Below, piece by piece: positions 1 through 64,000 of a stretch of 64,000 nucleotides of DNA. The translations under genes and the position numbers were made by a program. Location of the stretch: the NCBI RefSeq assembly GCF_019649055.1, contig NW_026570227.1:2046001-2110000 (forward strand). Reading direction: 5' to 3'. Every line of letters starts with the position of its first letter. Within the stretch, counting starts at the first letter, position 1. The DNA is from Paramacrobiotus metropolitanus (Eukaryota > Tardigrada > Eutardigrada > Parachela > Macrobiotidae). A model generated the notes under the pieces. It was not told the origin of the DNA. It searched no databases and saw nothing but the letters and a program-made list of their open reading frames with translations.

Positions 1-31
1 AAGTTGCGTTTCTTGCCGTTTCTTTGAACAG

Positions 32-1162
32 GCTGTGAAGTGGCATGCTGACAGCATCGTGGAAGTTCGCACGACTTTTGTGGATGCGAACACCACTGCA
101 GTCCTGCAGTCGGATGGATTCACTGACATCTCTCGGGAAAAACTGCAAGCCATTCTGCAGCGCGACACACTGTCTGCTGAAGAAAACGTTATTTACGAGG
201 CCGCTGAACTGTACGTAGGGTGTATATAGAATCATAACCTGGCCATTGGTACCTGGCGATTATGTGATGCCATAGCATGGTAAGCGTGCCAATTCCTTGA
301 CTTCCGTTTCTCTTCCCGTCGTTCCCGACATTGTGCTAACTAGTACATGGCTAGCTAGTTATTATAACTTGCTGACCGGCGACGGTTTTTAAAATTTTTT
401 TAGCCATTGTTTTAAAGTTTTCTTAGGACGAAATTCACTATATAAAATCTGGGCTGTCGCGTTTTGGTTGGTACGGATATCATCGAGAGATGTTGCTTTA
501 GGTGGGCCACGGCGGTCTGCGTTCGTGGCGCCGTGGATCCTTCCGGCGCTAACCAACGTCAGGTGCTGGGCGCCGTGTTGTTTCTTGTGCGATTCCCGCT
601 TCTGACTAACGCGGAATTGGCTGACGGTGCCGTCAAGGTGACCCAGTGCACTGAAATTCATAGATGCTGTTTGCCTGTCCTTACTTCTCTACTGTTGCCT
701 CTACGGCAAAGCGGCCTGCTAACGGCATCGGAGTTATTCAACTTGTTCGTGTAACAGAATGCCACCTCCAAGCCGGATGTTCCCTTTCCCACGGAGCCTC
801 GCAGCGGGCAACAAAGGGGGTTGAGTCGGGGAGCGGAAGTGTTTGTGCACACTTATGGTTCACAATACTGGCGCCCAGCCCGAATATCCGGGGTTCATCA
901 GGACCATGTGGTGTTCACCTGGTACTTGGACGGCACGGAAGACACTGCCACTGCGGACAGAGCGATTCGCGTCCAGACCGTCCTGAAAAAGGGTCAGCGG
1001 GTGTATGTGGGGCCATGGAGTGAATATGGAGAGTACGTCCGGGCCGAGGAGGGTGGAGAGCATTGGGTTATCCTGGATGGATGCCAGACAACTGTCGGAT
1101 TCGCTGATTTGCTGCTGACCCAGGAGGTGGTTAAATCTTGGATGAGCAAGCATGGAAAATGA
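32..1162 (+). pseudogene. BTB-BACK domain protein (BTBD1/2/3/6-like), copy 1, 5' truncated by window
   Basis: Family members are Cullin-3 substrate adaptors. Three blocks are read. Exon 32-210 follows a cag acceptor and encodes the BACK segment (VLQSDGFTDISREKLQAIL). Exon 502-637 continues in matching phase (ELWATAVCVRG...RFPLLTNAELADG). The last block, from about 710 to the TGA at 1160-1162, encodes the family linker KPDVPFPTEPRSG and a tail of about 100 residues that looks like a small beta-barrel (GAEVFVHTYGSQYWRPARIS). Two lesions appear against copy 2 at 12-14 kb. The acceptor before the last exon reads ggcaa instead of ggcag, and a TAA at 752-754 replaces a tyrosine codon (copy 2 has TAC). 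The rest of the tail frame is open, so decay is recent. The BTB domain would lie left of the window. Confidence 0.8.
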
Positions 1163-1611
1163 ACTGAGTCGCTGACCAAGTCAGTCTCTGGTGTGCTTGA
1201 TAAACGTGGAAACAATGGAGCCAGCTGTCCGATTGTTTTACTCGTAGTTTTGGCAGTGCAGACATTCTCATTTTTGTGAAGCCGTCCTTGTATTTTTTAG
1301 CGTGTTTTCAGCGGTTACAGCTTAGTTGGTTCTGTCGGACTGTCAGGTACTAATTCATATTGATACGTTTGCGAAAGCGAACGAACTGACTTTTTCGTAG
1401 CCGCCGGCCCAAAGATTTACGCTGCCAACGAATAAGGTTTACGTAGCGTAATCCTTTCTACCGAATTCCGGCGGAAAGGTTTAAGCGGCTTCTTTGATCG
1501 TAAACCATTAACCGTTAACTTTCCTGCCGGTGGCAGGTATAGAATAACGTCGGCTGCACAGAGGCGAACCTCGCTTCTGTGAGCTTCTCCAGCATCGTCT
1601 ATCGCAAAACA
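1163..1611. other. Intergenic, no gene seen
   Basis: Unremarkable sequence between the BTB-BACK pseudogene and the left end of the foldback element. No ORF, RNA or clear repeat was recognised. Confidence 0.5.
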
Positions 1612-1835
1612 GCCGCGTCTGTAGCCGGCAGATATATCAATCTGTTGATTGTAGATAATCTATATATTAGCCCGTCAGGAAAGTAGATTTTCATCGATAG
1701 ATCTGACGAACTGCATTAATAGACCTGCCGACCCGAACTTATGCTTTGTCTATGGGGCCTTCAATAGTTCTGCCGAACCGGCACAACAGTGAAATCTGAT
1801 ACCCTTGTTGGCCGCATGCCGGCATGAACAGTCCG
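1612..1835 (+). repeat. Left terminal inverted repeat of the foldback element
   Basis: It pairs base for base with the reverse complement of about 7990-8206. It includes the shared stretches atctgttgattgtagataat and tgctttgtctatggggcctt. Confidence 0.85.
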
Positions 1836-2063
1836 GCCGAGCTTTGTACAACTGCTTTGTACAACATCTTTCGCTATTTCTTTTGCGCCTTTCTCTTTTA
1901 GAACAGCATATCGTTTTTCTCTTTCAAATCAGCATATATCTTTCAAATCAGAGTGCGGAAATCTGGCAGCATACCTGTGGGCAGTGGATAGAGTGCATCA
2001 ATCAGCGGAAAACCAACTAATATTTCTCTCTGGGGCAATAGCAATGTAACTTTTAGTCCGAGA

Positions 2064-2086
2064 GAATGTCCAAGTTAGGACATTAG
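2064..2086 (+). repeat. 23-bp perfect inner inverted repeat, left
   Basis: It matches the reverse complement of 6231-6253 exactly and is itself partly palindromic (tgtcc...ggaca). The next block inward (aattggttctgaacc, from 2089) is also repeated inverted near 6165-6186. Confidence 0.85.
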
Positions 2087-2099
2087 TGAATTGGTTCTG

Positions 2100-2455
2100 A
2101 ACCTCATGGAACCACCATGGAACCACAAGTGAACCAAGTGCGCTCTCACATGCCGACACGCAGGCACACTACCTCTGTACCCCGTGAACAAATGGAACCA
2201 ATGGAACCACATGGAACCACAATGGAACCAGAAGTGAACCAAGCGCGCTCCCACATGCCGACACGCTGGCACACTACCTCTGTACCCCGTGAACCAATGG
2301 AACCAATGGAACCACATGGAACCACAATGGAACCACAAGTGAACCAAGCGCGCTCCCACATGCCGACACGCTGGCACACTACCTCTGTACCCCGTGAACC
2401 AATGGAACCAATGGAATCACATGGAACCACAATGGAACCACAAGTGAACCAAGTG
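2100..2455 (+). repeat. Minisatellite, left arm, 105-bp unit, about 3 copies
   Basis: A shared anchor (cacactacctctgtacccc) recurs at 2165, 2270 and 2375, giving a period of exactly 105 bp, or 35 codons. The array is open in several frames on both strands, including a peptide with MEPMEPHGTTMEP and RSHMPTRWHTTSVPRE. Openness on both strands follows from the repeat having no stop codon and is not evidence of coding. Confidence 0.9.
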
Positions 2456-4231
2456 CTTTTTCACTTGCCGACTCGTAATTTATAATTTTTTTTATTTAAT
2501 ATGTGATAACTGATAAATAAGAAACTTTGAATTGTTTTTCTCATCTTCGGTTGTGGGCAAGATACGTTTCGTAAATTATTACATCGCTCAGCAGTCGTCA
2601 TTTATGAGACCCCTTTTGATTGCTCAAAGAAAGTGCGATCTGCCGGCTAGGTATAACGTTTAAGAGGAACGTTTCAGATACGCTAATTGGAGATTCTATT
2701 GAGTTACAGATTTCATTACGTGGTGTACTGTTTATATGATTATTACATATAATAAGAATTCGTGATTTGCGTCCACACGCCGCCTCAGAGTGGTTTGAAT
2801 TTCAGATGCCTAGGAGGTGACGAGACGTACCGAACGGCTTTTTCCGGTCACTTTTAAAAAAGCGCGCGTTATCAAAATATGTAATGTTTGTTGCTGCAAC
2901 AAAAATATTAAATGTAACAGAAGACTAAGATCTATAAACTGGGAACGCATGTCCGATAGAGAAGATGATAAGGGTTCGGCAAATTGTGCGGCGACTGACG
3001 GGGACACGGTAATGCCAAATGCCTGACGTGCACCTATCTTCGCGAGCGCTACGTAGCGTATGCGCAATTGGGCGCACTCCGAAATTCCGGAGTTAGTGAC
3101 GTGCGAATGTTGGTCTGTGGCGGTTGCCACTCCGCAGCAGTTCCCGAATTATTGCGATTTTTCTATTAACTTACTGAAAACGGAATCGATGTAAATGTAA
3201 ACCGTACCGCATCCTAGCACTTTAGCCGCGTTACATTTCGGCCGAGGCTTACTTTCGTCAGATTAAAATCTACCAACGCTTATTTCGGCAACCGGACGCC
3301 CTCTTGGTTTTTTAGAGTTTCCTCGATTTCCTGGTTTTCTTAGGTTGACTAATACTTTTTTACGTTTACTTCGGCTTTCAAAAGCTTTTCTGTGTTTTTT
3401 TTTGTTATTTTATGATGTGTTATACTCATTGATGTCCTGTTATGCTCTATGTTCTTAGGTTTTAATAATTACATAATATGTTTTCTGACATTTCGTATAC
3501 CTTTTTATGCTGTTTTAAGTTGCCAGGTACGAACTGCACCCGTGCATAAATAAAACGAATAGTTTATTTTGCAAAAACTCGTGCATAAATAGACATGAAA
3601 AGTTCATTTTGCATAACTGCATAAACGGGTGCATAAATATACATAAGTAGTTTATTGTGGATAAATCCATAAACGCCGCCGCCGCCGGATGGTGAATGGC
3701 TACCGTTCACTTCGGCTGCCATTCATTTTTGGCTAGCCTAAAACCTTTACTCTGCAGTGTGCCACTTCTCTTGTTTCTGCTTTTTGTTCTTTGTTCCTAT
3801 CACTTTTGCATACACTTTTTTGCACTCATTTTCAACGAGTTCCTCTAACCATCGACATCATGTTTCCTATACGCATTTTGGTCTGACGAAAACCTCGTCG
3901 ACCGCCACAAGGTCGATCCCACGAAGTTCAGGACAAGTGGCCACACCTGAGAGAGCCTCAGCAGAAGAAAGCTAGAAACCCAAGGAAAAACAATAAAAAC
4001 GAAACTAAAAAACTTAAGAAATCCTATGAAAAAATACGAAACAAAAAGAAAACTTAAGAAATCTAATAAAACCTAAAAAAGCTGAGACAACCAAAGACAG
4101 ACAAAATGAGCAGTTGCCGAACTAAGCGTTGGCCGAATAAAGTGCTGGCCGAAATGAGGAACGGCCGAAATGGGCCGGAAATGAACTATCAGCAGGGCAA
4201 TCCGAGGGAAACCGAGAAACGGCTGAAAAAT
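2456..4231. other. Loop region between the minisatellite arms
   Basis: AT-rich, with no supported gene. It holds three tandem copies of a roughly 55-60-bp motif with gcataaat cores at 3535-3660, and a T-rich tract (3300-3420) mirrored by an A-rich tract (3970-4110) that may be a further inner inverted repeat. Confidence 0.5.
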
Positions 4232-4302
4232 GCACCGATGACGGAATCGAACCCCGGCGACGTCGTTCGATCCGCGTAGACAGTACCACTAACCCACGAT
4301 GC
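4232..4302 (-). ncRNA. tRNA-like sequence (degenerate; SINE head or tRNA pseudogene)
   Basis: On the minus strand it has an acceptor-like pair (GCATCGT with TCGGTGC, one wobble and one mismatch), an A box (TGGGTTAGTGG), a B box (GGTTCGATTCC) and a T run just downstream (ATTTTTC) as a Pol III terminator. The T stem is poor and the middle does not form a normal anticodon arm. It shares the core CTACGyGGATC with the better copy at 49715-49791, so both belong to one family. Confidence 0.5.
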
Positions 4303-4436
4303 AATACGTTGAAATCATTTGAAAAATTTTATCGCTTCACGTGAGCCGCTTTTCTCCTCACAAAAAGTTGGCCGAAGTGAATCTGTGCGGCCGAAGTGCA
4401 ACGCGGCCTAAGTGATCGGACGCGCCTGCACAGAAT

Positions 4437-6130
4437 TACGGCAGCTTGTCAGCATGTAAGAGTATACTTGGTTCCCTGGTGGTTCCATTGGTTCACGGGG
4501 CACAGAGGTAGTGTGACAGCGTGTCGGCATGTGAGAGCGCGCTTGGTTCACTTCTGGTTCCATTGTGGTTCCATGTGGTTCCATTGGTTCACGGGGTACA
4601 GAGGTAGTGTGACAACTTGTTGGCATTTGAGAGCGCACTTGGTTCACTTGTGGTTCCATTGGTTCCACTGGTTCACAGGATACAGAGGTAGTGTGTCAGC
4701 GTGTCGGCATGTGGGAGCGCGCTTGGTTCACTTCTGGTTCCATTGTGGTTCCATGTGGTTCCATTTGTTCTATTGGTTCACGGGGTACAGAGGTAGTGTG
4801 CCAGCGTGTCGGCATATGGTAGCGCGCTTGGTTCACTTCTGGTTCCATTGTGGTTCCATGTGGTTCCATTGGTTCACGGGGTACAGAGGTAGTGTGACAA
4901 CTTGTTGACATTCGAGAGCGCACTTGGTTCACTTGTGGTTCCATTGGTTCCACTGGTTCACGGGGTACAGAGGTAGTGTGCCAGCGTGTCGGCATGTGGG
5001 AGCGCGCTTGGTTCACTTCTGGTTCCATTGTGGTTCCATGTGGTTCCATTGGTTCCATTGGTTCACGGGGTACAGAGGTAGTGTGCCAGCGTGTCGGCAT
5101 GTGGGAGCGCGCTTGGTTCACTTCTGGTTCCATTGTGGTTCCATGTGGTTCCATTTGTTCTATTGGTTCACGGGGTACAGAGGTAGTGTGCCAGCGTGTC
5201 GGCATATGGTAGCGCGCTTGGTTCACTTCTGGTTCCATTGTGGTTCCATGTGGTTCCATTGGTTCCATTGGTTCACGGGGTACAGAGGTAGTGTGCCAGC
5301 GTGTCGGCATGTGGGAGCGCGCTTGGTTCACTTCTGGTTCCATTGTGGTTCCATGTGGTTCCATTTGTTCTATTGGTTCACGGGGTACAGAGGTAGTGTG
5401 ACAGCGTGTCGGCATGTGAGAGCGCGCTTGGTTCACTTCTGGTTCCATTGTGGTTCCATGTGGTTCCATTGGTTCACGGGGTACAGAGGTAGTGTGACAA
5501 CTTGTTGGCATTTGAGAGCGCACTTGGTTCACTTGTGGTTCCATTGGTTCCACTGGTTCACAGGATACAGAGTATGTCAGCGTGTCGGCATGTGGGAGCG
5601 CGCTTGGTTCACTTCTGGTTCCATTGTGGTTCCATGTGGTTCCATTTGTTCTATTGGTTCACGGGGTACAGAGGTAGTGTGCCAGCGTGTCGGCATATGG
5701 TAGCGCGCTTGGTTCACTTCTGGTTCCATTGTGGTTCCATGTGGTTCCATTGGTTCACGGGGTACAGAGGTAGTGTGATAACTTGTTGACATTCGAGAGC
5801 GCACTTGGTTCACTTGTGGTTCCATTGGTTCCACTGGTTCACGGGGTACAGAGGTAGTGTGCCAGCGTGTCGGCATGTGGGATCGCGCTTGGTTCACTTC
5901 TGGTTCCATTGTGGTTCCATGTGGTTCCATTGGTTCCATTGGTTCACGGGGTACAGAGGTAGTGTGCCAGCGTGTCGGCATGTGGGAGCGCGCTTGGTTC
6001 ACTTCTGGTTCCATTGTGGTTCCATGTGGTTCCATTGGTTCCATTGGTTCACGGGGTACAGAGGTAGTGCGACAGCGTGTCGGCATGTCAGAGCGCACTT
6101 GGTTCACTTGTGGTTCCATTGGTTGACCGT
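4437..6130 (-). repeat. Minisatellite, right arm, about 17 copies of the same unit inverted
   Basis: This is the same unit as at 2100-2455 in opposite orientation, seen on the plus strand as recurrent cggggtacagaggtagtgtg. Spacing alternates between about 82, 96 and 105 bp because some units lack one or two of the atggaacca sub-repeats. Higher-order blocks of several units are themselves repeated (for example 4697-4960 and 5570-5840). Minus-strand reading gives open frames of 285 and 180 codons, which I treat as repeat artefacts. Confidence 0.9.
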
Positions 6131-6230
6131 GAATCTATTTAACGTTAGCGTTCTCTTTGCTTGGTTCCATGGGTTCAGAACCAATTGAACCACTCGTGTC
6201 CTGGTCTATGGGTTCATTCCTATGGAACCG

Positions 6231-6253
6231 CTAATGTCCTAACTTGGACATTC
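6231..6253 (-). repeat. 23-bp perfect inner inverted repeat, right
   Basis: Exact reverse complement of 2064-2086. It closes the inner minisatellite-bearing element. Confidence 0.85.
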
Positions 6254-6342
6254 TATGTTTAGTCCTTACTAACCAAACTGCAAACTGGGAATTTGGTCTC
6301 ACAATCGAGTAGCGGCCCAACTGCTGATACCGGCTTGCGCTT

Positions 6343-6470
6343 TGCAAAGGTATCAGGTTTCATTGTGGTGCCGGTTCGGCAGATCTATTGACGTTTCCAT
6401 AGACAAAGCATAGGCTCGGGTCGGCAGGCCTATTGATGCAGTTCGTCAGATCTATTGACGAAAATGAGTT
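6343..6470 (-). repeat. Extra copy of the foldback end sequence
   Basis: Diverged copy of the 7990-8206 end, in the same orientation (tatcaggtttcattgtggtg, then gcagttcgtcagatctattg). Confidence 0.8.
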
Positions 6471-7174
6471 AACCGAAAATACCAAATTTTAATGTACCAA
6501 ATACCAAATTGAATATCATTTAACAGAGACAGACAGATGGATACCCTAGGGTCTAACGTAACAAGGTTTGTTACACGTAGATTACTTCGCCTAATCATTT
6601 TTCACAAATTCACGTGATCTCACCTTTGCCGTAACGCACAATTATATAGCCAAGGCGGGTTGTAGAATTGTAGCTAACTTGGGGTCGGTCAGGGTCTCCA
6701 GAAGAAATTTACTTTTTGTCTGAAGACACAGTGAGTGAGTAAGACTAAAAAATAGTTTCACTGGAAATGGCCCAGTGGGCATAGCCAAAAATAAATTTGG
6801 ATCTATTATGATATAAAACTTTAGAATTAGTGGTTCTGCAATTCTAGCACTCCGCTGCCTCCGCAGGTGCCGTTAATCAACAAAATGATTCATACTGATA
6901 CCAGTTAGAGTACTTACATAAATTGTGCCGCAGGCATGATATGTACATACGAGTACGTTAACTGCACGATTAAACGTTAACCACCTAAGAGAATTGTTTG
7001 CATTACTTAATTTTAATTACGAGATAAATGTATACTCATTTTATTCAACTACGTATACTTTGCATTAAGGTGACGTCAAATTTGCTTACCTAGTGGCTAG
7101 TGCTGATATGATTTGCCTAAGCGGGTGTATTCAGGCTGCAGCTCGGCCCGAGCGGCAGAAGCCGGCATGCGGTC

Positions 7175-7290
7175 AACAGGAATATCAGGTTTCACTGCTG
7201 TGCGGGTTCGGTAGAACTGTTGATGAACCCATAGCAAAGCATGGGATCGGTCGACAGGTCTATTGATGCATTTCATCAGATCTATTGATA
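7175..7290 (-). repeat. Extra copy of the foldback end sequence
   Basis: A more diverged copy of the same end sequence (aatatcaggtttcactgctg, then tcatcagatctattgataaa). The 700-bp stretches on either side contain no gene that I can support. Confidence 0.75.
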
Positions 7291-7989
7291 AAATTATTAA
7301 AACAAATTTGAAGTAAAAGAAATTGCACTGGTTTAACAAGTTCGCTAGATCAAGAAAGGTATACTTTAATTCTTATCAAAATCCAGTTGCACTTCGCTTT
7401 ACAACCAGAATGAGTAATGTGTACACAATTACAATGCGTTCGTTTTTGAACTAAATGTTTAAAATATAAAGAGACGTTAATTCTTAAACCTAATTAATTT
7501 TAAGAAGAAAATGTATTTACTGTTGCGATACGAAAGTGGCAAGTAATTTACATGTGCTTGCGCAACATAAGAATGAGGAAAAAAAAACATAGCACTCCGC
7601 CTTCCGTGCTGTCGTTGCTGTCTTTGCTCAACAGAATTGATAAGTACTTGCGCAGTTTGCGGACTGCACGTGTCATCATTTTTTAGGCACAATTAATTTT
7701 ATAACAGTTGACTAAGGTCATATTTAATGAGTGCTATATGTATAACGAATTAGACAAATAATCTTGAATTATGGGGAAATTCAAAAATTTTAAAAAAACG
7801 TTAATTTACAAATAAAAAAAATTTGCTATGGTGGCTACTGCAATATATGTGCTTGCATCCACCAGTGTTACCGTATTTAACAAAAAAAACGTACGCACAA
7901 AAACACGATAATATCACACGCCTCTGCCTCCGTAGCGCTGGTACAGTTTCCTAATGCGGCTGTATGTGAACTTTATCAAGTGGCAGCAC

Positions 7990-8206
7990 TCCCGGACTGT
8001 TCATGCGGTCAACAAGGGTATCAGATTTCACTGTTGTGCCGGTTCGGCAGAACTATTGAAGGCCCCATAGACAAAGCATAAGTTCGGGTCGGCAGGTCTA
8101 TTGATGCAGTTCGTCAGATCTATCGATGAAAATCTACTTTCCTGACGGGCTAATATATAGATTATCTACAATCAACAGATTGATATATCTGCCGTCTACA
8201 CGCGTC
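7990..8206 (-). repeat. Right terminal inverted repeat of the foldback element
   Basis: Reverse complement of the 1612-1835 copy. Mismatches are few over about 180 bp, which implies a recent origin or gene conversion between the arms. Confidence 0.85.
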
Positions 8207-8364
8207 GATAACAACTATGATCCAAACTTCGACTCGGACTGTCACTGCACAGGTTTCGAGAAGCAATCTTCGCGAACGCTTACGAGCAGGCGTTTGGTAA
8301 CTTGGTACTGTACTTGGTAGGCCGTAGATTTTACATAAGTGTTTATTAGTTCCGAATTCAGTTG

Positions 8365-8690
8365 GGTAGACATCCGTAGACAACCTGTAGACATCATTGT
8401 AGACACCCCGTATACATCCTAAGAAACCCCAAAAAACCAGGTGACTACAATATGTCTACAGTGGTGTCTACGGGCTACAGATGACTACCGGCGTATACAA
8501 CTGTAATACAAGCAGAGCATCCAGCTGGATCCAGGGAGGCTGTCTGTATACAGCGGTAGACACCGTAGTCAACCTGTAGACACCATTGTAGACACCCTGT
8601 ATACATCCTAAGAAAACCTAAGAAGCCATGTGACTACCGGTGGACTACATGGTGTCTACAGCCTGTATACAGATGTCTACCGTGACTACC
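8365..8690. repeat. Two tandem palindromic units rich in GTAGACA/TGTCTAC
   Basis: Each unit of about 150 bp opens with several gtagaca motifs and closes with tgtctac motifs, so each can fold into a hairpin. The shared core is ccgtatacatcctaagaaa (first unit) and cctgtatacatcctaagaaa (second). It resembles a small MITE present as a tandem pair. Confidence 0.65.
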
Positions 8691-8891
8691 GGAAGGAAAA
8701 AAACGACCCAGTTTTTTTCTTTGGTACGAAACGTGCCACAGGTGTGTTAAAAAGATGCTGTTGTGCGCATTCAGACGCATCACCCTTTCGGCTAGCAATA
8801 ACGAGGTATGCACTATGCTATCTCCATATTCAAAAATTTTTAAAGCAGTTTTTGAGCTTGGCTGCAGTGACCTGATACATGCCCATGGTAC

Positions 8892-9231
8892 TGTGAGGAG
8901 GAGTGGCCTCCCCGTACGCCCGCACTGGTGCGGGTGCTAAGTTGTTTTGCTGTATTCTGATGTTGAATTTCTTCATCTACCAGATCTTCAATCTGGTAGA
9001 TTCTTCAGTTGCTAGCCATCGTCGTCTGAGTAACTTGCTGCTCTTTTGGCCCCGCAGCATTCTGAATGCTGCGGGAGCTTCTGTAGTGTCATGTGAATGG
9101 GATAAAGTGTGCAGTTGATTGTCGGGTGTCTTGCGTTTCCGCATAACTTGTAGTATACAACACTGCTCACTCTGCAAGATAGATTCCGTTTCTGTCTCTG
9201 TCCGTGGATTCTTCCTAGATCCACCATCATA
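8892..9231 (+). repeat. Left LTR of the TRIM element
   Basis: It carries three perfect hairpins: 8919-8934 (6-bp stem), 8975-9001 (11-bp stem) and 9051-9075 (10-bp stem). Confidence 0.88.
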
Positions 9232-9242
9232 TGGTAGCAGAG
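9232..9242 (+). promoter_or_regulatory. Primer binding site for initiator tRNA-Met
   Basis: TGGTAGCAGAG abuts the left LTR with no spacer and matches the complement of the initiator tRNA 3' end (CTCTGCTACCA) over 11 bases. Confidence 0.85.
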
Positions 9243-9318
9243 CGTGTCGTTTATCCATTGGGACAATTTTTAATCGTTTAAGCGGTTATAAGGATACCGC
9301 AGCAGCAGCAGCAAAAGG

Positions 9319-9450
9319 GAACGGCTATACGGATGCCGTCATCGCGAAAAGAAGATGGATCGCGAAAAGAAGATGGAACAAGAAGAACGGCTATACGGAT
9401 GCCGTCATCGCGAAAAGAAGATGGATCGCGAAAAGAAGATGGAACAAGAA
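9319..9450 (+). repeat. 66-bp tandem duplication inside the TRIM interior
   Basis: Two near-identical 66-bp copies (acggctatacggatgccgtc begins at 9321 and 9387). Sixty-six bases is 22 codons, so frames stay open through it and give Lys/Arg/Glu-rich peptides of 60-95 residues. Whether any is a gag remnant cannot be told. Confidence 0.75.
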
Positions 9451-9559
9451 CGTCAGCAGCCAGCCAGCGACGACTACGCCAACTCCAGTCCACAGCAGCT
9501 AAAGGACTGCCAGCCACCGAAGCCCACGTGTACCCTGCCACCACAGACGATGCAGTGAG

Positions 9560-9750
9560 CTGCTCCGCAGGGTCACCAGTATCATTTGCCCCAAACCCCT
9601 GCCCGATTTTCCTGGGATGACGACCTTTCCTGGACGGATGCAGCGGAATTTCCCCACCGAAAAAGCGTATTTTGGTGTTTGCAGGGTCACCAGTGTACCA
9701 GTGTCCCAAACCCCTGCCCGATTTTCTTCAGAACGTGACCTTTCCTGACG
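9560..9750 (+). repeat. Direct repeat inside the TRIM interior, two copies about 123 bp apart
   Basis: The sequence aaacccctgcccgattttc, with its flanks cagggtcaccagt and gacctttcctg, occurs near 9562-9630 and again near 9683-9745. Confidence 0.7.
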
Positions 9751-10186
9751 GAAAAAATCCGAAATTTACCGAGTTCCGGGTTGGACAGCAGAATTCGTCG
9801 CAGTCAGTGCGTTGACCCAGACAAGGTTAAAGAGGTCAGAGCGGACTGGATCCAAAACCGAGCCGAAGTGAAGCGAACCGTGAACCGAGCCGAACCGAAG
9901 TGTACCGTGAACCGATGTGAAGCAAGCCGTATGTGACGTCTTTCCAGTACCGCAGGCACCGGTGACGTCAGCGGATACAGTAACGAAACGAATCCGAAGC
10001 GAAGGTGCGAGAAAAGTGAAACGAAAGTGTATGTGATAGCTTTTCCAGTACCGAAGGCACGGAGCCGTGGCTGCAATGTGAAGGATGCGCATCGGTCGTG
10101 TCGACTTCAACCGAAGAAGACGTGGAGGGGAGTTCGCGACGCCGCGCGATACGCTCGGAGGACCTCACGGGTTCCACCCGCAGGCA

Positions 10187-10526
10187 TGTGAGGAGGAGTG
10201 GCCTCCCCGTACGCCCGCACTGGTGCGGGTGCTAAGTTGTTTTGCTGTATTCTGATGTTGAATTTCTTCATCTACCAGATCTTCAATCTGGTAGATTCTT
10301 CAGTTGCTAGCCATCGTCGTCTGAGTAACTTGCTGCTCTTTTGGCCCCGCAGCATTCTGAATGCTGCGGGAGCTTCTGTAGTGTCATGTGAATGGGATAA
10401 AGTGTGCAGTTGATTGTCGGGTGTCTTGCGTTTCCGCATAACTCGTAGTATACAACACTGCTCACTCTGCAGGATAGATTCCGTTTCTGTCTCTGTCCGT
10501 GGATTCTTCCTAGATCCACCATCATA
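10187..10526 (+). repeat. Right LTR of the TRIM element
   Basis: Second 340-bp direct repeat. It differs from the left LTR near 10443 (t to c) and 10472 (a to g). Confidence 0.88.
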
Positions 10527-10530
10527 GTAC

Positions 10531-11245
10531 CAAATTTGGGTACTTGCACTTACGGGTACCAAATTCGGGTTCATGCATGCATGTTCGTCATGCTTTTACT
10601 TTCGCGCACTCCCAAACACTTTGCAGCGTCTTATGCCATTGTGTACCGAAATGATTTACATACATTGACGTCATTGACGTTCTGCGTGCAACATCCGGTA
10701 ACAGTTATGGCTGTAAGAAAATCACTAAAACTTTAAAAGCTGTCAGGTGTCTGTACCCGAAGTCGCATTATGGACCGATCTCCTTCAATTTATTAGACAA
10801 AACTGCACACCTTTTTTATGGCACTCTGCACATGATATTTATTTCGACAACAGCCAGTATACATAACAAGATGCCTGCGCTGATTCACACTAAAAAACTT
10901 GTTCGAATTTAAAATTAAAAAAAACTCTGCACATTGATGCGGCTCGCAGAATTGATTACTGTACACTGCTCTACTCTGTACATAATTCGATTGTAAGCCA
11001 CTGCAAACTGCAAAGCACCGCTTGTTTGTCCGTACGATAAAACCCAACCGTAGCATCTGCTGATAAAAGATGTGACGATACGGATAATACTGTACGTGTA
11101 AAATCTGGAAAGTTTACAAAACACTGCAGTTTACAAAACACTGCAGACTGTACAGATAATTCGTACAACAAGTCCAGGCGCTGCTGTCCCAGGCGCTGCT
11201 GTCACAACTCCACTGAATAGCACGTGCCCTGAGCGCACCCGGACA
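10531..11245. other. Intergenic, no gene seen
   Basis: AT-rich. Short open frames overlap on both strands without family features. A small tandem repeat (acaaaacactgcag, twice) lies near 11115-11145. Confidence 0.4.
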
Positions 11246-11800
11246 TTTGGGAGTGGGACATTCCGCCGCACCTAAATTCGACGCGCGACTTTTTGCCGCA
11301 AAGACATTGCGCCGCGGGACATCTAGTCGCTGGGACATTTCGTTTTGGGACATACTGCTTTGAGACATTTAACCTTTGCGACATTTCGACGCAAGACATC
11401 TGGCCGCGGACGGTTTGCCGTCAGAACGAATCGAAACGCTGTGTTTTAACATGTTTGCGCGATTTTTTAGGTTTCTTACGTTTTTTAGGTTTCTTACGAT
11501 TCTTACGTTTTTTAGATTTCTTAGGTTTTTTACTTTTCGTTCTTCTTATATTCTTTAGTTTTCTCGACTGTTATAGTAATTCTTGTTCTCTGACGGATGC
11601 AAGTTGGCGCTGCCGAAACATTCTTGAGGCGAATTGTCTCGGCGTCGAAATGGCCCCGCGGCGAAATGTCTTGCGGCGTGATGTCCACCCGACCAAATGT
11701 CCCGCGACGAAACGTCGCGAAGCGAAATATCCTTACGGCGAAATGTCTGCGGCTAAATGTCCTGCGACCAGTTGTCCGCGGCGAAATGTTGCGGTGCCCT
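11246..11800. repeat. Foldback array of GACATTTCG / CGAAATGTC motifs
   Basis: The left arm (about 11246-11410) holds eight or so irregularly spaced copies of gGGACATtTCGcCGC-like motifs. The right arm (about 11636-11800) holds a similar number in inverted orientation (GCGGCGAAATGTC). Between them is a T-rich centre built from ttttttaggtttcttacg repeats (11460-11560). The overlapping 180- and 93-codon open frames in opposite directions are by-products of the array. Confidence 0.7.
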
Positions 11801-12098
11801 CTCTGAGTCATGTGAGTGGCTGTTACGCTTTTTGACCAGTGAGCTGATTTGACTGATACCGTGGCACGGCGCTGCGCTTCTGAAATACGGCCGAGCTTTC
11901 TGAAATACGTTACAGTGTAATAGTGAAATGCTTACGAGTACGTAGTTTTTGAGAGTTTACTTTGTCCGATGTCGATACTCGCATTCTTTTAGTTCTATTT
12001 ACAATTGTTTGCCCGACTTTTGATTTTAACTACAAATTTTGTGTCCTCGAGACTTTCCTGTCATAATCAGTGAGAAGCTACCGATCGAATAGCGAACG

Positions 12099-13863
12099 AT
12101 GGCAACTTCTTCGAAGGGCGCAAAAAGGCAGAAGTTGGGCAGTGGTGGACTAGCTGACGTGATGAAACCGCCGTACATTCCATGATAAGTTGTTGTAGGT
12201 CTCTGTCGTCTGTACCATTGGTGATCGGAAATTATTTTTATTCAAGCTGCATTTGTGCTGTTAATCATTTTCGCCGTCTTGTAGTTTCATGTACACGGAC
12301 ACGGTTGATCATATCCATCTTGATAACGTTGTCGCCACCATGAGCTGCGCCGATAAATACGATTTGCCGCAGCTGACGCAGATTTGCTCGGACTTCATCG
12401 AGAGCCATTTGAAAGTTGAGAATTGTCTATCCATTTGGAAACAGGCACGGTTGCTTCCTCTTATTAGAGTGACTGTGTACGGCATCAGTTGTAACTCTTG
12501 CGAGTAGGAAAGATCGGTTTCTTTGTCCGCAGGCTGTGGATTGGCATGTTGACATCATCATGGAGTTGTGTGTGACGTTGATGGATGCGCACACTGCTGC
12601 AGTTCTGCAGTCGGATGGATTCACGGACATTTCTCGGGAAACGCTGCAAGCCATCCTGACACGCTGTCTGCGGAAGAACATACGATTTACGAGGCTGTCG
12701 AACGGTGCGTAAGGCGTATATAAAATGTTAAACCTGGCAATTGGTACCACCGTACCTGTATGCCATTATAGATACGTTCTGTATCCTGCTGAGTATCGTT
12801 ATTGTTCTACGAAAAGCCAGTGAATGAGCCGTTACATGAAAATAAAAATAATAAGAATCGGAATTCGGGAGCTGTGGAATTTCTGCTATTACGGATGTTG
12901 GTGATTCGTGAAAGATGTTGATTTAGGTGGACAACGGCGGCCTGTGGTCGCAGCGCCGTGGATGCTTCCGCCGCTAATCGGCGTCAGGTACTGGGAGACG
13001 CGTTATTTCGTGTACGTTTCCCGCTTCTGACCAATGCGGCATTGGCTGACGGTCCTCTCAAGGTGAGCCAGTACAGTTGTAATCTGTCAGTCGTGCTGGC
13101 CATGTGCATGACGTAGCTTTATGCCCGGATTAGCCAGCAGCAATGTGACGTGTTGCTTCTCTGTAGCACGTATTTTACTGTATTTAGTTATTACTGCGGT
13201 TTAACGAGTTGTGTGAGGTGTGTGAGCTTATAATATGTATAGAAGTATGCCTTCCCTATTTGACGTTCTTCAATGAACAAGGTCATTAGGATTTGTGTGG
13301 GTGCCCGTTTACGGACTCGGACTGCTTTGTAAACTTTGTGAACTTTTTAACTTTGTAGACAATCAGCCATAATCAATTTGCTAACCTTTCTACTGTTGCC
13401 TCTACGGCAGAGCGGCCTGCTAACGGAATCGGAGTTGTTCCGATTGTCCATGTACCAGAATGCCGCAGCCAAGCCGGATGTTCCATTTCCCACGGAGCCT
13501 CGCAGCGGGCAGGGCAGGGTGTTGAGTACGGGAGCGGAAGTGTTTGTGTTCAAGGCTGATTTATGGTTGTGGCACTCAGCCCGAGTATCCAACGTCCATC
13601 AGGAGCTTGTGGTGTTCACCTGGTGCGATAACGGTAATGAAGGCACTGCACCCATCGACAAGGTGCTTCGTGCTCAGGTCATCCTGGAAAAGGGGCTGGA
13701 CGTCTGTGTTCACTCATTGAGTGATTATGGAGAGTACATGGGCGTCGTGAGGGACGGGCTGCATTGGGTTCGCCTGGGAGGGAAGTGTCGTACTGTAGGA
13801 TTCGCGGAGTTGTCCTTGGACCCGGGGGATGTTGATGCCTGGAAGATGCAGCAAGGAAAATGA
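12099..13863 (+). pseudogene. BTB-BACK domain protein (BTBD1/2/3/6-like), copy 2
   Basis: Paralogue of copy 1. A start region at 12099 (MATSSKGAKRQKLGSGG) runs into a TGA at 12183-12185, and the BTB core that should follow is missing. Exon 12285-12444 encodes the end of BTB (MYTDTVDHIHLDNVVATMSC); its donor reads cag|gcacgg, a GC donor or a mutated GT. Exon 12533-12704 starts the BACK domain (LQSDGFTDISRETLQAIL) but lacks 7 bp present in copy 1 (near 12658), shifting the frame. Exons 12927-13062 and 13411-13863 are clean and include the beta-barrel-like tail (GAEVFVFKADLWLWHSARVS) ending at a TGA. Lesions differ from those of copy 1, so the two copies decayed separately. Confidence 0.82.
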
Positions 13864-14772
13864 ATGAGTCCGCTGGCCAAGTTATTCTTTGCTGTGGAGG
13901 ATAGGTTAGATGGTGTCGTTTGGTAAAACAGACGTTATATTCATTTTTATGAATCTGTACTGCAAGCATCTCCTATGGTAACCTCTTTTATTCTTTAGCT
14001 TATTTTGAATTGAAATTCTTTATGTCGTTCTGTCGGGTAGACGTTTCTACGAGTATCAGTTGATTACGCAGGCGGCAGGCCGCATAGATTTCGCGATTTT
14101 AATAAACCCCTGTTTGAGTGTCAGTGCGGTAGAAGTACAGCACATGCCGTATGCTTCAGTAGTTAATATTGGCAATTTTCCCACAAAAAGATTGCGACCG
14201 GTTTTTTTTTTTTGATTGGACAAGGCGTGGGAATGGGAATGCGGTTTGGTGCATCAAAATTCGTCTCCACACATGCTTACGCGATCCGGTAGGCGATACT
14301 CTGAATCCGAACCGAAACGGAAGCATGGCATGTTTCTAAATTTTCATATCATGTTCATGTTGTCATAAAACCAGAAAAAATTCAGGTTTGGTTCAGAATC
14401 GTTTTGCAACAGAAATTCTCAAAAGAATCGCAAGCGTTTTTAAATTTTGAGTCTTGGCGTTTGCCCAGGGTCAGGGTGCCGACAGTGCGACCGCACCACG
14501 TGCTGCTGTAAGAGGTATTTACACGAAATTATTACGTACAGTACTTAAAATTTTTTTCTATATTTCTTCATTAATCCTTGTTAATTATTATATAGGTATT
14601 GGCGATTGTGATTTGTCACTGGAAATCGAAGCAAATTTTTGCAGTTTTTCTTTATTTTTATTAATTACCGAAGTTATGCGGAAATTCATGTTAATGCTCC
14701 TTCAGTGTTTGTATTTTACTGAAATTTTTAAGTTTTAATTTTTAATACCGAAAATTATGAGTGCGACTGACG
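13864..14772. other. Intergenic, no gene seen
   Basis: AT-rich spacer between the BTB pseudogene and the glycosyltransferase gene, holding the latter's 5' flank. No promoter motif stands out. Confidence 0.4.
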
Positions 14773-17285
14773 ATGATCTGTCGCGCTCGTCGACGGAGAT
14801 ACTGGACTTTCTGTGCTGTTCTCCTTATCCTCATCCTCTTCGCATTCTCCCTCCATACCCCTACCAACGAAAAACTGCGGAATATTTTCTGCAATGATGC
14901 CGTGGATCCAGATCCTCCCGCAGCGGAGCAGTCCTCCTTCGTGTTGGATACATCGGGGACCTACCGAATCTTCCCCGATGTCTTCTCCGCGCATGCTCCT
15001 CCTCCGGCTCCCGCCGTTCTCACCCTCTTGACGCACACTTCCTTGAATAATCTACGCTATGTACCCCGTCTGGTGGAGCGATGGACCGCGGGGATGGCGG
15101 TGGCGGTGTTTGTCCCGCCGGGGTTGTTGGGAGAGATCAGAGAGGTGTTGGATGGGATGCGACGGTGTTATCCCTTGGTTGCGGAGTATGTCACGTTCCA
15201 TGTGGTCTCCCCGGGGGTGGGGGAGAAAGGAGGCCTGGGGCGTCGAGGGAAAGGGGAGTTGCGGGGATGTAATGGGTCGCTCCCGCTGCGTTATTGGGAG
15301 CTGGTGATCAGTGGTGAGTAGGCATCAAAGTACGGTATGTGGTTTATGATAAACCATAAACCGTTTATTTAAGGAGAATAAACCGTTTATTCTCCATCAT
15401 TTTAATTTTGAATTCTGATTTTTAGTTTTGATTTCCTTATTAGAAATTTGGTTTTTACATATTTTATGGAGGTTTTATTTTATTTTGTGAGTCATCCAAA
15501 CAGTTGGATGAATAGCTAAATAATTTTTAAAAAAAATGAATTTGGAACAACGTTGTTTGCTTTATTTCGAATTCATTTTTGCATTAATTTTTATTACACA
15601 AAACTGTGACATAAGTGACACAACGCTTATAATTTCAGAGCATGTATTCGATAATCTGTACTACAAAGCTGTCAAAGCTCTTGTCAATTGTTTTAGCCAA
15701 TTTCGGTTATCGAACGTGTGTGAGATACATCATAACAAGTTAATAAATAATTAAATTTTAAATGAGTTAATTTGTTCAGTTAAAGGTGTTATACATATTT
15801 TTCGGGTTTTTCATGTGATCACTTTTGCCGCACTTTCAGAGACTTCAAGTGTTGAAGAAAATTGGGGGCAGAACTATTTTGAAGATTGTTAGTTTTTTTC
15901 TTCTCGTGGTAAAGTGAATAGTGGCCGCAATTCGTAGATATTCGTGTGTAGTAAAAATTCTATAGAAATTACTGTAGTGTCCAGAATAATTCAGTAATTT
16001 ATCAACAAAGATGTGAAATTGAACGTTGTGAAATTTTGGTAGGACAATGGGCATCCCAGAACTACAACCTGGACCATCCCTACCCCAACAACCTCCTGCG
16101 CAACGTGGCCCGCCGTTTCACCCTCTCACAGTTCTACCTGACCATCGACGTGGACATGCTGCCCAGCGGTGACCTCTACACCGACTTCCTGGCCTTCCTA
16201 TCCCCCTTTAACTACACCCTGGCCACCCCTCCGCTGGACCACCAGGTCTTCGTCCTCCCGGCCTTCGAGCTACGCCGCCCGGACACCACCCCGGCGCACA
16301 AACCGCAGCTGCTGACGCAAATGCATCAGTTACAGGCGCGGCCTTTTTACTTTGAAATGTGCTGGAAATGCCAGCAGCCCACGGACTACCGGCGCTGGGA
16401 GACGGCGCCGACGGAAGGGAAGATGGCGGTGGCGTACGACGTGGAGTGGCGCGATCCCTGGGAGCCGTTTGTGATTGTGCATCGTAGTGCGCCGTGGTTT
16501 GATGAGCGGTTCAAGCAGTATGGATTTAATCGCATTAGTCATGTACGTATTTTATTACAATAATTTTGAATATTTTATTAATTTATTAGGAATTCATTTT
16601 CAGGAGGTTGATTTTCGGTTTGAATTCACAGGTGAATTAAATTAAAATTAAATTTTCATTAAATTAGATTTTTTAAAATTTAAATAAAATTGTATTTTTA
16701 TTCAGTCCATCAAATTTTAGTTTTTTTCTTCTGTATTTTGTAAGTGTTCCAGTAAATTATCATCTGAAAAATATTTCTGTATACATAAACAAGTTCTCCC
16801 GAGAAAAACATGTAATTTATAGACTTTTACTGGTTTTCGTTAACATCTTCGTGTAAGCACATTTTCATGTATTCTGGCCCGATTTTTCTCTGTGCAGAAT
16901 CGGTTCAACAAAGATCAAAGCAGCAAAAAGTTATGATTGAAAACATTGTTTCGGTTGCTTTTAATTTTGATTGATAGCTTGTTGGATTATTCTGACAATA
17001 AGTTATTCCGCATTACGACTATGCAATACACTGTCTTGTGGCAGCCCTTTCTCTACGTTTTCTGCCAATTTTAATGTTATTATTTTTTAGGCATGCGAGC
17101 TGTTCGTAGCAGGCTATAAATTCTCCGTATTGGACACGGCATTCGTGATGCATTTGGGATTTAAAACCAGCGACAATTTCCACCAGACGAAAACGGAGGA
17201 ACTCAATCAAAATCGCCGATTGTTTGCTATTTTCAAAGAGGAACTGCGGATGAAATATCCGGATTCCACTCGGAAGTGTGAATGA
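14773..17285 (+). CDS. Type II membrane glycosyltransferase, GT49 (B4GAT1/LARGE-like)
   Basis: Three exons with agreeing phases: 14773-15313, 16043-16542 and 17091-17285 (411 residues). I chose ATG 14773 because it gives a short basic N-terminus followed by one membrane anchor (YWTFCAVLLILILFAFSL), the Golgi type II layout. The second exon carries a DxD metal/nucleotide-sugar site (TIDVDMLPSGDL) in the GT49 context YPNNLLRNVAR. Near the C-terminus are the family blocks DPWEPFVIVHRSAPWFDERF, YGFNRISHACEL and VLDTAFVMHLGF. B4GAT1 adds glucuronic acid to primer O-mannosyl glycans of dystroglycan, and LARGE extends them as matriglycan. The length (B4GAT1 is about 415 residues) and the single GT domain favour the B4GAT1 side. 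No lesion seen. Confidence 0.85.
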
Positions 17286-18368
17286 ATGGTGTCGGTGGAT
17301 TTATTGACAGGCCATTAGTTTTATTGGTTTTTTTAACTTATTTATTGTTTTTGCGGACTGTGATATTATTAAACAGTGTGTTTAACCATGTTTAGAAATT
17401 AAAGATCTTTTTTAATTTTGAATATTTTATTTTTACTGCTCTAATTTTCGGTTGTTATTGTCGGTTGTGTACAGCCGACAGCGTTGTGCAGTTTCCAAAA
17501 TTAATAAAATAGAATTCCAGCGCCAGACTTGATGGGAATTATGAAGCATGTGGTGTTGCACTAGGGCGTAATAAAAAAAATCTCTTCTATCATTTAAAAA
17601 TTTTAGGAACAAAAAACTAGAAATGATTAACCAGAAATTCGAATTCTTTTTACTCGTGTGAGACTGTAAGTGCAGCCGTGTGCTAAATTAATCCAATTCC
17701 AGTGAGTGCTCTCACTGGAATGCCATTGCCAATGGAATCGCCGTGAGGCGGAAGGGGAAATGCAACCACATTTTCACACCATTCGCAGTTTGCCAAAGTT
17801 GAAAGTTTCTCGTTTATTGAAGTGTTTTATTGCGAGTAGTCGTTAGGGTTCTTCGTAGTCTTTTAATTCAGTTTAGAGTATTACTTTCAGATTTTGCGAG
17901 GAGAATATTTTCAGAAGGGATTTTATTATCTATTGGATCCGTTAATCCGTTCCGCCTGTTTCTTAATGGATGGTTTAATCGATCGCTCGCCAAATTAAAA
18001 CAACCTGAATTTTCATCATCAACCTGCGGGTTTTATTTTTGTTCCTTGTTAACAACTTTCTGTTTGTTATCTTGGGATTTTGGAAGCTTATTATAATTAT
18101 GGTACAGTATTTTTTTCCTTGTTTTTATTGGTCTTACGGCAGCAGCTCACTTGATGGAGAAATTAAAATACCACAAAAATTATTTAATTAATGTGCTATA
18201 ATTGTACGAGATCCGTAAATAGTGCGCTGCCTCGAGTAACCTGTACATGCAGTACTGATTAACATGTCGATTTACAGGGATTTGCCCAGGCCCACCGTGC
18301 CCAAGCGGAATATTCCTCTCCCAACTCTTTCTTGACGCAATGCGCAGCGTGATACCATCTCCTCCAGC
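17286..18368. other. Intergenic; likely 3' and 5' flanks of neighbouring genes
   Basis: AT-rich. A possible polyadenylation signal (attaaa, near 17398-17403) follows the glycosyltransferase stop. No independent gene recognised. Confidence 0.4.
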
Positions 18369-21300
18369 ATGCCGCGCCAGAAACTCTATTTATCAGCCCC
18401 TGTGGAGCGGATGGACGTGGACGGGGCCGACGCCTCCGACGGGGTCCCCGACGCCCCCGCCACCCGTGCCGCCCTGGTGAACGGGCGTCTGCGCGCCAGC
18501 GAGGAGTCCAGCACGCACTACGAGGAATCCTCCGGAGCCACCACCTCCAGCGCCGACGCCCCCGACGCCAACACCAGCGCCACCTCCAACGGGTTTATCG
18601 AGCCCGCGCCCCCGGTCAATGGTGTGGGGCGGTCGGAGGCCGGGGCCCCGGGGGCTGGGGGCGGCGTTGGCGAGGGAGGGATGCTTGGGGCGTATCGGCC
18701 CAGTATCTCCCAGGAGGTGTTTGAGAAGATCCGGGAGAGGATCGTGGCCAGTAAGGAGCGGGAGAAGCAGAGTCTGGCTAAGCAGATTCTGCGGAAGGAG
18801 GAGGAGAAGAAGAAACTGGCACGGGATCGCGATGCGGCGGCCGATCTGGAGAGCAAGGTGGGGATCTGGTGGTTGATTTCCCCGAATTATCACTATTAAA
18901 TCTTATTTATATGTGTAATTTTTTCCGTGTACGGCGTGTAGTTTCAACTGATCGTCTGATATAATTTATTTTTGTAGCGCACTGCCGTAGTGCGTAGCCA
19001 CTACACTACAATTTTCTTCTGTTTTAGTCTATTTTGTTTTATTTTATCATTTTTATCGTTTGCTAGGGGGAATTTTTTTCCAAATATTATGAGGCTTTTT
19101 TGATGGCTGCATTTTGGTGTTATTGTGTTTCAAAATAAAAGTTTTCTTATTTTGATGGTGAATTTTTATCTAAAAATAATTCGCAAGAATAGTTTTTTAT
19201 TAACCGAAAAACCGTATTTTTTTGGTGAATTTTGATGCGCTTTTCAAGCTTGATTTGTTAAAATTTCTTTTGTCAGTAGCCGCTGTATTAAACAGCAGCT
19301 TCCGTTTTTAAATTTTTAAGCTTGACTGACAGCTATTTGGCCCGTTAAACTGGAGATTTTAATCCATTCTCCGAAATACGAAAAAATCAGGATTTAACGG
19401 TATTTCCCGCGGGCAGTCGTTGGAATTTTGCCATTTGTGCTGCTGCCGTTCCGGAATTTTCAAAAACAATGTTATTGCCCGCATGATTTATTTCTTGCTC
19501 AATTGCTTGCGGTTGTCCACTAATTGTTTGCGATTTGAGTGGGATTGTGTGTTGCATTATTGATCGAAAGTCGGCATCCTTGGTTAAAATTGTGAGCACG
19601 CGCTAATGATGATCGGTGTGTTGTTGACAATTAGATGGCCAAACTGCGTGACAGCATCAAGCAGGAGAAAGCCAAGCAGATGAAGCTCTTCACGCAGATG
19701 AAGCAAGCCAAGAATAATGAGGAATCCCTGAAGAAGCAGCAGAAGGACGCCAAGGATCGCGGCCGGGAGATGACGAGCAGTATGAGTATGCCGCCGCAGC
19801 ATCACTCCTACGCCAACGCCTCCATGCTCATCTCCCAAACCAGTACGTTATTTGGCTGCGTTGTTATCTCGTTGTGCTGGCGGAAAAGCCTTTTGAACAG
19901 TTTTCCGTGCAGTACACCTTTCTGTTGATTAATTAAAAATTTTCACGCTTTTTTATCGGTTTTTTATGCTTTCTTTTTTCTTGAGAAAGAGGCAACGGGT
20001 GCGAAATGTCTCTCTGTATAATATTTGTAATTGCGTAATTTTATATGCGAGTTTTATTTTTTTGTGTTTTGATTTAGGGCAGAATTTGCAATATTTTTGC
20101 GATTTTTTAAGAGGCATTAATAACGGTGTATTATGTACTTTAAATTTGGCCGTGCGTTTTTTAGTTCTTGGTTTTGCATTAAACGAAGTTAATAATTTTA
20201 TCGGTTTCTTTATTTAACTCTCATATTCTGGTTGCATTGGTCAGTAGTATTTTGATGAGAGAATAGGCGAATAGAGCACAGCGTGGCACTGCAGAATATC
20301 GCAAATTGAATAAATTAATATTAAATTCCAAATAAAATTAAGTGGGATTAAAATAACAGTGGCCTGCAAAATAAATGATTTATAATTTGGACAATAGTGT
20401 ATAATTAAAAGTAAGTAGTTAAATAATAATAGTGAGTAGGTAAATACTGAGAAATTAACAGAATATCTATGCCAATCAGCTGTGAATAATAACGCATAAT
20501 TCAAGGAAATACTGTACTGAAACCGCGGTAATGTGTGAAATAATTGTGAATTATTTGCCCAGATCCCGCCATGCGACCGCGCCTGCTGAATTATCCACCG
20601 ATGAATGTCCCCATGGGCGCCATGGTGCACCAGAACAACACCCACCTGGAACCCCACCAGCCGGTAATAAATACTGCTTATTTTCTCCTTTCTGTTGAAA
20701 AGAATAACGGAAATTAATTCCATGGTTGTAGCATGGTCAGAAGAGGCAGCGCAGCGTGTCCCCCGGTGTCGAGCGTATCGCGCAGCAGCAGCAACAGCAG
20801 CAGTCCCATGCGCACGCGCAGGCGGTCCTTTCGGGGTCCTCCCGGCAGCAGCAGCCGCCGCCCTCCGCCCACGATGTCATGCGCAGCCGCGCCCCCTCCA
20901 CCGGTGGTCCGCCGCCGCAGTCGGTCTCCTCCAAGATTCCCCGGCCTAGTATGATGCCCCCGAATGAGTCACCGCATTCTGGACGTACGTCACTAAATAT
21001 TTATTAATTTTAATTTTGTTTCATTTTGCAAGCACTGACATTTTTTCCATAATTTTGAGGCTATTTTTTTATTTAGTTGTAATTAGTTTTAATGTGCTTA
21101 TACAAAGCTTATGCTGTGATAGTGAGCATTTGCTGGTCAAATGCTCGAATCTAGATAATTTTCGAAAGCTGCGTTTTTACTGATACAGTGTAGGATAGTA
21201 TTATTTCAGGTTTTTTGAAAATAACTATTTTGTGAATAAATTTAGAGAAAATATTTTTTAAATTAATACTTACCTGAGTTCATTTTAAAATTAAATTAAT

Positions 21301-23742
21301 TTGAAAAGTCTTGAAAGTGGCTTTGGTGTCGGTTTTGTGGATCGTTATAACTCTTGGATTTTTTAAAAAATACAGTATAGAAGGAAAAATACTGTTAAGT
21401 TGGTCTTCCATTGATTTTTGAATGTTAATATTGGATTTGTGTTCTTATTGTTATTTGTATTTTGAATATGCTGTTATTTTGTTTTTACATTCTTGTGAGT
21501 GACTGCAGTGTCGGTTCTTTGACGCGTAAAATTTGATGGGATTCTTTAAGTCCATTTTAAAAATATTGTGAATTAAAATTTAATTGGCTAGTGATGTAAA
21601 TGTTTGATTTTTTGCTGGATGTCTAGGCAGCGCCAAATCGCCACCGAAGCCGACATCCACCGTGTCGTCGATGAACCAGAGCGGCGGCTCGGTCAGCACG
21701 CCGATGCAGGTGGCCGGCCTGGCCGGCTCCTACGGCAACAACGCCGCGGCCTACTCGACGCTGGGCAGCCAGGTGTACTGTCTCGTGCCCAACATGCTGG
21801 GCGCCGCGGCCTACTCGACGCTGGGCAGCCAGGTGTACTGTCTCGTGCCCAACATGCTGGGCGCCGCGGCCGGCGGGGTGGCGCCGCAGTTAATGCTGCA
21901 GAAGCCGGAGAATATCGCCGCATTGTCACCGCAGCAGCAGAGTATTATGGCCCAGCAGATCCATGCCATGAACGCCAGTAATCCCGGTAAAATAACATGA
22001 GAGAAAAAATCCTGTTTTTGTCTTTCTCGTTTCTTTTTCTGACTGACACGATTTTTCTTGCGCTAGATTTTGTAAAGGGGTTTATCAACTCACATTTTTG
22101 TTTGATTATTTTTTTGCGACGTTTCACTACGATTTTCAGTCACTTGAATGTTAAGATAGTTATTTTCAGAGTATGTACACATTTTTTTAAATTGTGGGAT
22201 ACGTATTTTTTGAGCGTGCACGTTTTTTCTATGTATATTTTGCTTTAACTAATTTGTAAAGTCTTTTTTTTTTATTTCACTACGATTTTCAGACTTGAAT
22301 GTTAAGATAGTTATTTTCAGAGTATGTACATTTTGTTGTGCTATTGTGGATAGTAGAGCACTTTTTCTAGATAATTTTGCAAAATTTGTAAAGCGCTGTG
22401 TTTTTTAATTAGAGACTGAAGTTTTTTTAATCTTCAGTTTGTTTGCTGGAATTTACTGTGAAAATGACTTTACGGGATTAAAAGCGATTATTTTAAATTC
22501 TGGTTTGTGATTATTTTACTGTTTTTGTGTTTCTGTAAGTGTTATGATTTGAGAAAACGGTTTTTGTTTTGTAAATGGATACATGAATATGTGTGTTGTA
22601 GAGTACATGCGAGCGCTGCAGCAGGCGCTGGAGACGCAGCAGCAACAGCAGAGTGTGCGGGCCGCCGGCGAGGCCGCCGCCCTGTACCGGCACTACGGGA
22701 TACAGCCCGGCGCCGTCATCCAGCAGCCCATGCTCATGCGCGCCGGCCTGCCCTCCAACGCCGGCGGTGCACAGCTCAACAGTCCCGCCACCTCTGCACA
22801 AATGCCCGATGGATCTCAAAGGGTAACCCCATCAAGCATCAGATTTCTTATTTGTATTTATTTTTGCTTCTGTTTATTTTTTCTTAATTTAATATGTAGT
22901 CGATTTGGATTATGGACTGCTTTTGTATTAAGTAGATAGTATTTTCTAATAAATAAATATTATTAACCAGCATTAATATTCATCAGTGATATTTCAATCA
23001 GTCGTTGACGTGGTAGAGAACTGGGAGTCTTTAGTATTTTTGCAATTTTGTTCATTGTAATATTATTATTATTATCGAACAACAGTTGCCAAACTCCACT
23101 AGGGAGACTTTTAAAGCTATTGGAAAATAGTTTTTTGGTGTTTTGAAAATTTTATACGTTTTGGTTTGATTTTATGAGAAAAAAGTTACTCATCTGATGA
23201 TTGGGGATGATTATAATTACGTATGTTAACCGTTTTTTTATCAGTATTACCCTGCGCAAAAGCAAGAAATTATTGGGTAAATTTACCGACGAATATATGC
23301 AGAATACAGAAATTTTGAATTGTGGACGTTCATGTTGTTGGACCAATGCAGCAGCTTGGATAGTTTTTAATATTAAGTAACTGATTTGAAATTTAATTTT
23401 AGATTTTAAAAAAATATTTGCTATTTATTTATTATTTAATTTTTCTTTTTAAAATTTTTTAGCAAGTGTTCGTGTTTTTTTAGCATTTAATCAATGATTA
23501 GTGATACAAGACAATTTTAAAAAAAAAACTATTTATTGATATTTAAACGGTTTAAAAAAACTATTTGTTGGTATTTAATTTATTTTAATATTTTTTCTTT
23601 TGGATTGTAGGTTGGGAGTATTATGACGGGAGTGCCGGTGTTCGGGCCGGGTATGGCCGGCAGTCCGTACGGCGGGGGCGCCGCGACGGCCTCCTCCGCC
23701 CCGGGATCCGCCGGCAACATACATTCACGGGTGCCATCGTAG
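18369..23742 (+). CDS. Coiled-coil, Gln-rich protein, GPS2-like corepressor subunit (tentative)
   Basis: Seven exons with consistent phases: 18369-18857, 19635-19842, 20563-20663, 20732-20984, 21627-21986, 22602-22822 and 23611-23742 (587 residues). The N-terminus is acidic, Ala/Ser-rich and disordered. From about residue 118 to 215 a charged coiled coil crosses the first splice junction (EVFEKIRERIVASKERE, then KEEEKKKLARDRDAAADLES, then KQMKLFTQMKQAKNNEE). This matches the pattern of the GPS2 N-terminal helix, which binds SMRT/NCoR and TBL1: a basic/acidic helix, then K-x3-LF-x-Q-x-K and a run of charged residues. The rest is Gln/Pro/Ser/Gly/Met-rich (QQQQQQQ, SPQQQS), as in GPS2. Exon 5 holds a perfect 60-bp tandem duplication. 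GPS2 is my best match by eye; another coiled-coil nuclear protein is possible. Confidence 0.6.
21742..21871 (+). repeat. Perfect in-frame 60-bp tandem duplication in exon 5
   Basis: Two identical 60-bp copies, offset by exactly 60, repeat the peptide AYSTLGSQVYCLVPNMLGAA inside the GPS2-like gene. There is no base difference, so it is very recent or an assembly artefact. Confidence 0.9.
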
Positions 23743-25357
23743 AATCACACAGAGTCTGTTTTGTTGCGTTGATGCTGAGCTGTTGTTGTTGTCTGATCGG
23801 TTGAGCGGCGAACACCCTGTGCTGATCGATTGCCGTCCCCCCCTGCCAGAATGTCTGGCAGAGACTGATTGTGCGTGTGAAAGAGAGAAAACTGAGAGCA
23901 GTTGTGCTGGTTAGTGTCGATGTGGTTATTTAACTGGCCAGTTGTGGCTCTCTCTCTCTCTGGTTGTTGTGGAGATGTGGGAAAAATTTGGGAAAACTTG
24001 CCATTGATATTTCTGCAGAATGGTCAAAATAAAAAAAATGTGGAGACGTTTGGTGGAAATTTAAAATTTATTCCGTTGAAAATTTTTACCGAAATTTTTT
24101 CCGTGGATAATTGACATCGAGTAAAACGCTTAAAAGAATGCGTAAATTAAAAAAAGATATAATTATTGATAAGTAAATGATTACCAAGATAATTAAGTAC
24201 ACTAAACAGTTTAATTCATACTAATTTCTTATTTAAAGAAAGGAAGAAACATAGAAAAAAATTAAATACTTTACGTAAAATAAATTTCAGTACAATAATA
24301 AAATGACGAAAAAATCCAAAAAAAGTAAACACAGCGAAATTTAAAATAAAATAAAATTGATACTGGGAGATACCTTGTGTCAGATCTCGAATACTTAAAC
24401 TCTGAATAAAGAAATACGTAGATACCTTAACAAATAATCAGAAAGCTGTAGCTTCGATCTGTTGTATCAATAAAAATTCTTCCCTTCATCACTGCCCAAT
24501 GCCCATACAGACATACGAAAACAAAATGTTTGCGTGCTGGTCTTTTCTAATCCCGGTTCACGTGTGTGGCATTTTCCAAAACACAAGCTGGGCCAGTATG
24601 AAAACGTTTTCTATGTTCCCCAAATAACGTAAACATCTGTGCAGCCAGGAGGAAAAATTCCCCCGATATTTGCCAAGGCACTACACTACTACAGACTCTA
24701 AAGTAGCACTGCACGACACGGCTGTTTGTTGTTATTATTTTAACCGAATTACTCCCTTCGCTCGGCCGGTCATACCTACCAAGAACCAGGCTACCACGCT
24801 TCGCCGAATGTGACCGATCCCCACGGAGTGGCTTGAGGTTGGAATCATTCACAAATCATCAACAACCTCAAGAAGATACACTGCCTGTCTTATTTTATGA
24901 CTGGCAAATAATCCGAAGTGTCTCGCGTATAACGGCAGATAATCATCACTGGAAATGCTCACCGTATATATACGACACCGCTGACAGTGTCTGCCCACAC
25001 GGCGACGCACAGCGCTGCCGGTGAACAAAGCCCCTCCCCGGTGGCCTTTCATCAGCATCACAAAGCACCGGTGCCGTTGTTGGCGCAACGCCGATACAGT
25101 GGTCAATCTCTTGTCAACTGTCGATAGCAGCACAAAACAGCTGACGTCAGGAAAAGCCTCATAATCCTGAAACACACCCCGCAGTTTAACGGGGATTTTA
25201 GTTATATATACATTTGCATTGCGGCTTCGTTCGTGGCACTCCCTGCTTCGAAGATCGTTCAATCCTGTATTTTTAAACGGCGTTTTATCAAGCAGTTCTG
25301 GTTTTTCCCGCTCAGAAAAATTAATTAGGGCGCCCCGATTTTCCCCACCTCGAAAAA
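23743..25357. other. Intergenic, with 5' flank of the first GPCR gene
   Basis: AT-rich to 24500, then more mixed. A minus-strand frame of 137 codons at 24849-25262 has no recognisable family and overlaps the GPCR promoter region, so I do not call it a gene. Confidence 0.45.
25203..25219 (+). promoter_or_regulatory. Candidate TATA box and octamer upstream of the first GPCR
   Basis: TATATATA (25203-25210) is followed two bases later by ATTTGCAT (25212-25219), a perfect inverted octamer (POU-type site), about 145 bp before the ATG. Position and motif are suggestive only. Confidence 0.3.
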
Positions 25358-26575
25358 ATGGTAATCGACAACATTACAGTTATCAATACAACGGTCAACA
25401 TCACCGGGATAATTCCGATGGTGACCTTACACAGCATTACCTTATGGTTCATCGTCGTGACCTTTATCAGTCTGGCCGGTGCCGCCACCGGATTTCTATT
25501 GGTGACGGCGCTCTTCCACCAGCACAATTTCAAAGAAGGCGCCAATCCCCTAATCATCCATTTGCTCCTCGTCGACAGTTTCAACCTGGCGCTTCCGACG
25601 ATCATAGCCAACGCCGTCATCTACACATCCCAAGCCCAACTTCCGTTCTCAATAAACTGCGTCCCGCTCTTCTTCATCCAGTACACGGGGATCGCGTTAT
25701 CCCACTGGAACTCGGTGTTCCTGGCGATTAACCGCCTGATCGCCATCACCCTCCCGCATTATTACCGGGGCGCCTCCCATCCGGCGGTATTGACCGGAAT
25801 GATCGCTTTTACCTGGGCGATCAGTCTCGTCTCCACCGCCCCGCATTTGTGGGATTATGCGGCGTCGTACCGGCTCATCCCGCCCATTGGGTACTGCGGG
25901 ACGCTGCCAAATAATCTCCCCGTGTACGCGATTCTCAACGGGATGTCCAGTACCCCCGCGTTCAGTATCCAGGGCTTCGTTTACGCGATTGTCATTATCA
26001 GTATACTGCGGACGAACCAGGCGGCGGCGGGGCGGGCGCGACGTGATAAGGGGCGACAGCGGCGCCAGCAGATGATCGCTGTGATGCTGATCGTGTGGTT
26101 CCTGTGGTACTTGTTGTGCTACGTCCCGACGCCGTTTATTACGACGTATTTTTTGGGGTTTTTGAGGAAAAACTGGCCGGTGTTTTATGGATGAAGTTGC
26201 TGTTGACGTGCGGTGCGGCCGGGACACCGGTAAGTTTTTAACATGGTTCCGGCTAACTGTGACCTTTCTGCTCCTTAATTGGCAGCGATAAAAAATTTAA
26301 ATCTTCGGTTAAAAAGTCAATAATTTATATACGAATTTAACGGATAATTTTAATGTTTTTTGTAGTTTATCTTCCTGAGCCTGAACGTCGAATACCGCAC
26401 AGCGGTGCGCGTTCTCGTGTGTGCCCGGCGAGGCGCCGTAGGGGTGGCCACGGTGGTCTTGTACCGGCACACGTCCATGCGCTCCAGTACGGTACGCTCG
26501 CGATCCCGATCCGGCAGTATGGCTTTAACTAATAAAGCAACAGCTGCCGCTGTATCTAGCGCTGCTGCCCATTAA
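25358..26575 (+). pseudogene. Class A (rhodopsin-like) GPCR, one frameshift before TM7
   Basis: Exon 25358-26229 and exon 26366-26575. It has an N-terminus with several Asn-X-Thr/Ser sites, then TM1 to TM6. TM3 ends in AINRLIAITLP, where NRL replaces the usual DRY. TM6 reads FLWYLLCYVPTPFITTYF. Near 26185, one base is missing compared with the paralogue at 28.7 kb (gtgttttatgg against gtgtttctgtgg), so the frame ends at a TGA after KNWPVF. Beyond it TM7 resumes in the other frame and splices cleanly to exon 2 (FIFLSLNVEYRTAVR) with a Ser/Arg-rich tail. Either TM7 is lost, or this is a sequencing error in an otherwise intact gene. Chemoreceptor- or peptide-receptor-like; ligand unknown. Confidence 0.75.
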
Positions 26576-27784
26576 GGATTCACCGCGGGTGCGCGTTACA
26601 CCACTTCATTGTCCGTCGCGGAGAAAGGAGTCCAGAACGTGTACTGCAGCGATTTTTAGTCAATAACCAGCATGTAATGCGGCCGATCCAAACACCGCTG
26701 AAACTACAACCTCGTTGATACGTCCGCGATTCGAAAAATTTTGAGATATTTCTAAAGACGTAGAAACTTTTTCTAATTATGCGTGGTATAGCTGGTGTGC
26801 AAAGCATGCATTTACCATTAGCATAACCTCCAGAGTAATAGGGAGACCGCGATTGAGTGCTCCCAAAAAATGTTTCGTACATTTTATTGCCGGTCTCTCC
26901 AGCCGGTATAATTGGGGCAAACAGTGATTTTTGCCATCCTGTTTTTGTTTTGGATATTGGCTAAATGCTCGTGTACAATACGCTATAAAATATTTCTCAT
27001 TGAATTACATACTATAGTAGCGGCACAAATCATTCGATACGAGTACACTGTATCATTTTGCTGTATCATGGATGCTGTTTCCGGATTACGTAACACGGGT
27101 CGATATTACATAACAGTTTCATTGTTTTCCCATAATGCGCATATTAGGAGAAAACGACTCCGCATACGCCGAGGCGGTCGGGAATTTATTGTGTTATAAC
27201 TATGTACATGATTCCATTCAACAGACAAACCAATGTTTCTTATATCCACACCCCTTAATACCGCAGGGATGCTTTCCGCCATGACAACGCGGTATAGAAC
27301 AATAGCTAATACTATTCCACATCGGCATCACACACTGGTTAAGGTAGCCTGTATCGTGTGGGCGGCTGGTAGGCAAGACAGAAAGACGAGAATATCCGCC
27401 GGTTTTTAATACACGCTAATAATTAAAAAGCACCCTACCTGCGCACATCCGGTGGCGTCTCCCTAAAGGCGCTCACTCGCTCACGTACACGGCGGCATAG
27501 TTAGCTGAAAAGCCCACCCATATTGGCTTTCATCAGTTTGCAAAGCGCCAATTATTGTTTGCGTCGAAAGTCGGCACTCAATATTAAAGAGTAATGAACG
27601 CGGATAAAAATAATCGGCAGCTTTGCGGCGGTGTAAATACATATTTAGTGCTTTCCATGACGTGGCAGATATCTCTCCCAACGGATCTTCCATGAAAACC
27701 GGTTATACTGACTGTTGATCTTTGGTCTCACTGCATCACAACTCCCCAGCGCAATAAAATGTTTACCAACGCCATATCGACATC
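26576..27784. other. Intergenic, no gene seen
   Basis: Short unconvincing frames only, with no repeat or RNA recognised. Confidence 0.4.
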
Positions 27785-30700
27785 TTGAACGCGACAGTTT
27801 TGTCATTGGTCAACACCACCCAGCTAATTCCGACCGTGACCTTTCCGAGTAATTCAAGTTCTAATGCGACAATGTCACCATCGCTTAATTCTGCTCGATT
27901 GGTCCCTGTCTTGACCTTACTGAGTAATACAACGTTTAACGGAACATCGATATCTTTGGTCAATGTCACCCGATTCATCCCCATCGTGACCTTTTCCAGC
28001 ATCACTTTATGGTTCATCGCCGTGATCTTTATCAGTCTGGCCGGTGCCGTCACCGGATTTTTATTGGTGACGGCGCTCTTCCACCAGCACAATTTTAAAG
28101 AAGGCGCCAATCCCTTAATCATCCATTTGCTCGTCATCGACAGCTTGAACCTCGGACTGCCAACACTTTTAGCCAACGCCGTCATCTACGCATCACAAGC
28201 GCAACGTCCGTTCCCGGTAGACTGCATCCCGCTCTTCTTTTCATCCAGTACACGTTGATCGCGTTATCCCACTGGAACTCAGTGTTCCTGGCGATCAATC
28301 GCCTGATCGCCATCACCCTTCCACATTATTACCGCTCCGTCTCGCACCCGGCGGTATTAACCGCAATGCTGCTGTTCACCTGGGTGGTCAGCCTCATCTC
28401 CACGGTCCCGCATTTGTGGGGGTATGCGGCGGTGTATACGCTGGTCCCGCCTATTGGGTACTGCGGGACGGTGCCGAATAATCTCCCCGTGTACGCGATT
28501 CTCAACGGGATGACCAATACCCCGCCGTTTTGCATACAGGCTTGGCGTATGTGATCGTAATTGTTAGTATCTTGCGGTCAAATCGCGTTGCGACTGGGAA
28601 GGCCAAGAATGATAGAGGCGCCAGCGTCGGCAGCAGGCTATCGCGGTGATGTTGATTGTGTGGTTTCTGTGGTATTTGTTGTGCTATGTCCCGACGCCGT
28701 TGATTACCACGTATTTCCTGGGATTCTTGAAGCGGAACTGGCCGGTGTTTCTGTGGATGAAGCTGTTGTTGACGTGCGGACCGGCAGGGACACCGGTAAG
28801 AATTACGGCGCGTTGCGTGTGTGCAGTAATTAGGGCATGATTGGAACCAGTTAAGTAGTATGGTTTGACAATAGTCTCTCCATCTGTTTGACTTTCTAAG
28901 TAGCGCATACATTTGTATCTGTCCCATAGTACAAGACTACAAGAAACAGCCTCGGCTTCGCCTCCGCGTTTCTTGTGGTCCATGGCTATTTTATTTGAAT
29001 TTGAAGGAATATTTATTAGATTAACATCAGTCTATTCGTCGAAACATGATCGGTACATGCAATAGGGCAAACACGAATTTTCTATGAAAATCAGTTCATG
29101 ATTCTGAGATTCTCTCAACCTTGAAAGCATTCCCTTTCGCTGTACATACAGATAATTTTACGATATCCGCTACCCCAAAAGAAAGCCGAAATATCAGTCT
29201 ATAAGGTGTGAAATTCGAAACAGTGATAGTGCACTGGATCACTAGTTCGGTAACTCATCACTTCACTGGCTCTGGCTCTGACAGCAGTGGTAGCTCGGTC
29301 ACCCGCTCACCTAACGGGCTTTGTACACTGGACAGCAGTGACAGCACGGTCACCTGCTCACCTCCCGGGCTTTCTGCGCCGGACAGCAGTGACAGCTCGG
29401 TCACCCGCTCAACTTCCGGGATCTGTGCACGGACAGTAGTGGCAGCTCAGCACTCCTTCACCGAACGGGCTTTTCGCGCCGGACAGCACTGGTAGCCCGG
29501 TCACCCGCTGCGCTAACGGACTTTCTGCGCCGGACATTACTGACAGCGCGGTCACCCGCTCTCCTACCGGGCTCTGTGCACCGGACAGTGGTGGTAACTC
29601 GGTCACTCGTTCCCTAACGGCCTTTTCACACTGAAAAGTAGTGACAGCTCGGTCACTCGCTCATTCGGTCACTCGGCATCGGACAATAATGACAGCTCGG
29701 TCAACCGCTGACATAGCTATCCATAGTGGCAGTTCGGCCACTCACTGGCTTAGCGGGCTATTTTAACTAGAATGTAGTGGTATTTCGGTCAACTAACGGG
29801 CTTGTGCGCTGAACTGTGGCGGTAGTTCTGTCTATCGCTGCTTGGCCGGCACTTGTTTAGAAATTGTCCTCGATGACAACGTTGGATATGTAGTCGTTCT
29901 TGTCGCAATAACGCCAACGCCCAACGGTCTGCTAATTAAATTGATTCTGATATTTTAATTAGTGGAAAATACTTTCATTTTTTAACTATATTTTATTTGG
30001 TTTACGTGGCAACATTGCCTGGTTAAAAATACACGATGATAATTATTATTCTAATAATTTAGTTACATTTGGTGAAGGTAGTCAAAACTCTTCCGCTGTG
30101 GCGCTCGAAGCGGGAGAGGTTTTAAAAGAAATGAATACCATCTGGCCGGGTTTTCGACTACGGGCTTTCAGAATATAATATTGGTTTTGGTCAGTCTTTT
30201 CTGGTTTGCCGACTCTGGTGTATCCCATTCGTGGCAATATAGATCTGAATCTTGATAAGTATACTTAATTATTCCACATTAATTAATATTGCGTTAGACC
30301 AGCCCAATCAGTGGTTTGTACAGAGTAGGTTTACACTAACTCAATGTTATTTCATCGGAAAACAATTCGTATATTTCAAAATAAAAAGGTTTGTAACGAA
30401 GATATCGTATTTCTTTATCGATAACATTTGTATTTTTCCTAACCGAAACAGTTTAATGTACATTTCTCTCTAACTTGAGTGTATAACTGCAAAATAAACA
30501 TAATAACCGCGGGAAAGTAAATATAACTCAATAAACAGTATTAAAATTTCAGATAGCCTAAAAAATATATCAGTAGTTCTTTGAAATCACTAAGAATACA
30601 TCGGAAGATTTCATTGAAAAAGCCTGTATATCACCATAACAAATATATCAGATTTAGATTTAGTTATGTTAATTATAATCATACAAAATTAAATACGTTC

Positions 30701-31147
30701 CTAGAAAACCGGCTCCACTAAACACTAATATCTGATAATTTCTGTCCACTTTATACGCCGGCTGAACGTCATTGCCCTCTGGAAGCGAACTTTGATATTA
30801 ATACTGTAACAGAGTCTGTATCCCATAATTGCGATACGGGTAATCAATTAGGAAATACAACCCGACAATTGCACGTACGCACGACGCCGCATCGATACCT
30901 GATACGCATAATCACACTGATTGTTTTTCTGTAGTTTATTTTCCTGAGCCTGAACGCGGAATACCGCACAGCGGTGCGCGGTCTCCTGCTGGCCGCCGGA
31001 CGGGGAACGAGTATCGACGTGGAAGCAGTGGCTACGTACCGGCACACCTCCATGCGCTCCAGCACCGAGCGACGCTCCCGATCCCACTCCGCCAGTGTCA
31101 CCTTAACCCGGCCCCATGTTCAAACTGTACTGACCATCGCTCATTGA
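27785..31147 (+). pseudogene. Class A GPCR, decayed paralogue of the 25.4-kb gene
   Basis: Close paralogue (FLLVTALFHQHNFKEGANPL and INRLIAITLPHYYR are shared). The coding region begins near 27785 with no ATG in frame; the position of the sister start codon is changed. The N-terminus is expanded by imperfect repeats (SLNSARLVPVLTLLSN). Frame breaks: two extra bases near 28235 before TM3 (cttcttttcatcc against cttcttcatcc), one base lost near 28542 before TM5, and further damage in loop 3 near 28600. The donor at 28795 and the last exon at 30935-31147 (FIFLSLNAEYRTAVRGL...) remain. The intron has grown to 2.1 kb and holds a minisatellite. Clearly non-functional. Confidence 0.85.
29240..29850 (+). 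repeat. Minisatellite, about 51-bp unit, 10-12 copies
   Basis: Repeats begin with ggacagcagtgacagctcgg or a variant, at about 29279, 29330, 29381, 29431, 29482, 29533 and 29583, and decay towards 29850. The unit contains a regular cggtcacccgctc motif. Fifty-one bases is 17 codons, which explains the short open frames here. It lies wholly inside the intron of the decayed GPCR. Confidence 0.85.
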
Positions 31148-32994
31148 AATTGTTGCATTTCTTTCAAGTAGAAATCCTTCAACGACATTTGTACGTGCGT
31201 ATTTCGCTAACTGTCAGTTTTTTCTTGCAGACTTTATACGCTGCTTATGCTGTTTTCTTTAACTGGAGAATTCCACATTAAAGAATTTTTACAACTGGTA
31301 AAAGTTTAGCGGAGTTAAACGAACAAAAAAAACTTATATAACTGTATCGGAAGTTACAATGTCATTTTATTTCGTGGATTTCTCTGTGATTTTACGTGTG
31401 GGTTTATATACGTACGGAACCCGGGCGGGAAAAAAAAACAAAAACTAAGAGCAGTTTTGGATAGTACTTTGTAAAACACACTGCCAGTCTTTTTCACAGT
31501 TCGCTCTTAGAAACTGTCCAATTTTCACCAAGTTTACGCATTTTCCGAGCAGCCTTGTACATATTTACTTATTAATGTACACTTATACGAGTATGTACTG
31601 TACTAAAATTTGCGCATAAAATAAGATAGACAAATAAATTAGTAAACAAATAGAAAATAAAATAAATGTGTATACTAAAATTAATTCAATTGCACTGGCG
31701 TTTTAACACAAATCTAAATGAGTATTAAATCTGGCATTAATGTTGCCGCTTCCGGAGTCCACTGTGGGCGCTGGAACCCCGGCTGCTGGGAAGCTGGTAC
31801 TCTCGGTGATCGGCTGTGTGCGGTGACCGTGGGTCAGCGAGAAGCCGGCCGACCGGGGGGTCGGCGGAAGAGAGCGACCAGATCCCTGCGCAACCGAAGG
31901 CCCCTTTATTGAGCAACGCGAAATAACAACAGAAGAAACAGCAGGGTGTGGCGGGTGGTAAAACAGATCACTCGCGCGCACAGAACAGAAGTGCAGAACA
32001 GAAATGCTGAACAAGAACAGTGAAATGCAAAACCAAAAGCGGGCATGCAGGAGCAGTGCCGGGTGCAACAGCGGCCGTGCGCGTGACGGCGGCCGCTTTG
32101 ATCTAGATAGCTCCGGCGACGCGCAGCTGCCACCAACATCACGTAACCGCCTACACGTGGTGAAAAGAAAAAAGAGCGGGAGTGCATACCTCCAGCTAAC
32201 ATTAACGTCATTTAACATCGTTAAATGTTACTTAAATAGCCGGAAACCACTAGATTTCCTGCACATACAGTTCATAAGTGCCTATAGCGACGCCTCAACC
32301 AAATAAAATAAGAAGTAACGAATTTAGCAATATCCAGTTTTCTTTTGGTGATTAGTGAGTCCAAAGTCTTCATGGATTTTTGTCGCTGAAATTTCGGTTA
32401 ATATGTTGGGCTGACAGTCTAACGAAGGGAAAATAATGCCCAAAAAAATAACACGAAAAGTGCAGCTAAGCCAACAAACCCTACACGAAGATTTGTCCCA
32501 TAGATAACTACCGTTTGTGGGCTTACTGTTATGATTGATTTTGCTGATAGGTAGCCTTGGTCGAGCTCATTTTGCCATACATTTTTCAATTTGTTTTGCT
32601 CCATACACAGTACATAGACTAACTTAGTTATAATTATACACTATCCACTATCCAGCAGGCTGCGTGCTGCTGGTTTTCTTTAGTACTGATTTTCGATATT
32701 TCAATCAAAAATACCGGTAAGCATACTGCCGGGCTTCTTCATGCTGCTGTGCTAATCCTAAATTTGTACACATGTGCGTACGTTCTAGAACTGCAAATGC
32801 AAATGCTTCGTTGTAAACGTATAACTGGCGTAAACAAGCGCTTCCCTGCTCGAACACGTTGCTAGCGATAAAAGAGTATTAACCTTGCCCTGTAATGCAC
32901 ACGATTTCTTGTTAATCCGCTTTCCACTTTTGCAGTCCTACGTTGTATGTGTCGTACCCTTGTAGGTCCGGTTCCGGTCTTCCCAGGTAAAAGA
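31148..32994. other. Intergenic; includes an unassigned GC-rich block
   Basis: AT-rich except 31740-32160, which is GC-rich and open for 171 codons on the minus strand (31703-32218). That frame is Arg/Ser/Pro-rich with one hydrophobic stretch and no family resemblance, so I leave it unassigned. From 32280 to 32600 the sequence is a duplicated flank of the Ly6-like genes (see 33860-34240). Confidence 0.4.
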
Positions 32995-33381
32995 ATGATG
33001 TGGCAAGATATTATTTTCCTCCTAATACTCGCCTATCCGGTCTACGCCACCAAATGCGCCACGGACTGTGACTCGCCAGACCAACACGGTTCTGAATGCG
33101 GCGTGGCCGACAATTTCACGCTGTGCACGGTGGACTTTGATGATGCGGACAACTGCGTCGGGGGTGGATGCGGTCTACTCAAGGATCCCCGGCTGCAGCC
33201 ACCGTTCTGCCTAACGGGGCCGGGAGCTGTCCACCATGCCGCTCCCTTCAAGAGCACTTGCTTCTGCGCCACGGATATGTGCAATCAACTCGGTCGGCGT
33301 CCGGCAACATGGAAATATTACGAAGCTACACACCATCAGGGCAACAGGACCTTGCGCCTGCTCAATCCGCCGCTGCCGTAG
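32995..33381 (+). CDS. Secreted Ly6/three-finger-like cysteine-rich protein, copy 1
   Basis: 128 residues from ATG 32995. Signal peptide (MMWQDIIFLLILAYPVYA), then about 110 residues with ten cysteines ending in FCATDMCNQL, the C-x-C-x3-D-x-CN signature of Ly6/uPAR and related three-finger domains. The tail is hydrophilic (RLLNPPLP), so no GPI anchor is expected and the protein is probably released. A further in-frame ATG upstream (32947) would disrupt the signal peptide and a tcccag precedes the start, so the first coding exon probably begins there. It heads a tandem family of three. Function unknown; relatives modulate receptors or act as secreted ligands. Confidence 0.75.
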   Translation: MMWQDIIFLLILAYPVYATKCATDCDSPDQHGSECGVADNFTLCTVDFDDADNCVGGGCGLLKDPRLQPPFCLTGPGAVHHAAPFKSTCFCATDMCNQLGRRPATWKYYEATHHQGNRTLRLLNPPLP

Positions 33382-34705
33382 AGTATATACCGGAAGTGTG
33401 GAATAATTTCTCTTTACCAGCTTGAATCCTTTACTAGTGGAACCACATCTTCATTTTAATTATAATAATGTAAAGTGTGATTTTGCTGCTCGTACTGGCA
33501 TTTTTCGCTATGGTGTTGCGTTATTTTGGTATGTAAAGGTTACCAGAGATTCTAGACATGGTACAACTTTCTGCGTGGTGACGAAATAGTCGAAGGCGAT
33601 TTAAGCCTGTAATGTAACGGTTTTACAACGCCCGTCGATCTTTGCTACTGGCGGGACAAAACCGTACATGAGTATTTTGGTTAGTGCAACATTTGGCCGG
33701 CTGTTTTGCAGTCCGCTTTAATGAACTGAACAAATTTTTACCAGTTTCGGACATTTTCAGACTTGCAAATACACTCTTGCTAAAATGATGAACTCGTATT
33801 GGCGTTCACCACAAACCTACACGAAATCTTAGTACGTATAAATTTCAGCTGGAATCAGCTGAATTTGGCGCCTATAGGGAGCCTCAACCAAAGTAAATAG
33901 GTAGTACATTATTACTTTACAGCCATATCAGAAGCAGCAGAAAGAGGCGCAGCTTTCTCCTGTAACCAATGAGTCCAAAGGTTGTGTGAAATTTTGTCGC
34001 TTAAGTTTTGCTCGGCTGGTCTGTTGGGCGGACAGTCCGGCGGAAAGAAAATATTAAATATCCTACAAAATACCGAACCGAACCGAACACGAAAACCGAA
34101 CACCGAACACGAAGATTTGTATCTGTACCTTACAGTTTAATGTTAGATAACCATGTGTACCTACAGACTGATACGTTTGTGTAGGCTGATACGTTGGCTG
34201 GATCGAGCTCATTTAAGCATACATCTTTAACATGTGTTCGCTATATTATATAACTTTTATTAAACTTGTTTTGCCGATTTTCTACGGCACGGTTTTCCGA
34301 TATTGTCCAATCAAAAGTAATCACGGTTAACACCTTGGCTGTCATTAATTTGGTTTTCTACGTACATTCGCGTAAATTGTTGAGATATTAATCGTATGTT
34401 AGTGTAACTATACATGTATGTACAATTATAATGCCGTATGTGGAACTGAAACGAGATGATTCGTTACACGAAACAAAGTTTGTTTCGGCGCTTCTCTGTT
34501 CGAACAAGCCGCTGGCGTTCATCCGGAACACATTGGATGTGTTCCTGTTGCACATAGGCTGTTGATTGTATTAATAACCTCGTGAACCGCGCGATTGTTC
34601 AGTTTCCACTTTTCTCCGTTTTTCGATATTGTACACTGCAAATACCGGTACTGTCTTTTACTTGCAGATCCAGTCCCGCATTCCACCGAGAATTCTTATA
34701 ACGAA
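33382..34705. other. Spacer between Ly6-like copies, part of a tandem duplication
   Basis: The block 33860-34240 matches 32280-32600 in order (cctatag...cctcaacca, then atgagtccaaag or gtgagtccaaag, then acacgaagatttgt, then tcgagctcattt). Repeat units therefore carry flank as well as gene. Confidence 0.6.
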
Positions 34706-35089
34706 ATGATTGGTCCAGGTCTGATCTTCCTTATGTTGCTGGCCTATCCGGTCTGCGCCACCAGGTGCGCCAGGGATTGTGACGTGTCAGGCCAAAAGAC
34801 TGCAGAATGCATCGGCAATTACATGCTGTGCGTGGTCAGCTTTGACGAGGCGGACGTGTGTGTCAATGGCGGATGCGCTTATCTAAACTTAAAGCGGGTA
34901 CCGCAGCCACCGCTCTGCTGGACGGGACCGGAAGGCGTCCCCCGTGATAGCCCCTTCAAGAGCAAGTGCTTCTGCGCCACGGACATGTGCAATCAGCTCC
35001 CTCGCCGTCCGACGACATGGAACTATTACGAACGTACGGAACATTGGCGCAATACGACCTTCCGACTGCTTAATCCGCCGTTGCCGTAG
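34706..35089 (+). CDS. Secreted Ly6/three-finger-like cysteine-rich protein, copy 2
   Basis: 127 residues from ATG 34706, chosen because the signal peptide (MIGPGLIFLMLLAYPVCA) starts there. Same cysteine framework as copy 1 and same ending (CFCATDMCNQL, RLLNPPLP). An acceptor (ttacttgcag) lies 35 bp upstream, as in the other copies, so a 5' UTR intron is likely. The last 18 bases including the stop (35072-35089) are duplicated exactly at 35090-35107, outside the reading frame. Identity with copy 1 is high over the second half and lower in the first, pointing to faster change of the first loops. Confidence 0.78.
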   Translation: MIGPGLIFLMLLAYPVCATRCARDCDVSGQKTAECIGNYMLCVVSFDEADVCVNGGCAYLNLKRVPQPPLCWTGPEGVPRDSPFKSKCFCATDMCNQLPRRPTTWNYYERTEHWRNTTFRLLNPPLP

Positions 35090-35107
35090 AATCCGCCGTT
35101 GCCGTAG
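35072..35107 (+). repeat. 18-bp perfect tandem duplication across the stop codon
   Basis: aatccgccgttgccgtag occurs twice, end to end. The first copy ends the coding region. Confidence 0.9.
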
Positions 35108-35151
35108 AGTATGGAGGAATTGTGAAATAATTCGCTCACATTAAATTGTTG

Positions 35152-35224
35152 CAATTAAACTGAAGATGTGGGTTTCATTAGTAAAGGATTCAAGCTGGTG
35201 AAAAGGAATTATTTCACACTTCCG
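35152..35224 (-). repeat. Inverted copy of the Ly6 copy-1 3' flank
   Basis: About 72 bp are the reverse complement of 33391-33462 with a handful of changes (caagctggtgaaaaggaatt against aataatttctctttaccagcttg). In copy 2 this lies just after a direct but shorter remnant of the same flank (35107-35135), so the 3' region can fold on itself. Confidence 0.75.
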
Positions 35225-36264
35225 TTAAATTCGTGTTAGTGTTATTCGTAGTGACTGTGAGGGCATTTTTTCGTTATGTTGTTATTGCGTTTCAAATTTG
35301 GCATTTGCGTATTGTACGTCGAGGTTCGAAATGCCTTTAATAATGAGTCGCTTTCAAACTTCAAATGATTGTGATTCACCAGCGAAACATAAGCTCACGA
35401 AGCGAAACGTAGAACGTCCAACCAAGGTTTCGAAAATTCTGCCCAATTTCATTGCTGATTAAAGTTGAACAATAATTATGCTATATTCGAGACTCAAAAT
35501 GCATTGAGAAAAAAAACCCTGTTCTATGATTAATAAAACGACTGTGTAAATCTGAACCATATCACGTGACTGTACATTATCGTTGCTGATAAACCCGTAA
35601 AATACCTCTGTTGTTTCTTTTAAAATTGCAACGGCACGCCTCAGGGCGCTCCAGCACGGGATACTCCGGATTCTTCCGCTTTTGAGAACTTCTACTGCAC
35701 TGACCGGGGAATTACGACAGTATGTGTCATATCCGTAAAATAGGAAGAATTTTCTAAGGAAATTCTTGATGTTCGATATCTGCGCTTTATGTTTTGATCA
35801 TTTACACCGATATGTCGGCTCCATCGCGCTCATTTAATCAGACATCAGATATCACGAACTTGTAAGTACTGTAGTTGCTTTACTACATACAAATGGTCTT
35901 TTGCTGCACACAAACGGTAGTATTAATCTGTTCATGCAGTGTGCTTTTTACCGATTTGTATCAACACTTGCATTCAATATTGCCTGGACAATGACTCTTG
36001 CACTCGCGAGCGGTCGGTGTGATCTTGACCTTGTCATCTACAGCTGCCTCGGGGCTAAATATTTTTCGTTAGTACTCCAGCAGGGACCTCTATTTGTTGT
36101 TTCCAAAGCCCTGAGAATTTCTTCTGCTAATGCCTTTTGAGGAACGTTTTTCGAAGGGGCAAAAGAGGGCACTAATTGATAAGATGCGTTCTTCGTAGTT
36201 TGTTACCGACTGTACATATTATACCCTGCCAGGTCCGCGGTCTTGCCACACAGCACGTAAAGCC
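35225..36264. other. Spacer between Ly6-like copies 2 and 3
   Basis: No gene. The conserved flank motif recurs in weaker form near 35810-35850 (gtcggctccatcgcgctcattt). Confidence 0.45.
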
Positions 36265-36636
36265 ATGATGTACCGCGGTAGTTTCCTTCTTCTACTGGTC
36301 TATCACAGGAGCCTTCGCCCTCAACTGCACGGCGCAATGCCAGGCGGGAAACAGCGTCCAGTGCGACACGGACAGGGATCGTTCTGCATGGCCACCTTTA
36401 GTATGGGTGCCTACTGCAAGACATCCGGATGCGGTCGCCTGCGGGATCCCCGCCTCCATGCTCCACCGGTGTGTGCTAGGGACTCGCCGCTCACCTTCGA
36501 GATCACCTGCTACTGCGCCACGGACATGTGTAATGAGCTGCGACGGCGGCCGCAGACGTGGGATCTCTATGAAGTGATCCCGAGTGGTCAAGCATTGCGA
36601 CAGATTAACCAGTATACGGGCCGGTATAAGGATTAG
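36265..36636 (+). pseudogene. Ly6/three-finger-like protein, copy 3, with two compensating frame changes
   Basis: A 123-codon frame opens at ATG 36265 with a good signal-peptide start (MMYRGSFLLLLVY) and closes with the family core (CYCATDMCNELRRRPQTWDLYE). Between about 36300 and 36380 the nominal frame is Arg/Gly-rich and lacks the first-loop cysteines. The cysteine pattern of the sister copies appears instead in the +1-shifted frame there (NCTAQCQ). Two indels therefore cancel each other and the frame stays open without the N-terminal disulphides. The tail is longer and different (INQYTGRYKD). It may be a pseudogene or a variant that has lost loop 1. Confidence 0.6.
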
Positions 36637-37123
36637 TAGGACTATGATTACGGTAACATTTTACAGCAATTCTAGCCAGTGATTTGGAAAAAACGCGAGA
36701 ATGGTTTGCTGCGACATTCAGCAAAACAGCTTGACCTCTACCGTGACACCACGTCTTATTATTTATTTTAAGTAATTATTATATCTCCTGACTTGCGGCG
36801 TGTTTGTCCACGCTTTTATATTTTCCATAAATACCTTCTGATTTAATTATTGCTTGGCATAAGGCCAGAATAAAATCAGTACATTACAGTAATCGAAAAT
36901 TCGAAACGCACGACTAATTTTGCAGCTAAGATCTCGCTGCCTTAGTTGCGGTTGGCAAGGTGCTCACGTTGTAAACCCAGAAAAAAACATGTCATTATAT
37001 CAGCAGTTTTTGACACATGTACGAGATATGTCAAAAAACATCGATTATCATTAATTTCACGTCGGGATAATTTTTTTAAAAAATCTGCCATTAAAAGAAT
37101 TATTGGATTACATGCCATACACC
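36637..37123. other. Intergenic between converging genes
   Basis: 3' flanks of the Ly6-like copy 3 and the minus-strand GPCR; nothing else seen. Confidence 0.4.
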
Positions 37124-38164
37124 TCACACCACATGTTTTCGGCACCGCGGTAACCACGCCCGCAGCGCCGTCTGCACACTGCGCAGACTCAGCACCACCC
37201 ACAACGGATCCAGCATGGCCTGGAGATTGTAGATCAGCATGGCCACGTGATAAAACCCCGGTGGCAGCAGCGCACTATCCACAAACAACCACACCGCCCA
37301 CCACACCATCACCGGCGTCCAGCAAACCACGATACTGGCCGTCGACAGCGTCAGCACCACGAACGGCTTCGCCGCTTCGTATCCGTTGCGTTCGGGCGCA
37401 CCCGCCCCTCGGGCGGCTGCAGAGGACCCAATTCCTCGTGGCGCACCTGCAGCGTGGTCATGCGGATAATCGCGCGGATGCCCTGGTCGATGGAGAGACT
37501 CTCCTCCGCCGTGGACCCTTCCCGAGTGAGCGGGCGCTGTAGACGCTGCTTTCTCACTTTCCGGTATAGATACAAGTACGCCCCGGCGACGAAGAACAGG
37601 GAGAAACTCATACACGACAATATGCTGTAGCCGAGCGAAGAACGGCTGCTGGTCGAAGAACACACCGCACCGGTCCACCGGCCGATCGCGGTGCTGCACC
37701 AACCCGATGAAATACGCCGGGAGACTGAAGACATGGTTGAACGAGACGATTCCCAAACAAATCGCCACCGCGGCGCGTTTATTATGGTGGTTGCGGTAGC
37801 TGACCGGGAAGCGGATGGCCCAGATGCGGTTGATGGTGATGAGGCAGTGGGTGTGGAAGACACACCCACTAAACACGAAGTTCATGTAGTTTAGGAAGGC
37901 GCACGCGGATTGGCCCATCCACCACACGGTGTACACTTCGCTGACGACGTTCAGCGGTGCCCAGCACGAGAGGAATAAGATGTTGCTGCTTAACAAGCAG
38001 AGGAGGTAGACGGTGAACGCGGTGATACGGCGTTTATCGGCTAGGAAAAATAACAGCATGGAGATGTTTAGTACTAAGCTGATGGATGCGATGGTCACTT
38101 TGCCGGCGGTGATAAAGGTCCAGCGCACAGTGTCTGTGACGTTGGTGTCGTTGACAGGTGACAT
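37124..38164 (-). pseudogene. Class A GPCR, open frame with two compensating frameshifts around TM5/loop 3
   Basis: A 346-codon frame from ATG 38164. TM1-TM4 are clear (TM3 ends LITINRIWAIRFP, with NRI for DRY). TM6 has CWTPVMVWW and TM7 has MLDPLWVV (DPxxV for NPxxY). Between residues about 170 and 260 the nominal frame is Arg/Ala/His-rich and has no TM5. The next frame across the same DNA (about 37640 to 37390) encodes a perfect TM5 (SILSCMSFSLFFVAGAYLYL) and a basic third loop. One indel near 37640 and a compensating one near 37390 therefore replace TM5 and loop 3 with nonsense while leaving the frame open. Not an obvious relative of the two plus-strand GPCRs. Non-functional as read, unless both changes are sequence errors. 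Confidence 0.75.
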
Positions 38165-40564
38165 TGCGAAGATGACAAAACCAGCTGTTCACTGTCGGAC
38201 TGGTATAAACATGAATCGGCTAGTCGGTCCGCGGTACAGAAATTGAAATTAAATTCAACAAACAGCGTATAATAAATCCAGTGCGTATGACTCCAGCATA
38301 GAGCTCGAACAGGGAAGCGCTCGTTTGCGCAGTACGCGTTAATCGATACGTTGACTTTTTTGCCTTTCAGAAAAGGGAATCGAGCGAATCGTCCGCGGTT
38401 AATAATTTTAAAATATAAAATTGTCAAAATGTTTACCACAAGATCAAATCCAATGCGTACAGACTCAGCTTAAGGTTTGAACAGACAAGAATTTGTATGC
38501 GCAGTATGCGCCAAAACGAAGCACAAAATCTTTTAGTGCTATTAAACAGGAAATCAGCCAGTCGGTCCGTCGGGTATCGATTTAAAAATAAAACCAACGA
38601 AGAATCTGCAACAGGGACACATTAACGCGCATAAGCAATGGCTTAGAGCAGAGAAGCGCTGAAACAAAACACTGTACTTTCTATGGTTACATCGTATTCG
38701 CATGTCAAAGATGGTTTAACAAGAAATTCACGTCGGTATTCCCAAAGGAGCGCTTCAGCTTAAAACAGCGCAAAGAATCGATAGAGTTGTCTTTAATTAC
38801 ACCACTGGGTATTAACCGGCACGTGCCGCACGCTGCATGGCGCGGAAGAAGATCCTCCAGAATTCCAATTAACTTTGCCACGGTAATCGGAGCCGGTAAG
38901 TGATGAGCCCTAAGATAAAGCCGTGCACGGCATCGTATGACGAATAAATCCCGTAAATACTGCAGCTTGAATCTTGGATAAACGCGCGCGTTTCTCCGTG
39001 CCGGCATTTCTCATTTTGCCCATCCATAATCGCGACGATGGGTGGCATATATATTGCCAACAGCGCGCCGGATATATGTACACAGGGGTGCTTCCGGTAT
39101 ATGGCCCGGCATTGATCGGTTTGTGGCGTGACATTGGGATGCAGCTGCAGATAGATGTGTGCACTGGTTGTGTAATTTGTGTTGCTGCTTAATGATGACA
39201 CGGAGTGCACTCGATCTGGCTGCGCTACAATAACCTGGGCTGGAAGGTTTATCTTTATGGGTTTATACGGCACCGGTGGTTTAGGCTTCTTGAAACGCAG
39301 CGGTTGGAAAACGGGAGTTTAATAATATGGATCGGTTTTGTGAATGTGCTCCGTAGGGGGGAAAATCGCTTACGATGGCGTGAAGTGATCGCTGAAAATA
39401 TATTGATGGAGCTAATCGATATCCGATATACTAGAGAAAGGCGGGAAGATAATCACACAAAAATGGATAAAAAATCGAAAACAAAGAACAAAAATATAAA
39501 AATACATATATATTAACTATAAAACATTTTGAGATACAAAAAATAGAGAAATATAAAAATTTGGAAATATAAACAATATAGAAATACAAAAAAAAGCAGA
39601 AAATACAAAAAATATAGAAATATAAAATACACAGAAATATGAAAAAGGAACAAATAAAACCGACTCCCAGAAATATCAGATATTTTTAATAAATTGTAAT
39701 GTGTGTATAATGCTGAATGCACCGTGAAAAAATAAATTAACCCACCAATAATTTATTGAATACAGAGTACAACAGGTAGATATGATGTGTACGTAATCGA
39801 AGCTGTTCTTACTCTTAGTATTATTTTTCCTATAAAGCTTGTGCAGTTTCGATGTCTAGGACTTTCCGCATTGATGATACGGAAATTTTAACATATAAAA
39901 TTTTTAAAATTATTGATTAAACGATTGGTTTATAATAAGCTTGTTTTAATAAAATTAAATTGATGATATGCGATTTATTTAAATTGATCATATAAGATTT
40001 ATTTTACTTTTAAGTATTGTCGTATCGATCGCAGTAGTTTCTAGAACAAATTTCAACGATCCCTTTCACAGTTTAATCGATTTTGCAAAGACGATAAAGG
40101 TCGCGTTGCAAAGCTTATTCGATTTACAGCTGACGCGTTCGAAAATTGCCGGTGAATTCCTGGCAGCTCCCGTCACCGATCGGAAAGTGCCATGTAAACA
40201 AGTGTGTACGCATTTTCATACTGCTGCATTGTACCATTGTAGTAAATCGAATCATCCAGTGCGTAAGTCGCTGATTGGCTGGGAGTTGCCCCGCGTCTAG
40301 ACGAGGCGGAGCGTCGATGAATGCCGGTCATTGTTCCTCTAAATCGAGCACAGAAGCATCCTGAATCGTATGCCCTTCGACTGATTAAATTACGGCTGAT
40401 TTTGCTTAGTGAACTAAATAATAAATGATTAATTGTTAATCAGGCATTACGCAGTTTTATTACTGTAACGGCAGCTTCGCTCTAAGTCGACATTTCTGAA
40501 GAGAATCGCGCATGCGTGAGATTTTCTGTGCTTAACTGCTTATGAATTGCTTTAGAATAAGAAA
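38165..40564. other. Intergenic, no gene supported
   Basis: Includes a low-complexity AAATAYARAAA-like tract at 39500-39650. Overlapping frames of about 70-134 codons at 38700-39270 lie on both strands and show no family features. Confidence 0.4.
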
Positions 40565-43183
40565 ATGGGTTTGAGTAAATTTTTGCGTAACCTATTTAAC
40601 GCCGTTAACGGTAGGAAACGCCAGCAACAGAAAGCGAAACCGGTACGCGACGAAACCGTTGCGTTATCCGGCGTTCCCGAGGAAACACCCACCGAGCGCC
40701 ACCTGCGGCTGCAGCATGCGGTAACGCGGATCCACTGTGAGTAATTAACGTGTATACCGGAATATCGTACAGGAATTTGCTAATTTCCGGTTGTTAAATA
40801 ATTTCTCCGAATATTAATTTACCGGATTAAGATGACCTTATCCACCAAAATTATTTACGTAATTTAAATTTCAGGAACAAAATGCTCTCGATGAATTTCA
40901 GATTTACATAGACGTTGCCACAGATAAATTTTCTAATTATTAACGTTTAATCACATTTCATCTGTTAAATTTTTTTGATCTTTTGAATTTTAAAGTACAG
41001 TATTATATACAAATTTACTGCATAACAATTTCACAAATTTCGTAAATGATGATAAATCATCTTGAAAAAGGTTTTGAATAAAAATAGCGATGGTTTTGGC
41101 CAAGTAGTAAGGAGACAAATCAAACTAGAATTTCCAAGAATTTAATTCTGAAAATTCGGTTAATTTAATATTTAAAAGAGAATCACCTAAAGAAATTTTG
41201 TGGTTGTTTACTGTTTGAGCGGTTTAACAAGCCGGTGAAATTTCGATGTTGACTGCTGATTTCCTGTGTTGCAGGTCCCAGTCGCGACCGTCCCCTGCCG
41301 ACAGCCGAAAAATATCTCACTCTCTCGCCTTATCTGGAGATTCGCTCCAAATCGAACGCCGCCAGGAATCAGCGGTTGGTCGACGAGGTTGGTCAAAACA
41401 TGGCGTCAATTTCTACCGAAAACAAATTGGTTACTTTCTGAGTACCATCGAGCAAATTTAATTTGCGATATTGTTGTAAATCAATACTTGGACCTATAAA
41501 GAATATACAGTAATTTCAAAAATATTGTATTTATTTTTAACCGAACAGTTATAATCTGGCAAAAACTTCATATATAAGTAGTACATGGTTAGTTAAAATT
41601 GTGAACTTTGTTCTTCCAGCTTCTCAGATGCCGGCTCAATAATACAGTGTCTGGGAACCAATTTGCTAAATGTAATTAAAAACGCGATCAGCAATTTTCG
41701 GTAGAAAAAGTGTCCAGCGATTTGCATTGTTTGAACAAACATTTCGAAGGACGACATTCCGGGTGGCATAATCCTCTAAATATAATGTTAATAGGTCAAA
41801 CCGGATTGTCCACGTTAAGCTGCTCGAAAGCAGGAAGTTCAGCGGAACAATGATGTGTTTATGCACCATTCTGCAGGCATAACAAAGCTACGACAATCAG
41901 GCATTAAGTAGAATTAGACAGTCCATAAAATTCTTCTCGTCTTCAATGAACGATAGGCCTGGTAAACATGCTCGATTTAATCAAGTGTACAAAAGAATGA
42001 CATGATCTCTCTCTCCATTCTTTTCTCATTGCATGGGTTTACGGAATAGGATGCTCAAAATTGTGGCCGATATCTATTACATGTAGATTTTGGCAAAGAT
42101 TATGTGCATAGTCGTGGCAATTAACGGAGCTCCCGGCATTAGTCCTTTTTTCTCGCTGTAATGCTTGTTTGCACAGATAATTAAGTATGGAAAATTATTA
42201 GAGTGCAAAATGTGTGCCACCAAAGCATCCAAGCAATATGCAAACAAGTTTTATATAAGAATAAAAATTTAACATAAGAATTACATTTAAATTCATTTTT
42301 AATAAATTCTGTTAGCAAAAAATATTAAAAAGTAGAAATATTTTAATAAAGCAAGTGCATGTAGCAATAGTTTTCTAAAACGTGGCGAATATTATTGAAA
42401 TTTTATTGAACTGGGATGCTGTCATACCGTGACCTTTGTACTGGTCGTAGAATTAGTTATCCTTTAGTAGAATTTCTGTTCAAAATAAATTGCTTACGAA
42501 TATTTGTTTTTAATACGTCTCTACTTTGTTTTAACGCGAATACTAATATTTTTTATACGAATATTTGTGTGAATACGTTTTAATATGTAACACGATCTGA
42601 TATGCAGTTATAACCTAGCATATAAAATGCACTGCATGATAGTGAAATTTAGTTTCTGTTAAAGCTTAATAATACACAGTCAGAAGTAAAAATAATTTGA
42701 CGGTTTTTCGTATTCTTTCAGTGTGGATTTTTCTGGGGCGCCATTAACGCCGCCCAGGCCGAGCAGCTCCTCGCCGGCCGCCGCAACGGTACCTTCCTCC
42801 TGCGCAAGAGCATGCACACCGGCCATCTCTTCACCCTGTCTTGCGTGTACGCCGGCCGCGTCGGTCATCTGCGCATCCTGTACAACAGCGGCCACTTCGC
42901 CTTTTCCCAGCATCCACACAGCGTGCGAACCGAATCCCTCCTGGATCTCATTGACAGCGCGGTAGCTGTCTCCCGGCACGGGGATTCAGTTATATCCTAC
43001 CGCGATCATAAACTCCACCGAGATTTCGATATCTACCTGTTAGAGCCGCTGCGAAAGGTCAGCAACCCGTTAACGCTGCGGCAGCTGTGCGAGCTGGCGT
43101 TGGCGCAGAATGACCGGAGGGACAGCGTGGCGTCCAGCGGCAGATTCGACCACGCACACGGTTTCGCCCACCAGCGTGCGTAG
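40565..43183 (+). CDS. SH2 domain protein with SOCS-box-like tail
   Basis: Three exons in phase: 40565-40736, 41275-41387 and 42722-43183 (248 residues). The N-terminus is basic (MGLSKFLRNLFNAVNGRKRQ); its Gly-2 could be myristoylated. The SH2 domain starts at the third exon: CGFFWGAINAAQAEQLLAGR, then GTFLLRKS with the phosphotyrosine-binding arginine. SOCS-type order follows: SH2, an LLEPLRKVSNPLTLRQLCEL segment resembling the BC-box half of a SOCS box, and a short tail (DRRDSVASSGR). The Cullin-5 half (LPLP motif) is not recognisable, so ubiquitin-ligase recruitment may be weak or lost. SOCS proteins switch off cytokine and tyrosine kinase receptors. RTK genes lie 5-20 kb downstream. Confidence 0.75.
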
Positions 43184-43619
43184 GCAACCAAAATGGAACG
43201 AATACCTTTATTGTGATATTGCTGTTGTTTTTTTGAATGATAAATTGTTTGTTTGATATTTTGTTGAACATGTTAAGATGTTGATAGATTTGTTTAAAAG
43301 CTACATGATGAATTCATTTTTGATCTATAACTACGTACTATGTAGTATGTACGGTATTCTAGTTTTTTTAGCAATGTTGTCTAATAAAAAAGGCAATAAA
43401 ATATTTACACGATAGTCTGTAAGTGCAGTTGTAGTCAACATTAAACGCAAGACTTCTACAGACGAGCAAAAGTAAGAGATTTTTTAATGATAAGGCACAT
43501 ACAGATACGGTAGATGTATCACAGTTGGTGTATCATGGAGCAGTACAGTTCTCCTTCTATCGGTTACACGCGTAAAACGTTAGCATCAGGACTGCTAACA
43601 CGTTATAGTTGGTTCACAA
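43184..43619. other. 3' flank of the SH2-SOCS gene
   Basis: AT-rich, no feature; a polyadenylation-type signal (aataaa) lies at 43396-43401. Confidence 0.4.
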
Positions 43620-44100
43620 CGAAGCCGGTTTTAAGACCACCTATAAATTAATAGATTTTTACTTGGATAATGTAAAATGCCAAAACTCGGCCACGACACG
43701 GTAGTCTGTGTGGCCTAAGCCGAGTAGCGGTTTTACACACCACCCAATGTTGGAGTACTCGCATACTGTTTACTGCCACTCTAACGTGCATGCTAAATCG
43801 GTAGAAATCCGACTTAACGATGAAAAAGATATCCAGCTCTCTCGTGTATAACTACGATGTAATTATGTCTCCTACTGTGACGGATGATTCCAGCGTTTCC
43901 ACGATTGGGGCCTTGGCGGTATAATTAAATAACTGGTCAACAAATATACATATAACGATTTGGAGCGACCAACGACGACATACTGTAATGTCTTTCCATG
44001 CAGATCCTTTGGTTTCCGTCACGAGCATGATTCTACCAGCAAGAAATTGTGTTCGTGGCGGAGATCAAAAGGAGACGCAATTCACTGCCTTGTGGAATGG
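43620..44100. repeat. Dispersed repeat family, copy B
   Basis: First block (ttggataatgtaaaatg, cgacacggtagtctgtg, actgccactctaacgtgcatg) matches copy A at 57035-57200. Second block (gattctaccagcaagaaatt) matches 57390-57445. A plus-strand reading (TVYCHSNVHAKSVEIRLND) is close to copy A, but stops interrupt it. Confidence 0.7.
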
Positions 44101-44399
44101 CCGAAAGGGTGTCCGTAAAATGGTGGGATAAGCAACAATAAGAGCCGGTTTAACAGCGGAGCATTACGCGCTTTCTCAACATCAAGTGACCGAGCTGAAT
44201 TTAAGGCCTTGTTTTCACAAGGCAGCACCGCATTGGATGTGTTCCTATTGTACACGATATTTGCTGATTTTATTTTTAAATTTTAAATCCCGGACCGACG
44301 AGCCATATTCACTATATTTTGTAGTTACTGTATATGTTGTAACATTACCAGAAGTTATGGTTGAAGCTGAAATAAAATAGCTAGGCTAGAATAAAATGC

Positions 44400-44945
44400 C
44401 GTACACTGCACGCACATGCGTGTACATGTCGTTTGATAATTATGCTGCCATTTTATGTAGAATGCTTTAGATGCAACGATGTAAGTACCGACTTGTCACT
44501 ACACTTCAGTGTACGTGCTGAATCGGTACACATTTTTGTTGACGGTGACAAAAACAGCGTTTGCTGCTTAATAATACACTTGAATAACAGCGGAGTTCCT
44601 ATGACTAAAACGGTTCGACAACTGGAATCGAATCATGAATTTTGTAAGCCGGTGTTTCGCCGTTCTGCAGCCGGTTCCTTTATTTCTTTAAACACTATGC
44701 TAGGATCATGGAAATTGGGAACCTAAGTCACCACAACCGAAGGGCACGACTGCGACACTTTCGTAATGCAGAACTTTGGTCTATGTCACGAACAGAATCC
44801 TTCCAGCAGGAAATTGTGCTCATGGCGTATATCAAAGAGACGCATTGCATTTGTGGATATGGTATGCATTTGGACGAAAAACACACCATCACAAATTATC
44901 AAGCACGTCTCACATAAAAGTGCCATCTGCCTGTTCAAAACGCTA
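44400..44945. repeat. Dispersed repeat family, copy C
   Basis: Matches copy D at 61190-62035 in order: gctgaatcggtaca, then ataagccggtg-like (tgtaagccggtg), then taatgcagaactttggt, then gcattgcatttgtggatat and gccatctgcctgttca. On the minus strand it carries the peptide RLFDIRHEHNFLLEGF. Confidence 0.7.
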
Positions 44946-45094
44946 GCGGTCAGCGTTTTTTGGTTAAGAAGCCGATCCGATACTTTCGGGATTTCGAAGG
45001 TATTTTTCAGGTTTACGATTCGAAGTGCGTACAAGAAAATAAGTTTTAGGAGACAAACAAAACGCTAGATGGACCGACGACGACATATTTCCCT

Positions 45095-45185
45095 TCAGCG
45101 TAGTTCCTTTACTTCCTTTGGTATCCGGCAACAGCAGAATCAGAAATTATGCTCATGTCGCATGTCAATGGAATTACTTTCATAG
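45095..45185. repeat. Dispersed repeat family, partial copy E
   Basis: Only the second block is present (agttcctttacttcctttggtatccgg...aatcagaaattatgctcatg). On the minus strand it reads IDMRHEHNF before a stop. Confidence 0.55.
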
Positions 45186-45249
45186 TGGATAGTGAATAAG
45201 ATGCTTTGCTGCCCGGAGTTTTCATTTATCTCCTGTGGTAGCCCTTACA

Positions 45250-48179
45250 TTATTATTATTATTATTATTACATCAGGAGCAGACAACCCGCTAAACGTTA
45301 CTTCAACGTCTGGTCGGCACAACACTAAACAAAATAACAATTTCTAAGACAAATCAACTGTTCGGAGAGCAAATTTGAAAAATCCCACACCATCAACACT
45401 GAGTATATGCAAGTTAACTTTTTGTATGCGCTCAAAGATGTTCTTTAGTCGCATGGCCAGCGTGCCTTCTCCGATCTTCTTCTTCGCTCTGGCAGCAATT
45501 CTCGTTGGGTTCCGCAGGTTGTGCCGCATTCCGAAATCCGTGAAGTCGATCATCTCGACCATGTACCTCAGCGGATGGTATGCTTCGTGATTGTAGATCT
45601 TATACAACCAAACCGCTTAAGACTGCTTCCAACGGTCGTACACCGGCAGGATGCGCAGTTTCTGATACAGCTCGGGTGTAACCCGCTCCTTGTAATCAGA
45701 AATCGCCCGCAGTGCTTTCCGCTGTGCCCTGTCTATCTTGTCGCGTAAAGCCGAAGATGCCGGCGACCACGTACCTGACCCGTAGTCAAGTTGTGGCTGT
45801 ACACAGGCATGGTAAAGGCTCCTACGCTGAGGCAGATCCAGGCCGTCTTTCGCGCGGTTGATCATTGCGATGCCGTAGTTGAATTTCCGCAGTACGTGAT
45901 CGTAATGCACACTCCACTTCAGGTTGCGGTCAATGTAAACGCCAAGATACTTGACCGACTGTTCCGCTTCCATCTGATAACCGCTGATCGTTACAGCAGG
46001 AGAGTGCTGGCTGTTCTTTGCGTCCGAGCAGATGTACATTAGCTTGCACTTCTTCTCGTTAATGCAAAAGGTGTTGTCTGCAAGCCAAGCCGTCACGTTG
46101 TTAATTTGAACTGTCAGTTTCGCTGCTGCTTCTGTTTTGGTGGCACCGCATCCGAACAGTATGGTGTCATCTGCAAAACATTCTGCGTCGCTTCCGTTAG
46201 TCATGTCGTTCGTATAAACCGTATACAGTACAGGCGCCATCAGCGTCCCTTGCGGAACTCCCGACCGCACTGGTAGCCAGTCAGACACACGCGCGGTTAC
46301 TTTCACTCTCTGCTTCCGACTGGTTAAGTAACCATGAAACGATTCCGATCGTTCTTAGTTTTTCGAGGAGTTTGGCATGGGAAACCGAATCAAACGCCTT
46401 TTTCAGGTCAAGGAGACATATAGCAGTGACATGCCCGTTATCGATTGCTTTTCGCCATCTCTCCGAAACTTTAAGGAGCAGTGTTTCACAGGAGTGTCCT
46501 TCTCTAAATCCAGACTGCTTGTCGGAAAGGATGTTGTTTTTTTTCAGAGCGGTCACCAACTGATTCTGCACTACCTTCTCAAAAGTTTTGGAGAGATTGC
46601 ATACGAGGGATATGGGGCGATAGTCATCTGACTGTTGGGCATTGGCTTGCTTTGGTATTGCCACTACATCGGCACTTTTGAAAATATCAGGATATACTCC
46701 GGACTTCAGCAAAGCATTAATCATGCACGTCAACGGTTTCGTTAAATACTTGCTGATTCCACCGAGGATTTTTGCAGGCATACCACTTGGTCCAGCGCTT
46801 TTTTTTCGTTTGGCCATCTTCTGCAACTGGAAAGAAACGACATCCTCGGTGACTTCTTCAAATCTGCAAAGCAAAGGGTTAGTACTGCCACCGCCCGAAG
46901 GGGTGGGTGGCGTAGCGTGTTCATTGCCATGCAGTCCTTGTGCTACAAAGTGCGCATTCAGTAAATTCGGATCCAGTGCTGGCTCTTCCGTTTGTTTTCT
47001 CTTCCGAAGTAATTTTCCAAGCTCGCGCCAAATCACTTCTCCAGCATCCCGGTTGTGTTGGAAGAATTTCCGTTTTTCGTCGATAATAGCAAAGCGGACT
47101 TGTTTTTTCAGTGCGTGAAAATGATCGTCATACTGCGTGTATTCGGGTTGCTCACGGAACTGGCACCGAAGGCGGTAGGCTTGATTCTTTTCTTTTATTA
47201 GGTTTTTTAACGACATGCTCATCCAGGGTGGATCATCCTGGCGAACTCTTCGGGATCTTAGGGGATAGCACTTTTCAACGATCTGGTTCAATTCATTCAC
47301 ATAATTTGTTATAAAATCTTCGATGGGGATTGATTCGTCATACACACTGAACTTCTCTGAAACTACATGAACGCGCTGGTGGAACACTTCCTCTGGTGTA
47401 TGCTTCCACAATCGGAACGTAATCGTTTTATGTACAGGACTTGCTGATTTGTAGGACGCAACTGTTCTGCATAGTCTGTGATCTGAAAAGCACACGTCCT
47501 CGGCTGGCAAAGAGGAATAACTTTCTGCTGGTGAACACAGCATCACGTCAATCTTCTTAGCACTGTGCATTAATGTACCATCTTTCTTCCGAGTTCGACA
47601 AGCTATCCTGGTATATCCCGCTACCGTATCGATCAACGCATGATTGTTCAATAAACCGCGATAATAGGGAGAAGACTGTACTGAGACGTCAATGTTAATA
47701 TCGCCACATACCACATGATCAATACCAGGATACTTAAGCAACATTTCGTCCACATGGTTAAAAAGAAATTCAGTATCAATGGCGCTGGCATCAGGGGCTC
47801 TGTACAAGATTCCAAGTAGCACCTTTCGCTGTCCTATCTGGAGGAGAACCCACAAGCTTTCACAACGCCCGCACGTTTCAGTTCTGCGAACCTCTTGACA
47901 TGGGATATGAGCAGGACAATAAAGTAGCAGGCCACCCCCCCTTGTTTTACCCGATGCTTTCGTGCGGTCCTTACGAAACAGTTGGTAGTTAGCAAAGGTG
48001 TAGAGCTGATCCGGATCATTATCAGACAGATGAGATTCCGAAAGACATAAAATTTTAGACTGATTATCCTGATTAAGTAGCAACTGATGGAGTAGGTCGA
48101 CTTTAGCATAAGATAGTCCCTGGACGTTTAAATGATGAAAAACAACGGTCGAGAGCCTACACTGTTTCTTATTCCCCAT
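45250..48179 (-). mobile_element. Non-LTR retrotransposon (LINE), ORF2 with two breaks, (TAA)n tail
   Basis: Minus strand. The frame from 48179 encodes an AP-type endonuclease (HHLNVQGL, CLSESHLSD, GDINID, SDHRL) and then the start of reverse transcriptase (DDYRPISLVCNLSKTFEKVV, LLDLKKAFDSVSH). A one-base frame change near 46340 moves the remainder into another frame (SGVPQGTLMAPVL, AECFADDTILFG). A TAA at about 45619 then interrupts it, after which the frame runs on to 45344 with an arginine/lysine-rich end (NLRNPTRIAARAKKK). The plus-strand (ATT)n at 45250-45270 is the (TAA)n tail typical of I and related clades. No RNase H domain and no ORF1 upstream. Dead and probably 5'-truncated. Confidence 0.88.
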
Positions 48180-48740
48180 AGTGCGAAAGCGTACTCAAAT
48201 ACAGCAACCAACCACGGAAAAGATGCAGAAAAACTTTACCTACATTTTGGTACAAAAAAACTTAAGAATTATTCCATGTTTACGAAACTAAATCAATAAC
48301 TTTATGCTGGCTCGACGGAGCTAAACTTAGCCCGCCAGCCAGCTCTGATTAACTGTAAACGGTAAATGTACAGTAAATGCCCAGCGCCCACAATAGTGGT
48401 TAGTAGAAAACTAATCACATTTAAATTCATAGCTTCTCTCGACAGTCCTTCCCATGCTTTTCACAATAAGGCATTGAAACGTGCTCGAATAAATCGTCGG
48501 TTCGTTTGGGCCCACTCTTGATTTTCCTACAGAGCTAACACGATTAAGATACTACTGTGTTGTCAGATAGCGTAAAGCTACAGTGTCTTTGTCCATTTAT
48601 CGAAGGCAATCAAAGGTCAAAGTCAGAGCCCCACCTTCACAAGATATGGTCAGTGTTTTGCGCGTTTCAAGTTTGTGGTACAAAACAGCAGACAAAACAC
48701 ACTAGATAAAAACCAGAAACTATCAAGCCAGAACAGAAAG
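48180..48740. other. Spacer between the LINE and the receptor kinase pseudogene
   Basis: May include the LINE 5' UTR; no ORF1-like frame found. Confidence 0.4.
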
Positions 48741-48879
48741 GTATTATAGATCGTTGTTGCCATCCACTGCGACGTAGTCTTCAGGATGATTAATGTTGAA
48801 GGTCACGTATTGCTTGTTGAAATCCATGTACAAACGCTGTGCATTTTTCCCACATGCTGGTGTAGAATTTGTGTCGAAA

Positions 48880-48995
48880 AATATCAGTTCGTTTTATTTA
48901 GTTATGACATTATGCGCGAATGTTGGGAATACGAAGCGGAGAACCGGCCGACCTTTAGGTCACTCAGTCGGAAGATTGAGCCCTACGATATTTAA
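48880..48995 (+). other. Inverted kinase subdomain XI exon inside the receptor kinase pseudogene
   Basis: On the plus strand, tttag is followed by an exon encoding YDIMRECWEYEAENRPTFRS, the subdomain XI of the kinase, whereas every neighbouring kinase exon, including the C-tail at 48744-48870, is on the minus strand. Copy 2 (63037-62842) has the same sequence collinear with its C-tail. Confidence 0.85.
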
Positions 48996-49320
48996 GGTTT
49001 ACAATGACAATGACGACATGAGCGTTTAGCGGGGAAATACTGTTAAGAGTATGACATTCATTTCTTCTGAGTTCTGGGCACTTTGATGGGATCTTCAATC
49101 GCAGCCCCTTCCCTAAAGCTGCTGTGATTCCTTCATACGTCAGGTTTTTTTGATTGTGTCGTGATATGGAATGTCGCCAAAAGAAAAGATCTCCCATATG
49201 ACCACACCGAAGGACCACACGTCGGATCTCTCTGAGAACAGCCGTTGCTCTAAACTTTCTGGTGCCATCCAACGAGCGGGAACCATAGCGCTCTAAAAGT
49301 TTATTTGGTTAAAACGCATA

Positions 49321-50070
49321 CCTTAACAGAATAGAGTTTACTGGGCAATAGCCGCCATAACAACAAAAGTGCAAGCGCCGGCACACTACTTTACAGTTAA
49401 AATTTAAACAACCAAAACAAACAACCAAAAAAAAAACAACCAAAATCTTTATCCGCCCGCGGGTTAAAAGGCAACGTACTTAACACAGCAGTAGCATTTC
49501 CCTTAACGACAACCAAACTAAAACGTTGCTTCATAAAAGCAGTAGAACGCGCTTCTCCAGTTAATTCACGAGTTTTACGGCTCATAAAATGTACAAATTC
49601 ACTTAAAGCTAGGCCAATATAACAGAGGCAGCCATAAATCGGCTGTCCGTGATGATCTCAGCGAGGGAGGGCGGTCAGATGAAGATCCTGTCTGTTGAGG
49701 AAATTCCGAAAAATGGCGATGGAGCGGAATCGAACCGCTGGCTACCGAGTGAGATCCACGTAGCACAGGCCACAGCCACTGTGCCATCGCCGCTGTTGGC
49801 GAAGATCAAGATATTTGTGCTTGAGCTTAAGCCAACCAGGTAGGCGGCGGATTGGCTGCTGCTGTGTCTAAAGAGGATTCTCCTCTTACACCAAAGACAC
49901 CGAACGTTTCAACAACTAAGGGATAGAACAGCTACTTTCCAGTGGAGAGTACTTCTGTCGCTTCTCACTTTCTGCCAGGTGAGCCACACTTCCTGCCTTC
50001 TTCGAACTTCCGTGGACATGGGAAGTACGTGTTAAGTACACTGCCTTTTAACCGCGGGCCTTAACAGAAT
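49321..50070. mobile_element. Insertion carrying a tRNA-like sequence, in an intron of the receptor kinase pseudogene
   Basis: The 12-mer ccttaacagaat occurs at 49321-49332 and 50059-50070 as a possible target duplication. Inside, cccgcgggttaaaaggcaac (from 49456) is roughly inverted at about 50030-50058 (tgccttttaaccgcgggcc). A tRNA-like unit lies near the middle. No coding capacity. Confidence 0.5.
49715..49791 (-). ncRNA. tRNA-like gene (non-standard anticodon arm; SINE head or tRNA)
   Basis: Minus strand: acceptor stem GCGATGG/CCATCGC pairs fully, A box TGGCACAGTGG, T arm AGCGG-TTCGATT-CCGCT pairs fully, B box GGTTCGATTCC, and ATTTTTC just after as Pol III terminator. The anticodon region forms GCTAC/GTAGC with a 14-nt loop or GTG/CAC with a 12-nt loop, neither standard. 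Amino acid not assigned. Confidence 0.6.
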
Positions 50071-51086
50071 TAAATTAATTTCAGCTTCAAGTTTGAATTA
50101 ATGTGGACTTTACTCTTATTTAACATTTAAAAATAGGTGGTGGCTATTCGCCAGAACATATACTTCGCCAAAAACAACTTGCCAACTTTCGTGCTGTATA
50201 AAATACACTTAGTTTGTTCTTTGTACCTGCGATTCTTCCATCCGGTAGTAATCAGGTTTCTGCTTGGCCAGTCCGAAATCGCAGATCTTCAGCACCTTCT
50301 TGTCCCATACCAGAATATTCCGCGCGGCTAAATCGCGATGGATGATGTTATACAGCGCCAAGTGCTCCATGCCACGGCTGATCTGATAAGTGAAATTAAT
50401 CAGATCTTCCGTTTTCAGGGCCATTCTTTGGGGATATTCGGTTCGCGGCCAGCCACTGTAAATTTCTCCATGCCCTCGTTTAAATAACTGTTCTCATCGG
50501 TTCTTCTCTCGAATAGTTCGTCGTGGAAGCGGAGATACTTAAGTAGACTGCCGTGTGGAGAGAATTCCAGAATTATATGAAGTTGACCTTTGCGCACAAC
50601 CAGATTAGTGTCAAAACAGTACGTCCCAAAGTACCGTTTATAACCAATTAACATTTTACTCGTACAATTACACTTGTTTGTTTTAAACCCGAATTACCAC
50701 CGACGACCCTATAAAAATTTTCCTTTATAGTACGTTGAAATAACGACATTACCGCTGAGTGTGATGCCCAGAAGGTTGACAATATTCACATGCCGGCCCG
50801 CTTTACTGCGTACCGTCACCTCGTCCATCAGCAGTTTGTGCTGATAATCATCAGCGGAGTTCTTGACGCATTTAATCACCACGACCGACGGGGACGGCCA
50901 TTCTGATAAATGATATGCTAATCCCTTCCACACTTCACCAAATTCACCTTCATCAAGTTTCTTATCTAAATGTAAGAAGCAAAGAGACAATAACTGCAGG
51001 TAGAACAAGAAAAACAGTCCACTTTTTTTGTACGAGGTGCCACCGTTTAAGAAAATCTATCGAGCTAATTCACCCACTCCTCGTAC

Positions 51087-52118
51087 CAAACTGGAGAGAG
51101 GCTCTTGGAATCTTCAGTCTTGCTGCCAATGGTGGGACTTTCCACGTCACATACTGTTCCTTAATAAGCTGAATTCTGGAGTCGTCCACTTCGCGGACGA
51201 CATCGCAGAACACTCTTTGCAAATACGCTGGCTGCGTGGAACTGACTGACGGATAGCGACGCCGCCAACACCACACTCCGAATAGCGCAAACACCAGCGC
51301 CAAAACGCCAGCCAACGCTAGCCACATCTTCCACTGCGCATCCACCAGAGGGTCCACCGATTCGTTCGCTGGACTTATCGATGTCCCCATCGGATTCATT
51401 GAAGTCAACGGTAACAGTGGATCCAGTTTGCGCACCGCGATGTAGTCCACTAACAGTTCTGCTTCCGCATTCACCGGATACCGTTGCGGGGAAACATCCA
51501 ATTCGATTAAGATTTGCATGGGTGTAGACGGGATAATCGCGGCATCGGTTAGCCGGCGAATCTCCACATCGTCCACATACCAGTGCATACTGTCGCTGCC
51601 CCATCTGACTTTAAAATTGTGAAACTGCCCATCCAGGAGGTCGTTACGACCCGTTTGGATCCAGGAAGTTTCCTGGTTCAGGTAAAACACACCGACTTTC
51701 ACGCCGTTGGGTTCGCCACTCTTCAAATGTGCCACGGAGATGACTTCGTCACTGCCCGCCGGCGACTGATCAAACCGGCATTCCGCGTCAATTAAGCGAA
51801 ATTTAGATGTCAATAAAATTCTGGGATTTGCCGGTAGTTTTGCTTGGAATTCAATTTCCCCGTAGGTGAAATTGAAATGCTGGCCGGAGCTGATGTGGCT
51901 GACGTAGTAATACGCATATGAGGCGCTGAACGCTGTGCTGCGAGCCTGCATATGCAGAAATCCATCGGAGACCCACACATTCTCGTGTCTGGTATATACC
52001 GTGTACCGGTACGGCGTGTAGAATTTCTCTGTTTGGACATGATTGCGTACGTTCCATTCACTGCGTAGCGTGTGGTTGCTGTCGAAGTCATCACGAAACG
52101 GTTCTGTACTGGTGACAT
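51087..52118 (-). other. GH16-like (beta-glucanase/lectin fold) domain and membrane helix of the receptor kinase
   Basis: One uninterrupted 344-codon exon. It opens with the GH16 start pattern FRDDFDSNHTLRSEWNV and VWVSDGFLHMQARS, then YGEIEFQAKLP, then FHNFKVRWGSDSMHWYVDDV and ELLVDYIAVRKLDP, the order of strands seen in beta-1,3-glucanases and Gram-negative-binding proteins. The catalytic ExDxxE is not found: the expected place reads SDEVISVAHLK. A membrane helix (WLALAGVLALVFALFGVWCW) and a stop-transfer RRR follow. The juxtamembrane part ends WKVPPLAARLKIPRASLQF, which joins in phase to the kinase G-loop exon, the usual spacing of RTKs. Confidence 0.8.
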
Positions 52119-52831
52119 CTGCAATATTCGTATTACCGAGTATTCGGATTTTGCTCGTAACCGGTGCATGCGGAGTGCTGGTTTAACTGTGTTCTGTGAT
52201 ATCATTTTCGACTAACAGTGCGGCCGTGCCGAATTTTTATGTTTAATACGAGTACACCATACACCTTATTCATAAGTCATCACAGAGTATGCAAATGCTA
52301 CAAAATCAAGGTACTGTACTGAATCCACTATAAATCTAAAATAACAAAGAAATACACTGATGTTGTAATGACGTTTTTCCACTTTTTGACGTACTGGTAC
52401 AAGCGTTTTCGTCGTGGTACTCGGCTGCATTATTTCCATTGACAGCGGTTCTAAGCTCGGTCGGGCAAGTAAAACGTTCCTTCCAATGCCCTTCGCAAGC
52501 CAAATAGCGGGATACATAGCCTCTCAGGGCACGGCAGCGGATCTATGCGCTAAATTCCTTGCCGGGTGGTTTGGTCTATTACAAACCACTCGTTTTGTAT
52601 CTGCTGTTGTGGAGGAATCACTGTTTATTCGTACATTTGCCAGGGTGTACGAAACAGGAACCTAGGCGTACTGAATACAAATCCGGGTTCAACGCCGTAC
52701 CTTATAATTATTATCATTTTAATTTTTAAAATGATAATATAATATAAGTACATTAAAATTTGACTACTGTACACTGTACATACACTACTGTACACTGTAA
52801 ATTTAAGTACTGTACACTGTACATTACGTAC

Positions 52832-53084
52832 CAATCACGAGAGTGTACTGGAATTGGATTTGATGGCTCCTGTCGACGGTCATGTTTCCCCGAATTAAAT
52901 GTAGTACTAGGGTAACATTATGGTAAAAATACGCAGTCTGAAACTGTCCCACACTGGCGGCCGAATTATCCACATCGTGACGGATGACTTTCAACAGTGG
53001 TCCGTATGGGCCGTTAAGCCCTTTCTGGTGCACTCTCAGTTCATCGTCCTCCGGCATCGTGGATTCCCTGCACGTAGGTCCCAA
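52832..53084 (-). other. Ectodomain exon upstream of the GH16-like domain
   Basis: Phase 0 in (acceptor aatag before TTGGGACC) and phase 1 out (donor gtacgt at 52831), matching the GH16 exon. It encodes 84 residues with alternating polar and aliphatic residues (FQTAYFYHNVTLVLHLIR) and one N-glycosylation site, like a beta-sandwich edge. No family recognised. Confidence 0.5.
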
Positions 53085-53499
53085 CTATTACACCGATACC
53101 TATCTTATTCTTTGTCAGCTGTAAACTTTGAAATGCTGGAAGTTCTCGACCGGCCTTCAATGAATTGTACATTTCATGAGCCGAAGTATTCTAAGCAGGA
53201 TTGATTTGATTCTTAATCATGAAGTATGGGCAGATATTATGTAATGCGACTACAATTTTTACCACTTTTTACTACTACATATCTGGGTTGCTATTGCCTG
53301 TTCACGTACGTATACACGATTGCGGTTAGTGATATCGCCCTCATGTTGGTGACGGTGAATCGTTTTAAGAACTTATTAATTAATCATCAACAGAAAGCAG
53401 AAAGTACCTTTATCTATCGTTTAAAGTTTTTTTGCGTTTAAACACTTTCTACCCGTAGGTGGGGGTTATGTAGCCGGTAGCATACCGGATATTAACATA

Positions 53500-53761
53500 A
53501 ACACTGCATAATCCATTGATGGCAGGTGGCGCGACAATCGTCATGGACCGTACAGGATTGCTCCGGATAGTTGAATAACATGAAGCTGCCGCCGTATCTG
53601 CCAGTCTCCTTAATCGTCAACGACTCTTTATTACAGTACCATTCCAGCAGATCTTCGGTGGTACCTGAATCGCCGAGGATTCCAAGCAAACTGATGGCCA
53701 AAGCAATTGCTGAGGAAACTATCATGTTATGTTGGCAGTTGTAGCGGCTGCCGACCTCCAT
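53500..53761 (-). other. Possible first exon with signal peptide and Cys-rich segment
   Basis: ATG 53761; a hydrophobic stretch (IVSSAIALAISLLGILG), then about 50 residues with five or six cysteines (CTVHDDCRATCHQW). A donor in the right phase for the next exon was not found, so a missing small exon or a separate gene is possible. Confidence 0.35.
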
Positions 53762-53921
53762 AACGAAAGGGATAATACTGTTAAACTGACTACGATAATA
53801 CTGCAGAGGTTGTACGAGTAAAATACATACATATTGTACACTAGAGAAAGCAAAACAGGATTAATATAATGCGCATTACACGTGCGATGTTAATTATTTT
53901 GAAAGTGTTCATGGTCATATA

Positions 53922-55211
53922 CAGCCCTGCCGCGCCAAGTTTGGACAGTTTAGTCAACATTTTTTCTCTAGTCACCACCGGTGCTAACTAACGATATTTT
54001 TTGTGTTACCTATGCAACTTTTCCTCCTGCATTTAATGAAATTAAAAGTTTTGAATTTACTTCGGCAATGCCTCGGGAAACTGCTCCCGAGGCGAAGGCG
54101 TCAGTTGTTGCGCTCTTGTCAGAAGGTTTGTCCCTGAGGAAGATTCAGGAACGCCTTTTGACGCTTGGAATTGTAATCAGCAAGTCGACCGTTAGCAACA
54201 TCAGCCATGAACAAAAGAGAATCGCAGCTGGCTGGACGAAGCCCGCAAAACGGCTCGGCGCGCAAAACCTCCCTTCTTCCCGGACAAAACCCGTAATCGC
54301 AAAGGTCAAGAAGGCTGTGTCCAGGCAGAATCCAGAGACGCAAACAAGGATTGCTAAGAGACTGGGGATAGCACGCAGTACAATGCAAAAGATTCTTTCT
54401 GAAAATCTTCAGCTGAAAAGGAGGAAGAAGCGAAAAGTTCACGTCCTCACTGAGAAGCAGAAGCAGCAGCGCTACGATCGGGGAAAGGTGTTCATTTCCT
54501 ATCTGGGGATGTTCAAAGTCCGGATGATATTTACCATGGATGAAACATGGGTCACATTAGATGATTTTAATGTGCAAACGGACTTTTACTACGCGGGCGG
54601 GGAAATGGAAGTGCCGGACGACTGGAAGAAAAAGCCAACTAAGCGCTGGCCACAAAAAGTCATGATTGCTGTTGGAATTTGCTGGAACGGAATGTCGCGG
54701 GCCTATTGCGTGGATGGAAAAGCCAAAGTAGACGCAAAATACTTTGTGAACGAGATTTTGTCAAAAATGGTCAACTATGATATCCCCCGGCTCTATGGCG
54801 CCCACGCGAAGGACGTCATCCTCCATTTCGACAACGCCCGTAGTCATACTGCAAAGGTCACGCAGCAGTGGCTGAAATCGAACGAGGTAAAGTATGTTCC
54901 GCAGGAACATTGGATGGCCAACAGCCCTGACTTATCTCGGTTGGACTACGGAATCAGTGGAATTTTTAAGCAAATTTTTGGTGGCAGGAAGGCTACCACG
55001 GTGGGTGGGTTGAGCCGAATTGTGAAGCAGGTGTGCTCTAGTTTTGATCTCAGTGTTATTCGTAATACTCTCCAATCGTGGAATCCCCGAGTGCAAAAGA
55101 TGTTGGATACCTTTGGTGATCATGTAGAAATTTAATAGTTATTTATTTACTAGCGTGTGACCTATGGGAATTTTTTTTAAGAAAGTGTCCAAACTTGGCG
55201 CGGCAGGGCTG
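53922..55211 (+). mobile_element. Complete mariner-type transposon (DD37D, maT-like)
   Basis: Terminal inverted repeats of about 28 bp (CAGCCCTGCCGCGCCAAGTT inward from 53922, and its complement ending at 55211) flanked by TA on both sides (53920-53921 and 55212-55213). Length 1290 bp with an uninterrupted transposase. It lies 160 bp upstream of the receptor kinase pseudogene's possible start. Confidence 0.92.
54068..55135 (+). CDS. Mariner transposase, DD37D
   Basis: 355 residues from ATG 54068 (MPRETAPEAKASVVALLSEG), chosen because the paired helix-turn-helix DNA-binding region begins there; an ATG-less extension upstream is open. First HTH about residues 5-50 (LSLRKIQERLLTLGIVISKS), second about 90-125 (TRIAKRLGIARSTMQKIL). 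The catalytic triad is MDETW, HFDNARSHTA and SPDLSRLDYG, with 37 residues between the second and third acidic residues, the spacing of the maT group. No stop or frameshift. It may be functional. Confidence 0.9.
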   Translation: MPRETAPEAKASVVALLSEGLSLRKIQERLLTLGIVISKSTVSNISHEQKRIAAGWTKPAKRLGAQNLPSSRTKPVIAKVKKAVSRQNPETQTRIAKRLGIARSTMQKILSENLQLKRRKKRKVHVLTEKQKQQRYDRGKVFISYLGMFKVRMIFTMDETWVTLDDFNVQTDFYYAGGEMEVPDDWKKKPTKRWPQKVMIAVGICWNGMSRAYCVDGKAKVDAKYFVNEILSKMVNYDIPRLYGAHAKDVILHFDNARSHTAKVTQQWLKSNEVKYVPQEHWMANSPDLSRLDYGISGIFKQIFGGRKATTVGGLSRIVKQVCSSFDLSVIRNTLQSWNPRVQKMLDTFGDHVEI

Positions 55212-55213
55212 TA

Positions 55214-56030
55214 TCTGTATGCGTATACGCTGCGCTTTGCTGAAATTCCGTTAAAACTGCTACTGTATAAAACTGTGTACATGAATTGTCGCAAGCATTT
55301 TACAGAGAACGCTGTCGTAGCGTGCATCATAGACAGCAGGTAGTTATCAAGTACGAAGGAATGTTTGTTGTTGAAAAAAGTGGTGCATCTCACTACCCTT
55401 GTGAGCAGGCATGGTTAAAAGTTGATGCGTGCTTTCAGGATGTTTACTCGTACAGTAATCGCTTAGTATTGCTCTGGAAAACCTAGATCCACATTTTTGA
55501 CAGCATAATTCGGACGTCACAAGGCGGACCGAAAGAAAATCAGCCACAACAGCAGCGGAAGTAACTGTTACATCAGCTGGTTTGCGTGTACATACGTATG
55601 TACTCTGTACAAGGATGCCTCATAAAAGTTACTTTGTTAGAAATCCTACCATTGCACGCAAACAGCATAATGAATGGCAAGGAAAAGAAGGAATTCTAGG
55701 TTATTTAAATTTAACGCTGATGGTGAAAAAGTTTAAAAACTCGAGAAATTTAGCCTATATTTTCCAAAAACACTTTCAAGGATTGGTTTGTTCGCTTGAA
55801 AAGTTTTGCGTAAAAGGCGTGCGACGAGTGATACTGCCAGCTGGATACCGTCGTGATGCAAAAGTAAAATAATTTGTTTTAAGCGCGTGTACAAGCCGGT
55901 CCAGATGATGAGCACGTATAAATACAGCAAAAAATACAGCTTCGTGGGTTACGCCAAGCTACGCAGTCTGGCGCGCCACGCCACAATGTCTATGACTTAC
56001 GAGTACGCGTTACATACGTGCAACTGTGCG
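55214..56030. other. Spacer, no gene seen
   Basis: Contains acaagccggtccaga-like sequence near 55890 that recurs at 62320 and, inverted, at 62660. A 96-codon plus frame (55582-55872) has no family features. Confidence 0.4.
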
Positions 56031-56031
56031 A

Positions 56032-56129
56032 GTTCCATGGTGCTGGCGCAGGATGACCGGAGGGACAGTGTGGCGTCCAGCGGCAGATGTGATCATACGC
56101 ATGGTCTAACCGACCGGTGTGCGTAAAAA
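56032..56129 (+). pseudogene. Fragment of the SH2-SOCS gene tail
   Basis: Reads CASSMVLAQDDRRDSVASSGR to a TAA, matching the last 33 codons of the gene at 40.6-43.2 kb (LCELALAQNDRRDSVASSGR). DNA identity is high over gatgaccggagggacagtgt. The SH2 part is missing; upstream sequence is unrelated. Confidence 0.8.
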
Positions 56130-56911
56130 GGCAAGAGTGACGAGGTATGCGTAGCACCAGCATCGGCTGACTTAGATGAAATGCTCTGTGTGATTAGGCC
56201 GCCTATTTACATTGGTCAGCTGAGGCTGTGTTGAGTGTGTATTCAAAGCATATTTTCACTTTTAGAGGGAACTTGTGAATGTATCGTATCGCCAATCCGA
56301 ATAAAAGTACAGCCATGCGTAGTATGCCAATACGTTGCACGAAGACAGTAAATTTCTTGTTATTATTATTACGTACGTCGTAGTTCACGCACGGTTTACC
56401 TGTTTTTATCTAAAGCTTCTGATTGCTGTTGCTATCAGCGATTCTGTGGTGTCAGTTATTCTGAGAATATTTTTGGTCTTAATCTTGTCACATCTGTGCG
56501 CAGTGTGTGCAGATTAGATAATGTTGGCTGGAGAGTCTGTAGTGTGTGCAGTCCTCAGATCATGATTAAAGGTCACCGGATCCTGAGTGACCTTCTTATT
56601 ACGACTTTAGTGCGTACCTGCAAGAAGTTACCGAAATTATCGCCCCGGGGCGTCCTAATAAGTTGCGGCGCCGCGCTTTTTTAAAGCGTTGTCGTTACAC
56701 TCTGAATGTCACATCTTGTTGAGTTACAGTAGTTCAATTCCACTTAAGCACACCCGTTAAACCATGATTTGCTAGCAAATGCCTTGGCATCTAAATTACT
56801 GCTACAATGTCCAACACATATAAATCTTGTTAAAACTTAAATATCATGAGCGTGTTATTTATTTAAAATACGTATCTCCCACATAAGTGTGCTTTCACAA
56901 GTAAAAAATAA
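56130..56911. other. Spacer, no gene seen
   Basis: AT-rich with short frames only. Confidence 0.4.
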
Positions 56912-57445
56912 GTGCTTACTGGCATAATCAACAACTTGCAAAATTTATCAGGTACATTACCGACACCTATATGGCTACGCTTCGGTTACACAGTGCCCGC
57001 AAAAAGCGAGTGCACTTTCCTGGTAGATTCTGGCTTGGATAATGTAAAATGTCAAAACTTTGTTACGACACGGCCGTCTGTGGGGCCTAGGTCGAATAGC
57101 GGTTTTTCACACTACCCAAATCGTACACTGTTTAGTGTTTACTGCCACTCCAACATGCATGCTGAATCGGTAGAAATCCAACTTAGCAATGCAAAAGATT
57201 GCAAGCTGGCTTTGTTTAATATACCTAACTTCGTATACGGTATATATCTCCGACCTTAACGGTTGATTGCAGCGTTTCTACGATTGAGAGTACAGTTAAA
57301 TAATTTGTTAACAAGTAAAATATTAGATTGACCCATGCCACTTCCCCTTGTTTGAAATGTGGTTCCTTTGATATCCGTCACGATCAGAATTCTACCAGCA
57401 AAAAATTGTGTTCGTGCCGCATGTCGAAGGAGGCACATTCATTGC
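56912..57445. repeat. Dispersed repeat family, copy A (longest open frame)
   Basis: The plus strand is open to 57259 with SECTFLVDSGLDNVKCQNF and SVYCHSNMHAESVEIQLSNA, an extracellular-looking Cys-containing segment. The second block (57358-57445) on the minus strand reads ASFDMRHEHNFLL in one frame. Copies B to E are partial or interrupted. Confidence 0.6.
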
Positions 57446-59940
57446 GTTGATTACCTTGGGGTTATGGCATTCAAAGAATGGATTGACAAGCAGCAATAGG
57501 CGATGTTTGTAATAAGCCAGTTGCAGACAATGGAGCAAGTATCCTTTGGGAATATTAGGGAACCAAGCCGACTTTGCGGGCGGTGATTGCAGTAGCGGCC
57601 GGAAGTTTAGCCAGTTGTGATTTCAGTCGCTGGGATTCTAGTCGCAACCCTTTCTGCAAGGGGGCTACATTCTTGGTAGCTGCATTCTTGGTACTATAAC
57701 CGTGGACTGTGAAAGAGTCCAGGACGGAAGCCCAGACTGACAGGACTCCGTGTAATGTAGAACGTGACGTACTAGGGATGAAATGCACAACGCACGATAT
57801 CCAGTCTACGTTATACAATTTAATAGCGTTCTCGATCATGGATCAAAACACACTGACGTTCAGACTGCTCAGAGAGCCCAATTCCATCTGCTCTCGGCAA
57901 TACACAATGTAACACACAGTGAACACAATGAACGGCAGTAGCCGACCAATCAGAGAAGCGCTGCGTCACAGACGGCAATTCCCCACGGAGTAGTGCAACG
58001 AAGCACTCCCATCATTCCAGTAGCGTCACGCAGGTGGACGCAAGGGAGCCATCGCCTCACAGTACTCTCACTGCATTCTTTGTAGCGCTAGTAGGAGACG
58101 AGGATGTTACGATTTTGGATGATTACTGTACAGACGCACCATACTAACACACTAGTCTATACTCTATACTGTATACTGACACCATACTAACGCTGCATAC
58201 GATAAAATTAATGGTTACATATCATATTCAGCGATAGCGGTGTTACTGTGTTAATAATGTATTTACTGCATTTTTGTGTGGACGCTGCTTTAGTCGCGTG
58301 AATAATCGTTATATACGACAAACTGGTTCGAAAATAAGATAAACAGAATTCCTTAGTCACCGGCACCACTCTATACAACGTAGGACTAAACAAATATGTA
58401 CTCACAGATGCGCAAACAAACTCTTCTTTGTTCTACGTAACTCAGTAATAGCGATTTATGCGCATTGGATTTGCCCCTGTAACCCTGTTGCACGGTTTTT
58501 GTTGATTTTGTTGCTGAATTAAATTAACCTTGAATTCGCGATGTGGTTCCGGAGTGCAGTGATGTGCGAGGTGACTTCCGCGTGCGGTTTTTGGAGTTTG
58601 AAGTGTGCCGGCATGGCCGAAGGTGCGCAATTGCAGCTGAGGATCTTACCTGTGGGTACAGGTCGCTCACTGCCGGCACCCTCCGCCGGTGCCCGGTTTC
58701 TTCGCCCCCCTTTATTGAACTTAAGGCCAAGGCTAGTTCGGCTTAATTCAGATGAAGAAGGCCGGTTTTATAAGTTTTTTAAAATCGTATCTGTTTCTCG
58801 ATGCATCTGTCTGTCCAGTTTAAATCGAGAAAAATTCACAACTTAAAACTGGTAAGATCGGTTTACAACACACAGTTTAAAGTTTGAATCGAAAAAATCA
58901 CGCTTAAAAATTAACTAGTCTGCAGGGAACCATACAGAATTTTAGATAAACCACCCAGAAAATCGTAAACGCAGTTCTCTTGCACCTTGCGAGGGCTTTT
59001 TTTGATAAGAAAATTTTAAACTTCAAAAACTTGAAAAAACACTTTTAGGGTTTTGATTTCCGTACATAACTTGAGTAAAAACGATTTTTTTCAAAATCGC
59101 TCTCGCAATTATACTTCCATGGTTTTTCTTAATCCAGCACATCAAGTTTGAAAATTTTGTTATATCCCCTGAATTAGGAGTTAGTTTTCAAACTTTATTT
59201 GGTGCATTTTGAACGGTAGCTTTCGAAAGTTCAGGCAAGTTTACATCAGTCAAAGGCACGTTGACTGTTTCAGCCCACCACACAAACCAAACCATATTGA
59301 CTGTCCAGACAGCCGATTGTTCCCTTCCTACCACACTTCGGTGTGATCAAAATCTATTGTCTTCGGTGTTTGCTTTCATTCCACTGACCAGTGCTCGGTT
59401 TTATGGCTGTCAGTAAAACAAAAGATGTGGATCATAATTCTGCGTTCTCCATTGATTTCATCGCAGGTGCGCTAACTTACATAAGCGTTTGTAATGGTAA
59501 GCCGGGCCAGTCACTGCTTGCACCATTATTCAGTTTAGGCAGCTAACTTGAAAAATTCATATTTGATAACCCTGCAGTTTTATAACTTTGATAATGTTGC
59601 CATCTAATAGAGCAGTCTTCAATCTATACAGCTGCTTCTTTTTGCAAAATGGCACCTTATGATTAAAGCCGAACTAGCCATGGCCTTAATACAGCAGACA
59701 TACAAGACCTTAACGGTGAAGAGAATAACAAATCGTGCCAGAAGGGCGGTGGGTGGTAATCGAAAACCGAAAGGAGTAAGGAATGATTTTAGCGTAAATG
59801 AGCGACAGGAATGAGCACACACTATTAGCAAAGCAATGCATAGCACACGGCCCGGTGCCGGTGCCGGTGAGTACATGGAATTGCGAATTCAGCGGTAATT
59901 GAATTTCTGCTAATCCTTAACTGACATTTTTAAACCAGTA
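57446..59940. other. Intergenic, no gene supported
   Basis: A minus-strand 94-codon frame (57555-57839) and a GC-richer patch with overlapping frames at 58540-58750 show no recognisable family. The rest is AT-rich. Confidence 0.4.
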
Positions 59941-59944
59941 ATAC

Positions 59945-61093
59945 CACAGGTCGTTCGCGCCAAGTGTGGACAGTAACAAAAAATTCCTAGCTGCTACCGT
60001 TGAACCACAAAATGCTTTCGTTGCTTTTGTATAATAGATTCTTATCGCAACACAAAATGGACCTACGATAGACGGTACGATATACGGTAGGCTCTTCTAC
60101 GTCATCACGGCGTACCCTTACCGGACCGTTTGACGGTAGGATTGACGGTAGAAGGCTGAGATATCGTAATGCCTACCGTTGACGTCTGCGATATAGCAAC
60201 CACCCTCAGTGGCAGTGGCTTGAAGCATAACGTTTGCAGCTGCCAAATCACGGAACTTTAAAATTGTTCTGATAGATTTTAATTGCTGTTGATTCATCAG
60301 AAAATCATATTAGAAGAAAGATAAATTTCTAAGGAGTTTTTTGATACCAAGCGAGTGCAGTATATCTGAAAACGAACGATTCTGCAGCCATCTGAATTTA
60401 GTATGCGAAGCTTACGGAGCCGTTGGAGTACTCCGCGCGAGTTGTCATTTAAACTCCATAGGCGCCTGTGTTAAAATTCGAATGCTCGTAGAAAGATTCA
60501 TGGGCTGTTAAATCTGGATGTTTTGGTATCAAAAAATAGTTTAGAATTTTAGTTTTCATCGAGTTTTCAATTGAACGATTGCTACCATCAGCCAGAGCCT
60601 GAAGACTGATTTGAACCGCATCATGTTTCGTGTCAGAGGCAGGATTGGACCGTATCGTTTACCGTCTGCGCGTTGCGATCACTCTACCTTATCAACGGTA
60701 CGGTCACGATACGGTGGCCCACCGTATCGTATACCGGACCGTATATCGCGACTGTGGGGCGATAATAATCTAATAGTTCTTTATATGCAGCAACTTTCTT
60801 AGTCATATTTCTGCACTAGAAGCCAATATGCTGGGATCGGGAGCCAAATTTTGACTTTCTAATTTTTCACAAAAATCGCACTGCTTAATAAGACATATTT
60901 ATGATCAGTCAGTAATCTTTTAAAAATATGGGTGGTTGAGAACTACCAAATAATGAAGTGGCCTTACAGTGGTACTTTTCTTCCTTCCTTTGAATCGCTA
61001 ACGCATAGTTTATGTCAAAACTACTTACAGAAATATATTTAAATTTAAATTTATTTTGTGCAACTGTCGACACTTGGCGCGACCACCCTGTAC
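59945..61093. mobile_element. Mariner-like inverted-repeat element without transposase (MITE or remnant)
   Basis: The ends contain cgcgccaagtgtggacagt (59959-59977) and its near-complement actgtcgacacttggcgcg (about 61064-61082), the same core as the TIR of the intact mariner at 53922. The interior has no transposase but holds a second inverted set of cggtacggt/accgtatcg-like repeats (60060-60190 and 60645-60750). Confidence 0.65.
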
Positions 61094-61189
61094 TTGAAAT
61101 TGCGGTTTGTAGCCTATGTTGTAACATTATACAATTTATGGGTAAAACTGGTAGGCTAAAATTAATGCCTCACATGATACGTACAGGCG

Positions 61190-62035
61190 TGTAAACGTCG
61201 TTCTCCGGTAATGCTGCCGTTTTAGTTTGCTGCAGATGCAATGATGTGACTCATTTATTTACCGACTTGTCACGACACTTCAGGGTGTACGCTGAATCGG
61301 TACAAAATTCCGTTGACGGTAACGAAAGAAAAGTTCGCTGAGTAATGCACATACCGTGTTTTTCGAATTAGAAGCCCTGGGCTTCTAAATTTTCGAAGGT
61401 GCCTAGGGAGAGGTGTATACAGCAAAAGATGCTTATATTGTGGAGGAGGCTTTTAAATTTTCGATGCATTTAAACGAGCGCTGTTTCTAATTTCTATATC
61501 GTTTATGGAGAGCGGCTTCTAATACGGAGAAGGCTTTGAAATTTTCGAACTGTACTGGGGGAGGCTTATATGGTAGAAGAGGCTTCAACTTTTGGAGGAG
61601 GCTTTAAATGTGAAAAACACGGTATACCGTATGTAGGTATAACGGTTGAACCAGCTTTCCAAGCCATTGCAATGATTCCACGACTGAAATCAAATTTCGA
61701 CTTTATAAGCCGGTGCTTGCCGTTCCACAGTCAGTTCTTTATTGTTTTAAGTATTATGCTATGATCGTGGGAATCTCAGTCAACACGACCACGGACACGA
61801 CTACGGCATTCCCGTAATGCATAACTTTGGTTTGGGGCACGAATATACGAGTACTAGTAATTCTGCTGGTCCAATAGCAAATGAAAATTATATGTTCATG
61901 TCTCATATCAAAGAGTGCATTGCATTTGTGGATATCGTTTGTTCCTGTAGTCTGGACTTGGAGGAAAAACACAATACCTGCACGTACTATTTGACACATT
62001 CCGGATAAAAATGCCATCTGCCTGTTCAGAGAGGT
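61190..62035. repeat. Dispersed repeat family, copy D
   Basis: Same block order as copy C (44400-44945), split by an extra 61340-61620 stretch with several gaggcttnnaaattttcga units. The minus-strand peptide is ALFDMRHEHIIF. Confidence 0.7.
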
Positions 62036-62307
62036 AGGTCACACCGTGTTCAGAGAGGTAGCTTACACCGTGTCTCACACCGTGTCAGTTCTGGTTACGT
62101 TACTTACGTAGAAAATCGAGCTCACACTTTGGGGATTCCGCAACGACGACTTTCAGGTCGGAAGAATTTGCCAGCTGGAGCCATTACCGGATCGGATCAA
62201 CGTGGCATAATGCAGCGGAAAAGGAGCCAACCTTCGTCTTATTTTGTACGAATATAATGCGAAAATGCTCTACTACGATTGTTTGGCCGAACCACCGAAA
62301 TTTTTAA

Positions 62308-62680
62308 GCACGTTACAAGCCGGTCCGGAGTTAGAGCACGATAGAGAAGAGCTAACGCATAATAAGCGCGATGTTAGAGCTTTAGCACGATGGTCACTAC
62401 ACTACGTCTCCAACAATGCGTAAATGCGCTCCGCAGTTAGATTGTCCCTTACTACACCGACTGTTTTCTAGCCACCTTCCGCCAGGCAATTACGACTATA
62501 CTCATTAAAATATATGGCGTGCACCAAGCCACCAGTCACTCAAAAGCATGCTACGTTTTTAAAGAGCGTGGCGTATCGTGGTGTAGTATGTTGTTTGGCG
62601 TAACCCATGAATTTACATTGTTCGCTGTTCTCTATCGTGCTCTATCTTCGGACCGGCTTGTATACACGTTAACTCCATTT
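62308..62680. repeat. Short inverted repeat pair
   Basis: acaagccggtccggagttag...gagcacgatagagaa near 62315-62355 is inverted near 62632-62675 (tctctatcgtgctctat...ggaccggcttgt). This is a possible MITE of about 370 bp; a lone half-copy is at 55890. Confidence 0.6.
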
Positions 62681-62841
62681 GCAATTTCTTGCTCGATGCC
62701 TTAATTTGACAGTAATTTATAAAAACAAATTTTTTGCGTGAATCAGTTTTATAAGCGAAAAGGTACAAAACAGGATAAGAGTATAGAAAAAAAAACCATA
62801 GGACCATGAATCTGAAAAGCGCATAGCAGTACTGAACCAAA

Positions 62842-63946
62842 TTATTGCGAATCGCTGCTATCCACTGCGATATAATCTTCAGCGTGCTTCATATTGAACA
62901 CTACATATTGCTTGTTCAAATCCATGTACTCGCACTGTGCATCTTTGCCCACATGCGGCTCCACCTTTTGGCTGAGGGCGCTAAAGCTCGGTCGCTTTTC
63001 CGCTTCATACTCCCAGCACCCGCTCATAATTTCAAACCTACAAATTAAGAAAATTTGTTTTGGCATCACAAGAAAAATTAAAACGACCACATAGTATCAC
63101 AATTTTAACACTTAGTTTCAAAATATCGAATCAACCGGAAAAATACTCGAATGACGTACATTTCTTCCGGGCACTTGGAGGGAATTTTCAACCTCAGCCC
63201 TTTTCGTAGAGCGGCTGTAATGTCCTCATACGACAGGTTTTTGATTGTGTCATGGTACGGGATCTCCCCGTAAGAAAAGATCTCCCACATGACAATACCA
63301 AAGGACCACACGTCGGATCTCTCCGAAAACATACGTTGTTCTAAGCTTTCCGGTGCCATCCAGCGGGCGGGCACTTTAGCATTCTACAAATTCGTTCGTT
63401 ATTATATAGTACTAAACTGTAATAGCGCAATAAGTACAATAATTCCTTAATCTACTTATGTACCAGTTAAATAAAGCTAGATTTATTAATCATACCGTAT
63501 ATTTGCCTTAGTATTTTAAAAGTATTAGAGTAACGTTTCTCGTAGTATACGCTTCTCTATTGTACATGCAGTTTCTCCTCATACCTGTGATTCAGCCATT
63601 CGGTAGTAATCCGCTTTCTGTTTGGCCAGTCCGAAATCACAGATCTTCAGCACTTTATTATCGCACACTAGAATATTCCTTGCGGCCAGATCGCGGTGAA
63701 TGATGTTGTGCAGCGCCAAGTACTCCATGCCACGGCTGATCTGGTACGTGAAATTAATCAGATCTTCCGTCTTGAGCGGCCATTCCTGAGGGACATTCGG
63801 TTCCCGACCGGCAATCGAAAAGTTGACCATGCCCTCGTTCAGATAATTAGTTTCGTCGGTTTTCCCTTCGAATAATTTCCCATGCAGGCGAAGATACTTC
63901 AGCAAGCTACCATGTGGCGAAAATTCCAGGATTATGTGGAGTTGAC
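62842..63946 (-). CDS. Receptor tyrosine kinase, copy 2, C-terminal kinase exons (5' part beyond window)
   Basis: Minus strand, three clean exons: 63946-63585, 63383-63160 and 63037-62842. In order: [20 protein letters not shown] (hinge), a short insert, [13 protein letters not shown] (catalytic loop), [15 protein letters not shown] (DFG and activation tyrosines), [46 protein letters not shown], and a tail with YMDL and DYIAV tyrosine sites that could recruit SH2 proteins. All catalytic residues visible here are kept, so this copy should be active. Split-kinase-like insert and motifs resemble PDGFR/VEGFR/FGFR-type RTKs. By its close paralogue, its missing ectodomain is expected to hold the GH16-like fold. 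The G-loop exon is not in the window. Confidence 0.88.
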
Positions 63947-64000
63947 CTTTACAAACATAACACTGTCATAGAACTCGTCTCAAAGCATCTCTAACTGCAC
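63947..64000 (-). other. Intron of receptor kinase copy 2
   Basis: Acceptor (gtaaag before GTCAACTTC on the minus strand) as in copy 1; the upstream exon lies outside the window. Confidence 0.6.

Follow-up and report, generated by a model that had tools for sequence, protein, structure and literature searches.

The locus described here raises the question of whether a tyrosine kinase of the tardigrade Paramacrobiotus metropolitanus carries a GH16 fold as its ectodomain, as an initial annotation of this DNA had proposed, and, if so, what such a receptor might sense. Within the window, by which we mean the whole 64,000-nucleotide stretch of DNA that was analysed, the copy in question and the beginning of its neighbor were mapped as follows (window positions):

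53486..53761, minus strand: exon E1, with the ATG, a hydrophobic start and the first half of an N-terminal domain; ends placed by eye, break near 53545
52832..53067, minus strand: exon E2, the other half of the N-terminal domain begun in E1; splice ends placed by eye
52390..52584, minus strand: exon E3, Cys-containing (RCRALRGYVSRYLACEG...), with a frame change and, at 52545-52543, a TAG in frame; ends approximate
51087..52118, minus strand: exon for the GH16 domain (52107-51427), membrane helix (51333-51265) and juxtamembrane segment; phase-1 donor after 51087
50753..50965, minus strand: kinase exon TK1, with G-loop, VVIK lysine and NLLGITLSG; PF07714 38.1 bits
50227..50587, minus strand: kinase exon TK2, with hinge and insert; frame change near 50420; PF07714 74.7 bits, 65-aa catalytic-loop stretch
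49072..49292, minus strand: kinase exon TK3, with WSFGVVIWE and, near 49150, a frame change in an A-run; approximate at its lower end
48858..48982, plus strand: probably a segment of the last kinase exon in inverted orientation (YDIMRECWEYEAENRPTFRSL...), from comparison with L005; limits approximate
48744..48857, minus strand: C-terminal tail, QYVTFN and stop codon
62878..63944, minus strand: kinase exons TK4, TK3 and TK2 of L005, the next tandem copy; coordinates computed from G000:C7

TK4 to TK2 of L005 fall inside the window, its GH16 exon lying past the window end.

The exon at 52118-51087 had been read in the initial annotation as a GH16-like domain followed by a membrane helix and a juxtamembrane region, and its coordinates proved right. 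Reading starts at 52116, with the AT at 52118-52117 finishing the preceding codon, and stays open through 51070. A search against PF00722, which had been suggested as a check, gave 40.9 bits for the window exon (cut-off 22, E 2e-10) and laminarinases matched it in PDB at 1.3e-6; PF00722 was the sole Pfam match on this exon, with no Ig-like ectodomain, and the membrane helix was located by eye as WKMWLALAGVLALVFALFGVWCW. A single-sequence AlphaFold2 prediction of the window GH16 domain (no alignment) reached a pLDDT of 30.9 and was set aside, a point against the microbe-sensing reading given below. The proposed in-phase junction to the G-loop exon at 50965-50753 also held, in that the GH16 exon ends in phase 1 at G51087, followed by GTACGA, and the kinase exon starts after an AG at 50965, giving the product LQFG-D-KKLDEGEFGEVWKG. 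TK1 matches PF07714 above its cut-off of 23.1 bits from profile position 5 onward, and therefore the start of the kinase fold sits on the GH16 exon.

Genome-wide searches showed that the window gene is not the lone curiosity it had seemed to be. At least 26 loci of this kind exist, each a distinct kinase whose upstream 5 kb contains a same-strand GH16 block. Conversely, of the 44 merged GH16 blocks, 29 are followed on their own strand by a kinase catalytic-loop match no more than 5 kb away, against 0.0012 expected per block, so that the adjacency of the two is not due to chance; this count drew on 104 of the genome's 135 kinase matches. The other blocks comprise 12 without a kinase within 8 kb, two with one at 5.9-6.8 kb and one whose nearest kinase is on the opposite strand. 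A phase-1 splice donor stands at the identical juxtamembrane site in 16 of the 24 fetched loci. All 20 GH16 domains in the alignment, 19 from family copies and one from a stand-alone gene, matched PF00722 at E 0.001 or better, and a profile built from these 20 matched laminarinases in PDB at 4.5e-33. In four divergent loci (L045, L046, L047 and L052) GH16 was seen only by the family's own HMM; L047 reached 21.4 bits in Pfam, where the PF00722 cut-off is 22, and the submitted pieces of the other three gave no match. Copies, broken ones included, form a tandem array on contig C7.

The explanation that separate neighboring GH16 and kinase genes have been mistaken for one gene draws on the broken frames of the window copy, but it is contradicted, barring an overlooked stop or intron, by the paralogue L009, in which GH16, membrane helix and kinase G-loop lie in one unbroken 399-codon frame (Pfam GH16 47.1 bits; kinase start 19.8 bits against a cut-off of 23.1, a partial-length match). 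The fusion of GH16 to kinase is therefore independent of predicted splicing, and we rejected this explanation, whose probability is vanishingly small given also that order, strand and phase are common to many loci. L010 likewise holds the C-terminal part of GH16, the helix and the G-loop in one frame as judged from the family HMMs and by eye; Pfam gave no match on that frame. The Pfam and PDB matches, the common donor and the single frame of L009 together bear out the proposal of a receptor tyrosine kinase with a GH16 ectodomain and establish, at the level of sequence, an architecture of GH16, membrane helix and tyrosine kinase. The window gene likely belongs, on balance and as a probably decayed copy, to a multigene family whose members are receptor tyrosine kinases with a single membrane pass. 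Among the papers listed in literature searches on the subject, none describes such GH16-ectodomain receptor kinases.

The kinase domain is of the tyrosine type (PF07714); VxxK, HRD and DFG are each present in 23 of 24 loci, and a tail YxxF/YN motif in 20 of 24. In PDB, a two-copy EGFR construct ranks first, and the best single-domain matches are VEGFR, FGFR and PDGFR. The family resembles these split-kinase receptors additionally in its single-pass layout and kinase insert, but its ectodomain is GH16, whereas those of VEGFR, PDGFR and FGFR are Ig-like. The kinase tree had only three outgroup rows and a weak root, and claims on its rooting and on the monophyly of the GH16 kinases were dropped. 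For exons E1 and E2 of three paralogues, neither Pfam nor the PDB profile search gave a match; the kind of domain was therefore left unassigned, and a by-eye idea that it is a CUB domain was abandoned.

The initial annotation had treated the window copy as an intact gene, which comparison with its paralogues does not bear out. Frame changes, partly identified by eye, lie near 53545 in E1, in the Cys exon (along with the in-frame TAG), near 50420 in TK2 and near 49150 in TK3. Furthermore, L005 positions 1458-1541 match window positions 48982-48899, reversed relative to the rest and adjoining a collinear match at 48758-48857. The window copy is thus probably broken, with several exons frame-broken and the last kinase exon partly inverted. 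Some of the lesions, the homopolymer ones above all, could be assembly errors, since the published assembly, presumably this one, is described as a combination of Nanopore and Illumina data (PMC8277472).

As to what the ectodomain may do, the nucleophile Glu and the Asp of the ExDxxE motif are missing in 19 of 19 aligned family copies, only one of which (L012) retains the second Glu, whereas the motif is complete in the stand-alone GH16 gene L037. Because of this loss, the family GH16 is predicted to be a catalytically dead, lectin-like ectodomain. Arthropod GNBPs, or beta-glucan recognition proteins, have a similar glucanase-like (GH16) fold with lost catalytic residues, but they are secreted or surface-bound proteins without a kinase, while the tardigrade domain continues into a membrane helix and a tyrosine kinase. 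Since it carries this kinase, we have not filed the tardigrade family as GNBP; Pfam also found no insect-type N-terminal glucan-binding domain in it.

Related kinases carry other ectodomains as well. The genome holds 25 PGRP places, 13 of which are followed by a related kinase; the Pfam amidase model recovered only two places, the better one away from the listed kinases, and the further ones came from single-protein searches. Sampled loci have PGRP exons, a membrane helix and a kinase, which at one of them (L056) is a Ser/Thr kinase, and PGRP kinases have stand-alone PGRP genes as head-to-head neighbors. Transmembrane PGRPs of the insect PGRP-LC type resemble these loci in their PGRP ectodomain and single-pass layout, but PGRP-LC signals via an adaptor motif, without a kinase. 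Additionally, an astacin ectodomain adjoins a related kinase at L051, IPT/TIG repeats stand beside one at L039, and MAM-like repeats occur at L048/L049. MAM (18.2 bits, cut-off 26.4), LRR (17.4, cut-off 27) and CUB (18.7, cut-off 21.4) matches fell below the Pfam cut-offs, and these three ectodomains are only tentatively assigned to related kinases. The IPT/TIG and MAM-like repeats recall the MET/RON and ALK/LTK receptors, of whose repeats they are reminiscent; the L039 kinase, however, groups with the GH16 kinases L009/L010 (93/92, not starred), and L039 therefore looks like a case of ectodomain exchange within the GH16-kinase family.

We put at roughly 0.6 the probability that the GH16 and PGRP kinases together form a set of pattern-recognition receptor kinases with which the animal senses microbes; their ligand, expression and immune function are inferred. 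The glycan-sensing immune receptor that the initial annotation had envisaged fits both the dead catalytic site and the PGRP kinases of the same genome. The GH16 receptors consist of an N-terminal domain (in part of the family), the dead GH16 beta-1,3-glucanase fold, a membrane helix and a short juxtamembrane segment, and on the inside a VEGFR/PDGFR/FGFR-like kinase with insert and, in most copies, a Tyr-x-x-Phe-Asn tail. The GH16 groove may bind a beta-glucan-like microbial polysaccharide (fungal, oomycete, algal or bacterial), and so repetitive a ligand would cluster the receptors; the clustered kinases would then trans-phosphorylate their activation-loop tyrosines and afterward the tail tyrosine, which could recruit SH2 or PTB adaptors. 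Non-catalytic GH16 folds are able to bind proteins or an animal's own matrix too, a point that counts against the microbe-sensing reading.

The first of these ligand types leads to the view that GH16 has ceased to bind sugar and become a protein-binding module, e.g., for secreted GH16 or PGRP proteins or growth-factor-like ligands. The loss of catalytic residues in all 19 copies would agree with it, and the head-to-head stand-alone PGRP genes and PGRP kinases permit ligand-receptor pairs, but the glucanase fold is still detected in 19 of 19 copies, and we consider it unlikely. Alternatively, the domain might bind a polysaccharide or glycoprotein of the animal's own cuticle or eggshell, with the kinase controlling growth, moulting or egg-shell formation. 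Receptor tyrosine kinases with matrix ligands exist (e.g., DDR), and the related kinase at L051 bears an astacin, a protease type frequent in matrix remodelling; a conserved developmental role, however, agrees less well than microbe sensing with the many copies, tandem arrays and broken members and with the PGRP ectodomains on related kinases, and own-matrix sensing is rather improbable. Expanded and rapidly turning over receptor families are also typical of chemosensation, and the receptors might serve chemosensation or the recognition of algae, fungi or prey as food; yet PGRP ectodomains indicate the bacterial cell wall, though this too is a possible food cue, and we regard a chemosensory role as very unlikely.

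For microbe sensing in tardigrades, the GH16/PGRP kinase family offers a direct, testable candidate. Mapalo 2020 reported that the tardigrades it examined have few Imd genes, and found in them neither intracellular Toll components nor homologues of GNBP1/3 (PMC7056985). A lack of NF-kB signalling is made less plausible by one Rel-homology match (PF00554, 39.6 bits, C124) and by mention of a 'relish-like' family for other tardigrades (PMC5531438); with that one match, a complete absence of NF-kB-type factors is unsupported.

If microbe sensing is the correct reading, these proteins would be a class of receptor tyrosine kinase bearing a glycoside-hydrolase-fold ectodomain, in which pattern recognition is coupled directly to an animal tyrosine kinase, and would have converged on the receptor kinases of plants. 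In plants, receptor-like kinases bear lectin, LysM, LRR or chitinase-like ectodomains; they too combine one helix-kinase module with a variety of ectodomains and form large tandem families. They are Ser/Thr kinases, whereas the tardigrade ones are tyrosine kinases apart from the one sampled PGRP case. We suggest, more tentatively, an animal counterpart to plant receptor-kinase immunity in the tardigrade lineage, in which ectodomains for microbial patterns (dead GH16 and PGRP) would sit on a shared helix-juxtamembrane-kinase module in tens of tandemly duplicated receptors, alongside astacin, IPT and probably MAM- and LRR-like ones; phosphotyrosine signalling, with a second kinase class in the PGRP Ser/Thr case, may then fill the place that Toll and Imd have in other panarthropods.

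Finally, and against the microbe-sensing reading, positive selection on GH16 is unsupported at the whole-domain level, where dN/dS was below 1 in all 10 pairs in which it was computable. Of 12 pairs compared, 10 had a higher dN in GH16 than in the kinase, which speaks for that reading, and in two, L013 vs L015 and L014 vs L015, the kinase evolves faster than GH16, which speaks against it.

The minus-strand frame at 52182-51070 of the window is open for 370 codons, and the translation of its GH16 exon started at 52116 (P0001) scores 40.9 bits with the Pfam profile PF00722 (Glyco_hydro_16; cut-off 22) and matches PDB laminarinases at 1.3e-6, which bears out the GH16 domain called in the initial annotation. 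Beyond the GH16 domain the same exon encodes a membrane helix, then a juxtamembrane segment whose last residues are KIPRASLQFG. The exon limits and phase proposed earlier are also correct, with a phase 1 donor (G51087/GTACGA) and an acceptor ahead of 50965 that starts the kinase exon, where the PF07714 match begins at profile position 5 (38.1 bits). In the paralogue L008, IPRRALKIGRERKLDEGEFG spans this GH16-exon/kinase-exon junction and was aligned along VEGFR2 by phmmer.

At locus L009 the fusion of GH16 and kinase needs no splicing. A single 399-codon frame (911-2107) holds the GH16 domain (47.1 bits), the membrane helix and the kinase start as far as NLLGMIFSG, the last of these being a truncated PF07714 match of 19.8 bits, under the cut-off of 23.1. 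The final part of GH16, the helix and the G-loop also share a frame at L010, as seen with family HMMs (profiles built from the family's own sequences) and by eye; this fragment had no match in Pfam. A phase 1 donor occurs at the identical juxtamembrane place in 16 of 24 loci, and an acceptor lies 8 or 11 nt ahead of the glycine loop in 21 of 24, the exceptions being L014, which is out of register, and L009 and L010, which have no intron there.

The assembly searched comprises 169,799,020 bases in 533 contigs, and the window has a GC content of 43.9%; the available text on the published genome of Paramacrobiotus sp. TYO/P. metropolitanus gives 170,483,395 bases, 684 scaffolds and 43.46% GC (PMC8277472). 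A PF00982 match (trehalose-phosphate synthase type) is present in the assembly. Searches with P0001 and PF00722 returned 44 GH16 blocks after merging, and in 29 of these a kinase catalytic-loop match followed within 5 kb on the same strand, representing 26 distinct kinases in a count that took in 104 of the assembly's 135 kinase matches. Twelve blocks had no kinase match within 8 kb, two had a kinase beyond 5 kb, and in one the nearest kinase was on the opposite strand. Locus-level analysis covered 24 of the 26 GH16-kinase loci (23 plus the window copy), in which the order GH16, TK1, TK2, TK3, TK4 (the four kinase exons) recurs on one strand, except for an inverted piece in the window copy; hits at these loci served to train the exon HMMs, whose E-values are therefore not independent. 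All four kinase exons are complete, each in a single frame, in 14 of the 24 loci. One of these 14, L036 (C98:216500-220800), lacks the DFG and VxxK motifs and is, judged from its sequence, probably a pseudokinase receptor with GH16. Several other loci contain frame breaks, which may reflect decay or assembly error.

L022 (C25:1170500-1175500) carries two GH16 domains in tandem ahead of a single kinase. At L019 (C136:164500-170000) a single open frame contains the kinase catalytic-loop segment three times in tandem at 312-base spacing, and the copy that lies in the longest match has HCD in place of HRD. For L029, L030, L031, L032, L033 and other GH16 blocks a kinase was not found downstream, and L029, L031 and L032 keep the membrane helix in the GH16 frame; decoys, co-receptors or remnants are candidate readings of such copies.

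The GH16 alignment comprised 19 family copies (14 from kinase loci, 5 from loci where a kinase was not detected) together with the stand-alone GH16 gene L037, which retains PP-EIDVM-E. All 19 family copies lack the nucleophile Glu and the Asp, and the second Glu is retained only in L012. Judged by these residues the family GH16 domain is CATALYTICALLY dead. PF00722 is still detected in all 20 aligned domains, and the alignment profile (L037 included) matches laminarinases at 4.5e-33. Arthropod beta-glucan recognition proteins offer a parallel to such a dead GH16 domain.

Of the 24 loci, 20 carry Y-x-x-F/Y-N in the tail, and the VxxK, HRD and DFG motifs are each seen in 23. For the L008 kinase a two-copy EGFR construct tops the PDB list, the best matches otherwise being VEGFR, FGFR and PDGFR. 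Of 12 pairs compared, 10 have a higher dN in GH16 than in the kinase, with a ratio of about 1 in one pair and a reversal in both pairs involving L015; dN/dS is below 1 in every computable case. In a 33-row kinase tree, whose three outgroup rows are too few to test monophyly, the GH16 kinases spread over several clades, kinases with peptidoglycan-recognition (PGRP) ectodomains form a well-supported clade (100/99), and the IPT-bearing kinase L039 groups with L009/L010 (93/92, not starred).

A survey of ectodomains covered 17 kinase loci (L039-L055) without a GH16 match in the P0001 or PF00722 searches.

Ectodomains at the 17 surveyed kinase loci
L045, L046, L047, L052: divergent GH16, matching the family HMM only (L047 piece 21.4 bits in Pfam, cut-off 22; pieces of the other three without a Pfam match)
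L041, L042, L043, L055: PGRP exons (joined L041 exons 3.7e-18 against PGRP structures; membrane-helix exon ahead of the kinase at L041 and L042)
L039: IPT/TIG repeats (101 bits)
L051 (C139:304500-308900): astacin metalloprotease domain (HELMHTLGFYHEHQRPDRD), then helix and tyrosine kinase (74.9 and 48 bits); possibly a protease-headed RTK
L048, L049: MAM-like repeats (by eye; 18.2 bits, below cut-off)
L040: CUB-like piece, below cut-off
L054: LRR-like repeats, below cut-off
L050: Cys-rich repeats of no known kind
L044, L053: no clear ectodomain type

A tyrosine-kinase loop lies downstream on the same strand at 13 of 25 compiled PGRP places, within 3.4 kb in 12 of the 13. PGRP ectodomains adjoin tyrosine kinases on contigs C63, C89, C118 and C6 (L041, L042, L043, L055). 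At L056 (C51:751200-756200), the one C51 PGRP place examined at locus level, a PGRP exon (3.6e-6) is followed in a row on one strand by a helix and then a kinase of Ser/Thr type (PF00069, 91.4 bits; NEK7 nearest), making a PGRP receptor Ser/Thr kinase possible. Each of five PGRP-kinase loci stands head-to-head with a second PGRP gene, giving repeated divergent pairs; the second genes had no kinase match of their own.

Second PGRP genes
C63 751807-752254, minus
C63 785206-785618, minus
C63 790924-791365, minus
C63 798786-799218, minus
C6 2739795-2740235, plus

Taken together, the family combines a dead-glucanase-fold ectodomain, a membrane helix and a tyrosine kinase in many copies, broken members included, and this architecture is a new form of RTK. 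No GH16- or PGRP-bearing RTK was found in literature titles and abstract starts, a scope outside which lie most subscription journals and all preprints, and this negative is no proof of absence. The accessible text of PMC5531438 counts 27 kinase clusters that are restricted to tardigrades and congruent in domain architecture, their ectodomains not being described there, and family members may be among them. Functionally, the GH16 ectodomain would bind polysaccharide, receptors would then cluster and their kinases trans-phosphorylate, partners could dock at the tail tyrosine, and the family might thereby serve in microbe sensing. This reading gains outside support because, in the portion of PMC7056985 available, intracellular Toll components and GNBP1/3 homologues were not detectable in the tardigrades examined earlier. 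NF-kB homologues are likewise reported absent there (PMC7056985). A simple NF-kB-free picture is weakened by a Rel-homology match in the assembly (C124:21443-21652, PF00554, 39.6 bits) and by a relish-like family that the same partial text of PMC5531438 mentions in Hypsibius and Ramazzottius. Should function be shown, the repertoire would amount to an animal pattern-recognition system of a new kind.

The window copy itself is probably broken. Set against its paralogues, partly by eye, it shifts frame in the first exon, in the Cys exon (E3), which also has an in-frame TAG, and once each in TK2 and TK3. Its last kinase exon is partly inverted by a micro-inversion of about 125 bases (48858-48982): positions 1458-1541 of L005, the next tandem copy, correspond to 48982-48899, opposite in orientation to the adjoining match at 48758-48857. 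Since comparison with L005 gives dN/dS values of 0.19 in GH16 and 0.05 in the kinase (dS >1), the window copy was constrained over most of its history, and the damage would therefore represent recent loss, or misassembly in part. A two-exon N-terminal domain (53486-53761 and 52832-53067 in the window; also L008, L027 and L025) is common to part of the family and had no match in Pfam or PDB. The gene is flanked on one side by a frame with reverse-transcriptase and endonuclease matches and on the other by one with weak transposase-type matches.

Matches flanking the window gene
46284-48194, minus: RVT_1 (reverse-transcriptase) and weak endonuclease matches in one frame
53972-55132, plus: weak transposase-type matches in one frame, on the other side
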